A stretch of 64,000 nt of DNA from Acetobacteraceae bacterium (GTDB lineage: Bacteria > Pseudomonadota > Alphaproteobacteria > Acetobacterales > Acetobacteraceae), in assembly GCA_947475245.1 (NCBI GenBank), contig CANJLW010000005.1, forward strand, positions 62,001 through 126,000, in the 5' to 3' direction. A program made the translations under genes and the position numbers. A model generated the notes under the pieces. It did not search any database, was not told the DNA's origin, and saw only the letters and a list, made by a program, of their open reading frames with translations. Positions 1-64,000 of this stretch are shown in pieces (positions within the stretch are counted from its first letter, which is position 1; every line of letters begins with the position of its first letter).

Positions 1-1
1 G

Positions 2-604
2 TCGCATTTCCTGTGGATCGGCGATCGCACCCGGCAGGCCGAAGGCGCGCATATCGAGTTTCTGCGCGGCGTGAAGAACCCGTTGGGCATGAAGGTCGGC
101 CCGACGCAGGAGCCGGACGATCTGCTGCGCATTCTGGACATTCTGAATCCGGAGAACGAGGCCGGGCGGATCACGCTGATCAGCCGCATGGGCGCCGATA
201 AGGTCACCGCGAAGCTGCCGGCTTTGGTGCGCGCGGTGCAGCAGGCCGGGCGCAAGGTGGTGTGGCTGTGCGATCCCATGCACGGCAATACGATCAGCAC
301 GGTGGCCAAGCTGAAGACCCGCAATTTCGACTCGATCCTTGGGGAAGTCCGCGGCTTCTTCGACGTGCATGCGGCCGAGGGCACATGGGCGGGCGGCGTG
401 CATATCGAGATGACCGGGCAGAACGTGACGGAATGCACCGGCGGGGCCCATCAACTCAGCGAGACCGACCTGGGCGAGCGTTACGAAACCTTCTGCGATC
501 CGCGTCTTAACGCCGAACAGTCGCTGGAACTGGCGTTTTTGGTGGCGGAGGAACTGAAGGGTCGGCGCGGTCCGGCGGCGCAACCGGCTTTGGCCGCGCA
601 ATAG
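2..604 (+). CDS. 3-deoxy-7-phosphoheptulonate synthase, class II (C-terminal part)
   Basis: First step of the shikimate pathway: phosphoenolpyruvate plus erythrose 4-phosphate gives DAHP. Only the last 200 residues are present, because the frame is already open at the window edge. The visible part carries the plant-type (class II) signatures: [37 protein letters not shown] and the metal-site region [18 protein letters not shown] followed by [10 protein letters not shown]. These distinguish it from the shorter class I AroF/G/H enzymes. The stop lies 5 nt before the next gene on the same strand, so the two may be cotranscribed. The Ala/Gln-rich tail after the last conserved block is not typical core sequence. 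The family call is secure; the start and any upstream regulatory region cannot be judged. Confidence 0.93.
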
Positions 605-609
605 CGCCG

Positions 610-1767
610 ATGTCGGGGGGGAATGACAAGACTGACGGGCTGGCGGCGGATATCGCCGCCAGAACCGACAGCTATTTCAATCGCACCAAGGCGATTGTCG
701 CGAAGTTCGGGGATCGTCGCGTTACCTATGCGATCTTCATGCGCCGTCCGGTGATCTGCGCGCCGAAGCTGATGCTCGATTGGCTCGATCTGGCGATGCG
801 GGATCGGGCCACGAAGATCGAGACCGATCTGATCTATCGCGAAGGCGATTGGGTCGGCGCGGGGGAACCGATGTTGTATCTGACGGGCAGCATGGTTCAT
901 TTGTCCGATCTGGAAACGATTCTGTTGCAGAAACTGGGCGCGACCTGTGTTGCCGCGCATAATGCGTATCAGATGTCGCTGGCGCTGCCGAATGTGTCGT
1001 TCCTGGCGATGGACGCGCGCCACTGCGCGGGCGCGGAAATGCAGGAAATGATGGCCTATGCCGCCTCGGTCGGCAGTACGGCGGCCAAGCGGGAAGGGGC
1101 CGTGGGCTTCGTCGGCAATGCCAATGACGGCACGGCGCATTGGTTCGGATCGGCCAAGGGCTTCGGCACGATGCCGCATTCGCTGATCGGCTATGCCGGG
1201 TCGACGGTCCGCGCGGCGGAAATGTTCGTCGAAACCTTTCCCAACGAACCGGTCACCGTGCTGGTCGATTACTTCGGCAAGGAAGTATCCGACGCGATCG
1301 CCGTCTGCGCGCGTTTTCCGCAAATGGCGGCGGAGGGCAAGCTGGCGTTTCGGCTCGACACGCATGGCGGGCGGTTTCTGGAAGGGCTCGATCCCGCGGA
1401 AAGCTATGCCGTGCTGGAACGGCGCGCGCCCGGGGCGATCCGGCGCTATCGCAGCGAGACGGAGCTACGCTACCTCGTCGGCACCGGCGTTTCGGCCGCG
1501 GCGATCTGGTTCACGCGAGAGGCCTTGGACAAGGCCGGCTACCCGAAGACGCGGATTGTCGCGTCGTCCGGGTTCGGCGTCGATAAATGCCGCGTGATGG
1601 CGGATGCCAAGGCACCGATCGACATCGTGGGCACCGGTAGTTTCATTCCGGACTCCTGGCACGAAACCTATGCCACGGCTGACATCGTCGAGTACGACGG
1701 CGCGCCGATGGTGAAGGTGGGGCGGGAGTTCCTGTTGCGTAAGAACGGCGCGCGCCGCCGTCATTGA
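610..1767 (+). CDS. pncB: Nicotinate phosphoribosyltransferase
   Basis: Salvages nicotinate to nicotinate mononucleotide using PRPP, feeding NAD synthesis. The 385-residue protein has the family layout: an N-terminal RTDSYFNRTK segment (equivalent of the DxY...T region), LTGSMVHLSDLETILLQKLG in the first half, a barrel with GFGTMPHSLIGYAG, a VDYFGKE strand, the RLDTHGG motif typical of NAPRTase barrels, and a late phosphate-site GTGSFIP. The start at ATG 610 is 5 nt after the DAHP synthase stop. The pairing with an aromatic-pathway gene is unusual. Distinction from nicotinamide phosphoribosyltransferase rests on overall resemblance rather than a single residue. Confidence 0.85.
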   Translation: MSGGNDKTDGLAADIAARTDSYFNRTKAIVAKFGDRRVTYAIFMRRPVICAPKLMLDWLDLAMRDRATKIETDLIYREGDWVGAGEPMLYLTGSMVHLSDLETILLQKLGATCVAAHNAYQMSLALPNVSFLAMDARHCAGAEMQEMMAYAASVGSTAAKREGAVGFVGNANDGTAHWFGSAKGFGTMPHSLIGYAGSTVRAAEMFVETFPNEPVTVLVDYFGKEVSDAIAVCARFPQMAAEGKLAFRLDTHGGRFLEGLDPAESYAVLERRAPGAIRRYRSETELRYLVGTGVSAAAIWFTREALDKAGYPKTRIVASSGFGVDKCRVMADAKAPIDIVGTGSFIPDSWHETYATADIVEYDGAPMVKVGREFLLRKNGARRRH

Positions 1768-1802
1768 GGCTGTGCTGTACTGAACAAACGAAGGGGAACA
1801 CC

Positions 1803-2738
1803 ATGAAAGTCGGCTTTATCGGTCTCGGCATGATGGGTGCCGGGATGGCGTCGAACATTCAAAAGGGCGGGTTTCAACTCGTCGTGCACGATCTGACCCG
1901 GCAATCGGCCTCCCGGCATCTGAACGACGGCGCGATCTGGGCGGAAAGCCCGAAGGCGTTGGCCGAACAATGCGATATCGTGTTCACCTCGCTGCCGACA
2001 CCGGCCGATGTGCGCGCCGTCGGACAGGGCAAGGACGGGTTGATCGAGGGTTTCCGCAAGGGCGCCGCATGGCTCGATCTGTCCACCAACGCGGTGGATG
2101 TGGTGCGCGAGCTGGCCGCGATCTTCGCCGAGAAGGGCGTGGATTTCCTTGATGCGCCGGTCAGCGGCGGTCCGGCGGGGGCGAATTCCGGCAAGCTCGC
2201 GGTCTGGGTGGGCGGCGACAAGGCTGTCTACGACAAGTACAAGGCCGTGCTCGACGCGTTCAGCGATCAGAACCGCTATATCGGCCCGATCGGCGCCGGG
2301 ACCATCGCCAAGCTGGTGCACAACTCCGCTTCCGCCGCCGTCAATGTCGTGCTGTCGGAAGTCTTCACGATGGGCGTAAAGGCGGGCGTCGAGCCGTTGC
2401 AGTTGTTCGAGGCGATCCGCCAGGGGGCGGCCGGGCGCGTGCGGTTGTTCGACCGCTTGCAGAAGCAGTTCCTGACCGGCGTTTACGATCCGCCGGACTT
2501 TGCGCTGCGCCTGCTGCACAAGGACGTGTCGCTTGCGGTGCAACTGGGGCGGGAGGTCAGCGTGCCGATGCGGTTGACGAACCTGGCGCATCAGGAACTG
2601 ACGGAGGCGCTGAACCGCGGTTGGGGCGGGCGCGATTCCCGGGTGGGCGCGCTGCTGCAACAGGAACGCGCGGGCATTCCGCCGATCCAGGTCGCGCCGG
2701 ATAAGATCAAGGCCGTCATGGACGGCGACGGCAAATAA
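1803..2738 (+). CDS. NAD(P)-dependent beta-hydroxyacid dehydrogenase (3-hydroxyisobutyrate dehydrogenase family)
   Basis: Cytosolic oxidoreductase of the 6-phosphogluconate dehydrogenase/3-HIBDH superfamily, 311 residues. The N-terminal Rossmann motif is GFIGLGMMGAGMASNI. The substrate-binding signature is DAPVSGGPAGANSGKLAVW and the catalytic lysine sits in GAGTIAKLVHNS. I chose ATG 1803 over an upstream in-frame start at 1764 because it sits at the first residue of the conserved domain and follows an AAGGGG Shine-Dalgarno. The actual hydroxyacid substrate cannot be read from sequence. The gene is followed 14 nt later by a luciferase-like oxidoreductase, suggesting a small catabolic operon. 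Confidence 0.86.
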   Translation: MKVGFIGLGMMGAGMASNIQKGGFQLVVHDLTRQSASRHLNDGAIWAESPKALAEQCDIVFTSLPTPADVRAVGQGKDGLIEGFRKGAAWLDLSTNAVDVVRELAAIFAEKGVDFLDAPVSGGPAGANSGKLAVWVGGDKAVYDKYKAVLDAFSDQNRYIGPIGAGTIAKLVHNSASAAVNVVLSEVFTMGVKAGVEPLQLFEAIRQGAAGRVRLFDRLQKQFLTGVYDPPDFALRLLHKDVSLAVQLGREVSVPMRLTNLAHQELTEALNRGWGGRDSRVGALLQQERAGIPPIQVAPDKIKAVMDGDGK

Positions 2739-2752
2739 CGGGAGTTCGGAAC

Positions 2753-3649
2753 ATGGAAATCGGGGCATCGCTGCCTTGCGGCGACATCGGCGTCGGCGCC
2801 GCTGTCATCAGGGACTACGCTCAGGCCGCCGAGGGCATGGGGTTCGACTACCTACAGGCGCCGGACCACGTGCTGGGCGGCAATCCCGCCGGGCATAAGG
2901 ACAAGAAGCGCGTCGGCACGACCGCGACGGCGTACCATGACCCGTTCGTGCTGTTTTCCTTCATCGCGGGCTGCACGCAGAAGATCGGCTTCGCGCCGGG
3001 CGTGCTGATCCTGGCCCAGCGTCAGGCGACCCTGGTCGCCAAGCAGGCCGCCAGCCTGGACGCGCTGGTTCCCGGCCGTCTGCGCCTGGGTATCGGCGTG
3101 GGTTGGAACGAGTTGGAATTCGTCGGCCTGAACGAGAACTTCAACAATCGCGGCAAGCGATCCGAAGAACAGGTCGAAGTCATGCAGGCGCTGTGGGCGA
3201 ACGAGCATGTCTCCTACAAGGGCAAGTATCACACGATCGACGATTCCGGCATCAACCCGCGCCCGCCGTCCGGTCGCGTGCCGGTGTGGTTCGGCGGCCA
3301 TGTGGAACAAACTCTGCGCCGCACGGCGAAGTACGGCGACGGCTGGATGCCCCTGGCTTATCCGGCGGATGACAGCGCACTGCGCGCCTTTGATCAACTG
3401 CGCGGCATGATCGAGGCCGAAGGGCGCAAGCCGTCCGATGTCGGGCTTGAAGTGTGGCTGTCGCTTGGCACCGGCACGCCCGACGATTGGCGGCGGGATG
3501 CGGAGTTCTGGAAGAAGGCCGGCGTGACCCACATCACCGGGCATACGACCTATTCCAGCCCGAACCACAAGCGCATCGCCGGCACCAGCGCCGCCGAACA
3601 TCTGGCGGCGTTGAAGCTGTTCAAGGAAACGGTCGCCGATCTCGCCTGA
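2753..3649 (+). CDS. LLM class oxidoreductase (F420-dependent type, TIGR03619-like)
   Basis: Luciferase-like monooxygenase (TIM barrel) of 298 residues. Diagnostic stretches are the N-terminal IGASLPCGDIG, YLQAPDHVLG, the LVAKQAASLDALVPGRLRLG segment with GIGVGWNELEF, and VPVWFGGHVEQTLRRTAKYGDGWMP. These resemble the subgroup usually annotated as probable F420-dependent oxidoreductases, but flavin use is equally possible in an alphaproteobacterium. The start ATG 2753 follows GGGAG. It lies 14 nt downstream of the hydroxyacid dehydrogenase and ends just before a bidirectional hairpin shared with modB. Substrate unknown. Confidence 0.85.
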   Translation: MEIGASLPCGDIGVGAAVIRDYAQAAEGMGFDYLQAPDHVLGGNPAGHKDKKRVGTTATAYHDPFVLFSFIAGCTQKIGFAPGVLILAQRQATLVAKQAASLDALVPGRLRLGIGVGWNELEFVGLNENFNNRGKRSEEQVEVMQALWANEHVSYKGKYHTIDDSGINPRPPSGRVPVWFGGHVEQTLRRTAKYGDGWMPLAYPADDSALRAFDQLRGMIEAEGRKPSDVGLEVWLSLGTGTPDDWRRDAEFWKKAGVTHITGHTTYSSPNHKRIAGTSAAEHLAALKLFKETVADLA

Positions 3650-3665
3650 TCGGTACGGCAACGGG

Positions 3666-3687
3666 CGAGGGCGGGTAACCGTCCTCG
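3666..3687. terminator. Bidirectional hairpin between convergent genes
   Basis: CGAGGGCGG and CCGTCCTCG pair over nine positions (one G-T) around a GTAA loop. It fills the 39-nt gap between the stops of the convergent luciferase-like gene and modB. There is no strong T tract, so it may act as a termination or RNA-end-protection hairpin for both transcripts. Confidence 0.55.
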
Positions 3688-3688
3688 T

Positions 3689-4354
3689 CTAGCGCTTGCG
3701 ATCCACGCGGCGCGACAGGGCGTACACCAGTCCCAGCGTTGCCAGCGAAAATCCCAACAGCATCGCCGACATCGCACCGGCTGCGGCCGTGTCAAACGCC
3801 TGCACCCGGTCGTAGATGGCAATTGCGATCGTGCGGGTTTCCCCGGGGATCGATCCGCCGACCATCAGCACTACGCCGAACTCCCCCAGCGTATGCGCAA
3901 AGGCCAGGACCAGACCGGTCACGATACTCGGCCAGGCCAGCGGCAATTCGACCGTGCGCAACGTGTACCAGGCGGAGGCACCGCTGACGGCGGCGGCTTC
4001 GCGCAGGTCGATCGGGATCGCCTCGAATCCCCGCTGCATGGGTTGGACGGCGAAGGGCAGGTTGACCAGCAGGGAGGCGACCAGAAGCCCCTCGAAACTG
4101 AACACCAAAGTATGGCCGAAGGCTGCGTGCCAGAGTTGCCCCAGTGACGATCCGCCGCCGAAGGAAACAAGGAGGTAATAACCGACGACGGTCGGCGGCA
4201 ATACCAGCGGCAGCGCCAGCATTGCCTCCACCAGGGCGCGTCCGCGGAACGATCGATAGGCGAGCCACCGTCCGACGATCACGCCGACCGGCAGCAGGAT
4301 CAGGACGGTCAGCCCGCCAAGGCGCAACGACAGGCCAAGCGCGGTCCAGTCCAT
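3689..4354 (-). CDS. modB: Molybdate ABC transporter permease ModB
   Basis: Inner-membrane subunit of the high-affinity molybdate importer, 221 residues with about five hydrophobic segments. It begins LGLSLRLGGLTVLILLPVG, followed by LALPLVLPPTVVGYYLLVSF, characteristic of ModB. The coupling loop that docks the ATPase is REAAAVSGASAWYTLRTVELP, followed by AFAHTLGEFGVVLMVGGSIPGET, a near-invariant ModB stretch. It starts 4 nt after modA on the same strand. The partner ATPase ModC is not encoded next to it: modB is the last gene before a convergent neighbour. The protein must use an ATPase encoded elsewhere if the transporter works. Confidence 0.93.
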   Translation of the reverse strand: MDWTALGLSLRLGGLTVLILLPVGVIVGRWLAYRSFRGRALVEAMLALPLVLPPTVVGYYLLVSFGGGSSLGQLWHAAFGHTLVFSFEGLLVASLLVNLPFAVQPMQRGFEAIPIDLREAAAVSGASAWYTLRTVELPLAWPSIVTGLVLAFAHTLGEFGVVLMVGGSIPGETRTIAIAIYDRVQAFDTAAAGAMSAMLLGFSLATLGLVYALSRRVDRKR

Positions 4355-4358
4355 GAAA

Positions 4359-5162
4359 TCAGACGGTCTCGTTGGGTAGCGAGAAGCCGTACTGGCGCAG
4401 GATCGCGCGCGCTTCCGGCCCCTGCATGAAATCGTACAGGGCGCGCGCGGTCGTGCCGGCGTTTTTTAACAGCACCATGCGTTGGCGCAGCGCGGCGTGC
4501 CAATCCGACGGGATCAGGGCAAAGCTGCCGCGTTTCGCGACTTCGTCCGAAAACGTCAGGGAATATGCGAAAATGCCGCCCTGGGCGGAACCCGACAGGG
4601 CGAACTGGGCGGCCTGAGAAACGTTTTCGCCCAACACCAGCGACGGGCGCAGCGCGTCCCACAGGCCCTGCGACTTCAGCGCCTGCTCCGCCGCCCTGCC
4701 ATAGGGGGCGTGTTCGGGATTGGCGATGGCGAAGCGTTGAACGGCACCGGCCGCCACGGCCGAACGCAGCCCGGTCAGACCGGCGTCGGGCTTGATTGGC
4801 GAACCCGTTGGGGCGAACAGGACGATGCGGCCTTCGCCGTACAGCGTGCCGCGATCGACGGTCATACCGGCATCGGCGAGTTGGAAGACGAAGCCTTCGT
4901 CCGCCGAAAGAAACATCTGAAACGGCGCGCCCTGCTGGATCTGGCGGGTGAAGTTGCCTGACGATCCGTAGACGACGCGCGCTTCCAGACCGTTCCTGGA
5001 CCGGAACGCCGCGATGACCCGATCGAAGGCGTGTTGCAGGTCCGACGCCGCCGCGATGGCGGGAGGGGCCTCCGCCGCGCGGGCGGATGCGCCGGCCATC
5101 GCGGCGGTGCTTGCGATCAGCAGCGATCGTCTTGAAAGGGCGGGCATGGGATCGACATCCAT
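4359..5162 (-). CDS. modA: Molybdate ABC transporter substrate-binding protein ModA
   Basis: Periplasmic binding protein that captures molybdate or tungstate for ModB. The N-terminus has an export signal with a twin-arginine-like SRRSLLIAS core followed by an Ala-rich region ending near ASARAAEAPP. The mature part has AAASDLQHAFDRV, VVYGSSGNFTRQIQQGAPF and FLSADEGFVFQLADAG, the usual ModA ligand-loop regions. The start is ambiguous: ATG 5162 has a GGTGGG about 8 nt upstream, whereas ATG 5147 starts right before the signal peptide (MPALSRR) and lies outside the candidate ModE operator. modB follows 4 nt downstream. Confidence 0.92.
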   Translation of the reverse strand: MDVDPMPALSRRSLLIASTAAMAGASARAAEAPPAIAAASDLQHAFDRVIAAFRSRNGLEARVVYGSSGNFTRQIQQGAPFQMFLSADEGFVFQLADAGMTVDRGTLYGEGRIVLFAPTGSPIKPDAGLTGLRSAVAAGAVQRFAIANPEHAPYGRAAEQALKSQGLWDALRPSLVLGENVSQAAQFALSGSAQGGIFAYSLTFSDEVAKRGSFALIPSDWHAALRQRMVLLKNAGTTARALYDFMQGPEARAILRQYGFSLPNETV

Positions 5163-5188
5163 CGATATAGCCCACCGACTATAACCCT
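5161..5188. promoter_or_regulatory. Candidate ModE operator upstream of modA
   Basis: A 28-nt imperfect palindrome with TATAG and CTATA half-sites separated by 8 nt. Aligned with the Escherichia coli ModE box as I remember it (two 11-nt halves around 6 nt), I count 8 of 11 matches on the left half and 7 of 11 on the right. It lies between the modE-like gene and modA, over or just upstream of the modA start. That suits repression of modAB when molybdate is plentiful. The comparison was made by eye. Confidence 0.5.
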
Positions 5189-5203
5189 TCCCAGGGCCGG
5201 TGG

Positions 5204-5572
5204 CTATGGGGCCTCGGTCGGCGTCTCGGCGATCAGGGACGCGAGTTCCGCCAGTTCTGGGGCGGCGGCGGCCTGTGCGTCCATTGCGCGATACAGGCCA
5301 AGGACCCGCTCTCCCGTCGGGGTAAGCCGAGCACCGCCGTGGCCGATACCGCCTTTGGTGGCGATGACGAGGGGGGTGGCGAAGCAGTGGTTCATGGTAT
5401 CGAGCAAGTACCAGGCGCGCTTATAGCTCATGCCCATGGATCGACCGGCGGCGGAGATCGACCCCGTGGCGGCGATGGCGGCCAGCAGATCGGCCTTGCC
5501 CGGACCGACGACGACGGTGCGGTCAAGCATAAGGCGCAAACGGGTGCGAAGCCGATCCGGGGGAATGCTCAT
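5204..5572 (-). CDS. modE: ModE-like winged-helix regulator, DNA-binding domain only
   Basis: A 122-residue protein matching the N-terminal LysR-like winged helix of ModE: KADLLAAIAATGSISAAGRSMGMSYKRAW as the helix-turn-helix region (written here as adjoining shorter motifs KADLLAAIAATGSIS and AAGRSMGMSYKRAW), then GGIGHGGARLTPTGERVLGLY as the wing and dimerisation helix. The full-length family has C-terminal molbindin domains that sense molybdate; these are absent and the frame stops after a short Ala/Glu tail. It precedes modA on the same strand by about 41 nt and is divergent from the ABC transporter at 5702. Without molbindin domains, how it senses metal is unclear. Confidence 0.85.
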   Translation of the reverse strand: MSIPPDRLRTRLRLMLDRTVVVGPGKADLLAAIAATGSISAAGRSMGMSYKRAWYLLDTMNHCFATPLVIATKGGIGHGGARLTPTGERVLGLYRAMDAQAAAAPELAELASLIAETPTEAP

Positions 5573-5644
5573 GCGCTTACTTTACCCCGAACGCCTGGAT
5601 GAACCCAAACGCCTGGTGGGATCGTTGCGGTGCGTTTTATGCGA

Positions 5645-5675
5645 TTGACAAGGGGAGGCGTGATCCGCAGATACC
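5645..5675 (+). promoter_or_regulatory. Possible sigma-70 promoter of the ABC transporter operon
   Basis: A perfect TTGACA (-35) at 5645-5650 is followed 19 nt later by GATACC, a poor -10. It sits 50 nt upstream of the binding-protein gene, which has a clear GGGAGG ribosome site. The imperfect -10 and long spacer keep this tentative. Confidence 0.35.
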
Positions 5676-5701
5676 CTGGACCGACAGGGAGGTAACAGGG
5701 C

Positions 5702-6982
5702 ATGAAAATCGGTGGCGAAAAGCCAGCACGTTCACTTGACCGGCGTAACCTGATGAAGGGTGCGGCGGTTCTCGGGGCAACGACTCTCGCGATGCCCAAC
5801 ATCGTCGCGGCGCAAAACAAGGGTCCGATCAAGATCGGCTTTCCCAGCGTCTTCTCCGGCATCTTCGCCCTGCTCGGCCAATCTTCCTCGGCCGGCGCGC
5901 GGATGGAAATCGACAAGGTCAACGCCGCCGGCGGCATCAACGGCCGGAAGTTGGAGTTGGTGACACGCGATTCCAAGGGCAAGCCGGACGAGGCGACCAA
6001 GGTCGTGCGCGATCTGGTGAACTCCGACGGGTGCGAGATCATTCTGGACGCCGAAACATCGGCGAGCGCTTTCGCGGTGCAGGAGCTGGTCCGCGAAATC
6101 GGCGTGCTGTGTATCCATACGAATTCCGAAACGTCCTCGCTGACCGCCAACCCGAAGATCGCGGCGGCGACCTGTTTCCGTTCGGCGCGTCAGGGCATTC
6201 ACGACGCGATCGGCGGCGGGCAGTATGCGGCGGAGCAGGTGCGCAAGAAGAACCTGTTCAAGTTTGTGACGGCCGCGCCGGACTATGCCTATGGCCGCGA
6301 CAACACCGCGGAGTTCATGGAATACGCGAAGTATTTCGAACCGCGGATCGAAGTGGTCGATCAGGCCTGGCCGAAACTGTTTCAGCCGGACTTCACCGAA
6401 GTCGTGACGAAGATCCTGCAGGCGAAGCCGCAGGCGCTGTATACCGCCCAGTTCGCGGGCGATCTGGTGGCGTTGATCGATCAGGGGCTGCTGTACGGGC
6501 TGTTCGACAAGATCGAGACGTTCTCGGTCAATCTCGGCGATTACGGCGTGCTGACTCAGGTCAAGCAATTGCCGCCGGGCCTGCATTCCGGCACGCGGTA
6601 TAACCGCACAGTGCCGCCGACGCCGGAGAACGAGGCGTTTTATACCGAGTATACCAAGCGCAACACCGATCATAAGATTTGCAACTGGTCGTGGGAAAAC
6701 GCGACCGGCGCGAAGTTCATGATCGAGGCGTTGAAGAAGAACAACGGCGGCACCGACGGCAAGAAGCTGGCGGAAATCATGTCCGACATGAAGATCGACA
6801 GCCCGTTCGGCGTCGACGGCACGCTGACCATGCGCGGCAGCGATCACACCGTGATCAACTACGTCGTCGGCTATGGCGTGACCGTGCCGAAAGAGCCGTA
6901 TATCCGCGACGTCTTCACCGCCAAGTGGGGCCCGATCCTGGAGCACGAGGCGGACTGGAAGAAGCGCAAGGGCTACGTCTGA
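5702..6982 (+). CDS. ABC transporter substrate-binding protein, branched-chain amino acid (Leu/Ile/Val-binding) family
   Basis: Periplasmic type I binding protein, 426 residues, exported by a twin-arginine-like signal (DRRNLMKGAAVLGATT, about residues 18-33, followed by an Ala-rich stretch to about residue 40). The mature domain begins IKIGFPSVFSGIFALLGQ and includes INGRKLELVTRDSKGKPDEA and the cleft segment LVNSDGCEIILDAETSASAF. Near the C-terminus come WSWENATGAKFMIEALKKNN and DGTLTMRGSDH. It heads a complete permease/ATPase set. The neighbouring monooxygenase and acyl-CoA ligase suggest that the ligand might be an aromatic or cyclic acid rather than an amino acid (inference). Confidence 0.9.
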   Translation: MKIGGEKPARSLDRRNLMKGAAVLGATTLAMPNIVAAQNKGPIKIGFPSVFSGIFALLGQSSSAGARMEIDKVNAAGGINGRKLELVTRDSKGKPDEATKVVRDLVNSDGCEIILDAETSASAFAVQELVREIGVLCIHTNSETSSLTANPKIAAATCFRSARQGIHDAIGGGQYAAEQVRKKNLFKFVTAAPDYAYGRDNTAEFMEYAKYFEPRIEVVDQAWPKLFQPDFTEVVTKILQAKPQALYTAQFAGDLVALIDQGLLYGLFDKIETFSVNLGDYGVLTQVKQLPPGLHSGTRYNRTVPPTPENEAFYTEYTKRNTDHKICNWSWENATGAKFMIEALKKNNGGTDGKKLAEIMSDMKIDSPFGVDGTLTMRGSDHTVINYVVGYGVTVPKEPYIRDVFTAKWGPILEHEADWKKRKGYV

Positions 6983-6994
6983 GCCTGACTTTGC

Positions 6995-7019
6995 CCGAGG
7001 CCGCCCTCCGCGGCCTCGG
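6995..7019 (+). terminator. Intra-operon hairpin after the binding-protein gene
   Basis: A perfect 10-bp stem (CCGAGGCCGC with GCGGCCTCGG) around CCTCC, followed by TTGCGTTTT. It sits in the 74-nt gap between the binding-protein gene and livH. This position is typical of a partial terminator or 3'-stabilising hairpin that lets the binding protein be made in excess over the permeases. Confidence 0.7.
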
Positions 7020-7056
7020 TTGCGTTTTCCCTTGATTTCGAACGGGACTTATTTTC

Positions 7057-7959
7057 GTGAAACTAGAGGCCTTGATTGCCTGCTTCGGCCAAATGAGCTG
7101 CGTGGTCACGCAATCGACCAGCGCGCTGATCATTGGCATGTTGCTGTTTCTGGTGGCCTCGGGCGTCACCCTGATCTTCGGCGTGCTCAACGTGGTGAAC
7201 TTCGCCCACGGCACGCTGTACATGCTGGGCGCGTATATCGCCTATACGATCTACCAGCCGACCGAGAGCTACGCGCTTGCGGTGCTGGGCGGGGCGTTGG
7301 GCGTCGGCGTGTTCGGCATTTTGTTTGAGCGTTTCCTGATCAGCCGGGTCTACGGCCAGGATGTGCTGATGCAACTGCTTGTCTGTTACGGCGTCGTGCT
7401 GGTGATGGACGATGTGGTGAAGATCGTCTGGGGCGTCGATTTCATGAAGATGGGGATGCCGGCGGCGTTCCGCCTGCCGCCCATCCGGATCGGCGGCGGG
7501 TTCGTGCCGCCGTTCTACCTGTTCCTGATCGGCATATCGATGGTGATCGGGCTTGGGCTTTGGTTCGTCATCACCCGCACGCGCTATGGCAAGATGATCC
7601 GCGCGGCGGCGGTCAACCCGTCGATGGTTTCCGCGCTGGGTATTCGCACGCCGGTGCTGTTCGCCTCGGTCTTCGGGCTGGGCGCGTTGCTCGCCGGTGC
7701 CGCGGGCGCGCTGGCCGCGCCGGTGCGCGCGCTGACGCCGGGCATGGGCTTTTCCATCGTCATCGAGTCCTTCATCGTCACTGTGATCGGCGGCATGGGT
7801 TCGATCGGCGGAGCGTTCGCCGCGGCCTTGTTGCTGGGCTTCGCGCGATCCTTCGGCAGTGTCGGCTTTCCGCTGTTCGTCGACGGGCTGATGTTCCTGA
7901 TCATGGGCCTTGTGCTGATCTTCAAACCCGCCGGCCTGTTTGGCCGGCCGCCGCGGTAA
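7057..7959 (+). CDS. livH: Branched-chain amino acid-type ABC transporter permease (LivH family)
   Basis: Inner-membrane permease of 300 residues with about eight hydrophobic helices. It shows the LivH hallmarks GVTLIFGVLNVVNFAHGTLYMLG near the N-terminus, given here as LIFGVLNVVNFAHG, then RYGKMIRAAAVNPSMVSALG and the C-terminal GGMGSIGGAFAAALLLGF. Two starts are possible: GTG 7057, used here, and ATG 7093 twelve codons later. Neither has a strong Shine-Dalgarno. LivM follows 4 nt after the stop. Confidence 0.92.
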   Translation: MKLEALIACFGQMSCVVTQSTSALIIGMLLFLVASGVTLIFGVLNVVNFAHGTLYMLGAYIAYTIYQPTESYALAVLGGALGVGVFGILFERFLISRVYGQDVLMQLLVCYGVVLVMDDVVKIVWGVDFMKMGMPAAFRLPPIRIGGGFVPPFYLFLIGISMVIGLGLWFVITRTRYGKMIRAAAVNPSMVSALGIRTPVLFASVFGLGALLAGAAGALAAPVRALTPGMGFSIVIESFIVTVIGGMGSIGGAFAAALLLGFARSFGSVGFPLFVDGLMFLIMGLVLIFKPAGLFGRPPR

Positions 7960-7963
7960 GACC

Positions 7964-8953
7964 ATGCAAAAGAACTCCCTCGCGCGCGATCTGATCGCCG
8001 CCGCCGTCGCGCTTGCGTTGTTGCTGTCGGTGCCGATGCTGACCGGCAGCAAGGCGACCACCAACTTCATCATCTATGTCAGCGCCAACGGTCTGCTGGC
8101 GATGTCGCTGAACCTGCTGGTCGGTTACACCGGGCTGGTATCGTTCGGTCACGCGCTGTTCTTCGGCGCTGCCGGTGCCTATCCGTTCGTGCTGCTGATG
8201 CAGAACCTGCCGCTGTCGATCCCCGGCGGCATCGGGCTGACGCTTGCCTTCGCCGCGGTGCTCGCGCTGTTGATCGGGGCGATCTGCGTGCGGTTGACCG
8301 AGATTTATTTCTCGTTCCTGACGCTTGCGTTTCAGATGCTGATCTACAGCCTGATGATGAACATGATCGACTATACCGGCGGGGATAACGGATTAAGCGG
8401 CATTCCGCGTCCGGCCTTTATGGGCGTCGATCTGACCAACGCCTCGACGTTCTATGCGTTCGTCTGTGTTGTGTTCGTCGCGGCGATCGTGGTGATGCGG
8501 GTGGTGGTGATGTCGCCGTTCGGCTTCACGCTGCGCCTGATCCGCGACAACGCCCAACGCGCGACCTTCCTGGGCATCAACGTGGTGCGCATGAAGCTGA
8601 TCTGCTTCGTGCTGGCCGGACTGTTCGGCAGTCTCGGCGGCATCATCATGGCGTTGTTCTCGGCCGGCGCTTATCCCAGCTTCGCGTTCTGGACGAACTC
8701 CGGCGACGCGATCTTCATGATCATGCTGGGCGGCATGAACGTGTTCGTCGGGCCGATCCTGGGTGCCGTGATCCTGCAGATCCTCAACGACTTCGTCACC
8801 CACTACACCAGCCATTACGGGCTGTTCCTGGGCCTGCTGATCCTGACGATCGTGCTGGGCTTCCGCCGCGGTCTGCTCGACTTCCTGTTTGAACGGCGCC
8901 AATCCAGCGAGCAGAGCGCGCTCGCGGCCCAACGTAAGAAGGCGCAGGGCTGA
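7964..8953 (+). CDS. livM: Branched-chain amino acid-type ABC transporter permease (LivM family)
   Basis: Second permease of the importer, 329 residues. Typical LivM segments are SLNLLVGYTGLVSFGHALFF, IGAICVRLTEIYFSFLTLAF, TGGDNGLSGIPRP, and GFTLRLIRDNAQRATFLGI in the cytoplasmic loop that contacts the ATPase. The start is ATG 7964, the first codon of the conserved N-terminus; an in-frame TTG at 7940 lies inside livH and is disregarded. Its TGA overlaps the ATG of livG by one base, implying translational coupling. Confidence 0.93.
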   Translation: MQKNSLARDLIAAAVALALLLSVPMLTGSKATTNFIIYVSANGLLAMSLNLLVGYTGLVSFGHALFFGAAGAYPFVLLMQNLPLSIPGGIGLTLAFAAVLALLIGAICVRLTEIYFSFLTLAFQMLIYSLMMNMIDYTGGDNGLSGIPRPAFMGVDLTNASTFYAFVCVVFVAAIVVMRVVVMSPFGFTLRLIRDNAQRATFLGINVVRMKLICFVLAGLFGSLGGIIMALFSAGAYPSFAFWTNSGDAIFMIMLGGMNVFVGPILGAVILQILNDFVTHYTSHYGLFLGLLILTIVLGFRRGLLDFLFERRQSSEQSALAAQRKKAQG

Positions 8954-9702
8954 TGCTGAAGGTCGAAAATCTGGTCAAATCCTTTGGTGGCGTCGCGGCG
9001 ACCCGCGATGTGACGCTGGATTTCCCCGCCGGTTCGCTGTCCGCCGTGATCGGGCCGAACGGCGCGGGTAAGACGACGCTGTTCAACCTGATCACCGGGC
9101 ATCTGAAGCCGGATTCCGGGCGGGTGCTGTTGGATGGCGAAAACATCGCCGGCATGATGCCCGCCCAGATCGTGCACCGCGGATTGGGCCGAGCGTTTCA
9201 GGTGGCGAGCATATTTCCGTCGCTGACGGTGCTGGAATCGATGACTGCGGCGGTGATGTCGCATCGTGGGGAAAGCGCCAATATGTGGCGTCGCTTCCCC
9301 ATCGACGCCGCGCAAAAGCGGGCGATGGAGCACCTCGATCTGCTCGGCCTTGCGGACGCGGGCGGATTGCTGTCGCGCAACCTGTCGCATGGCGACCAAA
9401 AGCTGCTGGATATCGGGCTGGCCCTGGCGCTGGAACCGAAGGTGCTGCTGCTCGACGAACCGACGGCTGGGATGGGGCCGGAAGAACGGTGGGCGATGAT
9501 TGAAAAGGTTCAGGCGCTGTGGCGTCTGGGCGGTATGACGCTTGTATTCATCGAGCACGACATGGATATCGTCTTCAAGATCGCGCAGACCGTGCGCGTG
9601 CTGCGTTACGGCGCGGTTCTGGCCGAGGGCGTGCCGGATGAAATCCGCGCGAACGAGGCGGTGATCGACGCCTATCTTGGCCGTGAGGAGGAGGACGCCT
9701 GA
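8953..9702 (+). CDS. livG: ABC transporter ATP-binding protein (LivG family)
   Basis: First ATPase of the importer, 249 residues. Walker A is GPNGAGKTTLFN, the signature is LSHGDQKLLDIGLAL, Walker B is VLLLDEPTAGMG and the switch histidine is in FIEHDMDIVFKIA. The phrase ENLVKSFGGVAATRDVTL and the C-terminal IRANEAVIDAYLG are LivG-typical. It overlaps livM upstream and livF downstream by one base each (TGATG). Confidence 0.94.
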   Translation: MLKVENLVKSFGGVAATRDVTLDFPAGSLSAVIGPNGAGKTTLFNLITGHLKPDSGRVLLDGENIAGMMPAQIVHRGLGRAFQVASIFPSLTVLESMTAAVMSHRGESANMWRRFPIDAAQKRAMEHLDLLGLADAGGLLSRNLSHGDQKLLDIGLALALEPKVLLLDEPTAGMGPEERWAMIEKVQALWRLGGMTLVFIEHDMDIVFKIAQTVRVLRYGAVLAEGVPDEIRANEAVIDAYLGREEEDA

Positions 9703-10415
9703 TGGCCGGCCCGGTTTTGCAGGTCGAGAATATCGACGTTTTCTATGGCGCGAGCCAAATCCTGTTCAAGTTGAGTCTGGATGTCGAGCAGGGCCAGACG
9801 CTCGCTTTGCTGGGGCGCAACGGTGCCGGCAAAAGCACGACGTTCAAGTCTATCATCGGTCTGGCCGCGCCGCGTTCCGGCAGCGTGAAGATCAAGGGGC
9901 AGGACGTGCGCGGTCGCGCCGCTTACGACATCGCCCGCGCCGGCATCGGCTTCGTGCCAGAAGATCGGCAAGTCTTCCCTGAGCATTCGGTTGAAGACAA
10001 CTTGCTGATCGCGATCAAAAAAGGCCCGGAAGGGCAGGATTACTGGAACATCGCGCGCATCTACGAAGTCTTCCCCCTGTTGGAAGGCATGCGCGGTCGC
10101 ATGGCCGGGCGGCTGTCGGGTGGGGAGCAGCAGATGCTGACGATCGCGCGCACGCTGATGGGCAACCCCGAGGTCCTGCTGCTCGACGAGCCGTCCGAAG
10201 GCTTGGCACCGGTGATCGTCGCGCAGATCGGCGCGCTGATCCGTCGTCTGGCGGAGATGGGCGTGACGCTGATCCTGGCGGAGCAGAACATGCATTTCTG
10301 CCTGAAGGTGGCGACGCATGCGGCCGTGATCGACAAGGGGCAGATCGTTTACCGCGACACGATCGCGGGGCTGAAGGCCAATGAGTCGATCAAGCAGCGG
10401 TATCTGTCGGTTTAA
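9702..10415 (+). CDS. livF: ABC transporter ATP-binding protein (LivF family)
   Basis: Second ATPase of the importer, 237 residues, closing the five-gene set. Walker A is GRNGAGKSTTFKSI, the signature is LSGGEQQMLTIARTLM, Walker B is EVLLLDEPSEGLAP and the switch region is LILAEQNMHFCLKVA. FVPEDRQVFPEHSVEDNLLI and the C-terminal ESIKQRYLSV are characteristic of LivF. It ends 29 nt before the convergent monooxygenase gene. Confidence 0.94.
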   Translation: MAGPVLQVENIDVFYGASQILFKLSLDVEQGQTLALLGRNGAGKSTTFKSIIGLAAPRSGSVKIKGQDVRGRAAYDIARAGIGFVPEDRQVFPEHSVEDNLLIAIKKGPEGQDYWNIARIYEVFPLLEGMRGRMAGRLSGGEQQMLTIARTLMGNPEVLLLDEPSEGLAPVIVAQIGALIRRLAEMGVTLILAEQNMHFCLKVATHAAVIDKGQIVYRDTIAGLKANESIKQRYLSV

Positions 10416-10444
10416 CCCGAGCCTCCGGACCGGCGCGGCGGGTG

Positions 10445-12085
10445 CTATTCCGCCGCGTGGACCGGTTCGGACACCTGGAAGCCGCGGTAATCGGCGGCGG
10501 CGATGTCCTGGCACTTGCGGCGATAGGCGCCGACCCCGCCGATATAGGGCATGAACACACGCGGCTTACCCGGAATATTGGCACCCATATACCAGGAGGC
10601 CGCCTTGGGAAATAGCGTGCCATTGGCGATGTCGTTGACATGCTCGACCCACGCGTTCTCGGCGTCCGTTGTGGCCTCGATACAGTCGCGCTGGCGCGTG
10701 CCCAAATAGGACAGGCAGTCGCCGATCCATTCCACGTGCTGTTCGATCGACACGATCATGTTGCTGAGGACCGAAGGGCTGCCGGGGCCGGTGATCAGGA
10801 ACATGTTGGGGAAACCGGCGCTCATGAGTCCCAGATAGGTGCGCGGTCCGGCTTCCCATTTCTGTTTCAGCGTCATGCCGTCGCGGCCTTTGATGTCGAT
10901 CGCGTTCAGCGCGCCGGTGACCGCGTCGTAGCCGGTGGCGAAGACGATCGCATCGACCTCGTAGTCCTGTCCGCCGACGCGCAGGCCCTTTGGCGTCAGG
11001 CATTCGATCGGTGTTTCGCGGATGTTCACCAGCGTGACGTTGTCGCGATTATAGGTTTCGAAATACTCGGTGTCGGCGCACAGCCGCTTGGTGCCGATCG
11101 GATAGTCGCGCGGGGTCAGCGCATCGGCGACGCGCTTGTCCTTGACCGTCGCCTGAATTTGCGTGCGCACGAACTCCGCCGCCGTGTCGTTGGCCGCCTG
11201 GTCGAAAAACAGATCGTTATAGGCGGCGATGAACGACGTGCCGCCGCGCTGCCAGCGCCGTTCGTATTCCTGCTGACGTTCCTCGGCGGAGACCTCCAGC
11301 GCCGATTTATCGACAGTTTCATAAACGATCCCAACCCGGCTCGCCTTCTGCTGTGCTCGGCGTTGCGGATAGACGGATTTCCAGGAGTCCTCATAGGCGG
11401 GGTCCATCGCCCTATTGCGGCAGGGGATGGAGAAGTTCGGCGTGCGTTGGAAGACGAACAATTGGTCGGCCTGTTCGGCGATCACCGGAATGGACTGAAT
11501 GCCGGACGATCCGGTGCCGATCACGGCAACGCGCTTGCCGGCGAAATCCACGCCCTCGTGCGGCCATTGGCCGGTGTGGTAGGTCTTGCCGAGGAAGCTC
11601 TCCGCGCCCTGCAGCTTCGGCATCTGCGCGGATGACAGGCAGCCGGTGGCCATGACGCAGAAGCGCGCGGACAGGGTTTCGCCTTGGTCGGTGCCGATCT
11701 CCCAGCGGCGGCGCGCTTCGTTGAAGGTCGCCGAGGTGACTTTGGTGTTAAAGGTGATGTCCCGGCGCAGATCGAAGCGATCGGCGACGTGTCCGGCGTA
11801 GCGCAGGATTTCCGGCTGCGGCGCGTAATGCTGGCTCCACGACCAGTCCTGTTGCAGTTCGTCCGAGAACGCATAGGAATACTGCATGCTTTCGGTATCG
11901 CAGCGCGCGCCGGGGTAGCGGTTCCAGTACCAGGTGCCGCCCACGTCGCTGCCGGCCTCGAAGCAGCGCGCCGTCAGGCCGATGCCGCGCAGGCGGTGCA
12001 GCATATACATGCCGGCGAAACCGGCACCGACGACGACGACATCGATGGTGTCGGATTGTGCGGCGGTGTTCGGCATGGCGGACAT
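10445..12085 (-). CDS. Flavin-containing monooxygenase, Baeyer-Villiger type
   Basis: FAD- and NADPH-dependent monooxygenase of 546 residues. An N-terminal FAD Rossmann motif GAGFAG (residues 20-25) is followed by the SDVGGTWYWNRYPGARCD region typical of cyclohexanone/phenylacetone monooxygenases. The Baeyer-Villiger fingerprint FLGKTYHTGQWP fits FxGxxxHxxxWP (residues 164-175), and GTGSSG (190-195) is the NADPH site. It likely converts a cyclic or aromatic ketone to a lactone or ester; the substrate is unknown. It is divergent from an acyl-CoA ligase gene with about 150 nt between, and convergent with livF. A second start (MPNTAAQ) lies three codons downstream. Confidence 0.9.
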   Translation of the reverse strand: MSAMPNTAAQSDTIDVVVVGAGFAGMYMLHRLRGIGLTARCFEAGSDVGGTWYWNRYPGARCDTESMQYSYAFSDELQQDWSWSQHYAPQPEILRYAGHVADRFDLRRDITFNTKVTSATFNEARRRWEIGTDQGETLSARFCVMATGCLSSAQMPKLQGAESFLGKTYHTGQWPHEGVDFAGKRVAVIGTGSSGIQSIPVIAEQADQLFVFQRTPNFSIPCRNRAMDPAYEDSWKSVYPQRRAQQKASRVGIVYETVDKSALEVSAEERQQEYERRWQRGGTSFIAAYNDLFFDQAANDTAAEFVRTQIQATVKDKRVADALTPRDYPIGTKRLCADTEYFETYNRDNVTLVNIRETPIECLTPKGLRVGGQDYEVDAIVFATGYDAVTGALNAIDIKGRDGMTLKQKWEAGPRTYLGLMSAGFPNMFLITGPGSPSVLSNMIVSIEQHVEWIGDCLSYLGTRQRDCIEATTDAENAWVEHVNDIANGTLFPKAASWYMGANIPGKPRVFMPYIGGVGAYRRKCQDIAAADYRGFQVSEPVHAAE

Positions 12086-12237
12086 TCCCTTGAGCTCGTG
12101 TCGTTTTCGGCGACAGGGTTGGACAGCGGGTCCAGGCTGTCAACGTTCGGCGGCGGTTTCGAACCTTGCCCTTCCGACCGCCATCCCGCAATTTACCGAC
12201 CGACAGGCTCGCTCGTAATCACCGGGAGGATACCAAT

Positions 12238-13935
12238 ATGACAACGCAGGCTTTCAAGGCCGCACGCGATTTCCTGGTGGCGCATCGCACCGACCATGCC
12301 ACCGCGTACCGCGATTTCCGGTGGCCGGAAATGACCCATTTCAACTGGGCGCTGGATTGGTTCGACGCCGAACTCGCCGCCGGCGCCGGGGCGCACCGGA
12401 CGGCGCTGAAAATCGTCGGGGACGGCGCCGCGACGTTGAGTTTCGCGGAACTGTCTGACCGTTCCAACCGCGTCGCCAACGGACTGCGCGCGCTTGGCGT
12501 GCGTCGCGGCGATCGGGTTCTGTTGATGCTGGGCAACGTTCTGCCGCTGTGGGACCTGATGCTGGCGACCATGAAGCTGGGCGCGGTGATGATCCCGGCG
12601 ACAACGCTGCTGACGCAGAACGATTTGCGGGATCGGTTCAATCGCGGGCGGGTGCGTCATGTCGTGACCTCCGCCGCCGATGCGCCGAAATTCGACGGGC
12701 TCGATCCCACGGTCACGCGGATCGCCACCGGGGACGCGCCGGACGGCTGGCATCGGTTCGACGATCTGCTGAACGCGCCCGCGGCCTTTACGCCGGATGG
12801 GCCGACGAAGGCAACCGATCCGACGCTGCTGTATTTTACCTCCGGCACCACGGCGAAGCCGAAGCTTGTGCTGCACAGCCACCAAAGCTACGCCGTCGGG
12901 CATCTCAGCACGATGTATGTGCTGGGGCTGAAGCCGGGGGATATGCATCTGAACATATCCTCCCCAGGTTGGGCGAAGCATGCCTATAGCTGCCTGTTCG
13001 CGCCCTGGAACGCGGGGGCGGCGGTGTTCATCGCCAATCAGCCCCGGTTCAACGCGCCCGCCATGTTGCAGGCGATCGTCGAGAACGGCGTCACCACGCT
13101 GTGCGCCCCGCCCACGGTGTGGCGCATGTTCGTGCAGGAAGACATCAAGGCGCTGAAGACGTCGCTGCGCGAGATCGGTTCGGCCGGGGAGCCGTTGAAT
13201 CCGGAGGTGATCGAGCAGGTCGAGGCCGCGTGGAACCTGACGATCCGCGATTTCTACGGGCAGACCGAAACGACCGTGCAGATCGGGAATCCGCCGAACT
13301 TTCCGATCAAGCCGGGTTCCATGGGCATGCCGATGCCGGGCTATCGCATCCGCTTGTTGGACCCGGAGGACAACGACGCGAAGGAAGGGGAGGTGTGCAT
13401 CGCGCTCGATCCCGCCCCGGTCGGTCTGATGCTGGGGTACGAGCAGGAGGACGGCAGCTTTGCCGCGCGGGGTAAGGATGTCTATCGCACCGGCGACGTC
13501 GCGTCGCGGGACGAGGACGGATACCTGACGTTTATCGGCCGAGCGGACGATGTGTTTAAGGCGTCGGATTATCGGGTGAGTCCGTTTGAGTTGGAGAGTG
13601 CGTTGATCGAGCACGACGCGGTGGCCGAAGCCGCCGTGGTGCCGGCGCCCGACCCGACGCGCACGGCGGTGCCGAAGGCCTATATTGCATTGGCCGCCGG
13701 GATCGCGCCGGACCGGGCCACCGCGCTGTCGATCTTTCAGCACATGCGGACGGCGGTTGCTCCGTACAAGCGGGTGCGGCGGATTGCCTTCGCCGAACTG
13801 CCGAAAACCATATCGGGCAAGATCCGGCGCGTGGAACTGCGGCAGGCGGAAGAAGCGTCCTATAAGGCCGGCACGCGCGATCCGGCGGAATTCCGCGAGG
13901 ACGAATTCCCGGAGCTGACCGCGCGCCCGGGTTAG
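12238..13935 (+). CDS. AMP-dependent acyl-CoA synthetase, benzoate-CoA ligase-like
   Basis: Adenylate-forming enzyme of 565 residues that would activate a carboxylic acid to its CoA thioester. The ATP-binding P-loop is YFTSGTTAKPKLVLHSHQS (about residues 199-217), followed by SPGWAKHAYSCLFAPWNAGA as in benzoate/medium-chain acid ligases. FYGQTETT is the A5 motif, YRTGDVASRDEDGYLTFIGR the A7/A8 hinge, and LPKTISGKIRRVELR holds the catalytic lysine. ATG 12238, behind a GGGAGG site, was preferred to a start at 12166. Substrate not determinable; the ABC importer and monooxygenase next door suggest an imported ring compound (inference). Confidence 0.9.
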   Translation: MTTQAFKAARDFLVAHRTDHATAYRDFRWPEMTHFNWALDWFDAELAAGAGAHRTALKIVGDGAATLSFAELSDRSNRVANGLRALGVRRGDRVLLMLGNVLPLWDLMLATMKLGAVMIPATTLLTQNDLRDRFNRGRVRHVVTSAADAPKFDGLDPTVTRIATGDAPDGWHRFDDLLNAPAAFTPDGPTKATDPTLLYFTSGTTAKPKLVLHSHQSYAVGHLSTMYVLGLKPGDMHLNISSPGWAKHAYSCLFAPWNAGAAVFIANQPRFNAPAMLQAIVENGVTTLCAPPTVWRMFVQEDIKALKTSLREIGSAGEPLNPEVIEQVEAAWNLTIRDFYGQTETTVQIGNPPNFPIKPGSMGMPMPGYRIRLLDPEDNDAKEGEVCIALDPAPVGLMLGYEQEDGSFAARGKDVYRTGDVASRDEDGYLTFIGRADDVFKASDYRVSPFELESALIEHDAVAEAAVVPAPDPTRTAVPKAYIALAAGIAPDRATALSIFQHMRTAVAPYKRVRRIAFAELPKTISGKIRRVELRQAEEASYKAGTRDPAEFREDEFPELTARPG

Positions 13936-13950
13936 GCCCGCAAAGCGACC

Positions 13951-13975
13951 GACCGGCTGTTGTTTCGGGCCGGTC
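13951..13975 (+). terminator. Hairpin downstream of the acyl-CoA ligase gene
   Basis: GACCGGC and GCCGGTC form a 7-bp stem with an 11-nt T/G-rich loop, beginning 15 nt after the stop. No T tract follows, so this is a plausible but unproven terminator. Confidence 0.4.
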
Positions 13976-14015
13976 ACGGCTAAACTGACCTTCGAATTTT
14001 TGGAGTTGCCCCCGC

Positions 14016-15506
14016 ATGTCCGAAACGCGCCAAAGACGGGAGCATGCCGACGAGCAGCCCGCGCGCCGCAAGCGGTCGTTCCTGTTTCGGCTGATCAGGG
14101 CGCTGTTTTTTCTGACGATCGTCGTGGGTGCCTGCGCCGCCGGCGGCGTGGTCTGGTTCCTGAACGATGCCCAGCGCACGCCGCGCGAATGGGCACCGTA
14201 TCTGGAACGACGGGCGGAAAACCATCGCTCCATCATTGTCGACGCGACAGATTTCGTCGCCACCTACCTGGAGCGCATGGATCGGTTGGACCGCACCGCG
14301 GCGATCGACGCGCCCGTGCTGGTGGGCGCCAGGCCGGAACGATCGTCGCCGCTGTCAGGGCGGGTGCGCACCATCGCCTCCATCCAGATGCTGCGCGACG
14401 CGATGCCGTTGGTGCAGCCCGGCGATGTGCTGCTGATGCAGCCCGGTGTTTATAAGATGGAGGGCGAGCGTCCCATCATCTTCTCCCAGTCCGGCACGCC
14501 CAATTTGCCCATTGTTTTTCGCGCGGCGCGCCTGGGCGATGTCACGATCGAGTCGACGGTGATCGAAGGCCTGAAGGTATCCGGCGCGAACTGGCGGTTT
14601 GAGAATCTGGTGATGCGCGGCGGCTGCGGCGATCATCGTTATTGCGAGCATGCGTTCCATGTCGTCGGCGGCGCCCAGGGTCTGGTGTTCCGTAACAATC
14701 GGCTGGAAGACTTCAACGCCCACTTCAAGATCAACGGCGAAAAGGGGCAATTCCCCGATGGCGGCGTGATCGAATACAATACGCTGATCGATACCAAGCC
14801 GCGCGTCACGCGCAACCCGATTACCCCGATCGATCTGGTCGCCGCCAGCAACTGGCGGATCAGCGACAATTTCATTGCCGATTTCGTGCGAGAGGGACCC
14901 GGCGCAACATACGGTGCTTTCGTCAAGGGAACCGGAGAGCGCAATGTGATCGAGCGCAATGTCGTGATGTGCGAATGGAAGCTGACCAACGTGCCCGGCC
15001 AGCGGGTCGGCCTGTCGCTGGGCGGCGGCGGCACCGATCCGCCGCTGACCCGCGACGAAGGACGATCCGGGATCGAGCAGACCAACAGCATCCTGCGCGA
15101 CAATCTGATCGCCTTTTGCAGCGATGTCGGCATCTACGTGAACAAGTCTCGCGGTTCGATTGTGGAACATAACACGCTGATCGACACCGCCGGGATCGAC
15201 GTGCGGTTCAAGGAGTCCACGGCCGAGGTGAAGGCCAACCTTGTCGACGGGTTCATTCGCACCCGCGACGGCGGCACCATGAAGACCGACAACAACCTGT
15301 CGGCCGATCTGCTCGGCTTGTTTTACGGCCAGCATCCGCAACGTCTGCTGTATGAGGATACCGGCAAGCTCGATCTGCGCTGGCGGACGAAGCCCGCCGC
15401 GCTGACGACAGCCGCCGCGCGGAAAGACCTTTGCGGCGCGCCGCGTCCCGCGCAACCCTTGCCCGGCGCGTTCGAGGATTTCGCACCATGCCAAACACGC
15501 CGGTAG
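14016..15506 (+). CDS. Membrane-anchored right-handed beta-helix protein (polysaccharide lyase/chondroitinase-B-like fold)
   Basis: 496 residues. A basic N-terminus is followed by one hydrophobic anchor (FFLTIVVGACAAGGVVWFL, about residues 32-50), so the rest should be periplasmic. From about residue 110 it reads as a parallel beta-helix: IASIQMLRDAMPLVQPGDVL, VIEGLKVSGANWRFENLVMR, VVGGAQGLVFRNNRLEDF, VIEYNTLID, NVIERNVVM and SIVEHNTLID are successive coils with N-rich turns. The opening resembles chondroitinase-B/alginate-lyase-type proteins. Catalytic residues cannot be assigned by eye, so binding, epimerisation or lysis of an acidic polysaccharide are all possible. Its last 19 nt overlap the VanZ-like gene. 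Confidence 0.75.
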   Translation: MSETRQRREHADEQPARRKRSFLFRLIRALFFLTIVVGACAAGGVVWFLNDAQRTPREWAPYLERRAENHRSIIVDATDFVATYLERMDRLDRTAAIDAPVLVGARPERSSPLSGRVRTIASIQMLRDAMPLVQPGDVLLMQPGVYKMEGERPIIFSQSGTPNLPIVFRAARLGDVTIESTVIEGLKVSGANWRFENLVMRGGCGDHRYCEHAFHVVGGAQGLVFRNNRLEDFNAHFKINGEKGQFPDGGVIEYNTLIDTKPRVTRNPITPIDLVAASNWRISDNFIADFVREGPGATYGAFVKGTGERNVIERNVVMCEWKLTNVPGQRVGLSLGGGGTDPPLTRDEGRSGIEQTNSILRDNLIAFCSDVGIYVNKSRGSIVEHNTLIDTAGIDVRFKESTAEVKANLVDGFIRTRDGGTMKTDNNLSADLLGLFYGQHPQRLLYEDTGKLDLRWRTKPAALTTAAARKDLCGAPRPAQPLPGAFEDFAPCQTRR

Positions 15507-16924
15507 AGCTTGCGGCGATCGGGCGCTTCCGTCTCTGGACGATTCTTTATGTCGTGCTGATCGCCTATGCCAGCACGGTGATCGGCCCGGCCGGGATGAA
15601 TTTCGTGCCGGCCTCCGTGATCGACGTGGCCGAACGCTTCCTGGCCCAGGCGACGACCTGGGTCGACAATGGCTCCGACCAGCGTTCCGACTGGATGGGC
15701 AACCTGCTCATGATGGCGGTGCTCGGCTTGTTGATGGCGGGGGCGATGCGGGGGGCTGTCGTCGCCTGGATCGCTTGCTTCGTGTTGATTCTGCTTTTGA
15801 AGTTCACGCAGCTTTGGTTTCCGCCGCGCACGGTGACGTTGAACTACATCGTCGCGCAAAGCGTCGGCGCGGCCGTCGGCGTGGCGCTGTTCGGTCCGCT
15901 CTATCGGCGGCTGCGGGCGATCGCCGGAGCCTATAGCGTCGGTGCGTTGAACAGCCTGCGGCTGGTGCTCCAGATTTACGCCGCCGTCCTGATTGTGCTG
16001 ATCCTGATGCCACTGGATTTCGCGCTCAGCCCCGACGATCTGGCCGCGCAGTGGAACAAGCTGCCCCAGGTCGCGGCCACCGTGACCGGGGAGGGACGTT
16101 CGGTTCTGGTGCGCGCGGTGCTGGTCGTCGCGTCCATTGTTTCGCTGATGCCGCTGGGCATGCTGCTGGCGATCACCACGCGCGGGCGGATCGGGATCGA
16201 GCGTTCCGTGCCGGCCGCGACCTGGATCGGTCTGCTGGCCATGATCGGCGTGCTTGTCCTCTCGACCTTGGTGATCTCCGCGTCGCCGTCATTGCTGGCC
16301 GTGATCTACCGCACCCTCGGCATCGCCCTCGGCGCCTGGCTCATGCGTTTTCTCGCTCGTCGCGACCTGTCACCGATCAAGCGTTTGCTGCGCGCCGCGG
16401 TGCCTTTTGCCGCGCTGCCCTATGTGATCGTGGTTTTGGCGGTGAACGGTCTTGTGTCCCGCCATTGGAACAGCCCCGCCGCGGCGTGGGAGAATGTCTA
16501 TGTCCTCGGCCTGCTGCCGCTGTTCGATTACTACATCGTGACCAAGGCGGAGGCCGCGAAGAACATCGTCGCCCACCTCGCGATGTATGCCCCGATCGGG
16601 GCGATGATCTGGCTGCGGACGGAGCCTCGGTCCCGCGCGATGATGGCCGCTCTGTTGGGGGGCGGGCTGTCGCTGTGCGTGGAGCTTGGTCGCTATCTGC
16701 GCCCGGGGTTGGAAGGCGACATCAACGCCGTGGCCCTGGGCGCCGTCGCCGCCTGGGCGGCAACCAAGATGATGCCCACGGCCTGGTGGATGTTGGAGGG
16801 GATCGGTCGGCCAAAGCCCATCGTCGCCGAAACAGGCGGGCTGGGCTGGCGCGAGCGCGCGATTGCGAACCGCGCGATGGAGAAGTCAGGCGTTCGGCCG
16901 ATCGGGGAGATCGAGCGCTACTGA
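15488..16924 (+). CDS. Polytopic membrane protein with two VanZ-like modules
   Basis: 478 residues, about ten to twelve hydrophobic helices. Two regions resemble the VanZ family: residues about 20-140 (MGNLLMMAVLGLLMAG, then FTQLWFPPRTVTLNYIVAQS and VGAAVG) and residues about 355-430 (NIVAHLAMYAPIGAMIW, LCVELGRYLRPGLEGDINAV). Both keep the hydrophobic helix, acidic/polar anchor, then D/N-x-x-x-N-x-x-G pattern of VanZ ends. ATG 15488, with GAGGA upstream and inside the end of the beta-helix gene, was preferred over 15431. VanZ proteins occur in polysaccharide and PEP-CTERM loci, but their biochemistry is poorly known. Its 3' end overlaps the convergent ligase gene by 39 nt. Confidence 0.75.
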   Translation: MPNTPVELAAIGRFRLWTILYVVLIAYASTVIGPAGMNFVPASVIDVAERFLAQATTWVDNGSDQRSDWMGNLLMMAVLGLLMAGAMRGAVVAWIACFVLILLLKFTQLWFPPRTVTLNYIVAQSVGAAVGVALFGPLYRRLRAIAGAYSVGALNSLRLVLQIYAAVLIVLILMPLDFALSPDDLAAQWNKLPQVAATVTGEGRSVLVRAVLVVASIVSLMPLGMLLAITTRGRIGIERSVPAATWIGLLAMIGVLVLSTLVISASPSLLAVIYRTLGIALGAWLMRFLARRDLSPIKRLLRAAVPFAALPYVIVVLAVNGLVSRHWNSPAAAWENVYVLGLLPLFDYYIVTKAEAAKNIVAHLAMYAPIGAMIWLRTEPRSRAMMAALLGGGLSLCVELGRYLRPGLEGDINAVALGAVAAWAATKMMPTAWWMLEGIGRPKPIVAETGGLGWRERAIANRAMEKSGVRPIGEIERY

Positions 16925-18784
16925 TCGTTCGAACAGGATCAGCCCGACGCCGCACGACAGATAGAACAAGGTCGCGACGCGCGGCGCTTCCAGCACGTTG
17001 TCGAACAGCCCGGAGACCAGGAAGGACCCGATCGCGCCCAGGACGGCCGCGCCCATCGGATCGCCTCGGCGCACCGCGCGCACCGCGCCCGCGCCGGCCA
17101 CGCCGATCAACCCGGCCAGCGCCGCCAGCCCCAGCAGGCCGGTTTCGAACAGCGTCATCAGGTATTGGTTCAGGATGCGCCACGCGACATGTGTATCGTC
17201 GGTGAAAATCCACCGATCCAGGCCGCGTGCGAAATCTCCATTGGCCAGCAGCGAAACCCCGGCCTCATCCGTCAACCTGATATCGCGCAGGCTGAGCGCG
17301 GTGTTGGCGGAGGTATTGAACAACGACAATTCCACGGGGCGGCGCAGCAACCCGCCCAACGCTGAGCGGCCCAGACCCTCCGTCTTCAGGCGCAGGGTCA
17401 CGGTTTGCCATTGTCCGGCGGGCGGCGCGACCGGATCGGCCCCTCGGCACTGATCCGAATACAACAGCACCTTGTCGCAGAGCAGAATGCCCAGCCGCGA
17501 TCCGCCGTCGGAGCGCATCGACAGGGTCAGCACGACGTCGCCCGCGGCCGGCAGCGGGATTTTCTGGCCGAGAAAGAAGACCGACGACGTCTTAATCGTC
17601 GCAAACCGCCCCGCCCCATCGCTTTCCAGCACCAAATCGCTCGGCCGGTTCACGGTGGAATGTTCCCGCATCATCCTCTGGTAGGTGCCGAGACCACTGC
17701 CGAAGACCGTGCCGAGGATACTGCTGTCGCGCTGCGCCCAGCCGGCGCGCCAGTTATCCTGCCGGGTCAGCAAATCCGCCGCCGCCGCGCCGATGCGGTC
17801 GCGCATGACGGTGGAGGACGCGGCGAGCCCGATCGCGGCGACAAAAGCCACAACCAGGGCGATGGGAACCACGGCGGGGATGCGGCCCGCGTCGCGATAG
17901 CGCCGAGCGGCGAGCCAGGCCAGGGCGGCGATGCCCATGCCGGCAAGCCCGGCGAGGTAGCCGGTGCGCGCATAGGTCACGATCAGCGTGTAGAGCCCGG
18001 CGACGCCGGCCAAAGCGATCAGCGCGGCGGTGGGGGCCTGACGGTTCGGCAGTCGGCAGGCGAACAGGAAGGGCAGGGCGAGCGCGACATAGGCGCCGAT
18101 GTGGCCTCCCCCCACGCGCATGCTGCTGAACGCGGCCGCAACGCGGTAGTCGGATGCGAAGTCGAACACGCCCGCGAACAAGGCCCGTTCGGCCATGGCT
18201 TGCAGGGTGACGACGCAGAGACCGGCGATCATGCCCCAGGCGAGTAAATCGAGCGCGTCGGCGTGGGTGCGTTCGCGGCGACGGATGAAGGGCAGCAGGG
18301 CAATGGCCTCGATCAAGGCCTTGGCGAGACGCAGGGCGTTGTCCGGGCGCAGGAACAGATTGTCGGACGGTTCGGCATGGGTGGCGAGGCCGATTGCGGT
18401 TGCCGTCGCGGTGACGGCAAGCATTGCGGCCAGCGCCAGGAGCGGCAATCGAGCGGGAAGGAGGTCGGCGCGGGTGGGTGGCGCGCGGACGGCGAGGACG
18501 GCGACGGTGACGAGGATACAGAGATCGGCCTCCGTCAGCATCGACCAGCCGGTCCAGAGGCCGAGGTCGAAGGCGGGCAGGGCGATGGGCAGCGCGATCA
18601 GGAAGACTGCCGGGCGGAACCAGAGGAGGATTGCGTAGGCGAGGACGCAGGCAGCGATGCCCCAAGGGACGTTGGGGGAGGATGAGCATGCATAAGCGAC
18701 CAACGCGGCACCGGCCGCGGCAAACGCGCGGTCAGTCAATCCTTTGGTCGCAAAAACGGGACGGCCGGAACGTTGCTGGTCCAC
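16886..18784 (-). CDS. O-antigen ligase/polymerase-like membrane protein (Wzy_C) with embedded soluble domain
   Basis: 632 residues. About ten hydrophobic helices, with the family core AAAFSSMRVGGGHIGAYVAL and YTLIVTYARTGYLAGLAGMG (about 216-285) and DNWRAGWAQRDSSILGTVFG (about 343-362) before the large periplasmic loop. That loop is expanded: residues about 375-530 are hydrophilic, beta-rich and end LLANGDFARGLDRWIFTDD, resembling a carbohydrate-binding beta-sandwich. The chain then returns to the membrane (LFETGLLGLAALAGLIGVAG, FDNVLEAPRVATLFYLSCG). It probably polymerises or transfers a surface glycan from a lipid carrier. The 3' end overlaps the VanZ-like gene (convergent). Confidence 0.82.
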   Translation of the reverse strand: MDQQRSGRPVFATKGLTDRAFAAAGAALVAYACSSSPNVPWGIAACVLAYAILLWFRPAVFLIALPIALPAFDLGLWTGWSMLTEADLCILVTVAVLAVRAPPTRADLLPARLPLLALAAMLAVTATATAIGLATHAEPSDNLFLRPDNALRLAKALIEAIALLPFIRRRERTHADALDLLAWGMIAGLCVVTLQAMAERALFAGVFDFASDYRVAAAFSSMRVGGGHIGAYVALALPFLFACRLPNRQAPTAALIALAGVAGLYTLIVTYARTGYLAGLAGMGIAALAWLAARRYRDAGRIPAVVPIALVVAFVAAIGLAASSTVMRDRIGAAAADLLTRQDNWRAGWAQRDSSILGTVFGSGLGTYQRMMREHSTVNRPSDLVLESDGAGRFATIKTSSVFFLGQKIPLPAAGDVVLTLSMRSDGGSRLGILLCDKVLLYSDQCRGADPVAPPAGQWQTVTLRLKTEGLGRSALGGLLRRPVELSLFNTSANTALSLRDIRLTDEAGVSLLANGDFARGLDRWIFTDDTHVAWRILNQYLMTLFETGLLGLAALAGLIGVAGAGAVRAVRRGDPMGAAVLGAIGSFLVSGLFDNVLEAPRVATLFYLSCGVGLILFERSVALDLPDRPNA

Positions 18785-18825
18785 GGTCGTCCCTGCTGGT
18801 TAGTTTTGGACGGGTCGAAAGTCCG

Positions 18826-19281
18826 TCAGCAATTCGTGGCCGAGATGGTAACTGCAAAATTAGATGCGCCACCGGTGCCGCAGAACGAATATGTCCCGGT
18901 TCCGGACCAGGGAATGGTACCGGTCAGGTTCGCGCGGACATTATAGGCATAGGTTCCACCGGAACCGTAATTGTAGGTAACCGTGCCCGGTCCCTGCGGG
19001 CCACCGGAACCGGCGGTTGCATAGGTCCCCGTGGGATTGCTGGCCGTCGCGGACGGGTCCGTCGCGTGTGACGGCCCTAGTTTATAATCCAGAACCTTGC
19101 CTGCGGTATGCAGTTCGTTCCAGGTGGCATTCGGGGAACTGCCGATACAGGCATAACGATTGTTCAATAAAGACGACAACTGCGCGCCTGTGATGTTCGT
19201 TCCGCTCGAGCATACCTGAGCAAGAACCGGTGTGGCACCGAACGTCGCCGCGATCGACGCCACGATTATGAGTCGCTTCAT
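18826..19281 (-). CDS. Small secreted protein of unknown function
   Basis: 151 residues. A classical signal peptide (KRLIIVASIAATFGATPVLA, residues 2-21) precedes a mature chain of about 130 residues. It has four cysteines (VCSSG, YACIG, SFCGTG and the C-terminal residue), fitting two disulfides. The middle is Gly/Thr/Ser/Tyr-rich (PTGTYATAGSGGPQGPG, TYNYGSGGTYAYNV), suggesting an all-beta extracellular protein. A GGAG ribosome site lies upstream of ATG 19281. It lies between the O-antigen-ligase-like gene and the TPR-sulfotransferase on the same strand. I do not recognise the family; a surface or matrix component is a guess from context. Confidence 0.7.
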   Translation of the reverse strand: MKRLIIVASIAATFGATPVLAQVCSSGTNITGAQLSSLLNNRYACIGSSPNATWNELHTAGKVLDYKLGPSHATDPSATASNPTGTYATAGSGGPQGPGTVTYNYGSGGTYAYNVRANLTGTIPWSGTGTYSFCGTGGASNFAVTISATNC

Positions 19282-19348
19282 GGTTTCGTCTCCAAAATCG
19301 TCATCCTAGCGGGAAATTAGACTAGCGTTGGCGGGACCGCCTTGCAAG

Positions 19349-21223
19349 TTACACTGAAGGATTCGTGCGCGGATCCGCGTCCGGCACCAGGGCGCGAAGC
19401 TCGCCGAGCCATGGCTCGTAACGCCGCCAGCGCTCGACGGAGGTTCGGTAGATTGGCTGGCGCGCTTGCCACAAGCTGGCGGTTGCGATCTGGCGTTGGT
19501 TGCGGTGCGGCGAAAGGCAGGCATCGTCCCATTCCAGGCCGCAGGTCGCGATCAGTTGGCGGGTCAAGGGTTCGGGATCGCCGACGAGGGCTTCGTATTG
19601 GATATCGATGAACCGATCCGGGGGCAGCACCGCGTGCCAATGCGCCATCAGCTTTTCGTATTCGCGATAGAAGCATACGAGGTCGCCGCGATCGGCGGCG
19701 AAATCGAAGGCGTTCTCGAAGTGCGTCGTGTAGATCGACAGGCAGATATCGATCGGGTTGCGACGGCAGTGCACGATCGTGGCACGCGGGAAGAGTTGGC
19801 GGATCAGCCCGAGGCGTGAGAAGTTGAACGGCATCTTGTCGGTGACCCGGGCCGCATCCGGGGAGATCGCGCGCAGAACGTCCAAATATTCCTTTGTCAC
19901 GATCCCCGCGCGTTCGGCATTCGCATCGGCGCCGAACACGCCGATGTTCCCATGTTTGGCGTCACGCCAGAAGTGGAGTTCACCCCCCGCCGCGACCTTT
20001 GGATGACTCGACAAAATCTGCTCGACCAAAGTGGTGCCCGATCGAGGCATGCCGACGATCAGGATCGGGGTCGGGTCGTCTGTGCGAACATCGGGCCGTT
20101 GATCCAAAAAGCCCGGCGGCGTGGCGGCGATCAGGTGCTGAGTTTGCCGAGCCAGCAGGTCGCGGTTGAACCCCCCGGCGGCGGCGCGAATGGCGTTGGC
20201 GGCGTCGAAATGCCGCATGGCCGTGGGATAATCCTTCAGATCGTCGTGAACCTTGCCCAGGGCGAACAGCAGCGGCTTGCGTTGACCGGGAGAGACCGCC
20301 GGCCGTGCCGCCAGGTCGACCATGCGGTCGATCAGCTCCTGGTCCGCTTTGGTGAATTTCTTGATGACGGCAAGGGAATACCAGGCGGGAAACAGCCTGG
20401 GGTCGAGGGTCAGGCCGCGTTCGAGATGCTCTGTCGCCAGGTCCGTTTTGCCGGTTTCGGCGTAAATCTGTCCCAGGGCCACATAGGGGGCACCGCGGTT
20501 GGGATCGTCTTCGATGGCGGCGAGCAGACACGCCTCGGCCGCGACGGAATCTTCGGCGGCGCGCGCGGCTTGCGCCATGTACAGTTGTGCGTCGGCCACC
20601 GACAGGCCGGGGGTCGCGGCAGCCGCCCGGAAGGCGGATGCGGCTTCCTCGCGCAATCCATGGCTGACCTGGATTTGGGCGACTCGCGCGCGTACGACGT
20701 GGTTGGCGGGATCGAGACGGAGGACTGTTTCGAAGACGGCAACGGCTTCGCGCTCGTGCCCCATATGATCGAGTACGGTGCCCAGCGTCAGATGCGCCGG
20801 CAGCAAAGTGGAATCCAGGCGCGCGGCCTGGCGCAGTGCTTCGACCGCTTCGTCGGTTTGGCCCGCGCCGAGACATGCCAGAGCGAAATCATGCCATACG
20901 GCGGCGACGGCCGGGTTCAGTTCGAGAGAGCGCCGGAATGTCGGAATGGCGCGATCGAAGTGACCGGACTTTGCCAGGCGCGCGCCAAGCAGGGCTTGTT
21001 GGCGGGCATCGCGGATGCGGGCCTTGGACAGTGGAGGCGGCGCTGCCGGCAAGGCGGGCGCGCTCGGCGCACCGTCAGGCACAAGGGGAAGCCGACGGGC
21101 GCGATCATATTCGACGGCCGCGCGGCCCAGGGCGGTCAAGGGGCCAATCGGCAACCTTCCCACGGTATCAGGTTTGGGATCGGGTTGGCGGACAACGCCG
21201 ATTTCCGGTGTAGATCGTGCCAT
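19349..21223 (-). CDS. TPR-domain sulfotransferase
   Basis: 624 residues. An Ala/Pro-rich N-terminus (1-65) is followed by tandem TPR units over about 70-345 (for example AKSGHFDRAIPTFRRSLELN, TDEAVEALRQAARLD, GKTDLATEHLERGLTLDP). The C-terminal domain is a PAPS-dependent sulfotransferase: 5'-phosphosulfate loop PILIVGMPRSGTTLVEQIL (residues 386-404), acceptor-side helix DKMPFNFSRLGLIRQLFP, and 3'-phosphate site IVHCRRNPIDICLSIY (about 483-498). It likely transfers sulfate to a glycan or protein. The TPR-sulfotransferase fusion is common in proteobacteria, but targets are mostly unknown. Here it lies in a surface-glycan neighbourhood, upstream of the small secreted protein. Confidence 0.88.
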   Translation of the reverse strand: MARSTPEIGVVRQPDPKPDTVGRLPIGPLTALGRAAVEYDRARRLPLVPDGAPSAPALPAAPPPLSKARIRDARQQALLGARLAKSGHFDRAIPTFRRSLELNPAVAAVWHDFALACLGAGQTDEAVEALRQAARLDSTLLPAHLTLGTVLDHMGHEREAVAVFETVLRLDPANHVVRARVAQIQVSHGLREEAASAFRAAAATPGLSVADAQLYMAQAARAAEDSVAAEACLLAAIEDDPNRGAPYVALGQIYAETGKTDLATEHLERGLTLDPRLFPAWYSLAVIKKFTKADQELIDRMVDLAARPAVSPGQRKPLLFALGKVHDDLKDYPTAMRHFDAANAIRAAAGGFNRDLLARQTQHLIAATPPGFLDQRPDVRTDDPTPILIVGMPRSGTTLVEQILSSHPKVAAGGELHFWRDAKHGNIGVFGADANAERAGIVTKEYLDVLRAISPDAARVTDKMPFNFSRLGLIRQLFPRATIVHCRRNPIDICLSIYTTHFENAFDFAADRGDLVCFYREYEKLMAHWHAVLPPDRFIDIQYEALVGDPEPLTRQLIATCGLEWDDACLSPHRNQRQIATASLWQARQPIYRTSVERWRRYEPWLGELRALVPDADPRTNPSV

Positions 21224-21654
21224 GCTCGGCCCTTAGGGGTTTAACCGCCGCGGTGCATATCGGTTCGTGGCCCGTACGCGCAACAGTTGCGTTTTTCGGT
21301 TGGGATTGTCCGTTGTAGCCCCTGAAGAGTCGGAAATTCTTACACCACGGCGCAGCGGCGGGTGCCTGACGGGCAAAATCAGGCGGAACAGGTATTCCGT
21401 TGAGAGAGAATTTATCAAAGATCAGCCTGACGCGCCACGAGTAACCGAGGGTTGGCCATGATGTGTCGGGATTTTTTACAAATTGGGCGTACAGCGACGC
21501 TGATCTCCGCATCTATGCCTTTTAGGGCATTGAAATTATGGGATTGTACTAACTTGGCACGAAGGGTGCATGGCTGGACTCGAGTTTAAGGGCGGTCGCT
21601 GCCAAAGCGCGGTTTGTCCTACGTGACGCTGACGCGATATCTGAGGAGAGTGCT
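21224..21654. other. Divergent regulatory intergenic region without a gene
   Basis: 431 nt between the divergent sulfotransferase and PEP-CTERM genes, noticeably more A/T-rich than the surrounding coding DNA. No convincing ORF was seen. It contains three inverted repeats: CGCAACAGTTGCG at 21279-21291 followed by TTTTT, GCCTGA with TCAGGC at 21364-21384 (9-nt spacer), and ATGCC with GGCAT at 21515-21530. A sigma-54-type promoter lies at 21554-21570. The repeats are possible activator sites. Confidence 0.6.
21554..21570 (+). promoter_or_regulatory. Sigma-54 (RpoN) promoter of the PEP-CTERM gene
   Basis: TTGGCACG-N4-GTGCA matches the consensus TTGGCACG-N4-TTGCA at all but one position. The invariant GG (21556-21557) and GC (21568-21569) are separated by exactly 10 nt, as required for RpoN holoenzyme. 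It lies 84 nt upstream of the ATG of the PEP-CTERM protein gene and in its orientation. Sigma-54 control of PEP-CTERM genes through the PrsK/PrsR two-component system is known in other proteobacteria. Confidence 0.8.
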
Positions 21655-22275
21655 ATGACGTTAAAGTCCATCATGCTGACAGGGGCCGCGGTGCTGGGTC
21701 TTTGCGCGGCGACCGGCGCGGCGCAGGCCGCGGCGATTTCGGCGATTTCGACGAACCAATGGTACACTGGCCAGTTCGAGAGCACGGTCGGTAGTTCATT
21801 GACTGGGCCAAGCTTCGGCGCATCCGCTCTTGGCGTGAACGGCCCCATTCTGCCTTCGGGCACCGCGAATGCGATCGATGCTCCGGCGGACACAAGCTGG
21901 ACCTTTACGCTTGTTAACCCCGGTTATCTCACGATCACTGACATGGAGCAGACGGGCGACCGCTTCGAAGTGTTTCTGAACGCGAGTTCAATCGGCCTGA
22001 CCTCCGCGCCGGGTGCCGCGAGCGCCGTCTGCGGTAACGACATCGGCTGCGCGCTGGGTAACTCCGATTATAGCTCGCTCGCGAATTACGCCCTGTCGCC
22101 TGGGACGTACACCCTGTCCGCCACAGTGAACGCAATCTTCAGCTCGGGTGACTTCAGCTTCTATATTGGCGAGAACGCCACGTCCGAAGTGCCGGAACCC
22201 GCGACGATGGCCGTTCTCGGCCTTGGTCTCGCCGGTCTTGGTTACGCGCGTCGGAAGCGTGCCCGCGCCGTCTGA
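21655..22275 (+). CDS. PEP-CTERM sorting-domain protein
   Basis: 206 residues with a Sec signal peptide (KSIMLTGAAVLGLCAATGAA, cleavage near AQAAA, residues 22-27). The mature chain is beta-rich and Gly/Ser/Asn-rich, with one Cys pair (VCGNDIGC). The C-terminus is a full PEP-CTERM signal: VPEPATM (from residue 179), the hydrophobic AVLGLGLAGLGYA and the basic RRKRARAV. Such tails are recognised by an exosortase (EpsH family) and processed at the inner membrane as the protein is exported to the cell surface or matrix. No exosortase gene lies in this window. ATG 21655 has a strong GAGGAG site, and the gene is preceded by a sigma-54-type promoter and followed by an intrinsic terminator, so it looks monocistronic. 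Confidence 0.92.
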   Translation: MTLKSIMLTGAAVLGLCAATGAAQAAAISAISTNQWYTGQFESTVGSSLTGPSFGASALGVNGPILPSGTANAIDAPADTSWTFTLVNPGYLTITDMEQTGDRFEVFLNASSIGLTSAPGAASAVCGNDIGCALGNSDYSSLANYALSPGTYTLSATVNAIFSSGDFSFYIGENATSEVPEPATMAVLGLGLAGLGYARRKRARAV

Positions 22276-22304
22276 AGCCAGTTCAAACCTCAGATTGGAT
22301 ACCG

Positions 22305-22328
22305 CCAGGGCCGCTTCGTCGGCCCTGG
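22305..22328 (+). terminator. Intrinsic terminator of the PEP-CTERM gene
   Basis: A 9-bp perfect stem (CCAGGGCCG with CGGCCCTGG) and a CTTCGT loop, followed by TTTCGTTTC, 30 nt after the PEP-CTERM stop. It also separates this gene from the convergent small gene ending at 22351. Confidence 0.75.
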
Positions 22329-22350
22329 TTTCGTTTCAGCCTACCGTCGA

Positions 22351-22641
22351 TCAGCCCTGGCAGAACTCAATCGCCAAAGCCTCCCACTCTGCGTCCAACG
22401 ACGTCGTGACAACCGGCCGATCGGCGCGGTTGTACCAGTAGCGCGCATTCGCGGGATCGGGCTCCTTACGGTGCAAATACGCATGCACCGCCGATCCCGA
22501 TGGGGTTTCGTCCAACTGCGCGCATTCATGCGCCCGCGACCAATCGCCCTTCGCATCCCACCACAAGGTTTGCAGCGGCAGGCTTAACCCCTCCGGCGGT
22601 TCGGCCCGCGCGACGGACGCACGAAAAGACTCAAGGTCCAT
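22351..22641 (-). CDS. Conserved hypothetical protein, 96 residues
   Basis: Soluble 96-residue protein, tryptophan-rich: LQTLWWDAKGDWSRAHECAQ, GSAVHAYLHRKEPDPANARY, WYNRADRP, then a C-terminal helix ending WEALAIEFCQG. This order (a W-D-A-K-G-D-W helix, then H-A-Y-L-H-R, then Y-W-Y-N-R-A) looks like a small conserved proteobacterial family, but I cannot name a function. The ATG lies 1 nt after the stop of the racemase-family gene, so the two are almost certainly cotranscribed. Confidence 0.75.
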   Translation of the reverse strand: MDLESFRASVARAEPPEGLSLPLQTLWWDAKGDWSRAHECAQLDETPSGSAVHAYLHRKEPDPANARYWYNRADRPVVTTSLDAEWEALAIEFCQG

Positions 22642-22642
22642 C

Positions 22643-23305
22643 TCACGCCGCCTTTTTTTGGATTAACAGGCGTTGCAGCTTGCGCACCGCGCTGTCGGGC
22701 GTGGTCAGCACCGGCTTGCCGGTTGCTTCCGCCACCACGGATGCCGCGCGCGCCAGGCTGAACTGGGCCAGGGCGATGACGTCGCAATCCTTCAGCGCTT
22801 CCGCCGCGATGGCTGCCTGACGATCGTGTTCGGCGAAATCGCCGCGATCCAGCGCTGTCAGCGCGGCGGAGGCCAAACAGGGCACCAGCGTCGCGTTCGG
22901 CGCGGCGACGGCGAATTCCGGCGGCATCGATGACAGCGTCGGCGCAAAGGTCGCCATCAGGCCGATCCGCGCGGTCGGGCCGGCCAGCGCCAGGGCTTCC
23001 TCGATCATCGCTTCGTTCGGCTTCAGCACCGGGATGGGGGCCAGATCGCGCGCGCAGGCCTCGATGCAGGGGCCAAAGGCCGAACAGGTGAACAGGATAC
23101 CGTCGGCGCCGCATTGGCGGGCGTAGCGCGACAGGGTCAGAAAGCGTTCCGTCATGGCCGGGGTCAGGCGGCCGGCGCGCGCCAGATCGGCGGACAGGGA
23201 ATCATCCAGCAGGTTCGCCAGCCGAGCTTCCGGCCAAAGGCGAGAGAAGGCTTCCTCGATCGGAACGATGGAATGCTTAAGGGCGTGGATCAGCGCGATG
23301 CGCAT
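22643..23305 (-). CDS. Aspartate/glutamate racemase family protein
   Basis: 220 residues with the Asp/Glu racemase-superfamily layout: the N-terminal strand MRIALIHALKHS, the first cysteine in GILFTCSAFGPCIEA, GPTARIGLMATFAPTL introducing the second half, and a late DVIALAQFSLARA where most two-cysteine racemases have the second catalytic Cys. That Cys is absent, so a classical two-base racemase mechanism looks unlikely; a lyase, decarboxylase or isomerase of the superfamily is possible. It lies about 30 nt downstream of lpdA and is followed directly by a small conserved gene. Confidence 0.8.
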   Translation of the reverse strand: MRIALIHALKHSIVPIEEAFSRLWPEARLANLLDDSLSADLARAGRLTPAMTERFLTLSRYARQCGADGILFTCSAFGPCIEACARDLAPIPVLKPNEAMIEEALALAGPTARIGLMATFAPTLSSMPPEFAVAAPNATLVPCLASAALTALDRGDFAEHDRQAAIAAEALKDCDVIALAQFSLARAASVVAEATGKPVLTTPDSAVRKLQRLLIQKKAA

Positions 23306-23335
23306 GGCGTGCTCCGTCGGGACGAAAATGTGTGT

Positions 23336-24725
<1,390 letters not shown>

Positions 24726-24733
<8 letters not shown>

Positions 24734-25235
24734 GCTGGGATTCTCCTTGGGCGAGGGTGGCCAGGGCCGAACCGGTCAGGCGTCTGACGTGCCATTCGGT
24801 CATCTTGGTGGAGCCGATCCGTTCGTAGACGGCGATCGAGGGCGCGTTCCAGTTGAGCACGCGCCATTCGATGACGGGGTGGCCGCGTTCGACCGCGATA
24901 CGGGCGAGGGTGGCGAGCAGTGCCTTGCCGATGCCTTTGCCGCGCAGGTCGGGTTCGACGAAGAGGTCTTCCAGGAACAGCCCGATCTGGCCTTTGAAGG
25001 TGCCGACGGTGCGGTGGAACAGCGCGAGCCCGACGGTGCCGCGATCGGGCAGGGTCGCGACGAGCGCATCCGCGACATGGTCGGGGGCAAACAGCAGTCG
25101 GTCGAAATCGGCTTCCGTCGCGGTGAACTCGTGCAGCAGCTTTTCGTATTCCGCGAGGCCGCGCACCAGGCGGCACACATCCGGCAGGTCGGCGGGCGTT
25201 GCCGAACGGATCAGAAAAGGAACGGCGGCGGTCAC
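24726..25235 (-). CDS. GNAT-family N-acetyltransferase embedded in the pdh operon
   Basis: 169 residues. It begins [20 protein letters not shown] and has the acetyl-CoA-binding core [20 protein letters not shown] (Q/RxxGxG/A motif), then [20 protein letters not shown] as motif B. The order resembles the diamine (spermidine/spermine-type) acetyltransferase group, but the substrate is unknown. The likely start is GTG 25235, which overlaps the pdhC stop as GTGA; its own stop overlaps lpdA by 8 nt. This double overlap places it firmly inside the transcription unit for acetyl-CoA production. Confidence 0.88.
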
Positions 25236-26512
25236 AGCATCAGGCTCAGCGGGTCTTCCAGGATGGTCTTGAACTCGCGCAGCCAGCGCGCGCCCAGGGC
25301 ACCGTCGACGACGCGGTGATCCACGGACAGGGTGCAGGTCATGACGGTGGCAACGGCCAAGGCGCCGTCCTTGTTGACCACGGGGCGCTTCGATCCCGTC
25401 GCGACGGCCAGGATGGCGGCCTGGGGCGGGTTGATGATGGCGGAGAATTCCTTCACGCCGAACATGCCCATGTTGGAGATGGAGAAGCCGCCGCCCTGGA
25501 ATTCGTCGGGCTTCAGCTTGCCGGCCCGCGCGCGGGTGGCGAGATCGCGCATCTCGCGGCTGATGGTCAGCAGGCCCTTCTGGTCGGCCTTGCGCACGAT
25601 CGGGGTGATCAGGCCGTCGGGGATGGACACGGCGACGCTGATATCGACGTCGTCGTAAAACACCATGCCGTCGTCGGTCCAACTGGCGTTGACCTCGGGC
25701 ACTCGGCGCAGCGTGGCGGCGGTGGCCTTGATGACGAAGTCGTTGATGGTGATGAAGTAGGAGCCCGGCTGATCGCGGGCGGGGGATTTCGCGTTCAGTT
25801 CGTCCTGGATCGCGATCATGGCGTCCAGTTCGATGTCCATCGACACGTAGAAGTGCGGGATGCTGGATTTCGCTTCCGTCAGGCGACGCGCGATGACCTT
25901 GCGGATGGAGGTATGCGGCACCACCCGGTGCGGCGCGGCGATGGTCGGCGTGGGTGTCGGCGGACGTGGCGCGGCGGGGGCGGGGGGCGGCGCGGCAACG
26001 GCGGCAGGCGCGGGGGCAGGAACGGCGGGGGCGCGATAGGCCTCGATATCGGCGCGCACGATGCGTCCGCCAGGGCCGCTGCCGGTCAGCGCGGTCAGGT
26101 CAATACCGGCCTGGTCGGCCATCCGACGCGCGAGGGGGGAGGCGAAAATGCGCTCCCCGCCGGCGGCGCGCGGAGGCACGGGGGCTGCCGTCGGCACCGC
26201 GGAGGGGGCCGCGACCGCGGCGGGCGGCGGTGGAACCGGGGCCGGCGCGACGGCGGCGGTCGGTGCTTCACCGGCCCCGATCAGCACCGCGATGGGTTCG
26301 TTGACCTTCACGTTCTCGGTCCCGTCGGCGACCAGGATTTTGCCGAGGATGCCTTCGTCGACCGCCTCGACCTCCATGGTGGCCTTATCGGTCTCGATCT
26401 CGGCGATGACGTCACCGGCCTTGACGGTGTCGCCCTCTTTCTTGAACCATCGGGCGAGCGTGCCCTCGGTCATCGTGGGGCTCAGCGCCGGCATCAGGAT
26501 GTTGGTGGCCAT
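25232..26512 (-). CDS. pdhC: Pyruvate dehydrogenase complex E2, dihydrolipoamide acetyltransferase
   Basis: 426 residues. One N-terminal lipoyl domain with lipoyl-lysine K43 ([17 protein letters not shown]), an Ala/Pro-rich linker, then the peripheral-subunit-binding domain [21 protein letters not shown] second Ala/Pro linker precedes the catalytic acyltransferase domain. The active-site motif is [16 protein letters not shown], with H399 and D403. It transfers the acetyl group from lipoyl to CoA and forms the core of the complex. It lies 12 nt downstream of pdhB and overlaps the GNAT gene by 4 nt. Confidence 0.96.
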
Positions 26513-26524
26513 GTGCGGGCTTCC

Positions 26525-27856
26525 TCAGACGATTTTCTTCACGGCGTCCACGACCCATTCGGGTTGCGGCAGGGCAAGTTTTTCCAGATTGGCGGCGTAG
26601 GGCAGGGGCACATCGGCACCGTGCACCCGGACCGGCGGGGCGTCGAGCCAGTCGAAGGCGCTTTCGATCACGCGCATCGCGACTTCGGCGCCGATGCCGG
26701 CGTAGGGCCAGCCTTCTTCCACCGTGACCAGGCGGTTGGTCTTCTTCACGCTTTCGACCACGGTTTCGGTGTCGAGCGGGCGCAGGCTGCGCAGGTTCAC
26801 CACTTCCGCCTCGATCCCCAGCTTCGACAGGGCTTCGGCGGCCTTCATCGCCACGCCGACCATGATGCTGAAGGCGACGATGGTGACGTGGCCGCCGACG
26901 CGCTCGATCTTGGCCTTGCCGATCGGCAGGACGAACTCGTCGTCGACCGGGCAGTCGAAGGTCTGGCCGTAGAGGATTTCGTTTTCCAGGAACACGACCG
27001 GGTTGGGATCGCGGATCGCGGCGCGCAGCAGTCCCTTGGCGTCGGCGGACGACCAGGGGGCGACGACCTTCAGCCCCGGCACATGCGCGTACCAACTGGC
27101 GAAGCACTGCGAATGCTGCGCGCCGACGCGCGATGCCGCGCCGTTCGGGCCGCGAAACACGATGGGGCAGCCCATTTGTCCGCCGGACATGTAGAGCGTC
27201 TTGGCGGCGGAGTTGATGATCTGGTCCATCGCCTGCATGGAGAAGTTGAACGTCATGAACTCCACGATCGGGCGCAGTCCGGTCAGCGCGGCGCCGACGG
27301 CCATGCCGGTGAAGCCATGCTCGGTGATCGGCGTGTCGATGACGCGACGGGGGCCGAATTCCTCCAGCAAGCCCTGGCTGATCTTGTAGGCACCCTGGTA
27401 CTGCGCGACTTCCTCGCCCAGCAGGAACACGTCGGGGTCGCGGCGCATTTCCAGCGCCATGGCGTCGCGCAAGGCTTCGCGGACCGTCGTCGGCTTGGTC
27501 TCGCCCCAATCCTTGTCGGGTTGGCTTGCTTCGGCCGCGGGCTGCGTCGGGGCGACAACAACCGCCGCCGCCGCCGGGGTCGCTTGCATGACAACGGGCG
27601 CGGAGACGCTTTCTCCGTTCACCGATAATTCGGCGATCGGCGTGTTCACCGCGACGCCTTCAGCGCCCTCTTCCACCAGGATGCGGGCGAGCTTGCCTTC
27701 ATCCACCGCTTCGATTTCCATCGTCGCCTTGTCGGTTTCGATTTCGGCGATCACATCGCCGGCGCGCACGTCGTCGCCGACTTTCTTCAGCCAGCGGGCG
27801 AGTTTGCCTTCGGTCATGGTCGGCGACAGCGCCGGCATCAGGATTTGCGTGGCCAT
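26525..27856 (-). CDS. pdhB: Pyruvate dehydrogenase E1 beta subunit with N-terminal lipoyl domain
   Basis: 443 residues. An N-terminal lipoyl domain (residues 1-80, lipoyl lysine K43 in [17 protein letters not shown]) and an Ala-rich linker precede the transketolase-like E1 beta domain. The latter includes [60 protein letters not shown] and the C-terminal [18 protein letters not shown] lipoylated E1 beta is typical of alphaproteobacteria such as Sinorhizobium and Zymomonas. It pairs with PdhA (E1 alpha), whose stop is 3 nt upstream. Confidence 0.96.
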
Positions 27857-27859
27857 GGC

Positions 27860-28885
27860 TCAGCCCCCCACAACGCTGTCTGGCAGCAACACGTCGGTCC
27901 AGAGTTCGGACAGAGCGGGCTCCGGACTTGTCTGCGCGAAATCGGCGGAGTCCTGGATGATGGCCTTGACCTCGTCGTCGATTGCCTTGAACGCGGCTTC
28001 CTCGACGCCCATCGCTTCCAGCCGGTGGCGCGCGTTTTCGATGCAATCGTGCTGGGATCGCATCTGCTGCACTTCTTCGCGCGTGCGGTAACGCGCGGGG
28101 TCGGACATGGAATGCCCGCGATATCGGTAGGTCTTCGCTTCCAACAGGAACGGCCCCTTGCCGGATCGGCAGGCCGCTACGGCTTGTTCAGCCGCTTCCC
28201 GCACCGCCAGCACATCCATGCCGTCCACCTGCAGGCTTGGCATGCCCCAGGGCAGGCCGTTGCGGGACAGGTCCTTAGACGCCGAGGCGCGATCGACCGA
28301 GGTGCCCATGCCGTATTTGTTGTTTTCGATGATGAAGACCACCGGCAACTTCATCAGCGAGGCGAGGTTGAAGCTTTCGAACACCTGGCCCTGGTTCGAA
28401 GCGCCCTCTCCGAAATAGGTCAGGCTGACGCGGTCGCTGCCGCGGTACCAGTTGCTGAAGCCGAGGCCGGTGCCGAGACTGACCTGCGCGCCGACGATGC
28501 CGTGGCCGCCGTAGAAATTGCGTTCCTTGCTGAACATGTGCATCGACCCGCCCTTGCCGCGGGAGTAGCCGCCTTCGCGTCCCGTCAGTTCGGCCATGAC
28601 GCCGCGCGCTTCCATCCCGCACGCCAGCATGTGACCGTGATCGCGATAGGAGGTGATGACCTGATCGCCCTCGCCGATCGCCATCTGCATCCCGACGACG
28701 ACCGCTTCCTGGCCGATATACAGGTGGCAGAACCCGCCGATCAGCCCCATGCCGTAAAGCTGTCCGGCCTTTTCCTCGAACCGGCGGATCAGCAGCATCG
28801 ATCTGTAGGCTTTTAACAGTTGATCGCGATCCACGGCCGGTTCCTTGACCTTGCCGCGCTTCTTCGTCTCCGCCGCCTGCGCCAT
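27860..28885 (-). CDS. pdhA: Pyruvate dehydrogenase E1 alpha subunit
   Basis: 341 residues, thiamine-diphosphate-dependent decarboxylase subunit. It has YRSMLLIRRFEEKAGQLYGM, GFCHLYIGQEAVVVGMQMAI, SYRDHGHMLACGM, the Mg/TPP motif YFGEGASNQGQVFESFNLA, and YRYRGHSMSDPARYRTREEV. It opens the operon pdhA-pdhB-pdhC-GNAT-lpdA. The start has an AGGGGAG site, and the 261-nt leader contains inverted repeats. Confidence 0.97.
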   Translation of the reverse strand: MAQAAETKKRGKVKEPAVDRDQLLKAYRSMLLIRRFEEKAGQLYGMGLIGGFCHLYIGQEAVVVGMQMAIGEGDQVITSYRDHGHMLACGMEARGVMAELTGREGGYSRGKGGSMHMFSKERNFYGGHGIVGAQVSLGTGLGFSNWYRGSDRVSLTYFGEGASNQGQVFESFNLASLMKLPVVFIIENNKYGMGTSVDRASASKDLSRNGLPWGMPSLQVDGMDVLAVREAAEQAVAACRSGKGPFLLEAKTYRYRGHSMSDPARYRTREEVQQMRSQHDCIENARHRLEAMGVEEAAFKAIDDEVKAIIQDSADFAQTSPEPALSELWTDVLLPDSVVGG

Positions 28886-28951
28886 CGCGTCGCTCCCCTG
28901 AAGAGGGTTGTCGGAATTCTGATGGTCAGCAGTAGCGGCAGGACGGCTTAT

Positions 28952-29023
28952 CCCGCAAGTCCGATGCGGGAAAAGCGCTTATTGTGCAATGCAATAGACA
29001 TTATTAACCATAATCCGGTTAAT
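28952..29023 (-). promoter_or_regulatory. Inverted repeats in the pdh operon upstream region
   Basis: The 261-nt gap between the SNase-like gene and pdhA holds two perfect inverted repeats: CCCGCA with TGCGGG (7-nt spacer, 28952-28970) and ATTAACC with GGTTAAT (7-nt spacer, 29003-29023). The second is in an A/T-rich island that contrasts with the GC-rich surroundings, about 120-140 nt upstream of the pdhA start. They are candidate operator or promoter elements. I do not match them to a known regulator. Confidence 0.45.
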
Positions 29024-29146
29024 GCTTTGCCGCGACGTATTTCCCGTGCGTCCCGTGAAGGGGTTCATTGCGTACAATGCCCGTCCGCCGCAATCTTGTT
29101 TCGTCGGATCGGGCGTTTTCGCAGCGGGATTACTGCCGACGGATCA

Positions 29147-29590
29147 TCAGGGAAGCGGGTTCAGCGGTCGTCCGTCGACCCGGCAAATCGCCAGGGGCCG
29201 TCCGCCGTCGGGTGCCGAACGCGCCTCGCATTCCACCGGGCGTCCGCCGATCCGTTCGGCGAGGGCGGATGCCGCGAGATCGCCGCAATCGCCTGCCGAA
29301 CCCGATCGCGCGGCGCAGATCGTCCCGCGGCCAATCGGTTCCACCCGTTCCAGGCGCAGCACCTGATCGCCCAGGCGCAGGGTCGCGTTGTCGATGACCA
29401 GCACGCGCGCGCCGTCGGCCACGATCTGCCGGGTCGGTTGTTGGTGGGCGGGGGCGTCGGAAGCGGGGGTGGTCAGCCAGGCCGTCAGCGCGACGGCGGC
29501 GAGGAGACATCCGGCGGCGACGGCCAGCCCGCTCGACGGTGCCGAAAGCCCTGCAGGCCGAAAGATTCGACGCTTTTCGTTCAGCGGCAC
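29147..29590 (-). CDS. Membrane-anchored, degenerate SNase-like (thermonuclease-fold) protein
   Basis: 147 residues. A basic N-terminus and one hydrophobic segment (GLAVAAGCLLAAVALTAWL, about residues 21-39) suggest an anchor or uncleaved signal. The rest follows the SNase/TNase pattern: RVLVIDNATLRLGDQVLRLE in place of the canonical I-D-G-D-T-L-R, then CGDLAASALAERIGGRPVEC, and GGRPLAICRVDGRPLN. The Asp/Arg/Glu catalytic set of staphylococcal nuclease is not evident (N-A-T replaces G-D-T), so enzyme activity is doubtful. It lies 77 nt downstream of the CYTH-CHAD gene. Confidence 0.7.
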   Translation of the reverse strand: MPLNEKRRIFRPAGLSAPSSGLAVAAGCLLAAVALTAWLTTPASDAPAHQQPTRQIVADGARVLVIDNATLRLGDQVLRLERVEPIGRGTICAARSGSAGDCGDLAASALAERIGGRPVECEARSAPDGGRPLAICRVDGRPLNPLP

Positions 29591-29667
29591 CCGTGCCCCC
29601 GGTCAAAATCGCAGGATGAGTCTCATTGCCCCAATGGCGAGGGGGATGCCGACGCGTCGGCGGCAGG

Positions 29668-31137
29668 TCAACCCCAGAACGCCGATTGTCGCCGAAATTT
29701 CCGCCACGCCAGCGCGATGTCCGGGCGGATGGTCGCGCTTGCGGCGGCGGTGTAGCCCAGCACCACCCCGACCGCATAGCCGAATGGGCCGTCCGCCCCG
29801 CCCAGCCGCCCCATCAAGCCATGCGCGACCGCGCCGTCATTCAGCACGCCCAAGGTGGCCTGCAGGGCGGACAGCCGGCGCAGGAAGCGCTCGGTCGTCT
29901 TGCCCGGGTATAAATCGGCGACGATCTCCGCGGCGTAGCGGGTGCGCTTGGCCCGCAGGCGCAAGCCGTGCAGCGCGGGAATATCAAGCCGCTCCAGATG
30001 CTTACCGGCGGACAGCAGCTTCTTCCAACGCTTTTGCACGATGCCGGGGGCGAATTCGGCCAGCGGCATATCGGCCGCGGCGGGGCGCAGCGGATCGTTG
30101 GACGCGTACCAGCGATCCGAACCCGCGAGCCAGGCCAGTTCGACGCAGGTCAGGCGAAAGGCCGCACCGCCGAGATACTCGGTCAGCGCCGCGTGGCTTT
30201 CCCGCCGGTGGTGTTCGGCCGCCTCGCACAGCGCCGCCAAATGGGAGTCGCCGGGAAACTGCGCCCCGATCGTCGGGGCGGTTTCCCCCAGGAATACATC
30301 CCAGTCGCGCGCCGGCCCCAGGCAGGTGCCCAGCGTGCGCAGTCCGGCAGTCGCGGTTTCCAGGGCTGGTCCGCCGAGAACTTCGCGAAAGGCGGTGACG
30401 ACCGAACGCGCGCGGCGGACCGCCACGCGGATTTGATGCACCGGCTCCGGCCCATTTTGTCCGCCGGCGGCGAGGGGTGCCCAGTAAAGGATCACGTCGG
30501 TCAGTTGACCCAACACATGGCGGAAGGTCTGTCCGACCGTGGGATCGTCCGTTTCGGGCAGGTTGGGCGGGCCGAGATGGCGCGCTTCCGGCGGATCGCC
30601 GCCCGCCGCCGCCCGTGCCCGCGCCGCGATGGCGGCATCCGGCGGCAGGGCACGATATCGCGTCGCGATTGCACGCGCGACAGCCAGCACCGCGCCGTCG
30701 TCGCCGGAAACAGTCAGGCGGCAGATTTTCCGCGCGATCGGGTCCGAGGGGACTTCCCCACGGACCATCCGCAGGACGACGATCTCTGTCCCCACGGTGA
30801 CGGACCATGTCGTTTCGGTGCCTGCGAACTCGGCGACGGAAACCAACTCTCTGGGCAGTTCGGTGCCGAGCAGAAGTCGATCCAGCGCGGTTTCGAGAAC
30901 CGGCGCCGGCGCGCCGGGAGGCCAGAAGCCCTTTCGCGGCACCGAACGCTCAAGCGTCCAGACATCGCCCTGTTCCGACAGCGCCAGCCCGCGCCGAACC
31001 AGTTCCCCGTCGCCCCCATCATACCACCGTCGCCCTACCACACGCCCCCGTGCTCGGCCTATCCGCGGAAAATCCAGGCCCCGGGGCTTCAGGAGTGGAG
31101 CGATATCGTCGGGATGAACATCGAGCTCCAGTTCCAT
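29668..31137 (-). CDS. CYTH and CHAD domain protein
   Basis: 489 residues. Residues about 1-180 form a CYTH/triphosphate-tunnel domain (RRWYDGGDGELVRRGLALSE, WTLERSVPRKG), but the catalytic ExExK near the N-terminus reads MELELD, with Asp instead of Lys, so catalysis may be lost. Residues about 200-489 are a helical CHAD domain with the two basic histidine signatures VHQIRVAVRRARS (H234) and LHGLRLRAKRTRY (H390); CHAD domains bind inorganic polyphosphate. It starts 4 nt after sixA, in the same direction. A polyphosphate-related role is likely from family knowledge, though the exact function is unknown. Confidence 0.88.
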   Translation of the reverse strand: MELELDVHPDDIAPLLKPRGLDFPRIGRARGRVVGRRWYDGGDGELVRRGLALSEQGDVWTLERSVPRKGFWPPGAPAPVLETALDRLLLGTELPRELVSVAEFAGTETTWSVTVGTEIVVLRMVRGEVPSDPIARKICRLTVSGDDGAVLAVARAIATRYRALPPDAAIAARARAAAGGDPPEARHLGPPNLPETDDPTVGQTFRHVLGQLTDVILYWAPLAAGGQNGPEPVHQIRVAVRRARSVVTAFREVLGGPALETATAGLRTLGTCLGPARDWDVFLGETAPTIGAQFPGDSHLAALCEAAEHHRRESHAALTEYLGGAAFRLTCVELAWLAGSDRWYASNDPLRPAAADMPLAEFAPGIVQKRWKKLLSAGKHLERLDIPALHGLRLRAKRTRYAAEIVADLYPGKTTERFLRRLSALQATLGVLNDGAVAHGLMGRLGGADGPFGYAVGVVLGYTAAASATIRPDIALAWRKFRRQSAFWG

Positions 31138-31141
31138 GCGC

Positions 31142-31669
31142 TTAACCGTTTTCTTCCAGGCCGCGCGGGGTCAGAAAGCGCGCCAGGCGGCCTCCGCCGC
31201 TGTTCAGCCCGTGCCAGGGGCCGGGAACGGAAAATTCCGCCAGTCCCGCGGTCGGAAAGCCTTCCGTCAGGCCGCGCAGCGCGCTCGGGGCGTGCAAGGT
31301 GCCGCGCGCGACGAGGTGGAGCGCGAGGTCGTGCAGCCCCGGGTTATGGGCGATCACCAGGACGCCGCGCACGGTTTCCGCGACATCGCGCAGCGTCGCC
31401 AACAGATGATCCGCGCTCGCGAGATAGAGCGAGTCCATGGTTTCGATCAGCGGGGATTCGTCCCAGGGTTCCAGATGCTCCAGCGTTTCGATCGTGCGAC
31501 GGGCGGAGGACACCAGGATCAGATCGGGAACCAACCCGAGCGCGCGCATGGTGTCGCGCATGAGGATGGCGGAACGGCGTCCTCGCGCATTGAGGGTGCG
31601 GTCCTTGTCGTGGGTGGCCGGATCGTCCCAGGAGGACTTCGCGTGCCGCAAGAGCAGGAGTTGGCGCAT
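31142..31669 (-). CDS. sixA: SixA-type histidine phosphatase
   Basis: 175 residues, histidine-phosphatase superfamily. The catalytic motif is LLLLRHAKSSW (phosphohistidine H9, in the RHA form typical of SixA), followed by DKDRTLNARGRRSA, LVSSARRTIETLEHL, and the second histidine in LVIAHNPGLHDLALHL. SixA proteins remove phosphate from phosphohistidines, for example on nitrogen-PTS proteins. The start ATG 31669 was chosen at the first residue of the domain; a much longer upstream frame is spurious. It is directly followed by CYTH-CHAD with a 4-nt gap. Confidence 0.88.
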   Translation of the reverse strand: MRQLLLLRHAKSSWDDPATHDKDRTLNARGRRSAILMRDTMRALGLVPDLILVSSARRTIETLEHLEPWDESPLIETMDSLYLASADHLLATLRDVAETVRGVLVIAHNPGLHDLALHLVARGTLHAPSALRGLTEGFPTAGLAEFSVPGPWHGLNSGGGRLARFLTPRGLEENG

Positions 31670-31728
31670 GATGCGAACACTCTGCCATGCTCCCGCGCGC
31701 TTGTCCCGCCCCCTGCCGGACCCTTTTG

Positions 31729-31938
31729 TCAGTTTGCCCGAACAGGCAGAGGCAGGTCGCGCACGCGTTGGCGGCGTTCCAGTTCGGCGCGGGCGCGCAG
31801 GATGGTGTCGTCGTTGATGCGACGGTCGCGGCCAAAGGCGATCTTGCGACGCTCGTGCATCTTCGTCAGCACGTCGAGCAATTCGCCGGCGGTCGCGAGA
31901 TCGCCGTTCAGGCAGGCCTGATTGAAGACGTCTTCCAC
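31729..31938 (-). CDS. Small helical protein, start or frame uncertain
   Basis: From GTG 31938 the frame gives 69 residues (VFNQACLNGDLATAGELLDV, LTKMHERRKIAFGRDRRIND, ILRARAELERRQR), helical and highly charged. The same frame stays open upstream to 32091 with equally protein-like sequence (FGINALRKLSTIVDRLAGLA, LPTNRLERVNQAHRRRLDDA) but no ATG, GTG or TTG. It is closed by TGA at 32092-32094. A GTG at 32095 opens a different frame one base away. So either a one-base frameshift has cut a roughly 120-residue protein, or an unusual start is used. Function not recognised. Confidence 0.55.
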   Translation of the reverse strand: MEDVFNQACLNGDLATAGELLDVLTKMHERRKIAFGRDRRINDDTILRARAELERRQRVRDLPLPVRAN

Positions 31939-32130
31939 GGCATCGTCGAGGCGACGGCGATGGGCCTGGTTGACGCGTTCCAGCCGGTTGGTGGGCAGGC
32001 GCGGCTGGGCGAGACCGGCGAGACGATCGACGATGGTGGAGAGCTTGCGCAGGGCGTTGATCCCAAACTGGCCGTGGTTGGTCGGAGTCCGTCACGACGA
32101 GGATGAGACGCAAATCCTTACGGCGGAGTT

Positions 32131-32835
32131 TCAGGTGCCGGGGGAAAACCCGCGCGCGGGCAGATCGATCCAGGACAAATGCCCGCCCTTGCCGGCGCCG
32201 GTATCGAGGAAGATCGCCGATCCGCCGGCCGATCCGCGCTTTACATAGGGGCGGCCGTCGAGGCTCCTACGGTCATGGCCGCAATAGACGGTGAGTCCGG
32301 CGGGAATGCGATCGACCCAGCGCAGGCTGCGCTCGGGGTAGCCGTCGGGTTGGATGCGGCCCGTCGCCTCCCCGAACAGGGCGCGCGCGACGGTGCCCTG
32401 CGCGCGTTCGAGCCCTTGCGCGGGGGCGGGTTCGGTCAGCATCGCGGAGTGAAACCCGCCGTGAACGAACAGCGCGGAGCCATGGAGCAGCCAGGCCGGG
32501 GCGCGGGCGGCTTCGTGGATCATGCGCGCGCGGAGCGTGTCGTCGAGTTGTCCGATCGTGGCCTGGACCGCGGCGTCGGTGCGTACCGATTGCCCGGCCA
32601 AAGCGCGGGCCAGTTTCAGGTCGTGATTACCGAGAATGAACAGGCCGCGTCCGCGATCGATCAGATCGAACATGATCCGCAGCGTGCCGGCGCTGTCGGG
32701 ACCGTGGTCGGTGAGGTCGCCGAGTTGGACGATGAAATTGTCGGTGGCCGCGGCGTAGGCGAAGGCCGCGGTGTCGCCATGGACGTCGGCGACGATTCGC
32801 AGGTTTGCGCCAAACGGGATGGTCGGGCTGGTCAT
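32131..32835 (-). CDS. Metallophosphoesterase, ApaH/PPP phosphatase-like
   Basis: 234 residues. The calcineurin-like motifs are in order: IVADVHGDTAAF (D-x-H-G-D), VQLGDLTDHGPDS (G-D-x-x-D-x-G), and FILGNHDLKLARALAG (G-N-H-D). Further on, LFVHGGFHSAML carries the late His, and VYCGHDRRSLDGRPYVKRGS resembles the G-H-T/D...D motif. Likely substrates are phosphoproteins or dinucleoside polyphosphates; sequence cannot decide. It precedes the small protein, sixA and CYTH-CHAD on the same strand. Confidence 0.85.
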   Translation of the reverse strand: MTSPTIPFGANLRIVADVHGDTAAFAYAAATDNFIVQLGDLTDHGPDSAGTLRIMFDLIDRGRGLFILGNHDLKLARALAGQSVRTDAAVQATIGQLDDTLRARMIHEAARAPAWLLHGSALFVHGGFHSAMLTEPAPAQGLERAQGTVARALFGEATGRIQPDGYPERSLRWVDRIPAGLTVYCGHDRRSLDGRPYVKRGSAGGSAIFLDTGAGKGGHLSWIDLPARGFSPGT

Positions 32836-32885
32836 GGGCGCAGTGAGACATGCTTCGCGGGCCGGCGCGACGATTTTTTGAATGC

Positions 32886-32915
32886 CCCGCCCGTTCGATG
32901 CGTCGAACGGGCGGG
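32886..32915 (-). terminator. Strong hairpin downstream of the luciferase-like gene
   Basis: A perfect 13-bp stem (CCCGCCCGTTCGA with TCGAACGGGCGGG) and a TGCG loop, 10 nt after the stop of the LLM gene at 32926-33900. No T tract follows on the minus strand, so it may be a Rho-assisted or processing hairpin. Confidence 0.6.
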
Positions 32916-32925
32916 AGCCTTGGGG

Positions 32926-33900
32926 TCAGGCGAAGATTTCGCCGAGTCGCTTGATGGTGCCGAGGGCCTTTTCCTGCGGCAGGCCGGGCCACTGGCAGCG
33001 CATGATGAAGTGATCGACGCCGAGGAGTTCGTTGTAGCGGGCGATTTCTTCTTTGACTTTGACTTTGTCGCCGATGATGAATTTGTCCTTGGCGAAGGCC
33101 TCGAACGTTGTTTCGGTGCGGCGACCCTGCAAGCCCCACGACGCATAGGCGTTGTACTTGTATTCCAGCGCTTCGCGGCATTCTTCGTGCGCGGTGGCGT
33201 TGTTTTCGCCGACATAGCATTCGATGGTGATCGGGAACTCGGTCGGGGTACGGCCGTATTCCGCGAGCGCGGCGCGATAGGTCTGCATCAGCGGGGTGAC
33301 CTTGCCCAGGCCGCTGCTGTTGACGATCAGCCAGGCGTCGCCGATGCGCGCGGCGCGCCTGACGGATACGTCGGCCTGCCCGGCGATATAGATCGGCGGC
33401 CCACCGGCACGGATCGGTTTCACGCTGATGCCGGAATCATTGACGGTATAGAAGCGGCCTTTGTGGGTGACCCGATCCTCGGTCCACAGGCGCTTCATCA
33501 GGCCGATGCTTTCGTTGAAGCGCGGCGCGCGTTCGGACAGGGGAATGCCGAAGGCGTCGAATTCCGGCTGGCGATAGCCGAGACCGATGCCCAGGATGTA
33601 GTTGCCCCCGGTCAGCACGTCGAGCGTGGCGGATTCCTCGGCGACATGCATCGGGTTCAGCGGCGGCAGGATCAGGATGTTCGGCCCGATCGTCATGCCC
33701 TGCGCATGGGCGGCGATATAGGCCATCATCGGCGTGATCTGCATCATCTGCATCGGATGGGTCAGCCAATGATGCGGAAACCACAGCGATTTGAACCCGG
33801 CATCGCGGGCGACGCGCACTTGCTCCACCATCTCTGGGATGCGATCCGAGACGTTGAACCCTTCCGGGAACTGGGTGTTGATGAAAAGTCCGACCTTCAT
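32926..33900 (-). CDS. LLM class flavin-dependent oxidoreductase
   Basis: 324 residues of the bacterial luciferase-like TIM-barrel family: MKVGLFINTQFPEGFNVSDR, GFKSLWFPHHWLTHPMQMMQ, MTIGPNILILPPLNPMHVAE, GGNYILGIGLGYRQPEFDAF, and AGGPPIYIAGQADVSVRRAA. The substrate is unknown. It is preceded by a divergent small membrane protein gene and followed by a strong hairpin that separates it from the phosphoesterase gene, so it is probably monocistronic. Confidence 0.88.
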   Translation of the reverse strand: MKVGLFINTQFPEGFNVSDRIPEMVEQVRVARDAGFKSLWFPHHWLTHPMQMMQITPMMAYIAAHAQGMTIGPNILILPPLNPMHVAEESATLDVLTGGNYILGIGLGYRQPEFDAFGIPLSERAPRFNESIGLMKRLWTEDRVTHKGRFYTVNDSGISVKPIRAGGPPIYIAGQADVSVRRAARIGDAWLIVNSSGLGKVTPLMQTYRAALAEYGRTPTEFPITIECYVGENNATAHEECREALEYKYNAYASWGLQGRRTETTFEAFAKDKFIIGDKVKVKEEIARYNELLGVDHFIMRCQWPGLPQEKALGTIKRLGEIFA

Positions 33901-34032
33901 GGCGATGTGTCTCCCTTACCGATTATTCAGTCTTGCACGGCTTGCGCCGGTCTTGAACAGGGAAGGCGGGCGGGCCACTTTGCCGTGATGCACGAGCAAC
34001 GGTCGCCGGGGTCAGCCCCGCAGGAACTGGAA

Positions 34033-34296
34033 ATGACATTGGACGGGGAGTTCGTCTCGCCGCCCAAGCCCCCGCTTCTGACGAAACTCATGTTCTGGGC
34101 GATCGTGATCGCCGTGCTGGGTGCCGCCGTGGTGATCGCGGCCCTGGCCTTGTGGCTTGCGATCATCGTGTTGCCGGTGGTGATAGCCGCGGCGTTGCTG
34201 GCCTATGCGCTGTGGCGGTATCGGCTGTGGCGCGCGGGTATTTCAGTCGGCCGCGCGGTCGGTCCCCGCTTCCGCGGTCGCTTCGGTCCCCGTTAG
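34033..34296 (+). CDS. Small two-helix inner-membrane protein
   Basis: 87 residues from ATG 34033, chosen because an AGGAA site precedes it; an in-frame ATG at 33988 would add 15 poorly conserved-looking residues. After MTLDGEFVSPPKPPLLTKL come two hydrophobic stretches (FWAIVIAVLGAAVVIAALAL and IIVLPVVIAAALLAYALW), probably a helical hairpin, and a basic tail (GRAVGPRFRGRFGPR). The function is unknown. Its last 54 nt overlap the end of the convergent luciferase-like gene. Confidence 0.7.
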   Translation: MTLDGEFVSPPKPPLLTKLMFWAIVIAVLGAAVVIAALALWLAIIVLPVVIAAALLAYALWRYRLWRAGISVGRAVGPRFRGRFGPR

Positions 34297-35295
34297 GCCG
34301 AACTCCCGCGCCAGCAAGGTGTAGGAGTGCCGCCGAGACTCGGGGTCGTGGATGGTGGAGAGGATGGCGATTTCGTTGACTTTCAGGTCGGTGGCCATCG
34401 CGCGCAATGTGTCCCCGACCTTTGCCGGCGTGCCGTAGATGGCGCGTCCGCGGATGCGTTCGACCCGCGGCAGATCGGCGTCGGAATAGGGTGACGCGGC
34501 GACTTCTTCCGGAGAGGGCAGGGGGGCATAGATCCCTTTGTCGCGCCGCAGTCGCGACATTTCGCGGGAGCTGAACAGGCGGGCGGCTTCCGCTTCGGTG
34601 TCCGCCGCCAGTGCCCAGACGCAAAGCGCCCCGTGCGGTTCGGGATGACGGGCGCTGGGGCGATAACCTTCATGGTACAGATGCATGGCCTGATCGGCGC
34701 CGCGGCCTTCGGAGATGAAGTGCGCGAAGCAGAAGGGCAGGCCGAAATAAGCGGCGACCTGCGCGCCGAAATCGCTGCTGCCGAGGATCCAGACTTCCGG
34801 CATCGTCGTGCCGGCGGGTTGGGCGCGGATGTCGCGGAATGGATGGCCTTCGACCAGCGGAACGCCTTCGACCCAGGCCAGGAGGTCTCGCACCGCGGCG
34901 GGGAAGTGTTCGGCGGCGGTTTCCGCCTGCGGGTTCAGCGCGTAGGCCGTGCGCCCGTCCGATCCCGGCGCGCGTCCCAGCCCGAGGTCGATGCGCCCCG
35001 GCGCGATGGCGTCGAGAACGCGGAACTGTTCGGCGACCTTAAGCGACGAATAATGCGGCAGCATGATTCCCGCCGATCCCACGCGAATGCGCGTCGTGGT
35101 GGCGGCGATGGCGCCGATCAGGATTTCCGGCGCGGTGCCGGCCTGGCTCTCGGAGTTATGGTGTTCGGCGCACCAATAGCGATCGTAGCCCAGCGCCTCG
35201 CAATGGCGGGCGAGGCGCATGCTCTCGCGGATCGACGTAGCCGGGGATCGCCCGGTCACCACGGTGGATTGGTCCAACACCGAAAGGCGCGGCAT
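34243..35295 (-). CDS. LLM class flavin-dependent oxidoreductase (MsnO8/alkanal-monooxygenase-like)
   Basis: 350 residues of the luciferase-like group with LSVLDQSTVVTGRSPATSIR, LGYDRYWCAEHHNSESQAGT, GSAGIMLPHYSSLKVAEQFR, IDLGLGRAPGSDGRTAYALN and VWILGSSDFGAQVAAYFGLP. The AEHHN and LPHYSSLKVAEQF stretches mark the common subgroup annotated as MsnO8-family or alkane-monooxygenase-like proteins. Substrate unknown. It overlaps the convergent small membrane protein gene by 54 nt at the 3' end. Confidence 0.88.
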   Translation of the reverse strand: MPRLSVLDQSTVVTGRSPATSIRESMRLARHCEALGYDRYWCAEHHNSESQAGTAPEILIGAIAATTTRIRVGSAGIMLPHYSSLKVAEQFRVLDAIAPGRIDLGLGRAPGSDGRTAYALNPQAETAAEHFPAAVRDLLAWVEGVPLVEGHPFRDIRAQPAGTTMPEVWILGSSDFGAQVAAYFGLPFCFAHFISEGRGADQAMHLYHEGYRPSARHPEPHGALCVWALAADTEAEAARLFSSREMSRLRRDKGIYAPLPSPEEVAASPYSDADLPRVERIRGRAIYGTPAKVGDTLRAMATDLKVNEIAILSTIHDPESRRHSYTLLAREFGLTGTEATAEAGTDRAAD

Positions 35296-35366
35296 CGCGG
35301 GTCTCCATGACGACTGGGTTCTAAGTGAGGGTGGGTTGCGGGTTTGCGCAAGGGCCGAGGGGAAGG

Positions 35367-36680
35367 TCAGAAGACGACATGACCGAAGATCGCGTGCAGC
35401 GCGGCGAACAGCGCGCCGCCGGCCAGAAAGCCGACGAGCGTGCCGTTGATGCGCACATATTGCAGGTCCTTGCCGATGCGCAATTCCAGGCGCTCGGTCA
35501 GGGTTTTTTCATCCCACCCGGCGACGACGTTGGCCATGAAGGTGGCGATGTGTTCCGCCGCCACGGGTATCAGGGTCAGCACGATGGTTTCGGTCGCTTC
35601 CTGCGTGCGGGCGCGCGCGGCGGGGTCGTTTTCCAGCATCGCGCCGAGATTGGCCAGCGCGCCTTCCAGCCAGGCGATGGTGCGCCCGTTCGGGCGGGCG
35701 GCATCCGCTTCCATCGCCATCCGCAGGCGGGACCAGATGTCCCATAGCCAGGCCTGCACGGTTTCGTGGCCGACGACCTGACGGATCGCCGCCCCGATTT
35801 CCGCGGCGCGGGCGGGGTCGCATTCCATGCGGCGGATTTCGACTCGAATCCACTCGTCGAAGGCTTCGCGAAGTTCGGAGCCGTCGGGACTCATTTTCTC
35901 CAGTTCGCCGTTAACGACGATCAGGACGCGACGGGCGATGGAGGCCCCGAGCGCCCAGCCGACGAGGCGGCCGCCTTGTTCGCGAACCCGTTCCTCGATC
36001 GCCTTGCGCAGGGTTTCCTCCTTGCCAGCGAGCAGGGATTTGAGCTGGGCGAGGATGAAGCCGAACACTTCCTGATGGCGTCCGCCTTCGACCAAACCGC
36101 GCAGCGCGCGCGCCGCGACAAGGCCGGAGGTCGGGCCGCCCAGGATGCGCGGGACGAGTCGCGCCATGACGCGGCGGGCGCGCCCGTCCTCGATAGTGGC
36201 CAGGAGTCGGGGCACCATGCCGGCCAGGGCGACGGCGGCGGGGCGGGTGGCGACGGGATCGGCGAGAAAGCGATGCAGAATCGCGGGGACGTCGAGCTTG
36301 CCGACGACGCGGGAGATTTCGGGTGCGGTGATCACGTGGCTGGTCACGAAGCGACCCAGCGCCTGGCCCAGTCGAGCCTTCTGTTGGGGGATGATGGCGG
36401 TGTGCGGAATGGGGATGCCGAGGGGGTGGCGAAACAGCGCGGTGACGGCGAACCAATCGGCGATTCCGCCGACAAATCCGGCCTTGGCGGCGGCTTGCAG
36501 GCAATCGGTCCACCAGCCCGGGGGCATCGCGTAGGTGGCGAGCGTCAGGCCGCCCATGGCGGCGAGCAGGGTGGAGGCGAAGAGGCGGTGGCGGTTAAGG
36601 GTGCGTCGGGCCTGAATGTCGCGTTCGACGTTATCCGGGTTGGCGACGGTCCTGATGTCGGGCAATAGAGAAGGGCCCAT
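35367..36680 (-). CDS. DUF445 family membrane protein (YjiN-like)
   Basis: 437 residues from ATG 36680. An N-terminal region with two hydrophobic segments (ASTLLAAMGGLTLATYAM and AKAGFVGGIADWFAVTALF) is followed by the DUF445 core signature FRHPLGIPIPHTAIIPQQKA and long amphipathic helices. The C-terminal hydrophobic helix is GFLAGGALFAALHAIFGHVV. ATGs at 36719 and 36806 are in frame, but the latter would collide with the bamA start, so 36680 is preferred. Divergent from bamA. No biochemical function is established for the family. Confidence 0.85.
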   Translation of the reverse strand: MGPSLLPDIRTVANPDNVERDIQARRTLNRHRLFASTLLAAMGGLTLATYAMPPGWWTDCLQAAAKAGFVGGIADWFAVTALFRHPLGIPIPHTAIIPQQKARLGQALGRFVTSHVITAPEISRVVGKLDVPAILHRFLADPVATRPAAVALAGMVPRLLATIEDGRARRVMARLVPRILGGPTSGLVAARALRGLVEGGRHQEVFGFILAQLKSLLAGKEETLRKAIEERVREQGGRLVGWALGASIARRVLIVVNGELEKMSPDGSELREAFDEWIRVEIRRMECDPARAAEIGAAIRQVVGHETVQAWLWDIWSRLRMAMEADAARPNGRTIAWLEGALANLGAMLENDPAARARTQEATETIVLTLIPVAAEHIATFMANVVAGWDEKTLTERLELRIGKDLQYVRINGTLVGFLAGGALFAALHAIFGHVVF

Positions 36681-36805
36681 CGGGGGTGCATCCTGCAAGC
36701 GTGGCGTGTCACCTAGCATCTCGGGCGGCCGGTCGCTATTGTCCGGGCCGGTTTGTCGTTTAACCACGTGCCTGATTCGGGTGTCGTTCACCGACTGCCC
36801 ACCCA

Positions 36806-39217
36806 ATGGGGGAGACCAGCTTCTTGAGACCGATTAGCGTCGCGCGGTTCGCCGCCGCCTGTGTCCATCCCCTTTCCGCAATGGTCCGCCTCTCGGTCCT
36901 TGGGGGCGTGTTGCTTTCGGGCAGCCCCTTGGCTGTGGATACCGCCGTGCTCGCGCAGCGTCCCGCGGCGCGTGGGCCGTCCGTTCCTGCCGGGGCGATC
37001 AGCGCCGTTAAGGTGGAGGGTAATCAGCGCATCGAGGCGTCGACGATCCGCTCTTACATGTTGTTGCAGGCCGGCGACGTGTTCGATCAGGATCGTCTGG
37101 ATCGCAGCCTGCGCACGCTGTACGCGACCGGGCTGTTCCAGGACGTGCGGCTGTCGCGTTCCGGCGACACGCTGCTGGTCAACGTGATCGAGAATCCGAT
37201 CGTCAATCGCATTGCGTTCGAGGGTAATCGCCGGCTGAACGACGATCAGCTGCGCACCGATCTGCAATTGCGCCCGCGCGCGGTGTTCACCCCCGCCTTG
37301 GCCGACGCGGATCGCCAGCGCGTGCTGGATATGTATGCGAAAAAGGGTAACTACGACGCCTCCGTCGAGCCGCGCATCATCCGTTTGGATCAGAACCGCG
37401 TCGACGTCGTGTTCCAGATCAACGACGGCCCGTCGGCGCTGGTCAGCCGCATTTCCGTCGTCGGCAACAAGGCGTTCAGCGAAAGCCGCCTGACCGAAGT
37501 CGTGAACAGCCGGGAACAGGCGTGGTGGCGGTTCCTGTCGAGCAGCGATCAATACGATCCCGAGCGGCTGAATTTCGACAAAGAGTTACTGCGTCGCTTT
37601 TACCTGAAGGCCGGATACGCGGATTTCCAGTTGCTGAACGCGACGGCGGAACTTGCGCCCGACCGCAAATCCTTCTTCATCACCTTCAATGTGAAGGAAG
37701 GCGAGCGCTATAAGTTCGGCTCGGTCAAGATCAACTCGCAACTGCGCAACCTGTCGGGCGACGATCTGACCCCTGTCCTGCAATTCCGCGAAGGCGATTG
37801 GTACGACGGCGATCTGGTGGGACGTTCGGCCGACAAGATCGAGGAAGCCGTTCATACCCGCGGCTATGCGTTCGTCGATGTGAAGCCGCGCGTTGTGCGC
37901 GATGCCGAAAAGCGGACCGTCAACCTGGTCTTCGACATCGGCGAAGGCCCGAAGGTCTATATCGAGCGCATCGACATCGTCGGCAACGCGCGCACGAAGG
38001 ACAAGGTTGTCCGCCGTGAATTCCGCCTGGCCGAAGGCGATGCGTCCAGCGCGGAGGCATTGCGCCGTTCGCGCACGCGTCTCGCGGACCTCGGCTACTT
38101 CTCCAATGTCGATATGACCACACAGCCCGGTTCGGCTCCGGATAAGGCGGTGGTCACGGCATCGATCGTGGAAAAGGCGACAGGCGAACTGACCCTCGGC
38201 GGCGGGTATTCGACGGATGCCGGGGCGCTGGTCGATATCGGCCTCGCGGAACGCAATTTGATCGGCACCGGCGTGAACGCCAGCATCAACGGCGTGCTGG
38301 CGCAAAAGCGCACCTCCATCAACCTGTCGGTGACGGACCCGTATTTCCTCGACCGCAATCTGGTCGCCGGCGCGGACGTGTTCCTGATCCAAACCAACTT
38401 CCTGGGCACGCAGGCCTATGACGAGCGGCGCACCGGCTTCGCGCTGCGCACGGGTTACGAGTTCACCGAGAATTTGCGGCAGGTCTGGAGCTATTCGCTC
38501 GTCAATCGAAAGGTCTTCAACGTCTTCAACGGCGCGAGCGCGTTCGTGCGGAACGAAGCGGGGACGACGCTGCTGTCGCAGGCCAGCCAGGTGATCACGC
38601 TGGATCATCGCGACAGCCGGCTTTACCCGCATGAAGGCTTCATGGTCGAACTGGGGGCGGACTTCGCCGGGTTGGGCGGCGATGTGAACTTCGTTCGCAC
38701 GACCTTGTCGGGCGCATATTACATCCCGCTGGAAAGCATCTTCGGTGACCCGGAATGGGGCATCAAGGTTGCCGGCACGGCCGGGCAACTCACCTTCCTG
38801 GGCGGGCGGGAACTGATCATCGACCGCTTCTTCCTGGGCGGCGACAATCTGCGCGGCTTTGAAACCGGCGGCGCGGGTCCGCACGACTCCGCGACCGGCG
38901 ATCCCCTGGGCGGGCGCTTCATCTGGACACAGACGACGGAACTGCGCTTTCCGCTGCCGGTTTCGGCCGATCTGGGGCTGAGCGGTCGGGCCTTCGTCGA
39001 TGTCGGCGGGCTGACCCAGGCCAGTTTCCGTAACGCGGCGAAAGCCTGTACGAGTTGTATCATCGAACAATCCGGCGCGCCGCGCGTCGGTGCCGGTGTC
39101 GGCATATCGTGGAAGACCGCCTTTGGGTTGATCAACATCGATCTGGCGCCATTCGTGATAAAGCAACCGCGCGATCAAACGCAGATCTTCCGATTCGGCT
39201 TCGGCACGAGGTTCTAG
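36806..39217 (+). CDS. bamA: Outer membrane protein assembly factor BamA
   Basis: Central subunit of the BAM machine that inserts beta-barrels into the outer membrane, 803 residues. After an export signal (hydrophobic core about residues 26-45) come five POTRA domains from AISAVKVEGNQRIEASTIRS to about residue 450. Repeated V-x-G-N-x-R/K turns mark them (FEGNRRLNDDQLRT, VVGNKAFSESRLTE, IVGNARTKDKVVRREF). The 16-stranded barrel contains RDSRLYPHEGFMVELGADFA, FFLGGDNLRGFETGG (L6 loop, in the usual V/I-R-G-F position) and the C-terminal FRFGFGTRF ending in Phe. ATG 36806 gives the longest plausible signal; ATG 36881 is an alternative. Its stop overlaps the ompH start by one base. Confidence 0.96.
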   Translation: MGETSFLRPISVARFAAACVHPLSAMVRLSVLGGVLLSGSPLAVDTAVLAQRPAARGPSVPAGAISAVKVEGNQRIEASTIRSYMLLQAGDVFDQDRLDRSLRTLYATGLFQDVRLSRSGDTLLVNVIENPIVNRIAFEGNRRLNDDQLRTDLQLRPRAVFTPALADADRQRVLDMYAKKGNYDASVEPRIIRLDQNRVDVVFQINDGPSALVSRISVVGNKAFSESRLTEVVNSREQAWWRFLSSSDQYDPERLNFDKELLRRFYLKAGYADFQLLNATAELAPDRKSFFITFNVKEGERYKFGSVKINSQLRNLSGDDLTPVLQFREGDWYDGDLVGRSADKIEEAVHTRGYAFVDVKPRVVRDAEKRTVNLVFDIGEGPKVYIERIDIVGNARTKDKVVRREFRLAEGDASSAEALRRSRTRLADLGYFSNVDMTTQPGSAPDKAVVTASIVEKATGELTLGGGYSTDAGALVDIGLAERNLIGTGVNASINGVLAQKRTSINLSVTDPYFLDRNLVAGADVFLIQTNFLGTQAYDERRTGFALRTGYEFTENLRQVWSYSLVNRKVFNVFNGASAFVRNEAGTTLLSQASQVITLDHRDSRLYPHEGFMVELGADFAGLGGDVNFVRTTLSGAYYIPLESIFGDPEWGIKVAGTAGQLTFLGGRELIIDRFFLGGDNLRGFETGGAGPHDSATGDPLGGRFIWTQTTELRFPLPVSADLGLSGRAFVDVGGLTQASFRNAAKACTSCIIEQSGAPRVGAGVGISWKTAFGLINIDLAPFVIKQPRDQTQIFRFGFGTRF

Positions 39218-40122
39218 TGGTTAAACACCGATTGACGTCAGTTATCGCCAACGCGACCCTGTCATTGGGTGTCGTCTCGCTGTTGGCCATCGCGCCGGCG
39301 GCGCAGGCACAGCAGCAGGGGCAGGATTGGTTCGTGCCGGGTCAGGCGCGTCCCGGCGCCGGGGCCGCCGCGCCTCGGCCGGCACCGCGTCCGACAACGC
39401 CCGCGCGCCCGCCCGGCGCGCAATCCCTGACGCAGGACGCGCTGGCCCCGCAGGACGAACAAATTCCCCAGCAGCAGATTCAGGTGCAACTGCCGCCCGC
39501 GCCGGAAGTGCCGGAACTGCCCAAGGGCAATCCGCCGCCGGCCGCGATTGTCGGCATCCTGTCGATCCCCGATGTGCTGCGGGTGTCCACCGCCTATCAG
39601 GCGGCGGACCGCGAACTGGGCATGCGTCGGCAGAAGCTGAACGAGGATGCCCAAAAGGAACAGGTCGCGCTGCGCGATCTGGGTCAGGCCTTCGCGAACG
39701 AGCGGGCAAAGCTGCCGCCGGATCAAATCCGCGCGCGCGAACGCGATTTCCAGGAGCGCGCCAACGAGTCGCGGCGCAAATTCGCCGATCGCAACCGCAT
39801 CATCCAGGAAGCCGGCCAGTACGTGATGGCGCAGTTCGATCGCACGCTCGAACAGATCGCCCAGGCGGTCGCGCAGTCCCGCGGTGTGAACATCGTGCTG
39901 AACCGCCCGCAAATCCTGGGCACGACGGCGGATTTCGACCTGACTCCGCAGGTCGCCGAAGTGCTGAACAAGATCATGCCGACCGTGGTCATCCCGCCTG
40001 ACGGCGTCTCTCCGGTGACCATCGTGCCGGTCGCCGCCACGCCCGATGCGGCGTCTGGTGCTGCCGCCGCGCCGGGTAACGCCGCCGCCGGGGCAGCCAA
40101 ACCCGCTGCGCCGAAACGCTGA
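39217..40122 (+). CDS. OmpH/Skp-family periplasmic chaperone with proline-rich extension
   Basis: 301 residues from a GTG start that overlaps the bamA stop (TAGTG). The signal peptide ends near APAAQAQQ (about residue 31). Then comes an unusually long Pro/Ala/Gln-rich segment to about residue 115, and the OmpH core: IVGILSIPDVLRVSTAYQAA, a coiled-coil rich in Arg/Glu/Gln (VALRDLGQAFANERAKLPPD, RERDFQERANESRRKFADRN), and GVNIVLNRPQILGTTADFDL with LTPQVAEVLNKIMP. The C-terminal tail is Ala/Pro-rich. Skp delivers unfolded barrel proteins to BamA, consistent with the gene order. Confidence 0.88.
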   Translation: MVKHRLTSVIANATLSLGVVSLLAIAPAAQAQQQGQDWFVPGQARPGAGAAAPRPAPRPTTPARPPGAQSLTQDALAPQDEQIPQQQIQVQLPPAPEVPELPKGNPPPAAIVGILSIPDVLRVSTAYQAADRELGMRRQKLNEDAQKEQVALRDLGQAFANERAKLPPDQIRARERDFQERANESRRKFADRNRIIQEAGQYVMAQFDRTLEQIAQAVAQSRGVNIVLNRPQILGTTADFDLTPQVAEVLNKIMPTVVIPPDGVSPVTIVPVAATPDAASGAAAAPGNAAAGAAKPAAPKR

Positions 40123-40136
40123 GTCGAGCGGGCGTC

Positions 40137-41225
40137 GTGAGCGAGCAGGCAATGGTCGGAGACCCGCGTTTTTACCGCCGCACCGGGCCATACAGCCTGG
40201 CGGCGGTGGTCGACGCGGCGGAGGCCGAGGCCCCACCGCGGCGGCTGATGTTCGACGGTATCGCGCCGCTGACGCTCGCCACGCCTGGGGAGGTCGGGTT
40301 CCTCGACAATAAGAAATACCTCGCCGATCTGACCGCGACGCAGGCCGGGGCCGTCATCGTGCACCCAGATTTCGCGGACAAAGTGCCGTCGGGTACCGTG
40401 CCGATCGTCAGCAGCGAACCCGCCGCGGCGTGGGCGCGGGTCGCGGCGTTGTTTCATCCGCTCGCGCCGGTGCAGGCCGGCATTCACCCCAGCGCGGTCG
40501 TCGCGGACGATGCGCGCATCGATCCTTCCGCCGAAATCGGCCCCATGGTCTATGTCGGCCCCGGCGCGGTCATTGGGCCACGCTGCCGGGTCGCGCCGAT
40601 GGCGGCGATCGGGCAGGGGGTCGTGCTGGGCGCGGATTGCCGCATCGGGTCCCATGTCACGCTGTCGCACGCCATCCTGGAAGACCGGGTGACGCTGTAT
40701 CCCGGCGTGCGGGTCGGGCAGGACGGCTTCGGCTTTACCATCACGCCGCAGGGGCTGCGCAGCATCCCGCAACTCGGCCGCGTTCTGATCGGCCACGACG
40801 TCGAAGTCGGCGCGAACAGCACCATCGATCGCGGCGCTCTCGGTGATACGATTATCGGCGCGGGCTCACGCCTCGATAACCTCGTGATGATCGGCCACAA
40901 CGTGCGGATGGGACGATGCTGCGTCATCGTCGCGCAGGTCGGCATCGCGGGATCGGCGGTGTTGGAAGATTTCGTCGTGATGGGCGGGCAATCCGGCCTG
41001 GCCGGTCACCTTCGTATCGGCAAGGGCACAAGGGTCGGCGCGCAGTCGGGCGTCATGACGAACCTTGAACCGGGGATGGAGGTTGTCGGCAGTCCCGCGC
41101 AGCCGGTAAAGGCATTCTTCCGAGAACTTGCGTCCTTGCGTCGTCTGGTCGCAATGCGCGACAAACAAAAAGGACGACCGGTCGAGCAGGCCGCGAAATC
41201 GGGAAACGAATCGGACATAGGCTGA
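40137..41225 (+). CDS. lpxD: UDP-3-O-(3-hydroxyacyl)glucosamine N-acyltransferase LpxD
   Basis: Third step of lipid A synthesis, 362 residues. The N-terminal uridine-binding domain has GDPRFYRRTGPYSLAAVVDA and LTLATPGEVGFLDNKKYLAD. From about residue 115 a left-handed hexapeptide helix follows (GIHPSAVVADDARIDPSAEI, IGPMVYVGPGAVIGPRCRV). The catalytic histidine region is DNLVMIGHNVRMGRCCVIVA. The start is GTG 40137; ATG 40152 would cut five residues. Follows ompH by 14 nt and precedes fabZ by 6 nt. Confidence 0.95.
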   Translation: MSEQAMVGDPRFYRRTGPYSLAAVVDAAEAEAPPRRLMFDGIAPLTLATPGEVGFLDNKKYLADLTATQAGAVIVHPDFADKVPSGTVPIVSSEPAAAWARVAALFHPLAPVQAGIHPSAVVADDARIDPSAEIGPMVYVGPGAVIGPRCRVAPMAAIGQGVVLGADCRIGSHVTLSHAILEDRVTLYPGVRVGQDGFGFTITPQGLRSIPQLGRVLIGHDVEVGANSTIDRGALGDTIIGAGSRLDNLVMIGHNVRMGRCCVIVAQVGIAGSAVLEDFVVMGGQSGLAGHLRIGKGTRVGAQSGVMTNLEPGMEVVGSPAQPVKAFFRELASLRRLVAMRDKQKGRPVEQAAKSGNESDIG

Positions 41226-41231
41226 ACGGCA

Positions 41232-41729
41232 ATGGAAGACACGACCCCATCCAACGCGTCACAAGCGCCAACCACCATCGACGTCATCGACATACAGCGG
41301 ATCATGCATGCGATCCCGCATCGCTATCCGTTCCTGCTGATCGATCGCGTGGTCGAGGTCGAGCTGAACAAGTCGGCGGTCGGGGTGAAGAACGTCTCGG
41401 TCAATGAATCCTTCTTCGCCGGGCACTTCCCCAACCATCCCGTCATGCCCGGCGTGCTGATCATCGAAGCGATGGCCCAGACCTCCGCGGTGCTGGTCGT
41501 CGAAACCCTGGGACCGGACGCCGCCGGCAAGGTGGTCTATTTCATGTCGATCGAGGGCGCCAAATTCCGTCGCCCCGTCGTGCCCGGCGATCAGCTGCGC
41601 GTTCACGTCGTCAAGGAACGCAATCGTGGCAACGTCTGGAAGTTCAACGCCGTCGCCCGCGTCGACGGTGTCGCGGTGGCGGAGGCAACCTTCGCCGCCA
41701 TGATCATGGACCGAGCAGCGCCGACCTGA
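41232..41729 (+). CDS. fabZ: (3R)-hydroxyacyl-ACP dehydratase FabZ
   Basis: Dehydrates beta-hydroxyacyl-ACP in fatty acid elongation and sets the balance with lipid A, which uses the same hydroxyacyl-ACP. 165 residues, with a non-conserved 18-residue N-terminus, then [20 protein letters not shown] and the hot-dog catalytic segment [20 protein letters not shown] with the active His and Glu. [20 protein letters not shown] follows. It lies 6 nt after lpxD, while 115 nt separate it from lpxA. Confidence 0.95.
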
Positions 41730-41844
41730 TGCAAGGGTGCCTGATTTTCTCCCTATGAAACAATGCGTTACGGTTCATGGGCGGGAAACATCGGGCAACA
41801 ATCATTGAGTTGGCCGACCGGCCTCTCTGCCATAGCTTGCCCCC

Positions 41845-42708
41845 ATGTCCCAACGTACCCTAACCGATCGGAAACTCGCGCGCATGGCTGATCTCACCGA
41901 ACCGATGGGGTCGCCACGGGCCGAAGTCGTTATCCACCCGACCGCCGTGGTGGCGCCGACCGCCGAACTGGGTGCCGGGGTGGTTGTCGGCCCGTTCTGC
42001 ACGGTCGGCCCGAATGCGATCGTCGGAGATGGGGCGGAACTGATTTCCCATGTCGTCGTCGACGGTCACACGACCATCGGCGCGGACGTGAAGCTGTTTC
42101 CCTTCTGCACCGTTGGGATGGCGCCGCAGGATCTGAAATACAAAGGGGAGCCGACGCGCTGCGAAATCGGCCCGCGTACCCATATTCGGGAGCATTGCAG
42201 CATCCATCGCGGCACCGCGACGGGGAAGGGGCTGACGACGATCGGGTCGGATTGCCTGCTGATGGCGGTGGCGCATGTGGCGCATGACTGCACGCTGGGT
42301 AACGGCGTGATCATCGCCAACAACGCCGTGATGGGCGGCCATGTCAGCATTGGGGACAACGCCGTGATCGGCGGCGCGGCGGCGATCCATCAGTTCGTTC
42401 GCATCGGCCGAGCGGCGATGATCGGCGGGGTTTCGGGGGTGGAGGCCGATGTCATTCCGTTCGGCAGCGTCATCGGCAATCGCGCTCGTCTGGCCAGTTT
42501 GAACGTGATCGGCCTGAAGCGCCGCGGCTTCAACCGAGAGCAGATCCAGCGCCTGCATATCGCGTTCAGGCTGCTGTTCCGGGGGGACTCGGTCTTCGCC
42601 GATCGGCTTCGGGACGTAAGGGCGCAGTTTGGCGAAGACCCGTTGGTCGCTGAGATTCTGGCGTTTATCGACGCGCCGAGCCACCGTGGGATGATCCGGG
42701 CGGACTGA
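41845..42708 (+). CDS. lpxA: UDP-N-acetylglucosamine O-acyltransferase LpxA
   Basis: First committed step of lipid A synthesis, 287 residues. The hexapeptide helix starts VVIHPTAVVAPTAELGAGVV, with the LpxA signatures VGMAPQDLKYKGEPTRCEIG and IREHCSIHRGTATGKGLTTI. The catalytic His is in LLMAVAHVAHDCTLGNGVII, with GGVSGVEADVIPFGSVIGNR and the C-terminal helical domain (LKRRGFNREQIQRLHIAFRL). The first ATG (41845) gives about 20 residues before the helix; ATG 41884 is equally possible. No lpxI or lpxB follows, as a convergent gene intervenes. Confidence 0.95.
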   Translation: MSQRTLTDRKLARMADLTEPMGSPRAEVVIHPTAVVAPTAELGAGVVVGPFCTVGPNAIVGDGAELISHVVVDGHTTIGADVKLFPFCTVGMAPQDLKYKGEPTRCEIGPRTHIREHCSIHRGTATGKGLTTIGSDCLLMAVAHVAHDCTLGNGVIIANNAVMGGHVSIGDNAVIGGAAAIHQFVRIGRAAMIGGVSGVEADVIPFGSVIGNRARLASLNVIGLKRRGFNREQIQRLHIAFRLLFRGDSVFADRLRDVRAQFGEDPLVAEILAFIDAPSHRGMIRAD

Positions 42709-42715
42709 GGGAAAA

Positions 42716-42737
42716 GGGGACGCATTGCGGCGTCCCC
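42716..42737. terminator. Intrinsic terminator between lpxA and the NtaA-like gene
   Basis: GGGGACGC and GCGTCCCC form an 8-bp stem with a 6-nt loop. On the minus strand it is followed by TTTTCCC, giving a classic terminator for the NtaA-like gene; on the plus strand it can end the bamA-lpxA transcript. Confidence 0.7.
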
Positions 42738-42752
42738 CGGTTTGCGTCGTGG

Positions 42753-44117
42753 TTACCCGTGGTGCCACTTTTTCCAGGAACCCGCGTCGGGCCGTTCCAG
42801 GCCCAGGTTTTGGCGCAGCGTCGTGCCGGCATAGTCCATGTGCATCAGCCCGCGGCGTTGCAACTCCGGCACGACCAGGCGGCTGAAATCGTCGTAGCCC
42901 ACCGGCACGGCACCCGCCGCGACGACGAAGCCGTCACACGCCCGCGTGGCGAACCATTCCTCCATCCCGTCCGCGACATCCTTCGGGCTGCCGACGAAGC
43001 GGGGGTGATCGTGGAAGGTGCCGCGATGGGTGATGTCGATGAAATCGCGCGGTGTCGGCAGCCGATTGCCGAGTTCGCGCTTAATCCGATCGCGCATGCC
43101 CTGCACGCCGGTCCAACTGTCGATTTCTTCCTGCGTGAATGGCTTATCGATCGGTTGCTTGGCGAAGTCGAAGTTCAGCACCTCTGACAACAGTGCCAGG
43201 CTGTCGATCTCCTTGGGCAGGGAGTCGATCAGCGCGACCTTGTCTTCGGCTTCGGCCCGGGTTTCCCCGACGACGGGATAGACCCCGGCGCAGACAAAGA
43301 CTTTCTCCGGATCGCGATCGACGGCGGCGACCTGGGCCTTGAAGCCGGCATAGTCGCGGCGCGCCTGTTCGATGCTGTGGTAGTTGACGAACACGCATTC
43401 CGCCCAACGAGACGCAAAGCGCTGCCCGCGGCCGCTTTGGCCCGCTTGAATAATGACGGGATGGCCTTGCTTGGAGCGTGGCACGGTGAACGGCCCGCGC
43501 GAGTAGAAGAACTCTCCGCGATGATCCAGGCGGTGTACTTTGTCGGGGTGGGCGAACAAACCGGTTTCTTTGTCGGCGACGATGGCACCGTCTTCCCAGG
43601 TGCCCCAATGGCCCATGACGACTTCCATCAACTCGTCGGCGCGGTCATAGCGGCGGTCGTGATCCTTGTGCGATTCATGGCCCATGTTGCGGGCTTCGCC
43701 GTCGTTCATGGATGTAACGACATTCCAGGCAGCGCGGCCTTCGGTCATCAGGTCGAGCGTGGCAAAAATGCGCGCGATCTGAAACGGTTCGAAATAGGTG
43801 GTGGAAAAGGTAGAGCCGAGGCCCAACTTCTCGGTCGCCATGCCCATGACGGTCAGGATCGTGACGGGGTCCATCTTGACGCAACGAATGCCGTTGGCGA
43901 CCGTGGGGCCGTGATCGCCGCCGAACAAATCCGGCATGGCCAGTCGATCGTCAAAAAATCCCAAATGAAACTTTCCCGCCTCCAGTGCTCGGCCTATTCG
44001 CCGGTAATATTCCGCACTGGTAAAGTCTTGCGCGGCGTCGGGATGGCGCCATGATCCTACGAAATTGGTACAGTTCTGGGCTTGCAGAAACCCAACCAGC
44101 GTCATTTGACGAGCCAT
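42753..44117 (-). CDS. NtaA/SnaA/DszA-type FMN-dependent monooxygenase (LLM superfamily)
   Basis: 454 residues, longer than the other luciferase-like proteins in the window, as expected for the NtaA/DszA branch. It has MTLVGFLQAQNCTNFVGSWR, FFDDRLAMPDLFGGDHGPTV, STTYFEPFQIARIFATLDLM, TEGRAAWNVVTSMNDGEARN, SPFTVPRSKQGHP-like RGPFTVPRSKQGHPVIIQAG and GQRFASRWAECVFVNYHS. These enzymes oxidise nitrilotriacetate, dibenzothiophene sulfone or related compounds with FMNH2 from a separate reductase. No reductase gene is adjacent. Substrate unknown. Confidence 0.9.
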   Translation of the reverse strand: MARQMTLVGFLQAQNCTNFVGSWRHPDAAQDFTSAEYYRRIGRALEAGKFHLGFFDDRLAMPDLFGGDHGPTVANGIRCVKMDPVTILTVMGMATEKLGLGSTFSTTYFEPFQIARIFATLDLMTEGRAAWNVVTSMNDGEARNMGHESHKDHDRRYDRADELMEVVMGHWGTWEDGAIVADKETGLFAHPDKVHRLDHRGEFFYSRGPFTVPRSKQGHPVIIQAGQSGRGQRFASRWAECVFVNYHSIEQARRDYAGFKAQVAAVDRDPEKVFVCAGVYPVVGETRAEAEDKVALIDSLPKEIDSLALLSEVLNFDFAKQPIDKPFTQEEIDSWTGVQGMRDRIKRELGNRLPTPRDFIDITHRGTFHDHPRFVGSPKDVADGMEEWFATRACDGFVVAAGAVPVGYDDFSRLVVPELQRRGLMHMDYAGTTLRQNLGLERPDAGSWKKWHHG

Positions 44118-44259
44118 CGCGCGCTATCCCTTCGATCAGTTTGGGGAAGCATATCGCGTGGGGTACGGTTCGGGAAGTTTGCGGACAGGCAAAGCCGAAA
44201 CCGCGATGGTTGCAAAGCCCGCGCGGCGGGGAATATCGTCCAATGAGGAGGGTACGCCG

Positions 44260-44502
44260 ATGCCGACACCGATAGACGCGCTGATCCTGCAATTCCTGTC
44301 ATGGGTGGACAGTCAGACGCCGACGCAGGCGGATGTGCTCGATGCCTGGCAAAGCTCCTGCCCACGCCTGTCGGTGTGGGAGGATGTGCAGATCGCCGGT
44401 CTGGTGGCGTTCGACGGCAGCCGCGAACGCCACGTGGTCCTGACCCAGGCCGGGCGGCAGCGGTTGGAAAGCGCGCGGGCCGTCAGTCGAACAGCGAGCT
44501 GA
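44260..44502 (+). CDS. Small winged-helix-like protein of unknown function
   Basis: 80 residues from ATG 44260, preceded by GAGGAGGG. Longer in-frame starts upstream (44158) lack a ribosome site. [20 protein letters not shown] looks like the recognition portion of a winged helix, and [20 protein letters not shown] like the wing and closing helix (the L-T-x-x-G-R/x-x-L pattern seen in MarR/PadR-type ends). This is structure-by-eye only. Its last 20 nt overlap the end of convergent prs. Confidence 0.6.
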
Positions 44503-45415
44503 CCGAACTCTCGTCGGAAATCCGTCCGATCGCATCGGCCAGCAGCGGGGCGATGGTGACCTCGCGGATGTTGTGGGCCTGCTTCACGGCATCGGTCGCC
44601 ATGATGGAATCGGTAATGGTCATCATTTTGATGGGGGATGCCGCGATGCGCGCGACCGCCCCGCCCGACAGCACGCCATGGGTGACATAGGCACCGACCG
44701 AGCGCGCGCCGCGGCTGACCAGCGCGATGGCGGCGTTGCAATGGGTGCCGCCTGAATCAACCATGTCGTCGACCAGGATGCAGTCGCGGCCTTCGACGTC
44801 GCCGATGACGTTCATCACCTCCGAATGGCCGGCACGCTCACGGCGCTTGTCGATGATGGCGAGGTCGCAGTTCAGCCGCGTGGCAATGGCGCGGGCGCGC
44901 ACGACGCCGCCGACGTCGGGGGACACGACCATCGGGTCGGAGCCTTCCTTGCGTTCCAGAATGTGGCGGCTGAACAGCGGCGCCGCGTACAGGTTATCCA
45001 CGGGGATATCGAAGAACCCCTGAATCTGACCGGCGTGCAAATCCATGGTCAGCACGCGGTTGGCGCCGGCCTCGGTAATCAGGTTCGCCACCAGCTTGGC
45101 GCTGATCGGCGTGCGCGCGGCAGTTTTCCGATCCTGTCGCGCGTAGCCAAAATACGGGATCACCGCCGTGATCCGACGAGCGGAGGCTCGGCGAAGAGCA
45201 TCGAGGGTGATGAGGAGTTCCATCAGGTTGTCGTTGGCGGGGTAGGAGGTGGATTGGATGACGAAAACATCCTCCCCCCGCACATTTTCCTGAATCTCGA
45301 CGAAGACTTCCATATCCGCGAAACGGCGGATGGATGCCTTGGTGAGTTTCAGATCGAGCTTTGCGGCGACCGCCTCGGCCAGGGGGCGGTTGCTGTTGCA
45401 GGCGACAATTTTCAT
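44483..45415 (-). CDS. prs: Ribose-phosphate pyrophosphokinase
   Basis: Makes PRPP from ribose 5-phosphate and ATP for nucleotide, NAD, His and Trp synthesis. 310 residues from ATG 45415 ([16 protein letters not shown]); a 57-residue upstream extension in frame is not family sequence. Hallmarks are [60 protein letters not shown], the flexible loop [20 protein letters not shown], and the PRPP motif [14 protein letters not shown]. Divergent from mreB across 254 nt; overlaps the convergent small gene by 20 nt. Confidence 0.96.
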
Positions 45416-45639
45416 CGTCCGACAGTTTTCATGGTTGGGAATTCCATCGTCTGGGGTCGCCGACAAGGTGTCGAGGCTGGGCGTGGGCCGTAAACGAGCG
45501 CCTTCTAGCAACAGCCCGCCGAGGTGTCCACGAATGGTCACAATCTTCGGGCCGCTTCGGGGGCCGATATCGCCGCCGTTGCGCATAAGCCCCCTTGTGG
45601 ACCGCCCCCGGCAGGGTTAAGCCCCGGCGCTTCTCTTAA

Positions 45640-46713
<1,074 letters not shown>

Positions 46714-46722
46714 CGAGACAAT

Positions 46723-46762
46723 TCAGGCTATCCTGAGCAGGTCGGCGCGCCACGCCGACCTG
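46723..46762 (+). terminator. Tandem hairpins between mreB and mreC
   Basis: Hairpin 1: TCAGG with CCTGA and a 4-nt loop (46723-46736). Hairpin 2: a perfect 10-bp stem, CAGGTCGGCG with CGCCGACCTG, and a CGCCA loop (46738-46762), followed by TCTTGTAT. Only 17 nt separate it from the mreC ATG, so it could attenuate downstream transcription, stabilise mreB mRNA or mask the mreC ribosome site. Confidence 0.65.
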
Positions 46763-46779
46763 TCTTGTATCGGAGGCCC

Positions 46780-47640
46780 ATGATCCGACTTTCCATCCAG
46801 GCTCGTCAGGCCCTCGCCAAACTCACGCTGCCGGTCCTGATCGTCGCATCCTTCGGTCTGATGCTCCTCGGCAAAGCGGATACTCTGCTGGCCGAACGCG
46901 CCCGCATGGCGTTGGCCGATACACTGGCGCCGATCTACGCCGCCGTGGCCGGCCCGATCGCGGATGTACACCGCACGATCGCCGAGGTCGGCGACTTGTG
47001 GCACCTGCGGGTGGAAAATGCCCGCCTGCGCGACGAAAACGAACGCCTGCGCCGCTGGCAGGCCATCGCCCTGGCGCTGGATGCCGAGAATGAGCGTCTG
47101 AAGGCCAGCCTGAAATGGATCCCCGATCCCGCGGCCTCGTTCGTGACCGCGCGCGTCGTCGCCGACGCCGGCGGGGTCTATGCCAAGGCCGCGCTGCTCT
47201 CGATCGGACCCAATCACGGGCTGCGCAAGGGCGGCATCGCTCTGGACGAGCGCGGACTTGTCGGGCGCATCACGGAAGTCGGCGCGCGTACCGCGCGGAT
47301 CCTGTTGATCACCGACATCAACAGCCGGATCCCGGTGATCCTGGAAAACTCCCGCGCGCGGGCCATCCTGGTCGGTACCAACGGCGCGCGGCCTCGGCTG
47401 CTGTACTGGCCTGAAGGCGTCGTGCCGCAGAACAATGAACGTGTGGTCACCAGCGCGGAAGCCAATGCCTTCCCGGCCAATCTTCCCATCGGCACCGTGC
47501 GCTTCAGCGCCAGCGGCGTGCCGGAGGTTGAACCGGAAGCACTGTTGCAGCGGCTGGAAGTCGTGCGCATCTTCGATTACGGGCTGGGCGGTATTCCGCC
47601 GCCGGAGCCTCCCGCCAAGCAAACACCCGGGCGGCACTGA
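46780..47640 (+). CDS. mreC: Rod-shape-determining protein MreC
   Basis: 286 residues, bitopic. The N-terminal hydrophobic helix (LTLPVLIVASFGLMLLG) anchors it. A coiled coil follows (LWHLRVENARLRDENERLRR, LALDAENERLKASLKWIPD), then the beta-domain with VTARVVADAGGVYAKAALLS, IGPNHGLRKGGIALDERGLV and GRITEVGARTARILLITDIN. It links MreB to the periplasmic synthases. ATG 46780, preceded by CGGAGG, is preferred over TTG 46765. The C-terminus is Pro-rich. mreD starts 4 nt after the stop. Confidence 0.93.
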   Translation: MIRLSIQARQALAKLTLPVLIVASFGLMLLGKADTLLAERARMALADTLAPIYAAVAGPIADVHRTIAEVGDLWHLRVENARLRDENERLRRWQAIALALDAENERLKASLKWIPDPAASFVTARVVADAGGVYAKAALLSIGPNHGLRKGGIALDERGLVGRITEVGARTARILLITDINSRIPVILENSRARAILVGTNGARPRLLYWPEGVVPQNNERVVTSAEANAFPANLPIGTVRFSASGVPEVEPEALLQRLEVVRIFDYGLGGIPPPEPPAKQTPGRH

Positions 47641-47644
47641 CCGC

Positions 47645-48199
47645 ATGGCCCGCCGCGATCGTGCCCCTGGAATCCGTCCGCGCCTGACCATCGGCCGGCG
47701 GCTGGATATCGCCGCGCGCTATTCGTTCCCCGCCGGCAGCACGCTGGTGTTGATGCTGCTGGCAGATGCCCCGTTCAGCCTGCCCGGACAGGCCGCGCTG
47801 TTGCCCGCCATCACCCTGGCCTGCATCTGGTTCTGGTCGCTGTATCGCCCCGCCGCGATGTCGCCGCCGGTGGTGTTCGTGCTGGGCCTGCTGCTCGATC
47901 TGCTGGGCTTCAACCCGCTGGGGGTCGGCGTGCTGGTCATGCTCGCGGCGCACGGTATCGCGCTTCGCGCGCGGCACTTCCTGGGCCAACAGGGCTTCGC
48001 GGTCGGCTGGATTGCGTTCGGCGTGGTCGGCGTCGCGGTCGCCTGCCTTGGCTGGGCGATGGTGTCGCTGCTGACCTTTCGCCTGCTGCCCTTCGGTCCG
48101 GCGGTGTTTCAGGGCGTGTTGACCGCGGCTCTTTACCCCGCCTTGGCCATTCCGCTGTCGCGGGCCCATCGCACCGTCGCCGATCCGGAGCAGGCCTGA
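47645..48199 (+). CDS. mreD: Rod-shape-determining protein MreD
   Basis: 184 residues with about five hydrophobic helices (SFPAGSTLVLMLLADAPFSL, LLPAITLACIWFWSLYRPAA, PPVVFVLGLLLDLLGFNPLG, VGVLVMLAAHGIALRARHFL, VGWIAFGVVGVAVACLGWAM). The segment WSLYRPAAMSPPVVFVLGLL with D-L-L near G-F-N-P-L-G is MreD-like. The first ATG after mreC (47645) was taken; an open frame inside mreC was rejected. Its TGA overlaps the mrdA ATG (ATGA). Confidence 0.88.
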   Translation: MARRDRAPGIRPRLTIGRRLDIAARYSFPAGSTLVLMLLADAPFSLPGQAALLPAITLACIWFWSLYRPAAMSPPVVFVLGLLLDLLGFNPLGVGVLVMLAAHGIALRARHFLGQQGFAVGWIAFGVVGVAVACLGWAMVSLLTFRLLPFGPAVFQGVLTAALYPALAIPLSRAHRTVADPEQA

Positions 48200-50064
48200 T
48201 GAAGCGCGAAACGCGCCATAGCGGCGTCTTTACCCGGCGCGCGCTGTTGCTGATGGGCGGGCAGGTGGCGCTGCTCGGCGGTCTGGCCGCCAAGCTCTAC
48301 CAGGTTCAGGTGGTCGAAGGCCGGCGCTATGCCACCCTGGCCAACGAAAACCGCATCAGCGCCCGCATGATCGCCCCCCCACGCGGACGCATCCTGGATC
48401 GCTACGGCACCCCGATCGCCGGCAGCCGGATCAACTGGCGCGCGCTGTTGATCGCCGAACAGGCCAATCACATCCCGTCCACGCTGGATGCGTTTTCCCG
48501 CATTGTCCCTCTCGGCGAATACGAGCGCGCCCGCATCGACCGGGAAATCAACCGCCGCCGCCGCTTTATCCCGGTGATGGTGCGGGAGTTCCTGAGCTGG
48601 GACGACATGGCCCGGATCGAGGTCAATGCCCCGGATTTGCCCGGCATCCTGGTCGATGTCGGCACCACCCGGATTTATCCCTTCGCCGAACAACTCGCCC
48701 ATATCGTCGGCTATGTCGCCCCGCCGAACGAAGCCGATGTGGCAGACGACCCGCTGCTCGCACTGCCCGGTCTGCGCATCGGGCGTGCCGGGATGGAGAA
48801 GTTCCACGATCTCGCGCTGCGCGGCCGGGCCGGTTCGGTCCAGTTGGAGGTCAACGCCGTCGGGCGGGTCATCCGCGAACTGGATCGGGTGGAAGGCGTT
48901 CAGGGGGAAGACGTCGGGCTGACCATCGACGCCGGGCTGCAACGGGCGGTCATCGATCGGCTGGGCGATGAAAGCGCCAGCGCCGTGGTGATGGATTGCC
49001 GCAACGGCGAAATCCTGGCGATGGCCACCAACCCGTCGTTCGATCCCAGCCTGTTCAACGCCGGTGTTTCCCAGGCGCAATGGGTTGAATGGACGCGCGA
49101 TCGCCGCACACCGCTGATCAACAAGGCGACCTCGGGGCTGTACGCGCCCGGTTCCACGTTCAAGATGTCGGTCGCGATCGCGGGGCTGGAGGCGAAGGTC
49201 ATCAGCCCGAACGAGCGTATCGATTGCCCCGGATTCTACGATCTCGGCGATACGCGATTCCATTGCTGGAAAAAGGGCGGCCATGGCGGCGTCGATCTGC
49301 GCAACGGCATCAAGCTGAGTTGCGACGTGTATTTCTACGAGGTCGCGCGCCGCGTCGGCATCGACCGCATCGCCGCCATGTCCCGACGCCTGGGGCTGGG
49401 CGTGGAGTTGGAACTCGACCTGCCGGGCCAGCGCACGGGGCTGATCCCGACGCGCGACTGGCGCCAGTCCAAGGGCAAGCTGTGGAATATCGGCGATACC
49501 ATCGTCAGCGGCATCGGCCAGGGCTACATCCAGGTCACGCCGCTGCAACTCGCCACCTTTACCGCGCGCCTGGCGAGCGGCCGAGTGGTGCAGCCGCATT
49601 TGACGCGTCGCCTCGGCGGTGCGTTGCAGCCCGGCCATAACCCCGAGGACTGGCCGCCCCTCGCGGTGCCGGAACGGATGCTGAACATGATCCGCGAGGG
49701 CATGTGGTCGGTGGTGAACGAACAGAGCGGCACCGCCCCGCAAGCCAAGCTGCCCGATCCCAAGGTCGCGATGGCGGGCAAGACCGGATCGTCGCAGGTG
49801 CGGCGCGTTTCGCGTGAGATGCGCGAAAGCGGCACCTTCGACAGTGAGAAACTGCCCTGGGAATACCGGCCGCACGCGCTGTTCGTCGCCTTCGCGCCCT
49901 ATGACCAGCCCCGCTACGCGATGTCGGTGGTGGTGGAGCACGGCAACTCCGGTGCCGGCATGGCCGCGCCCATCGCCCGCGACATCATGGCGATCGTGCT
50001 GCAACGCGATCCCGCCAACCGCACCGACCCGCCGCCGGCGCAACTGGCCGAGGTCAAGCGATGA
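48199..50064 (+). CDS. mrdA: Penicillin-binding protein 2 (elongasome transpeptidase)
   Basis: 621 residues. A short cytoplasmic start and one membrane helix (ALLLMGGQVALLGGLAAKLY) precede the PBP dimer region (LANENRISARMIAPPRGRIL, DRYGTPIAGSRINWRALLIA). The transpeptidase domain follows: SxxK in YAPGSTFKMSVAIAGLEA (Ser319), the SxN equivalent in KLSCDVYFYEVARR (S-C-D, as in PBP2), and MAGKTGSSQVRRVS as KTG. It cross-links peptidoglycan for side-wall growth with RodA. It overlaps mreD and rodA by 1-4 nt. Confidence 0.96.
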   Translation: MKRETRHSGVFTRRALLLMGGQVALLGGLAAKLYQVQVVEGRRYATLANENRISARMIAPPRGRILDRYGTPIAGSRINWRALLIAEQANHIPSTLDAFSRIVPLGEYERARIDREINRRRRFIPVMVREFLSWDDMARIEVNAPDLPGILVDVGTTRIYPFAEQLAHIVGYVAPPNEADVADDPLLALPGLRIGRAGMEKFHDLALRGRAGSVQLEVNAVGRVIRELDRVEGVQGEDVGLTIDAGLQRAVIDRLGDESASAVVMDCRNGEILAMATNPSFDPSLFNAGVSQAQWVEWTRDRRTPLINKATSGLYAPGSTFKMSVAIAGLEAKVISPNERIDCPGFYDLGDTRFHCWKKGGHGGVDLRNGIKLSCDVYFYEVARRVGIDRIAAMSRRLGLGVELELDLPGQRTGLIPTRDWRQSKGKLWNIGDTIVSGIGQGYIQVTPLQLATFTARLASGRVVQPHLTRRLGGALQPGHNPEDWPPLAVPERMLNMIREGMWSVVNEQSGTAPQAKLPDPKVAMAGKTGSSQVRRVSREMRESGTFDSEKLPWEYRPHALFVAFAPYDQPRYAMSVVVEHGNSGAGMAAPIARDIMAIVLQRDPANRTDPPPAQLAEVKR

Positions 50065-51206
50065 TGGAGCGCAGGCTGTGGCGGGAGGCATCGTTCGACC
50101 TCACCGGCAAAATTCTGTCGATCAACTGGATCTTCGTCGGTCTGCTCTGCGCCTTGGCCGGTGTCGGCTATACCGCGCTCTACAGCGCCGCCGGCGGCTC
50201 ACCGGATCCCTATGCGTTCCGCCATGCGCTGCGGTTTTGCTTCGGGGCGGTGCTGATGCTGGGCATCGCGCTGATCGATATCCGCTTTATCGCCAAGCTG
50301 TCGTGGTTGGCCTATGCCGTCGGCGTCGGGCTGCTGATCGCCGTGCTGCGCATGGGCCATGTCGGTAAGGGCGCGCAGAGGTGGATCGACCTCGGCGGAT
50401 TGCAAATCCAGCCGTCGGAGTTGATGAAACTGGCGCTGATCCTGGCGCTGGCGTCGTGGTTCCATCGCGCCTCGTGGGAACGGATCGGCAATCCGCTGTT
50501 TTTGATCCCGCCGATCCTGGCAATCCTTGTGCCGGTCGGCCTGATTCTGAAGGAACCCAACCTCGGCACCGCCATGATCACCGCGATGCTCGGCGGCGCG
50601 GTCTTCTTCGCCGCGGGGGTGCGGTGGTGGAAATTCGTGCTGGTGGCGATCCCGATCCCCTTCGCGGCACAGTTCGCCTATGCCCATCTGCATGACTACC
50701 AGCGGGCGCGCATCGACACCTTCCTGCATCCGGAGAATGACCCGCTGGGCGCCGGGTACAACATCATCCAGTCGAAGATCGCCCTTGGCTCCGGCGGGTT
50801 ATGGGGCAAGGGATACCTGCAGGGCACCCAGGGGCATCTGGACTTCCTGCCGGAAAAGCAGACGGATTTCATCTTCACCATGATTGGGGAGGAGTTCGGC
50901 CTGGTCGGCGCGCTCGCGGTGATGGGATTGCTGTGCGTGATCGTGCTGGGCGGCATGTTGATCGCGCTGCGCTGCCGCCACCAGTTCGGCCGGTTGGTGG
51001 CGCTGGGCGTCTCCGTCAATTTCTTTCTGTATGTCTTCGTCAACATCGCCATGGTCATGGGCGCGATCCCCGTGGGTGGCGTGCCCCTGCCTTTGGTCTC
51101 CCATGGCGGTTCCGCGATGATCACGGTGATGCTGGGCATGGGCGTGTTGATGTCGGTGCATGTGCACCGCAATGTGGAGTTCGGCGGGTCCGACGACGAC
51201 CGATGA
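50061..51206 (+). CDS. mrdB: RodA SEDS peptidoglycan polymerase
   Basis: 381 residues with about ten membrane helices, the glycosyltransferase partner of PBP2. Key segments are GKGAQRWIDLGGLQIQPSEL (with P-S-E), ILKEPNLGTAMITAMLGGAV, the catalytic-loop region YQRARIDTFLHPENDPLGAG, GYNIIQSKIALGSGGLWGKG, LDFLPEKQTDFIFTMIGEEF, and GAIPVGGVPLPLVSHGGSAM near the C-terminus. It overlaps mrdA (ATGA) and the DUF3293 gene (ATGA), so all are coupled. Confidence 0.96.
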   Translation: MMERRLWREASFDLTGKILSINWIFVGLLCALAGVGYTALYSAAGGSPDPYAFRHALRFCFGAVLMLGIALIDIRFIAKLSWLAYAVGVGLLIAVLRMGHVGKGAQRWIDLGGLQIQPSELMKLALILALASWFHRASWERIGNPLFLIPPILAILVPVGLILKEPNLGTAMITAMLGGAVFFAAGVRWWKFVLVAIPIPFAAQFAYAHLHDYQRARIDTFLHPENDPLGAGYNIIQSKIALGSGGLWGKGYLQGTQGHLDFLPEKQTDFIFTMIGEEFGLVGALAVMGLLCVIVLGGMLIALRCRHQFGRLVALGVSVNFFLYVFVNIAMVMGAIPVGGVPLPLVSHGGSAMITVMLGMGVLMSVHVHRNVEFGGSDDDR

Positions 51207-51598
51207 CCGTCTCGGTTCGGCTGCGCGCGGCCTATCGCGCCAGCGATTATGTCGCGGCCGGGGTGACGATACGGGTCGGGCGAAGGTCCGCGGCGATGGA
51301 TGCCCTGCTGCAAGCCCATGGATCGCGGCGCGCGGTGTTCGTAACCGCCTGGAACCCGTACTCCCGCAAGATGCCGCCCGGTTGGAACGCGCGGATGCAG
51401 GCCGCGCTGCTGGATCGGCTGCGCCGGTTCCGGACGCTGCCCGCCGATGGCGGTTGGCGTCGTTGGCGAGAGGCGCATGTGCTGGCGTTCGGCGCGCCGC
51501 AACCGCTGCTGCGCTACGCTTGGCTGTTTCGTCAGAACGCGGTCGTGATCGTGCGGGTCGGGGCGGCGGCGCGATTGGTCGGCTCAGCCAAGGAATAA
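51203..51598 (+). CDS. DUF3293 domain protein
   Basis: 131 residues. The family pattern is YRASDYVAAGVTIRVGRRSA, then RRAVFVTAWNPYSRKMPPGW (the T-A-W-N-P-x-S motif), RMQAALLDRLRR, and AHVLAFGAPQPLLRYAWLFR with QNAVVIVR. The family's function is unknown; it is soluble. The ATG overlaps the rodA stop, so it is translationally coupled to the end of the elongasome operon. It may simply be a hitch-hiking gene. Confidence 0.8.
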   Translation: MTVSVRLRAAYRASDYVAAGVTIRVGRRSAAMDALLQAHGSRRAVFVTAWNPYSRKMPPGWNARMQAALLDRLRRFRTLPADGGWRRWREAHVLAFGAPQPLLRYAWLFRQNAVVIVRVGAAARLVGSAKE

Positions 51599-51605
51599 GC
51601 GCGCT

Positions 51606-52376
51606 TCAGCCGACCTTCCAACCAATGGCGTTTCTTAGGAACGCCGTGAACCCGGCATTCGCCCAGGCGCCGAGGAGGATGGGCGCGGACGGGTCGTTGG
51701 GGCGCGACATCGGCCCCTGACAATGGCCCAACGCCATATAGGTCACGGCCCCGGCGCCGACCGGGCGGACATAGGCGATCGCGCGGGTGCGACCATCGGG
51801 GAGCAGGGAGGTATCGGCGGAATAAAGGGTCTCGACTTCGGACGGCAGCGCCCCGAAATCGGCGGTCAGCAGCACGCGGCTGTTGGCGGGATCGCGCAGG
51901 GCGACGAAATACGGCTCGTCTTCCACCTCGAACGCCGCGATCCCCTGGGTCAGCGGATGCGCGCCGTCGGCGACATCGACGCGAAAGCGGCCAAAGGGCG
52001 GATGGGTGAGGAACATGCACCCCAGCAGATCGTGATGCGCGGTCGGCACCGTGCGCCGCATCCGCGCGCCGTCCACCCGTTCGGCGCGCCCGCCGCTGCT
52101 GCCATGCAGCGCAAGCCAATGCCCGCCGGACTCGAGCCAGGTCCGCAGGTCCGCGCATTGCGCGTCGCCGGGGTAGGGGCCGGCGGTATAGGTGATCAGC
52201 AGCCGGCTGACTGCCAGCCATTTGCCGAGATCGGCGAAATCGTTGCCGACGGAGGCCGGGATATTCCGCTCCGCCAGCAGCGTCAGCACCCGCAGACGGG
52301 CATAATCGTGGTCGTGGCCGGCGGGCTGGCCAGGCGGAAAGCCGCCGGCGATGACGTGCGCGCGCTGTATGGACAT
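51606..52376 (-). CDS. ThuA-like (class I glutamine amidotransferase fold) protein
   Basis: 256 residues from ATG 52376, preceded by GGGGGAG. AHVIAGGFPPGQPAGHDHDY ARLRVLTLLAERN opens the fold (two adjoining segments). DLGKWLAVSRLLITYTAGPY and LRTWLESGGHWLALHGSSGG match the ThuA domain, as do HDLLGCMFLTHPPFGRFRVD and HPLTQGIAAFEVEDEPYFVA. The family includes trehalose-utilisation proteins and many uncharacterised hydrolase-like members; the nucleophile Cys of amidotransferases is not evident. Convergent with the DUF3293 gene, divergent from the hydrolase at 52518. Confidence 0.82.
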   Translation of the reverse strand: MSIQRAHVIAGGFPPGQPAGHDHDYARLRVLTLLAERNIPASVGNDFADLGKWLAVSRLLITYTAGPYPGDAQCADLRTWLESGGHWLALHGSSGGRAERVDGARMRRTVPTAHHDLLGCMFLTHPPFGRFRVDVADGAHPLTQGIAAFEVEDEPYFVALRDPANSRVLLTADFGALPSEVETLYSADTSLLPDGRTRAIAYVRPVGAGAVTYMALGHCQGPMSRPNDPSAPILLGAWANAGFTAFLRNAIGWKVG

Positions 52377-52517
52377 CGTGTTTCTCCCCCGAGACCAGGC
52401 GAGCATGAACCGCTTTGAGGCGCAGCACAAAGGCGCGGTGTGTCAGACCTGGGGACATCCTTGCCCGCGCGCCGCCGATATGGGAACCATGCGAAAAGCA
52501 GACGGGGACAAACGCGG

Positions 52518-53258
52518 ATGATCGAACAGACCGTTGATATTCCGACCAAGGACGGCGCGATGGAGAGTTTCATCGTCCATCCCGACCGCGGCGGGCCTCA
52601 TCCGGCCGTGTTCCTGTTGATGGATGCGCCTGGCATTCGCGAGGAACTGCGCGACATGGCGCGCCGGCTGGCGAGCAGCGGGTATTACGTTGTGCTGCCG
52701 AACCTGTATTACCGCGCCGGGCGCGACACGATGTACGGACCGGATGTGTTGGTGAAGGGCAGCGCCGAACAGGCGCGCATGCGCGCCGTGCGCACCAAGA
52801 TGACCATTCCGCCTGTCATGGACGATTTCGGCTGCATGCTCGCCTTCATCGACCGCCAATCCGCCGCCAAGGCCGGCCCGGTCGGCACGCATGGTTACTG
52901 CATGAGCGGCCCTTACTCGCTCGCCGCCGCCGCGCGCTATCCGGATCGCGTCGCCGCCGCGGCCTCATTCTACGGGACCTGGCTGGTGTCCGAAAACGAG
53001 GAAAGCCCGCATTTGACCCTGTCCAAGGGCAAGGGCGAGTTATACATAGCCTGCGCCGAACACGACGAACTCGCGCCGATGCTGATGGTCGAACAACTCA
53101 AGGATCTGTTTGCCCAGGCGAATAATCCCGGCGAGATCGAGATTTATCCGACGGTGCATCACGGCTTCGCCTTCCCGCAGCGCTGGTGCTACGACAAAAC
53201 GGGCGCGGAACGGCATTGGGAGCGTCTGATCGCTCTGTATCGTCGTCGGTTGGGCTGA
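52518..53258 (+). CDS. Dienelactone hydrolase family protein
   Basis: Alpha/beta-hydrolase, 246 residues from ATG 52518 (a longer frame from 52440 is not family sequence). VFLLMDAPGIREELRDMARR and LASSGYYVVLPNLYYRAGRD open the fold. The nucleophile elbow is THGYCMSGPYSLAAAARYPD with Cys128, as in dienelactone hydrolases. The acid is in CAEHDELAPM and the base in YPTVHHGFAFPQR. The substrate is unknown. An SDR gene starts 5 nt downstream, suggesting a shared transcript and a ring- or lactone-related catabolic step. Confidence 0.9.
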   Translation: MIEQTVDIPTKDGAMESFIVHPDRGGPHPAVFLLMDAPGIREELRDMARRLASSGYYVVLPNLYYRAGRDTMYGPDVLVKGSAEQARMRAVRTKMTIPPVMDDFGCMLAFIDRQSAAKAGPVGTHGYCMSGPYSLAAAARYPDRVAAAASFYGTWLVSENEESPHLTLSKGKGELYIACAEHDELAPMLMVEQLKDLFAQANNPGEIEIYPTVHHGFAFPQRWCYDKTGAERHWERLIALYRRRLG

Positions 53259-53263
53259 ACCCG

Positions 53264-54028
53264 ATGCGACTTCAAGGACGTGTCGCGATCGTCACCGGCG
53301 CGGCCGGCGGCATCGGCGGGGCCATCGCTCGGCGTTTCGCGGCGGAAGGCGCCGATTTGTGCCTGGCCGGTCGGCGCGGCTGCGCGGATGTGGCGGCGGA
53401 GGTCGTCGCGATGGGGCGGCGCGCGATCGATGTGCGCACGGATGTGACCGATCGCGCTTCGGTACGGGCCATGGTCGAACAGACGCTCGCAGCCTTCGGC
53501 CGGGTCGATATCCTGGTCACGGTGGCGGGCGTGGTGTCGCAGGGCAATGCGGAGACCTTGGCCGAGGAAGAATGGGATCGCGTGATCGACATCAACCTCA
53601 AGGGTGTCTTTCTGTCGTGTCAGGCCGTCATCCCCGCGATGCGGGCGGCGGGCTATGGCCGCATCGTCAATATCGGTTCTCTGTTGGCCAAGAACGGCGG
53701 CAATCCGCGCCCCTGGATCGACCGAAAGGAACAGGAACGCGCCGGCAATATCGCCTATGGCGCCGCCAAGGCGGGCGTCCACGCGATCACCATGTTCCTG
53801 GCAAAGGAACTGGCGGCGGACAACATCACCGTGAACTGCGTTGCGCCCGGGCCGATCGCATCGGCCATGACGACGAACCTGCCGGAAACCTTCAAGTCCC
53901 TGCTGCCGGTCGGCCGCCTGGGGCGGCCGGAGGAAGTCGCCGACGCCGTGACCTATCTGGCCGGGGAGCAGGCGTCGTTCACCACCGGGGAAGTTCTGGA
54001 TGTCAACGGCGGCGCCTGGATCGATTGA
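53264..54028 (+). CDS. SDR family oxidoreductase
   Basis: 254 residues, classical short-chain dehydrogenase. The cofactor motif is TGAAGGIG (11-18), followed by VAGVVSQG in place of N-A-G. Catalytic residues are Ser139 (NIGSLLAKN), Tyr165 and Lys169 (YGAAKAGVHAITMFLAKELA). An insertion (NPRPWIDRKEQERAG) between Ser and Tyr widens the usual 13-residue spacing to 26. FTTGEVLDVNGGAWID is the normal SDR end. NAD versus NADP preference and substrate cannot be told. Confidence 0.9.
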   Translation: MRLQGRVAIVTGAAGGIGGAIARRFAAEGADLCLAGRRGCADVAAEVVAMGRRAIDVRTDVTDRASVRAMVEQTLAAFGRVDILVTVAGVVSQGNAETLAEEEWDRVIDINLKGVFLSCQAVIPAMRAAGYGRIVNIGSLLAKNGGNPRPWIDRKEQERAGNIAYGAAKAGVHAITMFLAKELAADNITVNCVAPGPIASAMTTNLPETFKSLLPVGRLGRPEEVADAVTYLAGEQASFTTGEVLDVNGGAWID

Positions 54029-54113
54029 GCCGCCACTGTTGGGAAAATCGCGGGGCTTGTCCGGTCTGATCGGATCGGGTCTGATCCGTCGCCGCTAAAT
54101 CAGGGATTCGACA

Positions 54114-54572
54114 ATGGCTGAGATACGTACGACCCATCTGATGACCATGAAGCTTGCCGTCAGCGGCATGCAGGCCATCGGTGCCACACCGAACGGCGGA
54201 CGACGCGTCGGCCTGGTTGCCGGCGGCACGTTCGAGGGCGCGAAACTGCGCGGCACCATCCTGCCCGGCGGCGCGGATTGGATCATCGCGCGTCCCGACG
54301 GCTCCACCACCCTGGATGTGCGTCTGGTGCTGCAAACCGACGACGGCGCGACGATCGGCATGACCTATCGCGGCCTGCGCCACGGCCCCGCCGAGGTGAT
54401 GGCGAAGGTCAATGCGGGCGAATTCGTCGATCCCGCGCTCTACTATTTCCGGACCGCCGTGTTCTTCGAAACGGCATCCGAGAAATACGGCTGGCTGAAC
54501 GGCGCGATCGCCCTTGGCACCGGCAGCCGCCCGCCCGAAGGCCCCGTCTACGACGTGTTCGAGGTTCTGTAA
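54114..54572 (+). CDS. DUF3237 domain protein
   Basis: 152 residues. RRVGLVAGGTFEGAKLRGTI, LPGGADWIIARPDGSTTLDV, LVLQTDDGATIGMTYRGLRH and YFRTAVFFETASEKYGWLNG follow the DUF3237 pattern, a small beta-barrel family with no established activity. It is often next to oxidoreductases and hydrolases of small-molecule catabolism, as here. 85 nt after the SDR and 4 nt before the hydroxyacid dehydrogenase. Confidence 0.88.
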   Translation: MAEIRTTHLMTMKLAVSGMQAIGATPNGGRRVGLVAGGTFEGAKLRGTILPGGADWIIARPDGSTTLDVRLVLQTDDGATIGMTYRGLRHGPAEVMAKVNAGEFVDPALYYFRTAVFFETASEKYGWLNGAIALGTGSRPPEGPVYDVFEVL

Positions 54573-54576
54573 GATC

Positions 54577-55476
54577 ATGGCAGTCATCGGTTTTATCGGC
54601 CTGGGCAACATGGGCGCGCCCATGGCGGCCAATCTGGTCAAGGCGGGGCATACGGTGTCCGGCTTCGATCTTAACCCCGCGGCGCTGGAAGCGCTGATCC
54701 AGGCCGGCGGGACGGCGGCACCCAGCGCGACCGACGCGGTGCGCGGGGCCGACGTGGTGATCTCCATGCTGCCGGCGGGAGAGCACGTGCGTCAGGTCTG
54801 GCTCCACCAGGGCGGTCTGATCGATGTGGTGAAAGACTCGAGCCCGCTGCTGATCGATTGCTCCACGATCGACGTCGACAGCGCCCGCGTGGTGACGGCC
54901 GCGGCCGAGGAAGCAGGGCTTGCGATGCTCGATGCCCCGGTGTCCGGCGGCACGGTGGGCGCGCAGAACGGCACGCTGACCTTCATGGTCGGCGGGTCGG
55001 AGGAAGCCTTCGCGCTGGGTAAACCGATCCTGGAGGCGATGGGCAAGAACATCTTTCACGCCGGCGGGCCGGGTGCCGGACAGGCCGTGAAAATCTGCAA
55101 CAACATGATGTTGGCGATCAACATGGTGGGTGTCGCGGAAGGGTTTTTGCTCGCCGAGAAGCTGGGTCTTGACTGGGGTAAGCTGCACGAGATTTGCGCG
55201 ACCGCGACGTCGAATTCCTGGGCGCTGTCGAATTACTGCCCCGCGCCCGGGCCGGTACCGGCGGCACCGTCGAACCGCGATTATGCGCCGGGCTTCATGG
55301 CCGCGCTGATGCTCAAGGACGTGAAGCTGTCGCAGGCGGCGGCGGACTCGACGGGTTCGCCCACACCCTTGGCCGAAAAGGCGATGTCCTTTTATCAGGC
55401 CGTCTGCGACGCGGGCGACGGGGCGAAGGATTTCTCCGTCGTCTTCCGTTGGCTGGCCGGACAAAAGCGCGACTGA
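54577..55476 (+). CDS. mmsB: NAD(P)-dependent beta-hydroxyacid dehydrogenase (3-hydroxyisobutyrate dehydrogenase-like)
   Basis: 299 residues. VIGFIGLGNMGAPMAANLVK is the Rossmann motif. DAPVSGGTVGAQNGTLTFMV is the substrate signature, GAGQAVKICNNMMLAINMVG holds the catalytic lysine, and the C-terminal FMAALMLKDVKLSQAAADST is close to true 3-hydroxyisobutyrate dehydrogenases of valine breakdown. This is a closer match than the homologue at 1803. No methylmalonate-semialdehyde dehydrogenase gene is adjacent, so the symbol is a family label. Confidence 0.87.
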   Translation: MAVIGFIGLGNMGAPMAANLVKAGHTVSGFDLNPAALEALIQAGGTAAPSATDAVRGADVVISMLPAGEHVRQVWLHQGGLIDVVKDSSPLLIDCSTIDVDSARVVTAAAEEAGLAMLDAPVSGGTVGAQNGTLTFMVGGSEEAFALGKPILEAMGKNIFHAGGPGAGQAVKICNNMMLAINMVGVAEGFLLAEKLGLDWGKLHEICATATSNSWALSNYCPAPGPVPAAPSNRDYAPGFMAALMLKDVKLSQAAADSTGSPTPLAEKAMSFYQAVCDAGDGAKDFSVVFRWLAGQKRD

Positions 55477-55488
55477 CCAGCCCCCAAC

Positions 55489-55516
55489 CGTTCGGCCGAC
55501 AAATCGCGGCCGAACG
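55489..55516. terminator. Bidirectional hairpin between mmsB-like and photolyase genes
   Basis: A perfect 10-bp stem (CGTTCGGCCG with CGGCCGAACG) and an 8-nt loop fill the gap between two convergent stops. Confidence 0.6.
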
Positions 55517-55520
55517 ACGG

Positions 55521-56963
55521 TCAGTCAGGCGGCGGACTCTCCGCCCCGGTGCCGTCCTTGACGGCGGCGTAGGCCGCCAAAGCGCGGGCACGCCCTGTTG
55601 CGAGATCGACGATCGGTGCCGGGTATCCGCGCGGACGGCGATGCGCGGGTAATTCCCACGGCGCGTGGATATCGGCGGTGTCGAGATGCGCGAGTTCCGG
55701 CACGAAGCGGCGGACATAGGCACCGTCCGGGTCGAATTTCTTCCCCTGCGTGACCGGGTTGAAAATCCGAAAAAACGGCGCGGCATCGGCCCCGCTGCCG
55801 GCGACCCACTGCCAACTCGCCGCGTTGCTGGCGAGGTCGGCGTCGAGCAAGGTGTCCCAGAACCAGGCCTCCCCATCCTGCCAGGGGATCAGCAAGTGCT
55901 TGGTCAGCAGGCTGGCGACGATCATCCGCGCGCGATTGTGCATCCAGCCGGTTTGCCAAAGCTGACGAATGGCGGCATCGACGACCGGAATGCCGGTTTG
56001 TCCCCTCTGCCAGGCGCGTAAGGCGGATTCGTCGCGCCGCCAGGGCATTTGCGCAAAGGACGGGCGGAGGGGCAGTTCGGGGATATCGGGGTTCGACCAG
56101 AGGAGATGGTGGCTGAACTCCCGCCACAGCAATTCCTTGACGAAGGTATCGCGTCCATTGCCGACCGGCAGCGCGCGGGCGGCGTGCCAAATCCGCGCGG
56201 GGGAGATTTCGCCGAAGCGCAAATGCGGCGACAGGCCGGACGTGGCCGGCAGGTCGAGCCGATCGCGCGCGGCTGCATAGTCGGTGACGCCGGTGTCGAG
56301 AAATGCCTGAAGCCGTGTCCGTGCTGCTGCCTCGCCCGGTGTCCAATGGTTCGGGAATGCCTGTGCCCAATCCGGCGCGGTCGGGAGCAATCCCCAATCC
56401 GCCAACCGGTCCGACTCAATGGCCGCTGGACAGGAGAAACGCTCCGGGATCGGCAAGGGGGGCGGGGGACCGGGCCGATGCTCCAGGCAGGCGCGGGCGA
56501 AGGGGGTAAAGACCCCGTAAGGACCGCCGGCGCGGGTGCGGATCGCATCGGGGGCGAACAGCGTTGTCGTGCGCATCCGGCGCATCCGGCTACCCGCATC
56601 CTCCAGCCGCTGCGCGACGAGGCGATCGAGTTGACGTGCCCAGGGTTCGGCGGACCCGCCGGTGAAGACCTCCGTCGCGCCGATCTCCCGCGCCAGGGCA
56701 GGCAGGATATCCGCCGCCGATCCGCGCCGCAGGATCAATCCCGCGCCCAGTGCCTCCAGACCTGTTTGTAAGGCGGTCAATGAGTGGTGCAGCCACCAGC
56801 GCGCCGCGCCGCCCAGCCGCCATGGACCGGCGGCCGCATCGTCCAGCACGTAGATCGGCGCCACCGGCAGTCCGGTCGCGACGGCGGCGGACAGCGCCGC
56901 GTGATCCTCCAGCCGCAGGTCGTTGCGAAACCAGACAATCGTGGCCGAGGGGCGGTTGGGCAT
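55521..56963 (-). CDS. phrB: Deoxyribodipyrimidine photolyase
   Basis: Light-driven repair of cyclobutane pyrimidine dimers; 480 residues from ATG 56963. The N-terminal antenna domain starts ATIVWFRNDLRLEDHAALSA. The C-terminal FAD domain has LSPHLRFGEISPARIWHAA, FVKELLWREFSHHLLWSNPD, WQRGQTGIPVVDAAIRQLWQ, TGWMHNRARMIVASLLTKHL, and DADLASNAASWQWVAGSGAD, all characteristic of class I CPD photolyases. It ends just before a shared hairpin and begins 28 nt after pdeM, so it may be part of the pdeM-lhr transcription unit. Confidence 0.95.
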   Translation of the reverse strand: MPNRPSATIVWFRNDLRLEDHAALSAAVATGLPVAPIYVLDDAAAGPWRLGGAARWWLHHSLTALQTGLEALGAGLILRRGSAADILPALAREIGATEVFTGGSAEPWARQLDRLVAQRLEDAGSRMRRMRTTTLFAPDAIRTRAGGPYGVFTPFARACLEHRPGPPPPLPIPERFSCPAAIESDRLADWGLLPTAPDWAQAFPNHWTPGEAAARTRLQAFLDTGVTDYAAARDRLDLPATSGLSPHLRFGEISPARIWHAARALPVGNGRDTFVKELLWREFSHHLLWSNPDIPELPLRPSFAQMPWRRDESALRAWQRGQTGIPVVDAAIRQLWQTGWMHNRARMIVASLLTKHLLIPWQDGEAWFWDTLLDADLASNAASWQWVAGSGADAAPFFRIFNPVTQGKKFDPDGAYVRRFVPELAHLDTADIHAPWELPAHRRPRGYPAPIVDLATGRARALAAYAAVKDGTGAESPPPD

Positions 56964-56991
56964 GGGATGAAAGTGTTCCAAACGGGCGGGG

Positions 56992-57654
56992 TTAATAGGC
57001 GAAGCTGTAAAGGCGATCCTTGCCCAGCAGAAACACGCGTCCCCCGCGGGGAAACAGGGAGGCGATGGCACGATCGCGCACGTCCAATCCGCCGGTATAG
57101 GCGCCGAACGCGGGCATCATCACGCGTTTGGCATCGGCGACGAAGCAGGGCCGACCGATCGCGCCGCCGCGCGTCGGGGCAAGGGCCTTGGGGTGGTGGT
57201 GGCCGACGATTTCTCCGGCCCGCGCGCCCACGAGTGCCTCGTGACGGAAGACGATGTTATCCAGCGCGAAGCTATCGACCCATTCGCCCCGCACATTGTC
57301 CGGCGGCGTGGGATCGTGGTTGCCCAGCACCCAAACGAAGCGGTGTTCGGCGGTCATGGCGTTCAGCCGCGCCAATTCGCCCGATGGCAGACGGCTCGCG
57401 CCCTGGGCATCGTGAAAGGAATCGCCCAGCGCGACGACAATCCGGGGCGACCAGCGGCGCAGCAGCACCGTCAGCCGATCGAGCGTCGCATGGGTATCCC
57501 AGGGCGGCAGCAACTGCCCCCTGCGCGCGAAGGAGGAGCCTTTTTCAAGGTGCAGGTCGGATACGGCGAGCAGCCGGTGCGTCGGCCAGAACAATGCGCC
57601 CATGGGGTCGAGCATCAGCCTCTCACCCACCAGATGCAGCGGGGCGGCGGTCAC
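56992..57654 (-). CDS. pdeM: Ligase-associated DNA damage response endonuclease PdeM
   Basis: Calcineurin-like metallophosphoesterase, 220 residues. Motifs in order are LLAVSDLHLEKGSSFARRGQ (D-x-H), VVALGDSFHDAQGASRLPSG (G-D-x-x-H-D), FVWVLGNHDPTPPDNVRGEW (G-N-H-D), GEIVGHHHPKALAP (G-H-x-H), and PAFGAYTGGLDV. It is part of the conserved quartet with an Lhr-type helicase, an ATP-dependent DNA ligase and an exonuclease. Only the helicase neighbour is present here; its ATG overlaps the lhr stop (ATGA). Confidence 0.92.
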   Translation of the reverse strand: MTAAPLHLVGERLMLDPMGALFWPTHRLLAVSDLHLEKGSSFARRGQLLPPWDTHATLDRLTVLLRRWSPRIVVALGDSFHDAQGASRLPSGELARLNAMTAEHRFVWVLGNHDPTPPDNVRGEWVDSFALDNIVFRHEALVGARAGEIVGHHHPKALAPTRGGAIGRPCFVADAKRVMMPAFGAYTGGLDVRDRAIASLFPRGGRVFLLGKDRLYSFAY

Positions 57655-60110
57655 GCGAACAATTCCTGCTGCGCGGGCGGACGGCGCGACGGCACCTGGT
57701 CCATACCCTCCGCGACGATGGCCTCGGCCTCGGCCAGCAGGTCTTCTTCGCTGTCGTCGGTTCGAACCGTTTCCCGGCCGATTTCCAGCAGCACCGGCAC
57801 GGCCAGCGGCGACACGCGCGAAAGCGCCATATGCACGACGCGGCCCTTGACGCGGGCGAGCATCGCGGCGACCCGCCCGACATCGATCATGCCGGTCGCG
57901 GCGTCGGCGCGGGCGGCGCGCAGCAGGATGTGGTCGGGCTGGTGTCGGCGCAGCACCTCGTAGATCAGGTCGGAATTGACGGTGACCTGGCGGCGGGTTT
58001 TCTCCGCGCCCGGAATATTGCGCTGGATCAGGCCGCCGATCACGGCGGCATTGCGAAATGTGCGCTTCAGCATCGAACTATCGGCCATCCAATCTTCCAG
58101 ATCGTCGCCCAGCATGTCTTCGTCGAACAGGCTTGCGATGTCGCGCGGTCGATGCGCCGACCAGATGCCCAGCACATAGTCGGTGGCGACAAAACCCAGC
58201 GGGGCGAACCCGGCGCGTTCCATGCGGCGGGTCAGAAGCATGCCCAGGGTCTGGTGGGCATTGCGGCCCTCGAAGCAATAGGCGACGAGGTACCAGCGAT
58301 CCCCGCGCGGAAAGGTTTCCACCAGCAGATCGTCGCGTCCGGGCAGGCGGGAGACGCGGCGTTGCTGGCGCAGCCAATCGCGGACCTGCTCGGGAAAGGC
58401 ATCCCAGGTACTGGGATTATGCAGCAAGGCGCGGACGCCGTCGGCGAGGTGGGTGCTCAACGGCAGGCGTCCGCCGGCATAGGCCGGCACCAGCGGGTCT
58501 TTTTCGCCGCCCTCGGCGCAGTCGACGACCGTTGCGTTCAGTCGCAGAAACTGTAACCGCCGGCCGGCGAAGATGAAGGTATCGCCGGGGCGTAGTTGGT
58601 TGACGAAATACTCCTCGATCTCCCCGAGCATGGGACCGAAGCGCTTCTTTCCGACCAGCCGCACCTTGAGCAGCGGTGCCTCCACGATCGTGCCGATATT
58701 CATGCGGTGTTGCGCGGCGATCCGTGCGCCGCGAACATGAAGCTGCCCCAGACTGTCGCGGAACAGCCGACGCCATTGGTCATAGGCGCGCAAGGCGTAG
58801 CCGCCATCCTCCACAAAGCTCAGCACATCGTCGAAATCCTTCCGCGTCAGACCCGCGTAAGGCTGCGCGCGCACGACTTCCGCATAGACGTCGTCGGGCA
58901 GGAACGGGGCGGAGCAGGCAAGGCCCAGCAGATGCTGGGCGAGGACGTCGAGACCGCCGGGGCGGGGGGGATCGCCGTCGAGCGCGCGCGCCGCGACGCC
59001 GATCATGGCCGCCTGACATTCCAGCACCTCGAAACGGTTGGCGGGGACAAGGATGGCGCGCGATGCCTCGTCCATGCGGTGATTGGCGCGTCCGACCCGC
59101 TGCAACAGGCGGGAGATGCCTTTCGGCGCGCCGACCTGGATCACCTGATCGACGCCGCCCCAATCGATGCCGAGATCGAGCGACGATGTCGCGACCACGG
59201 CGCGCAGGCTGCCGGCGGCCATCGCGGCTTCGACCTTCCGCCGTTGTTCGATGTCCAGGCTGCCGTGATGCAAGGCGACCGGCAGGGTCGGATCGTTGAC
59301 CTTCCACAGTGCCTGAAACATCAACTCCGCCTGCGCGCGGGTGTTGACGAAGACGATGGTCATCCCGGCTTCGCGGATGCGCGCCATCACCAGCGGCGCG
59401 GCTTCCAGGCCCATATGGCCGGCCCAGGACAGCTCGCCCTCCGGGATCATCGTCGTCAGTTCGGGGGGCGCGCCGTCGGCGACCTCTATCCGGCGATCGG
59501 CGCCGATATAGGCCTGAATCGCGTCGGGATGGGCGACGGTGGCGGACAGTCCGACCCGGCGCAGACCGGGTGCCAGCGTCGTCAGGCGCGCGATGCACAG
59601 GGCCAGTTGGTCGCCGCGCTTGCCGCCGGCCAGGGCATGGACTTCGTCGACGACGACACAGGAGAGCGGACCGAACATCGTCGGCGCGTCGGGGGAGGCG
59701 ATCAGGACGGCAAGGCTTTCCGGCGTGGTCAACAGAATATCCGGCGGTTCCGCCCTCTGGCGTGCTCGTCGGTTGGCGGGCGTATCGCCGGTGCGGGCCT
59801 GAATATCGATCGTCAGCCCCATGTCCTGCACGGGGCGCAGCAGGTTGCGCGCGATGTCGGTGGCCAGTGCCTTAAGCGGGCTGACATAGATCGTGTGCAT
59901 GCCGGGGGTGGGGCCGAGGCTCCGCCGTTCCGTCAGGTCGATCAGGCTGGGCAGGAAGCCCGACAGCGTCTTGCCGCCGCCGGTCGGGGCGATCAGCAGC
60001 ACGCTGTTTCCGGCGCGGGCGGCGGCCAGCATCGCCAGCTGATGCGGGCGCGGCACCCAACCTTGGGCGGCGAACCAGCCGGCGAAAGGTTCCGGTAATG
60101 TTCCACTCAT
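57651..60110 (-). CDS. Ligase-associated DEXH-box helicase (Lhr family)
   Basis: 819 residues, superfamily 2 DNA helicase. It begins PFAGWFAAQGWVPRPHQLAM, Walker A is LLIAPTGGGKTLSGFLPSLI, motif II is CVVVDEVHALAGGKRGDQLA and motif III is VGLSATVAHPD. Motifs IV-VI are TIVFVNTRAQAELMFQALWK, VVATSSLDLGIDWGGVDQVI and LLQRVGRANHRMDEASRAIL. The C-terminal Lhr-specific region includes GDTFIFAGRRLQFLRLN. It works in DNA repair with PdeM, and in other genomes with a ligase and exonuclease encoded alongside. It starts 4 nt before the first TPR-glycosyltransferase stop. Confidence 0.93.
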   Translation of the reverse strand: MSGTLPEPFAGWFAAQGWVPRPHQLAMLAAARAGNSVLLIAPTGGGKTLSGFLPSLIDLTERRSLGPTPGMHTIYVSPLKALATDIARNLLRPVQDMGLTIDIQARTGDTPANRRARQRAEPPDILLTTPESLAVLIASPDAPTMFGPLSCVVVDEVHALAGGKRGDQLALCIARLTTLAPGLRRVGLSATVAHPDAIQAYIGADRRIEVADGAPPELTTMIPEGELSWAGHMGLEAAPLVMARIREAGMTIVFVNTRAQAELMFQALWKVNDPTLPVALHHGSLDIEQRRKVEAAMAAGSLRAVVATSSLDLGIDWGGVDQVIQVGAPKGISRLLQRVGRANHRMDEASRAILVPANRFEVLECQAAMIGVAARALDGDPPRPGGLDVLAQHLLGLACSAPFLPDDVYAEVVRAQPYAGLTRKDFDDVLSFVEDGGYALRAYDQWRRLFRDSLGQLHVRGARIAAQHRMNIGTIVEAPLLKVRLVGKKRFGPMLGEIEEYFVNQLRPGDTFIFAGRRLQFLRLNATVVDCAEGGEKDPLVPAYAGGRLPLSTHLADGVRALLHNPSTWDAFPEQVRDWLRQQRRVSRLPGRDDLLVETFPRGDRWYLVAYCFEGRNAHQTLGMLLTRRMERAGFAPLGFVATDYVLGIWSAHRPRDIASLFDEDMLGDDLEDWMADSSMLKRTFRNAAVIGGLIQRNIPGAEKTRRQVTVNSDLIYEVLRRHQPDHILLRAARADAATGMIDVGRVAAMLARVKGRVVHMALSRVSPLAVPVLLEIGRETVRTDDSEEDLLAEAEAIVAEGMDQVPSRRPPAQQELFA

Positions 60111-60114
60111 CGTG

Positions 60115-61398
60115 TCAGGTAAGCATATCGTCCAGTTGTCGCGCTACCTCTTCCAGCACCGGCGTCCAGTTTCCCAACCGTTCCTGCCTGAACAGGGTCA
60201 TGCTGGGGTACCAGGGGGAGTCGTCACGCTCCAACATCCAGCGCCAGTCCCCGATCGCGGAGATCAGGGTCCAGACCGGCCAGCCCATGGCGCCGGCCAG
60301 ATGCGCGACGGAGGTATCGACGGCGATCACCAGATCCATCAACCCGATCAGCGCGGCGGTATCGCGGAAATCGCGCAGCGCGTCGCCGTGCTGACGCACA
60401 TGGGGCATCGCCTGCAGGACTTCGCGATCGCCGTCGCGGATGTCCTTTTGCAGACTGTGGAACTCCAGACCGGGGCGCGGCGCAAGCAGTTTTGCGAATG
60501 CGTCGAGCGGAATGCTGCGCCGATCGTCGTCGCGGTGTTTGGGGTTGCCCGACCAGACGACGCCGATCCGTCGCGCCCGTCTGACGCCCAGGCGATTGCT
60601 CCAGTACAGGGCATGATTGGGGGGCGCGGCGACGTAGGGAACGGCGGCGGGGATACTGTCGAGATCGGTGTCGAACGCCAGCGGCAGGCTCAACAACGGG
60701 CAATGCAGGTCGAATTTCGGCAATGGCTGGCCGTAAGCCACCGTCATCGTGACGCCGTCCATGCGATCGAACAACGCGGCCAACGGCGGGTGGACTTCGA
60801 GAATGACGCGCGCGCCGCGACGAGCGACCAGCGGGGCGTAGCGGGCGAACTGAATGGCGTCGCCAATGCCTTGTTCGGCGTGCAGCAGAATGGTGCGACC
60901 GTTCAGCGGCTCCCCATACCATTGCGGCTGGGTGAAATCGCGCTTGTAGGATTTGCTCAGCAGCGTGCGATAGCGGGCCTCATACTTGCGCCAGCCTTCC
61001 TTGAAGCGCCCGTAGCGCAGCAGCCAAATCCCGTCGCTTTCCTCGGCTTCCGCCAGGTTCGGGTTCAGATCGAGACAGCGGCGCAGAAAGGTCAGCGCCT
61101 CGGTAAAGCGTTGCTGGCCGAACAGCACGGCGGCAAGGTCGTTGAAGGCTTCCGCCCGATACGGATCGATGGCGACGGCGGTGCTGAGCGCGACATGGGC
61201 CGCGTCGAGTTGCTTCAGGTCGTACTGGCAGCGCCCCAGCACATACAGCACATAGGCGTCGTGTGGGCTGGCGCCGACGATGAGTTTCAGCAGGGTCGCC
61301 GCCTGCGCGTTGCGCTCCGCGCGCGCGGCTTCCACGGCGGCCGCCAGGATCGCGTCGGCGTAGGGATTGACCCAGCCGTTTACTGGCGTTGCGTCCAT
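60115..61398 (-). CDS. TPR protein with glycosyltransferase-9-like C-terminal domain (paralog 1)
   Basis: 427 residues from ATG 61398. TPR-like helices cover about 20-150 (LYVLGRCQYDLKQLDAAHVA, YRAEAFNDLAAVLFGQQRFT). The C-terminal half begins at ILLHAEQGIGDAIQFARYAP and has a nucleotide-sugar-type Rossmann arrangement: RIGVVWSGNPKHRDDDRRSI, LEFHSLQKDIRD, and LVIAVDTSVAHLAGAMGWPV with WTLISAIGDWRWM. The V-D-T-x-x-A-H-L-x-G-A motif is shared with heptosyltransferase-type GT9 proteins. Its start overlaps the next gene's end by 19 nt. It is soluble, with no signal peptide; likely acts on a glycan or a surface protein (inference). Confidence 0.82.
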   Translation of the reverse strand: MDATPVNGWVNPYADAILAAAVEAARAERNAQAATLLKLIVGASPHDAYVLYVLGRCQYDLKQLDAAHVALSTAVAIDPYRAEAFNDLAAVLFGQQRFTEALTFLRRCLDLNPNLAEAEESDGIWLLRYGRFKEGWRKYEARYRTLLSKSYKRDFTQPQWYGEPLNGRTILLHAEQGIGDAIQFARYAPLVARRGARVILEVHPPLAALFDRMDGVTMTVAYGQPLPKFDLHCPLLSLPLAFDTDLDSIPAAVPYVAAPPNHALYWSNRLGVRRARRIGVVWSGNPKHRDDDRRSIPLDAFAKLLAPRPGLEFHSLQKDIRDGDREVLQAMPHVRQHGDALRDFRDTAALIGLMDLVIAVDTSVAHLAGAMGWPVWTLISAIGDWRWMLERDDSPWYPSMTLFRQERLGNWTPVLEEVARQLDDMLT

Positions 61399-62846
61399 TG
61401 ATCCAATTGTCGGGTCAGCGTGTCGAGCACGGATTGCCAGTCGTCGCGTTTGGTCTGGCGGAAGAGGCGGGTCGAGGGGTACCAGGGTGTGTCGCCACGT
61501 TCCCGCATCCAGCGCCAGTCGGCGCTGTAGGCCAGCAGCAACCATGACGGCCGGCCGAGGGCGCCGGCCAGATGCGCGGCGGCGGTGTCGACCGAGACGA
61601 TAAGGTCCATCTGCGTCATCAGGGCCGCCGTTTCGGCGAAGTCGGTCAACTGGCTGCTGTGATCGGCGACGTTGGGCAGGGCGTTCAGCACCGCGCGGTC
61701 GTCCGGTCGGATTTCGGGCTGCACGACATGCACATCGATGTCGCCGCGGGTCAGCAACGGCGTCAGCAGCGAGAGTGGGACCGACCGTGTCAGATCGCTG
61801 GCATGGGTGGCGCGTCCGGACCATGCCAACCCGACCCGCATGTTTCGCCATTGGCCGAACCGGCGTTCCCACACCGCCGCGCGTTCGGGGCGAGGGGTAA
61901 GATAGGGGGTGGTGTTGGGAATGGTATCGAGCCGGGTCTGGAAGATCCAGGGCAGGCTCATCAGCGGGCAATGCAGGTCGAATTCCGGCAGATGCTCGCC
62001 GAATTCATAGATCGCCGCGACGCGGGCCAATCCGTGCAGGGCGGCGCGCATGCCGGTCTGCACTTCCAGATAGACCGTCGCGCCCAGTTCCGCTACCATG
62101 GCGGCGTAGCGGGCGAACATGATGGTGTCGCCCAGCCCCTGTTCGGCGTGCAACAGGATGCGCCGCCCGGCGATATCGCTTTCGCCGCGCCAGCGCCGCT
62201 GCGGGTGCTGGCGTCGTCCGCCGATGCCCTGCGGAATCAACAGCCGCGCTTCGTGCATTTCCCAGGCGGCCGGCAGTTCCCCCAGGCTCAGCCGCATCAG
62301 GCTGGCATAATAATGGGCGTGCGCGTTGTCGGGCTTGATCGCCAGAGCCAGTTCGTACTGGCGAAGCGCTTCTTTCTGGCGGCCCAGTCGGCCCAGCACG
62401 CTGCCGAGATCGCAGTGCGCCACGGTCTTGTCGGTCGCGTGCCAGAGCGACTTCTGCGCCCATTGCAGCGCGGCTTCCGGCTTGTTCAGCGCCACCAGCG
62501 CGGCGGCGAGATTACCGTAGCCATGCGCCAGTGTCGGCTCTAACGCGATGGACCGCTCGAAATGCGGCACGGCCTCCGCCTGGCGGCCCAGACCGCAGAG
62601 TGTTTCCCCGAGGTCGTTGTGGGCGCGCGCGTTGTCGGGATCGAGTTGCAGCGAGTGGGCGAGATACTGCCGAGCCTCCTCCAGCCGTCCCTGGAGGTAG
62701 CAGAGGTGGCCGATGAAATAGACGATCCAGGGATCGCGCGTGCCCTGGCCGAGGGCGAGACGCAGGGTTGCTTCGGCTTCGGCATGCCGTCCGGCACGAT
62801 AGGCGGCATGGGCGACATCGATCAGGTGGGCGGCATAGGTGTTCAT
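61380..62846 (-). CDS. TPR protein with glycosyltransferase-9-like C-terminal domain (paralog 2)
   Basis: 488 residues from ATG 62846 (a longer frame to 62897 is discarded since it runs into the neighbour). It has more TPR units than paralog 1, covering about 5-210 (AAYRAGRHAEAEATLRLALG, CYLQGRLEEARQYLAHSLQL, LGRQKEALRQYELALAIKPD). ILLHAEQGLGDTIMFARYAA opens the glycosyltransferase-like domain, followed by MRVGLAWSGRATHASDLTRS and LIVSVDTAAAHLAGALGRPS. It overlaps paralog 3's stop by 4 nt (ATGA) and paralog 1's start by 19 nt, so all three are coupled. Confidence 0.82.
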   Translation of the reverse strand: MNTYAAHLIDVAHAAYRAGRHAEAEATLRLALGQGTRDPWIVYFIGHLCYLQGRLEEARQYLAHSLQLDPDNARAHNDLGETLCGLGRQAEAVPHFERSIALEPTLAHGYGNLAAALVALNKPEAALQWAQKSLWHATDKTVAHCDLGSVLGRLGRQKEALRQYELALAIKPDNAHAHYYASLMRLSLGELPAAWEMHEARLLIPQGIGGRRQHPQRRWRGESDIAGRRILLHAEQGLGDTIMFARYAAMVAELGATVYLEVQTGMRAALHGLARVAAIYEFGEHLPEFDLHCPLMSLPWIFQTRLDTIPNTTPYLTPRPERAAVWERRFGQWRNMRVGLAWSGRATHASDLTRSVPLSLLTPLLTRGDIDVHVVQPEIRPDDRAVLNALPNVADHSSQLTDFAETAALMTQMDLIVSVDTAAAHLAGALGRPSWLLLAYSADWRWMRERGDTPWYPSTRLFRQTKRDDWQSVLDTLTRQLDQWTQRQ

Positions 62847-64000
62847 GACGGCAACGCGTCGAGCGCGGCGTCGACGGCGCGGACAACGCCATCCCAATCG
62901 TGCAGCGCGGGTTGGCGGAACAGGCGCATGGTCGGATACCAGGGGCTGTCGGTTCGGTCCGTCAGCCAGCGGTAATCGGCACCCAGGGGCAGCATGGTCC
63001 AGGTCGAGCGGGCCAGCGCGCCGCCGAGATGGGCGAGCACGGTGTCGACCGACAGGACCAGGTCCATATGGGTCAACAACGCGGCGGTGTCGGAAAAATC
63101 GGTCAGTTCGCCACTATGGTCGACCATGTCCGGCAGGGTCGCCAGCGTGGCGCGGTCGGTATCGAGCATGTCCGTCTGCGCGACGTGGAACACGCAGTCG
63201 GGGCGGTTCAGCAGCGGGCGGAGCCGTTCCAACGCGATGCCTCGATTCCAGACGGTCTGCGTGCCCGACCAGGCCAGCGCGATCCGCCGCCGGCCGTCGG
63301 CCGGCGGCAGTCGGTCCCGCCAGAGCGCGACATGCGCCGCCGACGGCGCAACGTAGGGCACGGCGGCGGGAATGGTATCCAGGCGGGTGCGGAAGGCGCG
63401 CGGCAGGCTCATGAGCGAACATTGCACGTCGTAGCCGGGGACGATGTCGCCCTTGGAGATGACGCGATCCACCTGCGGCATCGACGCCAGCAGGGACTGA
63501 AGCGGCTCTTGCACCGCGAGCACGATCCGCGCGCCGCGTTCGGCGACCATCGGCACGTAGCGGACGAATTGCAGGCAGTCGCCAAGTCCCTGTTCGGCGT
63601 GCAGCAGAATGGTTTTGCCCTCGATCGCGGTGTCGCCAAGCCAGTAAGGCTCGGGCAGGGCGGTGCGCATTTCCTGCCCCAGACTCGCGTACCAGCGGCA
63701 TTCGTGTTTCCGCCAGCCGTTTTCGAAGTCGCCGAGGGCCAGGAGGGCCAGCGCTTCCAGATAGCGGGCGCTGTTGTTGTTCGGTTCGACCCGATAGACG
63801 GCGCGGTAGTGTTGCAGCGATTCCGGATAGCGGTTCAGCGCGCACAGGCAACTGCCGGCATCGCCGTTGACATTGATGAGATCGGGATTCATCGACAGCG
63901 CGCGCAGCAGATGCGGCAGCGCCTGATCGGGGTGATGCAGGGTCAGCAAGATTCCCCCCAGATTCCCCGCGATCTCCGCCCGATCCGGCGCCAAAACCGC
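62843..64000 (-). CDS. TPR protein with glycosyltransferase-9-like C-terminal domain (paralog 3, 5' end outside window)
   Basis: At least 385 residues; the frame is open to the window edge, so the N-terminal TPR array is incomplete. Visible TPRs include LLTLHHPDQALPHLLRALSM and CALNRYPESLQHYRAVYRVE. The C-terminal domain begins ILLHAEQGLGDCLQFVRYVP, with RRRIALAWSGTQTVWNRGIA and LVLSVDTVLAHLGGALARST. WTMLPLGADYRWLTDRTDSP and WYPTMRLFRQPALHDWDGVV close the domain, a tail block shared by all three paralogs. Further copies may lie beyond 64000. Confidence 0.82.
   Translation of the reverse strand, partial: AVLAPDRAEIAGNLGGILLTLHHPDQALPHLLRALSMNPDLINVNGDAGSCLCALNRYPESLQHYRAVYRVEPNNNSARYLEALALLALGDFENGWRKHECRWYASLGQEMRTALPEPYWLGDTAIEGKTILLHAEQGLGDCLQFVRYVPMVAERGARIVLAVQEPLQSLLASMPQVDRVISKGDIVPGYDVQCSLMSLPRAFRTRLDTIPAAVPYVAPSAAHVALWRDRLPPADGRRRIALAWSGTQTVWNRGIALERLRPLLNRPDCVFHVAQTDMLDTDRATLATLPDMVDHSGELTDFSDTAALLTHMDLVLSVDTVLAHLGGALARSTWTMLPLGADYRWLTDRTDSPWYPTMRLFRQPALHDWDGVVRAVDAALDALPS

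What the first reader, a model, noticed from the sequence alone, without database searches (positions are those of the whole stretch)
21554..21570. Near-consensus sigma-54 promoter drives a PEP-CTERM protein gene
Seen: TTGGCACG-N4-GTGCA with GG and GC separated by exactly 10 nt, 84 nt upstream of a PEP-CTERM gene that has its own terminator. Known: PEP-CTERM genes in some beta- and gammaproteobacteria are controlled by RpoN and the PrsK/PrsR two-component system. Inference: this alphaproteobacterium uses a similar dedicated switch for a surface or matrix protein.
Basis: partly seen in the sequence, partly recalled or inferred. Interest (0 to 1): 0.7.

Follow-up and report, generated by a model that had tools for sequence, protein, structure and literature searches.

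The report
PrsR-controlled sigma-54 promoter, PEP-CTERM gene
The reported DNA site is very probably a genuine switch-type promoter of a gene for a surface protein, belonging to a control system described in 2006, and comparing many bacteria suggests that its activator site sits at distances that change mainly in whole turns of the DNA helix.

Summary
Confirmed, and of a known kind. TTGGCACG-N4-GTGCA at 21554-21570 is the best sigma-54-like site in the window. It is motif 2 of the PEP-CTERM box of Haft et al. 2006 (PMC1569441). Four orthologs from the same genus keep the element and a distal second motif 1. The genome has one rpoN, prsK-prsR-prsT over curated cut-offs, and an exosortase A cluster. 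Of 42 PEP-CTERM genes found by model, 14 carry motif 1 plus a sigma-54 site, as do 2 more found through the element (shuffles of all 44: mean 0.02, max 1). Beyond the literature I found: spacers step by about 11.2 bp (51, 62, 74, 84, 96 nt). In the window's family, 117 of 123 elements fall in the first three classes, the range that search could see; all 33 elements recorded outside it fall in four classes. An IHF-like site is enriched in the spacer, but is weak at this promoter. No expression data were available.

The parts
21328..21344 (+). distal motif 1 copy (predicted second PrsR site), AGTCGGAAATTCTTACA, 2 mismatches to TGTCGGN5TTTACA
   Evidence: all four orthologs keep a copy with 0-1 mismatch at -322 to -332 from the ATG, here -327; between the two divergent genes the best minus-strand sigma-54 score is 3.3 in the window and 8.1 in the orthologs, so it does not visibly serve the divergent gene
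21464..21480 (+). proximal motif 1 (predicted PrsR enhancer site), TGTCGGGATTTTTTACA
   Evidence: exact match to TGTCGGN5TTTACA; 27 matches with up to 1 mismatch in the genome against 5 for the reversed pattern; kept with 0-1 mismatch in four orthologs; same form and spacer range as Haft 2006 motif 1
21523..21535 (-). weak IHF-like site TAGGGCATTGAAA (2 of 9 consensus positions wrong)
   Evidence: two other 2-mismatch matches exist in the spacer; it sits at -33 from GGC, next to the place (-32) where IHF-like sites are enriched in other promoters of this kind
21554..21570 (+). sigma-54 (-24/-12) promoter, the reported site; predicted (not measured) transcript start near 21581
   Evidence: kept at 79-86 nt from the ATG in four orthologs
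21655..22275 (+). PEP-CTERM protein gene, 206 aa: signal-peptide-like start, low-confidence beta-rich domain, PEP-CTERM tail
22304..22329 (+). terminator-like hairpin after the gene
19349..21223 (-). divergent TPR-sulfotransferase gene (context)
   Evidence: Sulfotransfer_3 152 bits and TPR repeats; a divergent related neighbour also in the four ortholog loci

Best explanation
21554-21570 is the sigma-54 promoter of a single-gene PEP-CTERM transcription unit in the PrsR regulon. Proposed working: the sensor kinase PrsK phosphorylates PrsR; PrsR binds the TGT-N11-ACA motif 1 at 21464-21480 (helped by the distal copy at 21328-21344), loops to RNA polymerase-sigma-54 held closed at -24/-12 and drives open-complex formation by ATP hydrolysis. 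The protein is exported, sorted by exosortase A through its PEP-CTERM tail and joins the exopolysaccharide matrix. Because the loop is short, motif 1 and promoter must lie on a fixed relative face of the helix, so spacers evolve by about one in-vivo helical turn (about 11.2 bp); in most promoters of this kind an IHF-like site lies in the loop. Shown by sequence: sites, conservation, co-occurrence, spacing ladder, IHF-like enrichment. Inferred: binding, looping, phosphorylation, sorting. My odds: sigma-54/PrsR control of this gene 0.9; helical phasing as cause of the ladder 0.85; IHF acting at this particular promoter 0.5; distal site functional 0.6.
For: Site and strength. Motif 1 in register. 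Four orthologs at 45-52% protein identity keep both motif 1 copies and the promoter. 14 of 42 model-found PEP-CTERM genes, plus 2 found through the element itself, carry motif 1 (up to 2 mismatches) and a sigma-54 site; on all 44 regions antisense gives 0 and shuffles mean 0.02, max 1. 53 other loci of this genome (176,543 bases) gave one such element, and that one is again a PEP-CTERM gene's (L013, the C1:105772 gene). The five other exact sigma-54 sites lack motif 1. One RpoN; PrsK, PrsR, PrsT over cut-off; exosortase A cluster. In 150 family genomes, 29 of 36 with PrsR carry the element against 10 of 114 without (Fisher p 3.7e-16, genomes not independent). Spacers: 33, 73 and 11 of 123 in three narrow classes; 33 of 33 recorded outside Acetobacteraceae at 60-64, 71-74, 83-86 or 96-97 although 20-119 was allowed. 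IHF-like sites. [quoted passage not shown] pepA of Aquincola depends on RpoN1, with a mapped start at a -24/-12 site (passages of PMC9850573).
Against: No transcript, binding or mutant data for this organism. The -12 element here is GTGC, not TTGC. This promoter's own IHF-like site misses 2 of 9 consensus positions. 10 of 39 family genomes with the element show no PrsR over cut-off, and 7 of 36 with PrsR show no element, one of them of the window's own genus. 6 of 123 family gaps lie off the three classes, and of 7 elements found in Acetobacteraceae loci by the wider scan one (spacer 34, minus strand of L306) is off the ladder. In the phylum-wide sample the 53 non-own spacings listed are noisier: a cluster at 62-67 and scatter, against about 15 reversed-control matches by my count of the table, so part is chance. 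In Geobacter sulfurreducens a PEP-CTERM gene (GSU1943) goes up, not down, about 3-fold in ihf mutants (PMC7962754 Table 2). [quoted passage not shown]
Confidence: 0.88

Rival explanations
1. The site is a sigma-54 promoter, but another enhancer-binding protein (for example NtrC or another of the NtrC-like regulators in the genome) drives it, not PrsR.
For: Five other regulators match PrsR's model over its central part but below cut-off (292-355 bits); 10 family genomes carry the element without a PrsR over cut-off; in Desulfovibrio, DVU0110 and the PrsR ortholog DVUA0057 are predicted to share a motif (PMC4641369 passages).
Against: Motif 1 is absent from the five other exact sigma-54 sites, which by eye precede PII-like, transporter-like and sensor-like genes; the element co-occurs with PrsR; a PrsR ortholog binds PEP-CTERM targets.
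Confidence: 0.08
2. The site is a chance or decayed sigma-54 match and an ordinary housekeeping promoter drives the gene.
For: The -12 element is imperfect; this GC-rich genome gives many loose matches.
Against: Kept with motif 1 in four orthologs whose other upstream DNA has diverged; best site of the window by 5.5 bits.
Confidence: 0.03
3. The spacing ladder reflects shared descent of a few promoter copies, not selection for helical face.
For: Many elements sit in related genomes; genomes such as G052 and G169 add several each; the outside set includes near-copies, e.g. Oxalobacteraceae and relatives and two Thiobacillus loci.
Against: Survives collapsing to genus-gap pairs with a PEP-CTERM tail downstream (n=66, statistic 40.4, null max 11.3) and holds outside the family (collapsed n=28, 17.9 against null max 12.5; without the main class n=13, P 0.0003, best period 11.8); one genus holds several classes, Zoogloea 73, 74, 83, 96.
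Confidence: 0.1
4. The conserved AA-N4-TTGAT element in the spacer is bound by something other than IHF (HU, an UP-element-like contact, an unknown protein).
For: IHF binding is assumed from a consensus; GSU1943 rises in ihf mutants; I did not search this genome for ihfA/ihfB.
Against: The match is to the full IHF consensus in register, without mismatch in 13 of 33 elements outside the family, and IHF commonly acts between enhancer and sigma-54 promoter (abstract of PMC7962754).
Confidence: 0.2

Closest known systems
PEP-CTERM regulatory box (motif 1 + motif 2) with PrsK/PrsR/PrsT, Haft et al. 2006 (PMC1569441; sections 7 and 19 and passages read)
   Same: 17-nt motif 1 ending TTTACA, spacer 73 nt (published 62.8, SD 10.6, range 32-92), -24/-12 motif 2, 84 nt to the start codon (published mean 71), single-gene unit, PrsK, PrsR, PrsT and EpsH in the genome; repeated motif 1 also reported there for R. 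rubrum
   Different: Haft gives the spacer as a mean and SD. The whole-turn ladder, the IHF-like element and the orthologous distal motif 1 are not in the sections I read; a term search of the main text finds 'IHF' and 'phasing' 0 times and 'helical' only in the reference list
pepA promoter of Aquincola tertiaricarbonis RN12 (PMC9850573; passages read)
   Same: -24/-12 promoter of a PEP-CTERM gene with a predicted upstream enhancer; about 85 nt intergenic region noted
   Different: Another organism; RpoN1 dependence and transcript start measured there, only predicted here; pepA is linked to flocculation, this protein has no tested function
DVUA0057 regulon of Desulfovibrio vulgaris (PMC3333781, PMC4641369; passages read)
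   Same: PrsR ortholog (so listed in Haft Table 1) binding PEP-CTERM targets, with sigma-54 promoters predicted upstream of several
   Different: Five PEP-CTERM targets, regulator on a plasmid; here 16 predicted PEP-CTERM targets in the genome
IHF-assisted NtrC/NifA/XylR-type sigma-54 promoters (general knowledge; abstract, passages and section 22 of PMC7962754 read)
   Same: Enhancer, IHF site, -24/-12 promoter in that order
   Different: Shorter enhancer distance with largely whole-turn spacing; this promoter's own IHF match is weak

Membership tests
sigma-54 (-24/-12) promoter | GG and GC 10 nt apart within TGGCAC-N5-TTGCW | tested here: met
   one consensus position (GTGC for TTGC) deviates
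sigma-54 (-24/-12) promoter | RpoN encoded in the genome | tested here: met
   one Sigma54_DBD hit, 225 bits, cut-off 22.8
sigma-54 (-24/-12) promoter | transcription starts about 12 nt after GC and needs rpoN | not testable with these tools
   needs 5'-end mapping and a mutant
PEP-CTERM box / PrsR regulon (Haft 2006) | motif 1 ending TTTACA, 32-92 nt before motif 2 | tested here: met
   21464-21480, spacer 73-74 nt (definition)
PEP-CTERM box / PrsR regulon (Haft 2006) | single PEP-CTERM gene with more than 200 nt of non-coding DNA upstream (typical, more than 65% there) | tested here: met
   431 nt between the divergent gene's start (21223) and ATG 21655; hairpin after the gene
PEP-CTERM box / PrsR regulon (Haft 2006) | PrsK, PrsR, PrsT and EpsH in the genome | tested here: met
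   all over curated cut-offs
PEP-CTERM box / PrsR regulon (Haft 2006) | PrsR binds motif 1 and activates the gene | not testable with these tools
   binding shown elsewhere only by DAP-chip of an ortholog to the targets
IHF-assisted enhancer promoter | IHF consensus site between enhancer and promoter | tested here: inconclusive
   this promoter: best match has 2 mismatches; class: 70 of 119 family elements and 27 of 33 outside have a site with up to 1 mismatch, far above shuffles
IHF-assisted enhancer promoter | ihfA/ihfB in the genome | not tested

The most novel reading that the evidence does not exclude
The PEP-CTERM box is a three-part machine - PrsR dyad, IHF bend, sigma-54 promoter - whose enhancer distance evolves in whole in-vivo helical turns (about 11.2 bp: 51, 62, 74, 84, 96 nt) across Proteobacteria. 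The IHF site sits at a class-specific place, and its orientation mostly flips in the shortest class. Genomes thus hold many natural spacing variants that record the in-vivo helical repeat.
Probability: 0.6. Interest if true: 0.6.

Novelty: new member of a known kind. Interest (0 to 1): 0.42.

Why it matters
It ties a large set of predicted surface proteins in a member of the Acetobacteraceae to a dedicated PrsK/PrsR switch and names 16 predicted PEP-CTERM target genes. The whole-turn spacing ladder and the IHF-like element, if real, turn a loosely described 2006 motif into a precise promoter grammar that can be searched, and give a natural test of how close-range bacterial enhancers depend on helical face.

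Tried and rejected
Allowing mismatches in the promoter pattern: not informative (window 6 against 10.95 expected; genome 180 against 354 reversed control). A divergent sigma-54 promoter for the TPR-sulfotransferase gene: none convincing between the two genes. 'All PEP-CTERM genes share the promoter': rejected, 28 of 44 lack it. With up to 4 mismatches in motif 1 the count rises to 18, but 5 antisense hits appear, so I use the 2-mismatch count; this drops the C7:100350 gene, which has a strong sigma-54 site (18.8) and TTTACA at the usual distance, and C6:42199. Two of the 16 targets (L112, L119) were found through the element itself, so the unbiased count is 14 of 42. The first gapped family search had an off-by-one error in my pattern (GGC-N9-TGC); it found 0 in the own genome and 6 matches in 150 genomes and serves only as an accidental control. 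One search is the corrected run: 123 matches, 4 reversed-control matches by my count of its table (my notebook says 5, which is wrong). Phylum-wide spacing: noisy, not used as support; in 12 genomes grouped as one family by the tool (f13), 12 of 15 gaps are 64-67. Protein function from fold: model mean pLDDT 60, no PDB match with E below 0.001, only weak beta-sandwich-type matches including carbohydrate-binding modules; dropped. In the outside set the organism names come from record titles; two MAGs (3 elements) are titled only 'Proteobacteria', so membership outside the family is not certain for them. The 123 family elements include one motif 1 counted twice with two promoter matches (G169).

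Full report
What was checked. The site TTGGCACGAAGGGTGCA lies at 21554-21570 with GG and GC exactly 10 nt apart and 84 nt before the ATG of a 206-aa PEP-CTERM gene. It is the best sigma-54-like site of the window by 5.5 bits (matrix frequencies recalled).

Starting 90 nt upstream of the promoter is TGTCGGGATTTTTTACA (21464-21480), which has the form of the 17-nt motif 1, ending TTTACA, that Haft et al. 2006 found before proteobacterial PEP-CTERM genes and proposed as the activator's site (PMC1569441, section 7 read; their logo figure is not held, so I compared with the text and with this genome's own consensus). Spacer (73-74 nt) and leader (84 nt) fall inside the published ranges. A second, weaker copy lies at 21328-21344.

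Conservation. In 98 genomes searched (own included), four others, all of the same genus, hold clear full-length relatives of the protein (E 2.7e-26 or better, 45-52% identity). All four keep the promoter at 79-86 nt from the ATG, the proximal motif 1 at -185 to -193 (here -191) and a distal motif 1 137-139 nt further up (here 136), while the rest of the upstream DNA has diverged. A related divergent TPR-sulfotransferase neighbour is also kept. One of the four has upstream DNA identical to that of Acidisphaera sp. S103, Acetobacteraceae, which places the window in or near that family.

The system in the genome. One RpoN hit. PrsK, PrsR and PrsT lie side by side on one strand of contig 16, each over its curated cut-off. 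An exosortase A cluster begins about 2.7 kb beyond prsK, the exosortase itself about 11 kb: chain-length determinant, autokinase-like protein (just below cut-off), outer-membrane protein, ATPase, deacetylase, FemAB-like protein, glycosyltransferase, exosortase A.

The regulon. The genome has 42 hits to the PEP-CTERM model; two further PEP-CTERM-like genes turned up behind motif 1 sites (neither matches an NCBIfam model at 1e-5). Of the 42, 14 have motif 1 with up to 2 mismatches and a sigma-54 site 40-99 nt downstream; with the two extra genes, 16 of 44; antisense 0, shuffles mean 0.02, max 1. The other five exact sigma-54 sites in the genome lack motif 1.

Co-occurrence. In 150 genomes of the family, 36 have PrsR over cut-off and 39 have motif 1 plus promoter in the strict pattern: both 29, element only 10, PrsR only 7, neither 104. 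The Fisher p of 3.7e-16 ignores shared descent. Of the 123 elements, 94 have a PEP-CTERM-like tail in an open frame downstream (a simple pattern on the stretch fetched, at most about 1.2 kb for relatives and shorter at contig ends).

The spacing ladder. Motif 1-to-GGC gaps in the 123 family elements are 51-54 (33), 61-64 (73) and 73-76 (11), with 6 elsewhere, although every gap from 46 to 76 was allowed. Collapsed to genus and gap, and only with a PEP-CTERM tail (n=66), the best period is 11.2 bp (statistic 40.4, null max 11.3). Independently, loci fetched for their PEP-CTERM tails, not their promoters, gave 40 elements in 58 proteobacterial loci: 7 in Acetobacteraceae loci (spacers 34, 52, 61, 62, 62, 62, 85) and 33 recorded outside. 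All 33 have spacers of 60-64 (19), 71-74 (5), 83-86 (4) or 96-97 (5) nt although 20-119 was allowed. The 20 non-proteobacterial loci gave 1 element. A line through class means has slope 11.2 bp. From memory, in-vivo looping studies of lac repressor give a similar helical repeat; I did not fetch a source. The window gene is in the 74-nt class.

IHF-like element. The spacer shows AA-N4-TTGA at a preferred distance from the promoter, clearest in the middle class, the reverse complement of the IHF consensus WATCARNNNNTTR (quoted in PMC7962754). With up to 1 mismatch a site occurs in 21 of 34, 43 of 74 and 6 of 11 elements of the three family classes (shuffle means 2.2, 7.0, 0.6) and in 27 of 33 outside (shuffle mean 5.4, max 12). 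Among elements with one best orientation, the forward dominates in the shortest class (14 against 6), the reverse in the middle class (35 against 5) (Fisher p 1.3e-5, not corrected for descent). This window's own copy misses two positions, so IHF action here is uncertain.

Results against. Listed in the Against line: elements without PrsR, PrsR without elements, off-ladder spacers, the noisy phylum sample, the weak local IHF match, the G. sulfurreducens ihf result, the failed prsK complementation in Aquincola.

Literature. Passages, not whole papers, were read for PMC9850573, PMC3333781 and PMC4641369; sections 7 and 19 and passages of PMC1569441; section 22 and passages of PMC7962754. I found no report of the ladder or the IHF-like element in PEP-CTERM promoters in the open-licence library, seen as listings; subscription papers are not held, so this is weak evidence of absence. 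Face-of-helix effects at sigma-54 enhancers in general are an older topic (recalled; PMC7408454 holds the term in a listing, not read).

Verdict. A well-conserved promoter of a known regulon. The new part is the promoter grammar, seen by sequence only.

Noticed in passing
window 19349-21223 (-): TPR-repeat sulfotransferase divergently paired with this PEP-CTERM gene; a related divergent neighbour stands in the four orthologous loci, and the Acidisphaera locus L240 has a second, weaker match (34% identity) on the other side. May act on matrix components.
   Followed up: partly
L129 1501-1855 (G000:C26:19858): Motif 1 (1 mismatch) + sigma-54 element (spacer 62) upstream of a 66-73 aa membrane-protein-like ORF (by eye) without PEP-CTERM tail or NCBIfam match; possible small-protein member of the PrsR regulon.
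   Followed up: partly
L112 1580-2509 and L119 1574-2629: Two PEP-CTERM-like proteins (by eye) not among the 42 PF07589 hits, found through their motif 1 + sigma-54 elements.
   Followed up: partly
genomes G117, G190, G174: Three to four elements each but no PrsR over cut-off; a diverged or missing-contig PrsR, or another regulator reading the same box.
   Followed up: no
genomes grouped f13 (L218-L229): Elements with spacers mainly 64-67 and, in several, a GTTAACCAT-like stretch in the spacer (by eye); looks like a different promoter grammar in that family.
   Followed up: no
window 18826-19281 (-): 151-aa secreted-looking protein without a Pfam match (E up to 0.1), between the TPR-sulfotransferase and a 632-aa O-antigen-ligase-like ORF (match below the curated cut-off).
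   Followed up: no
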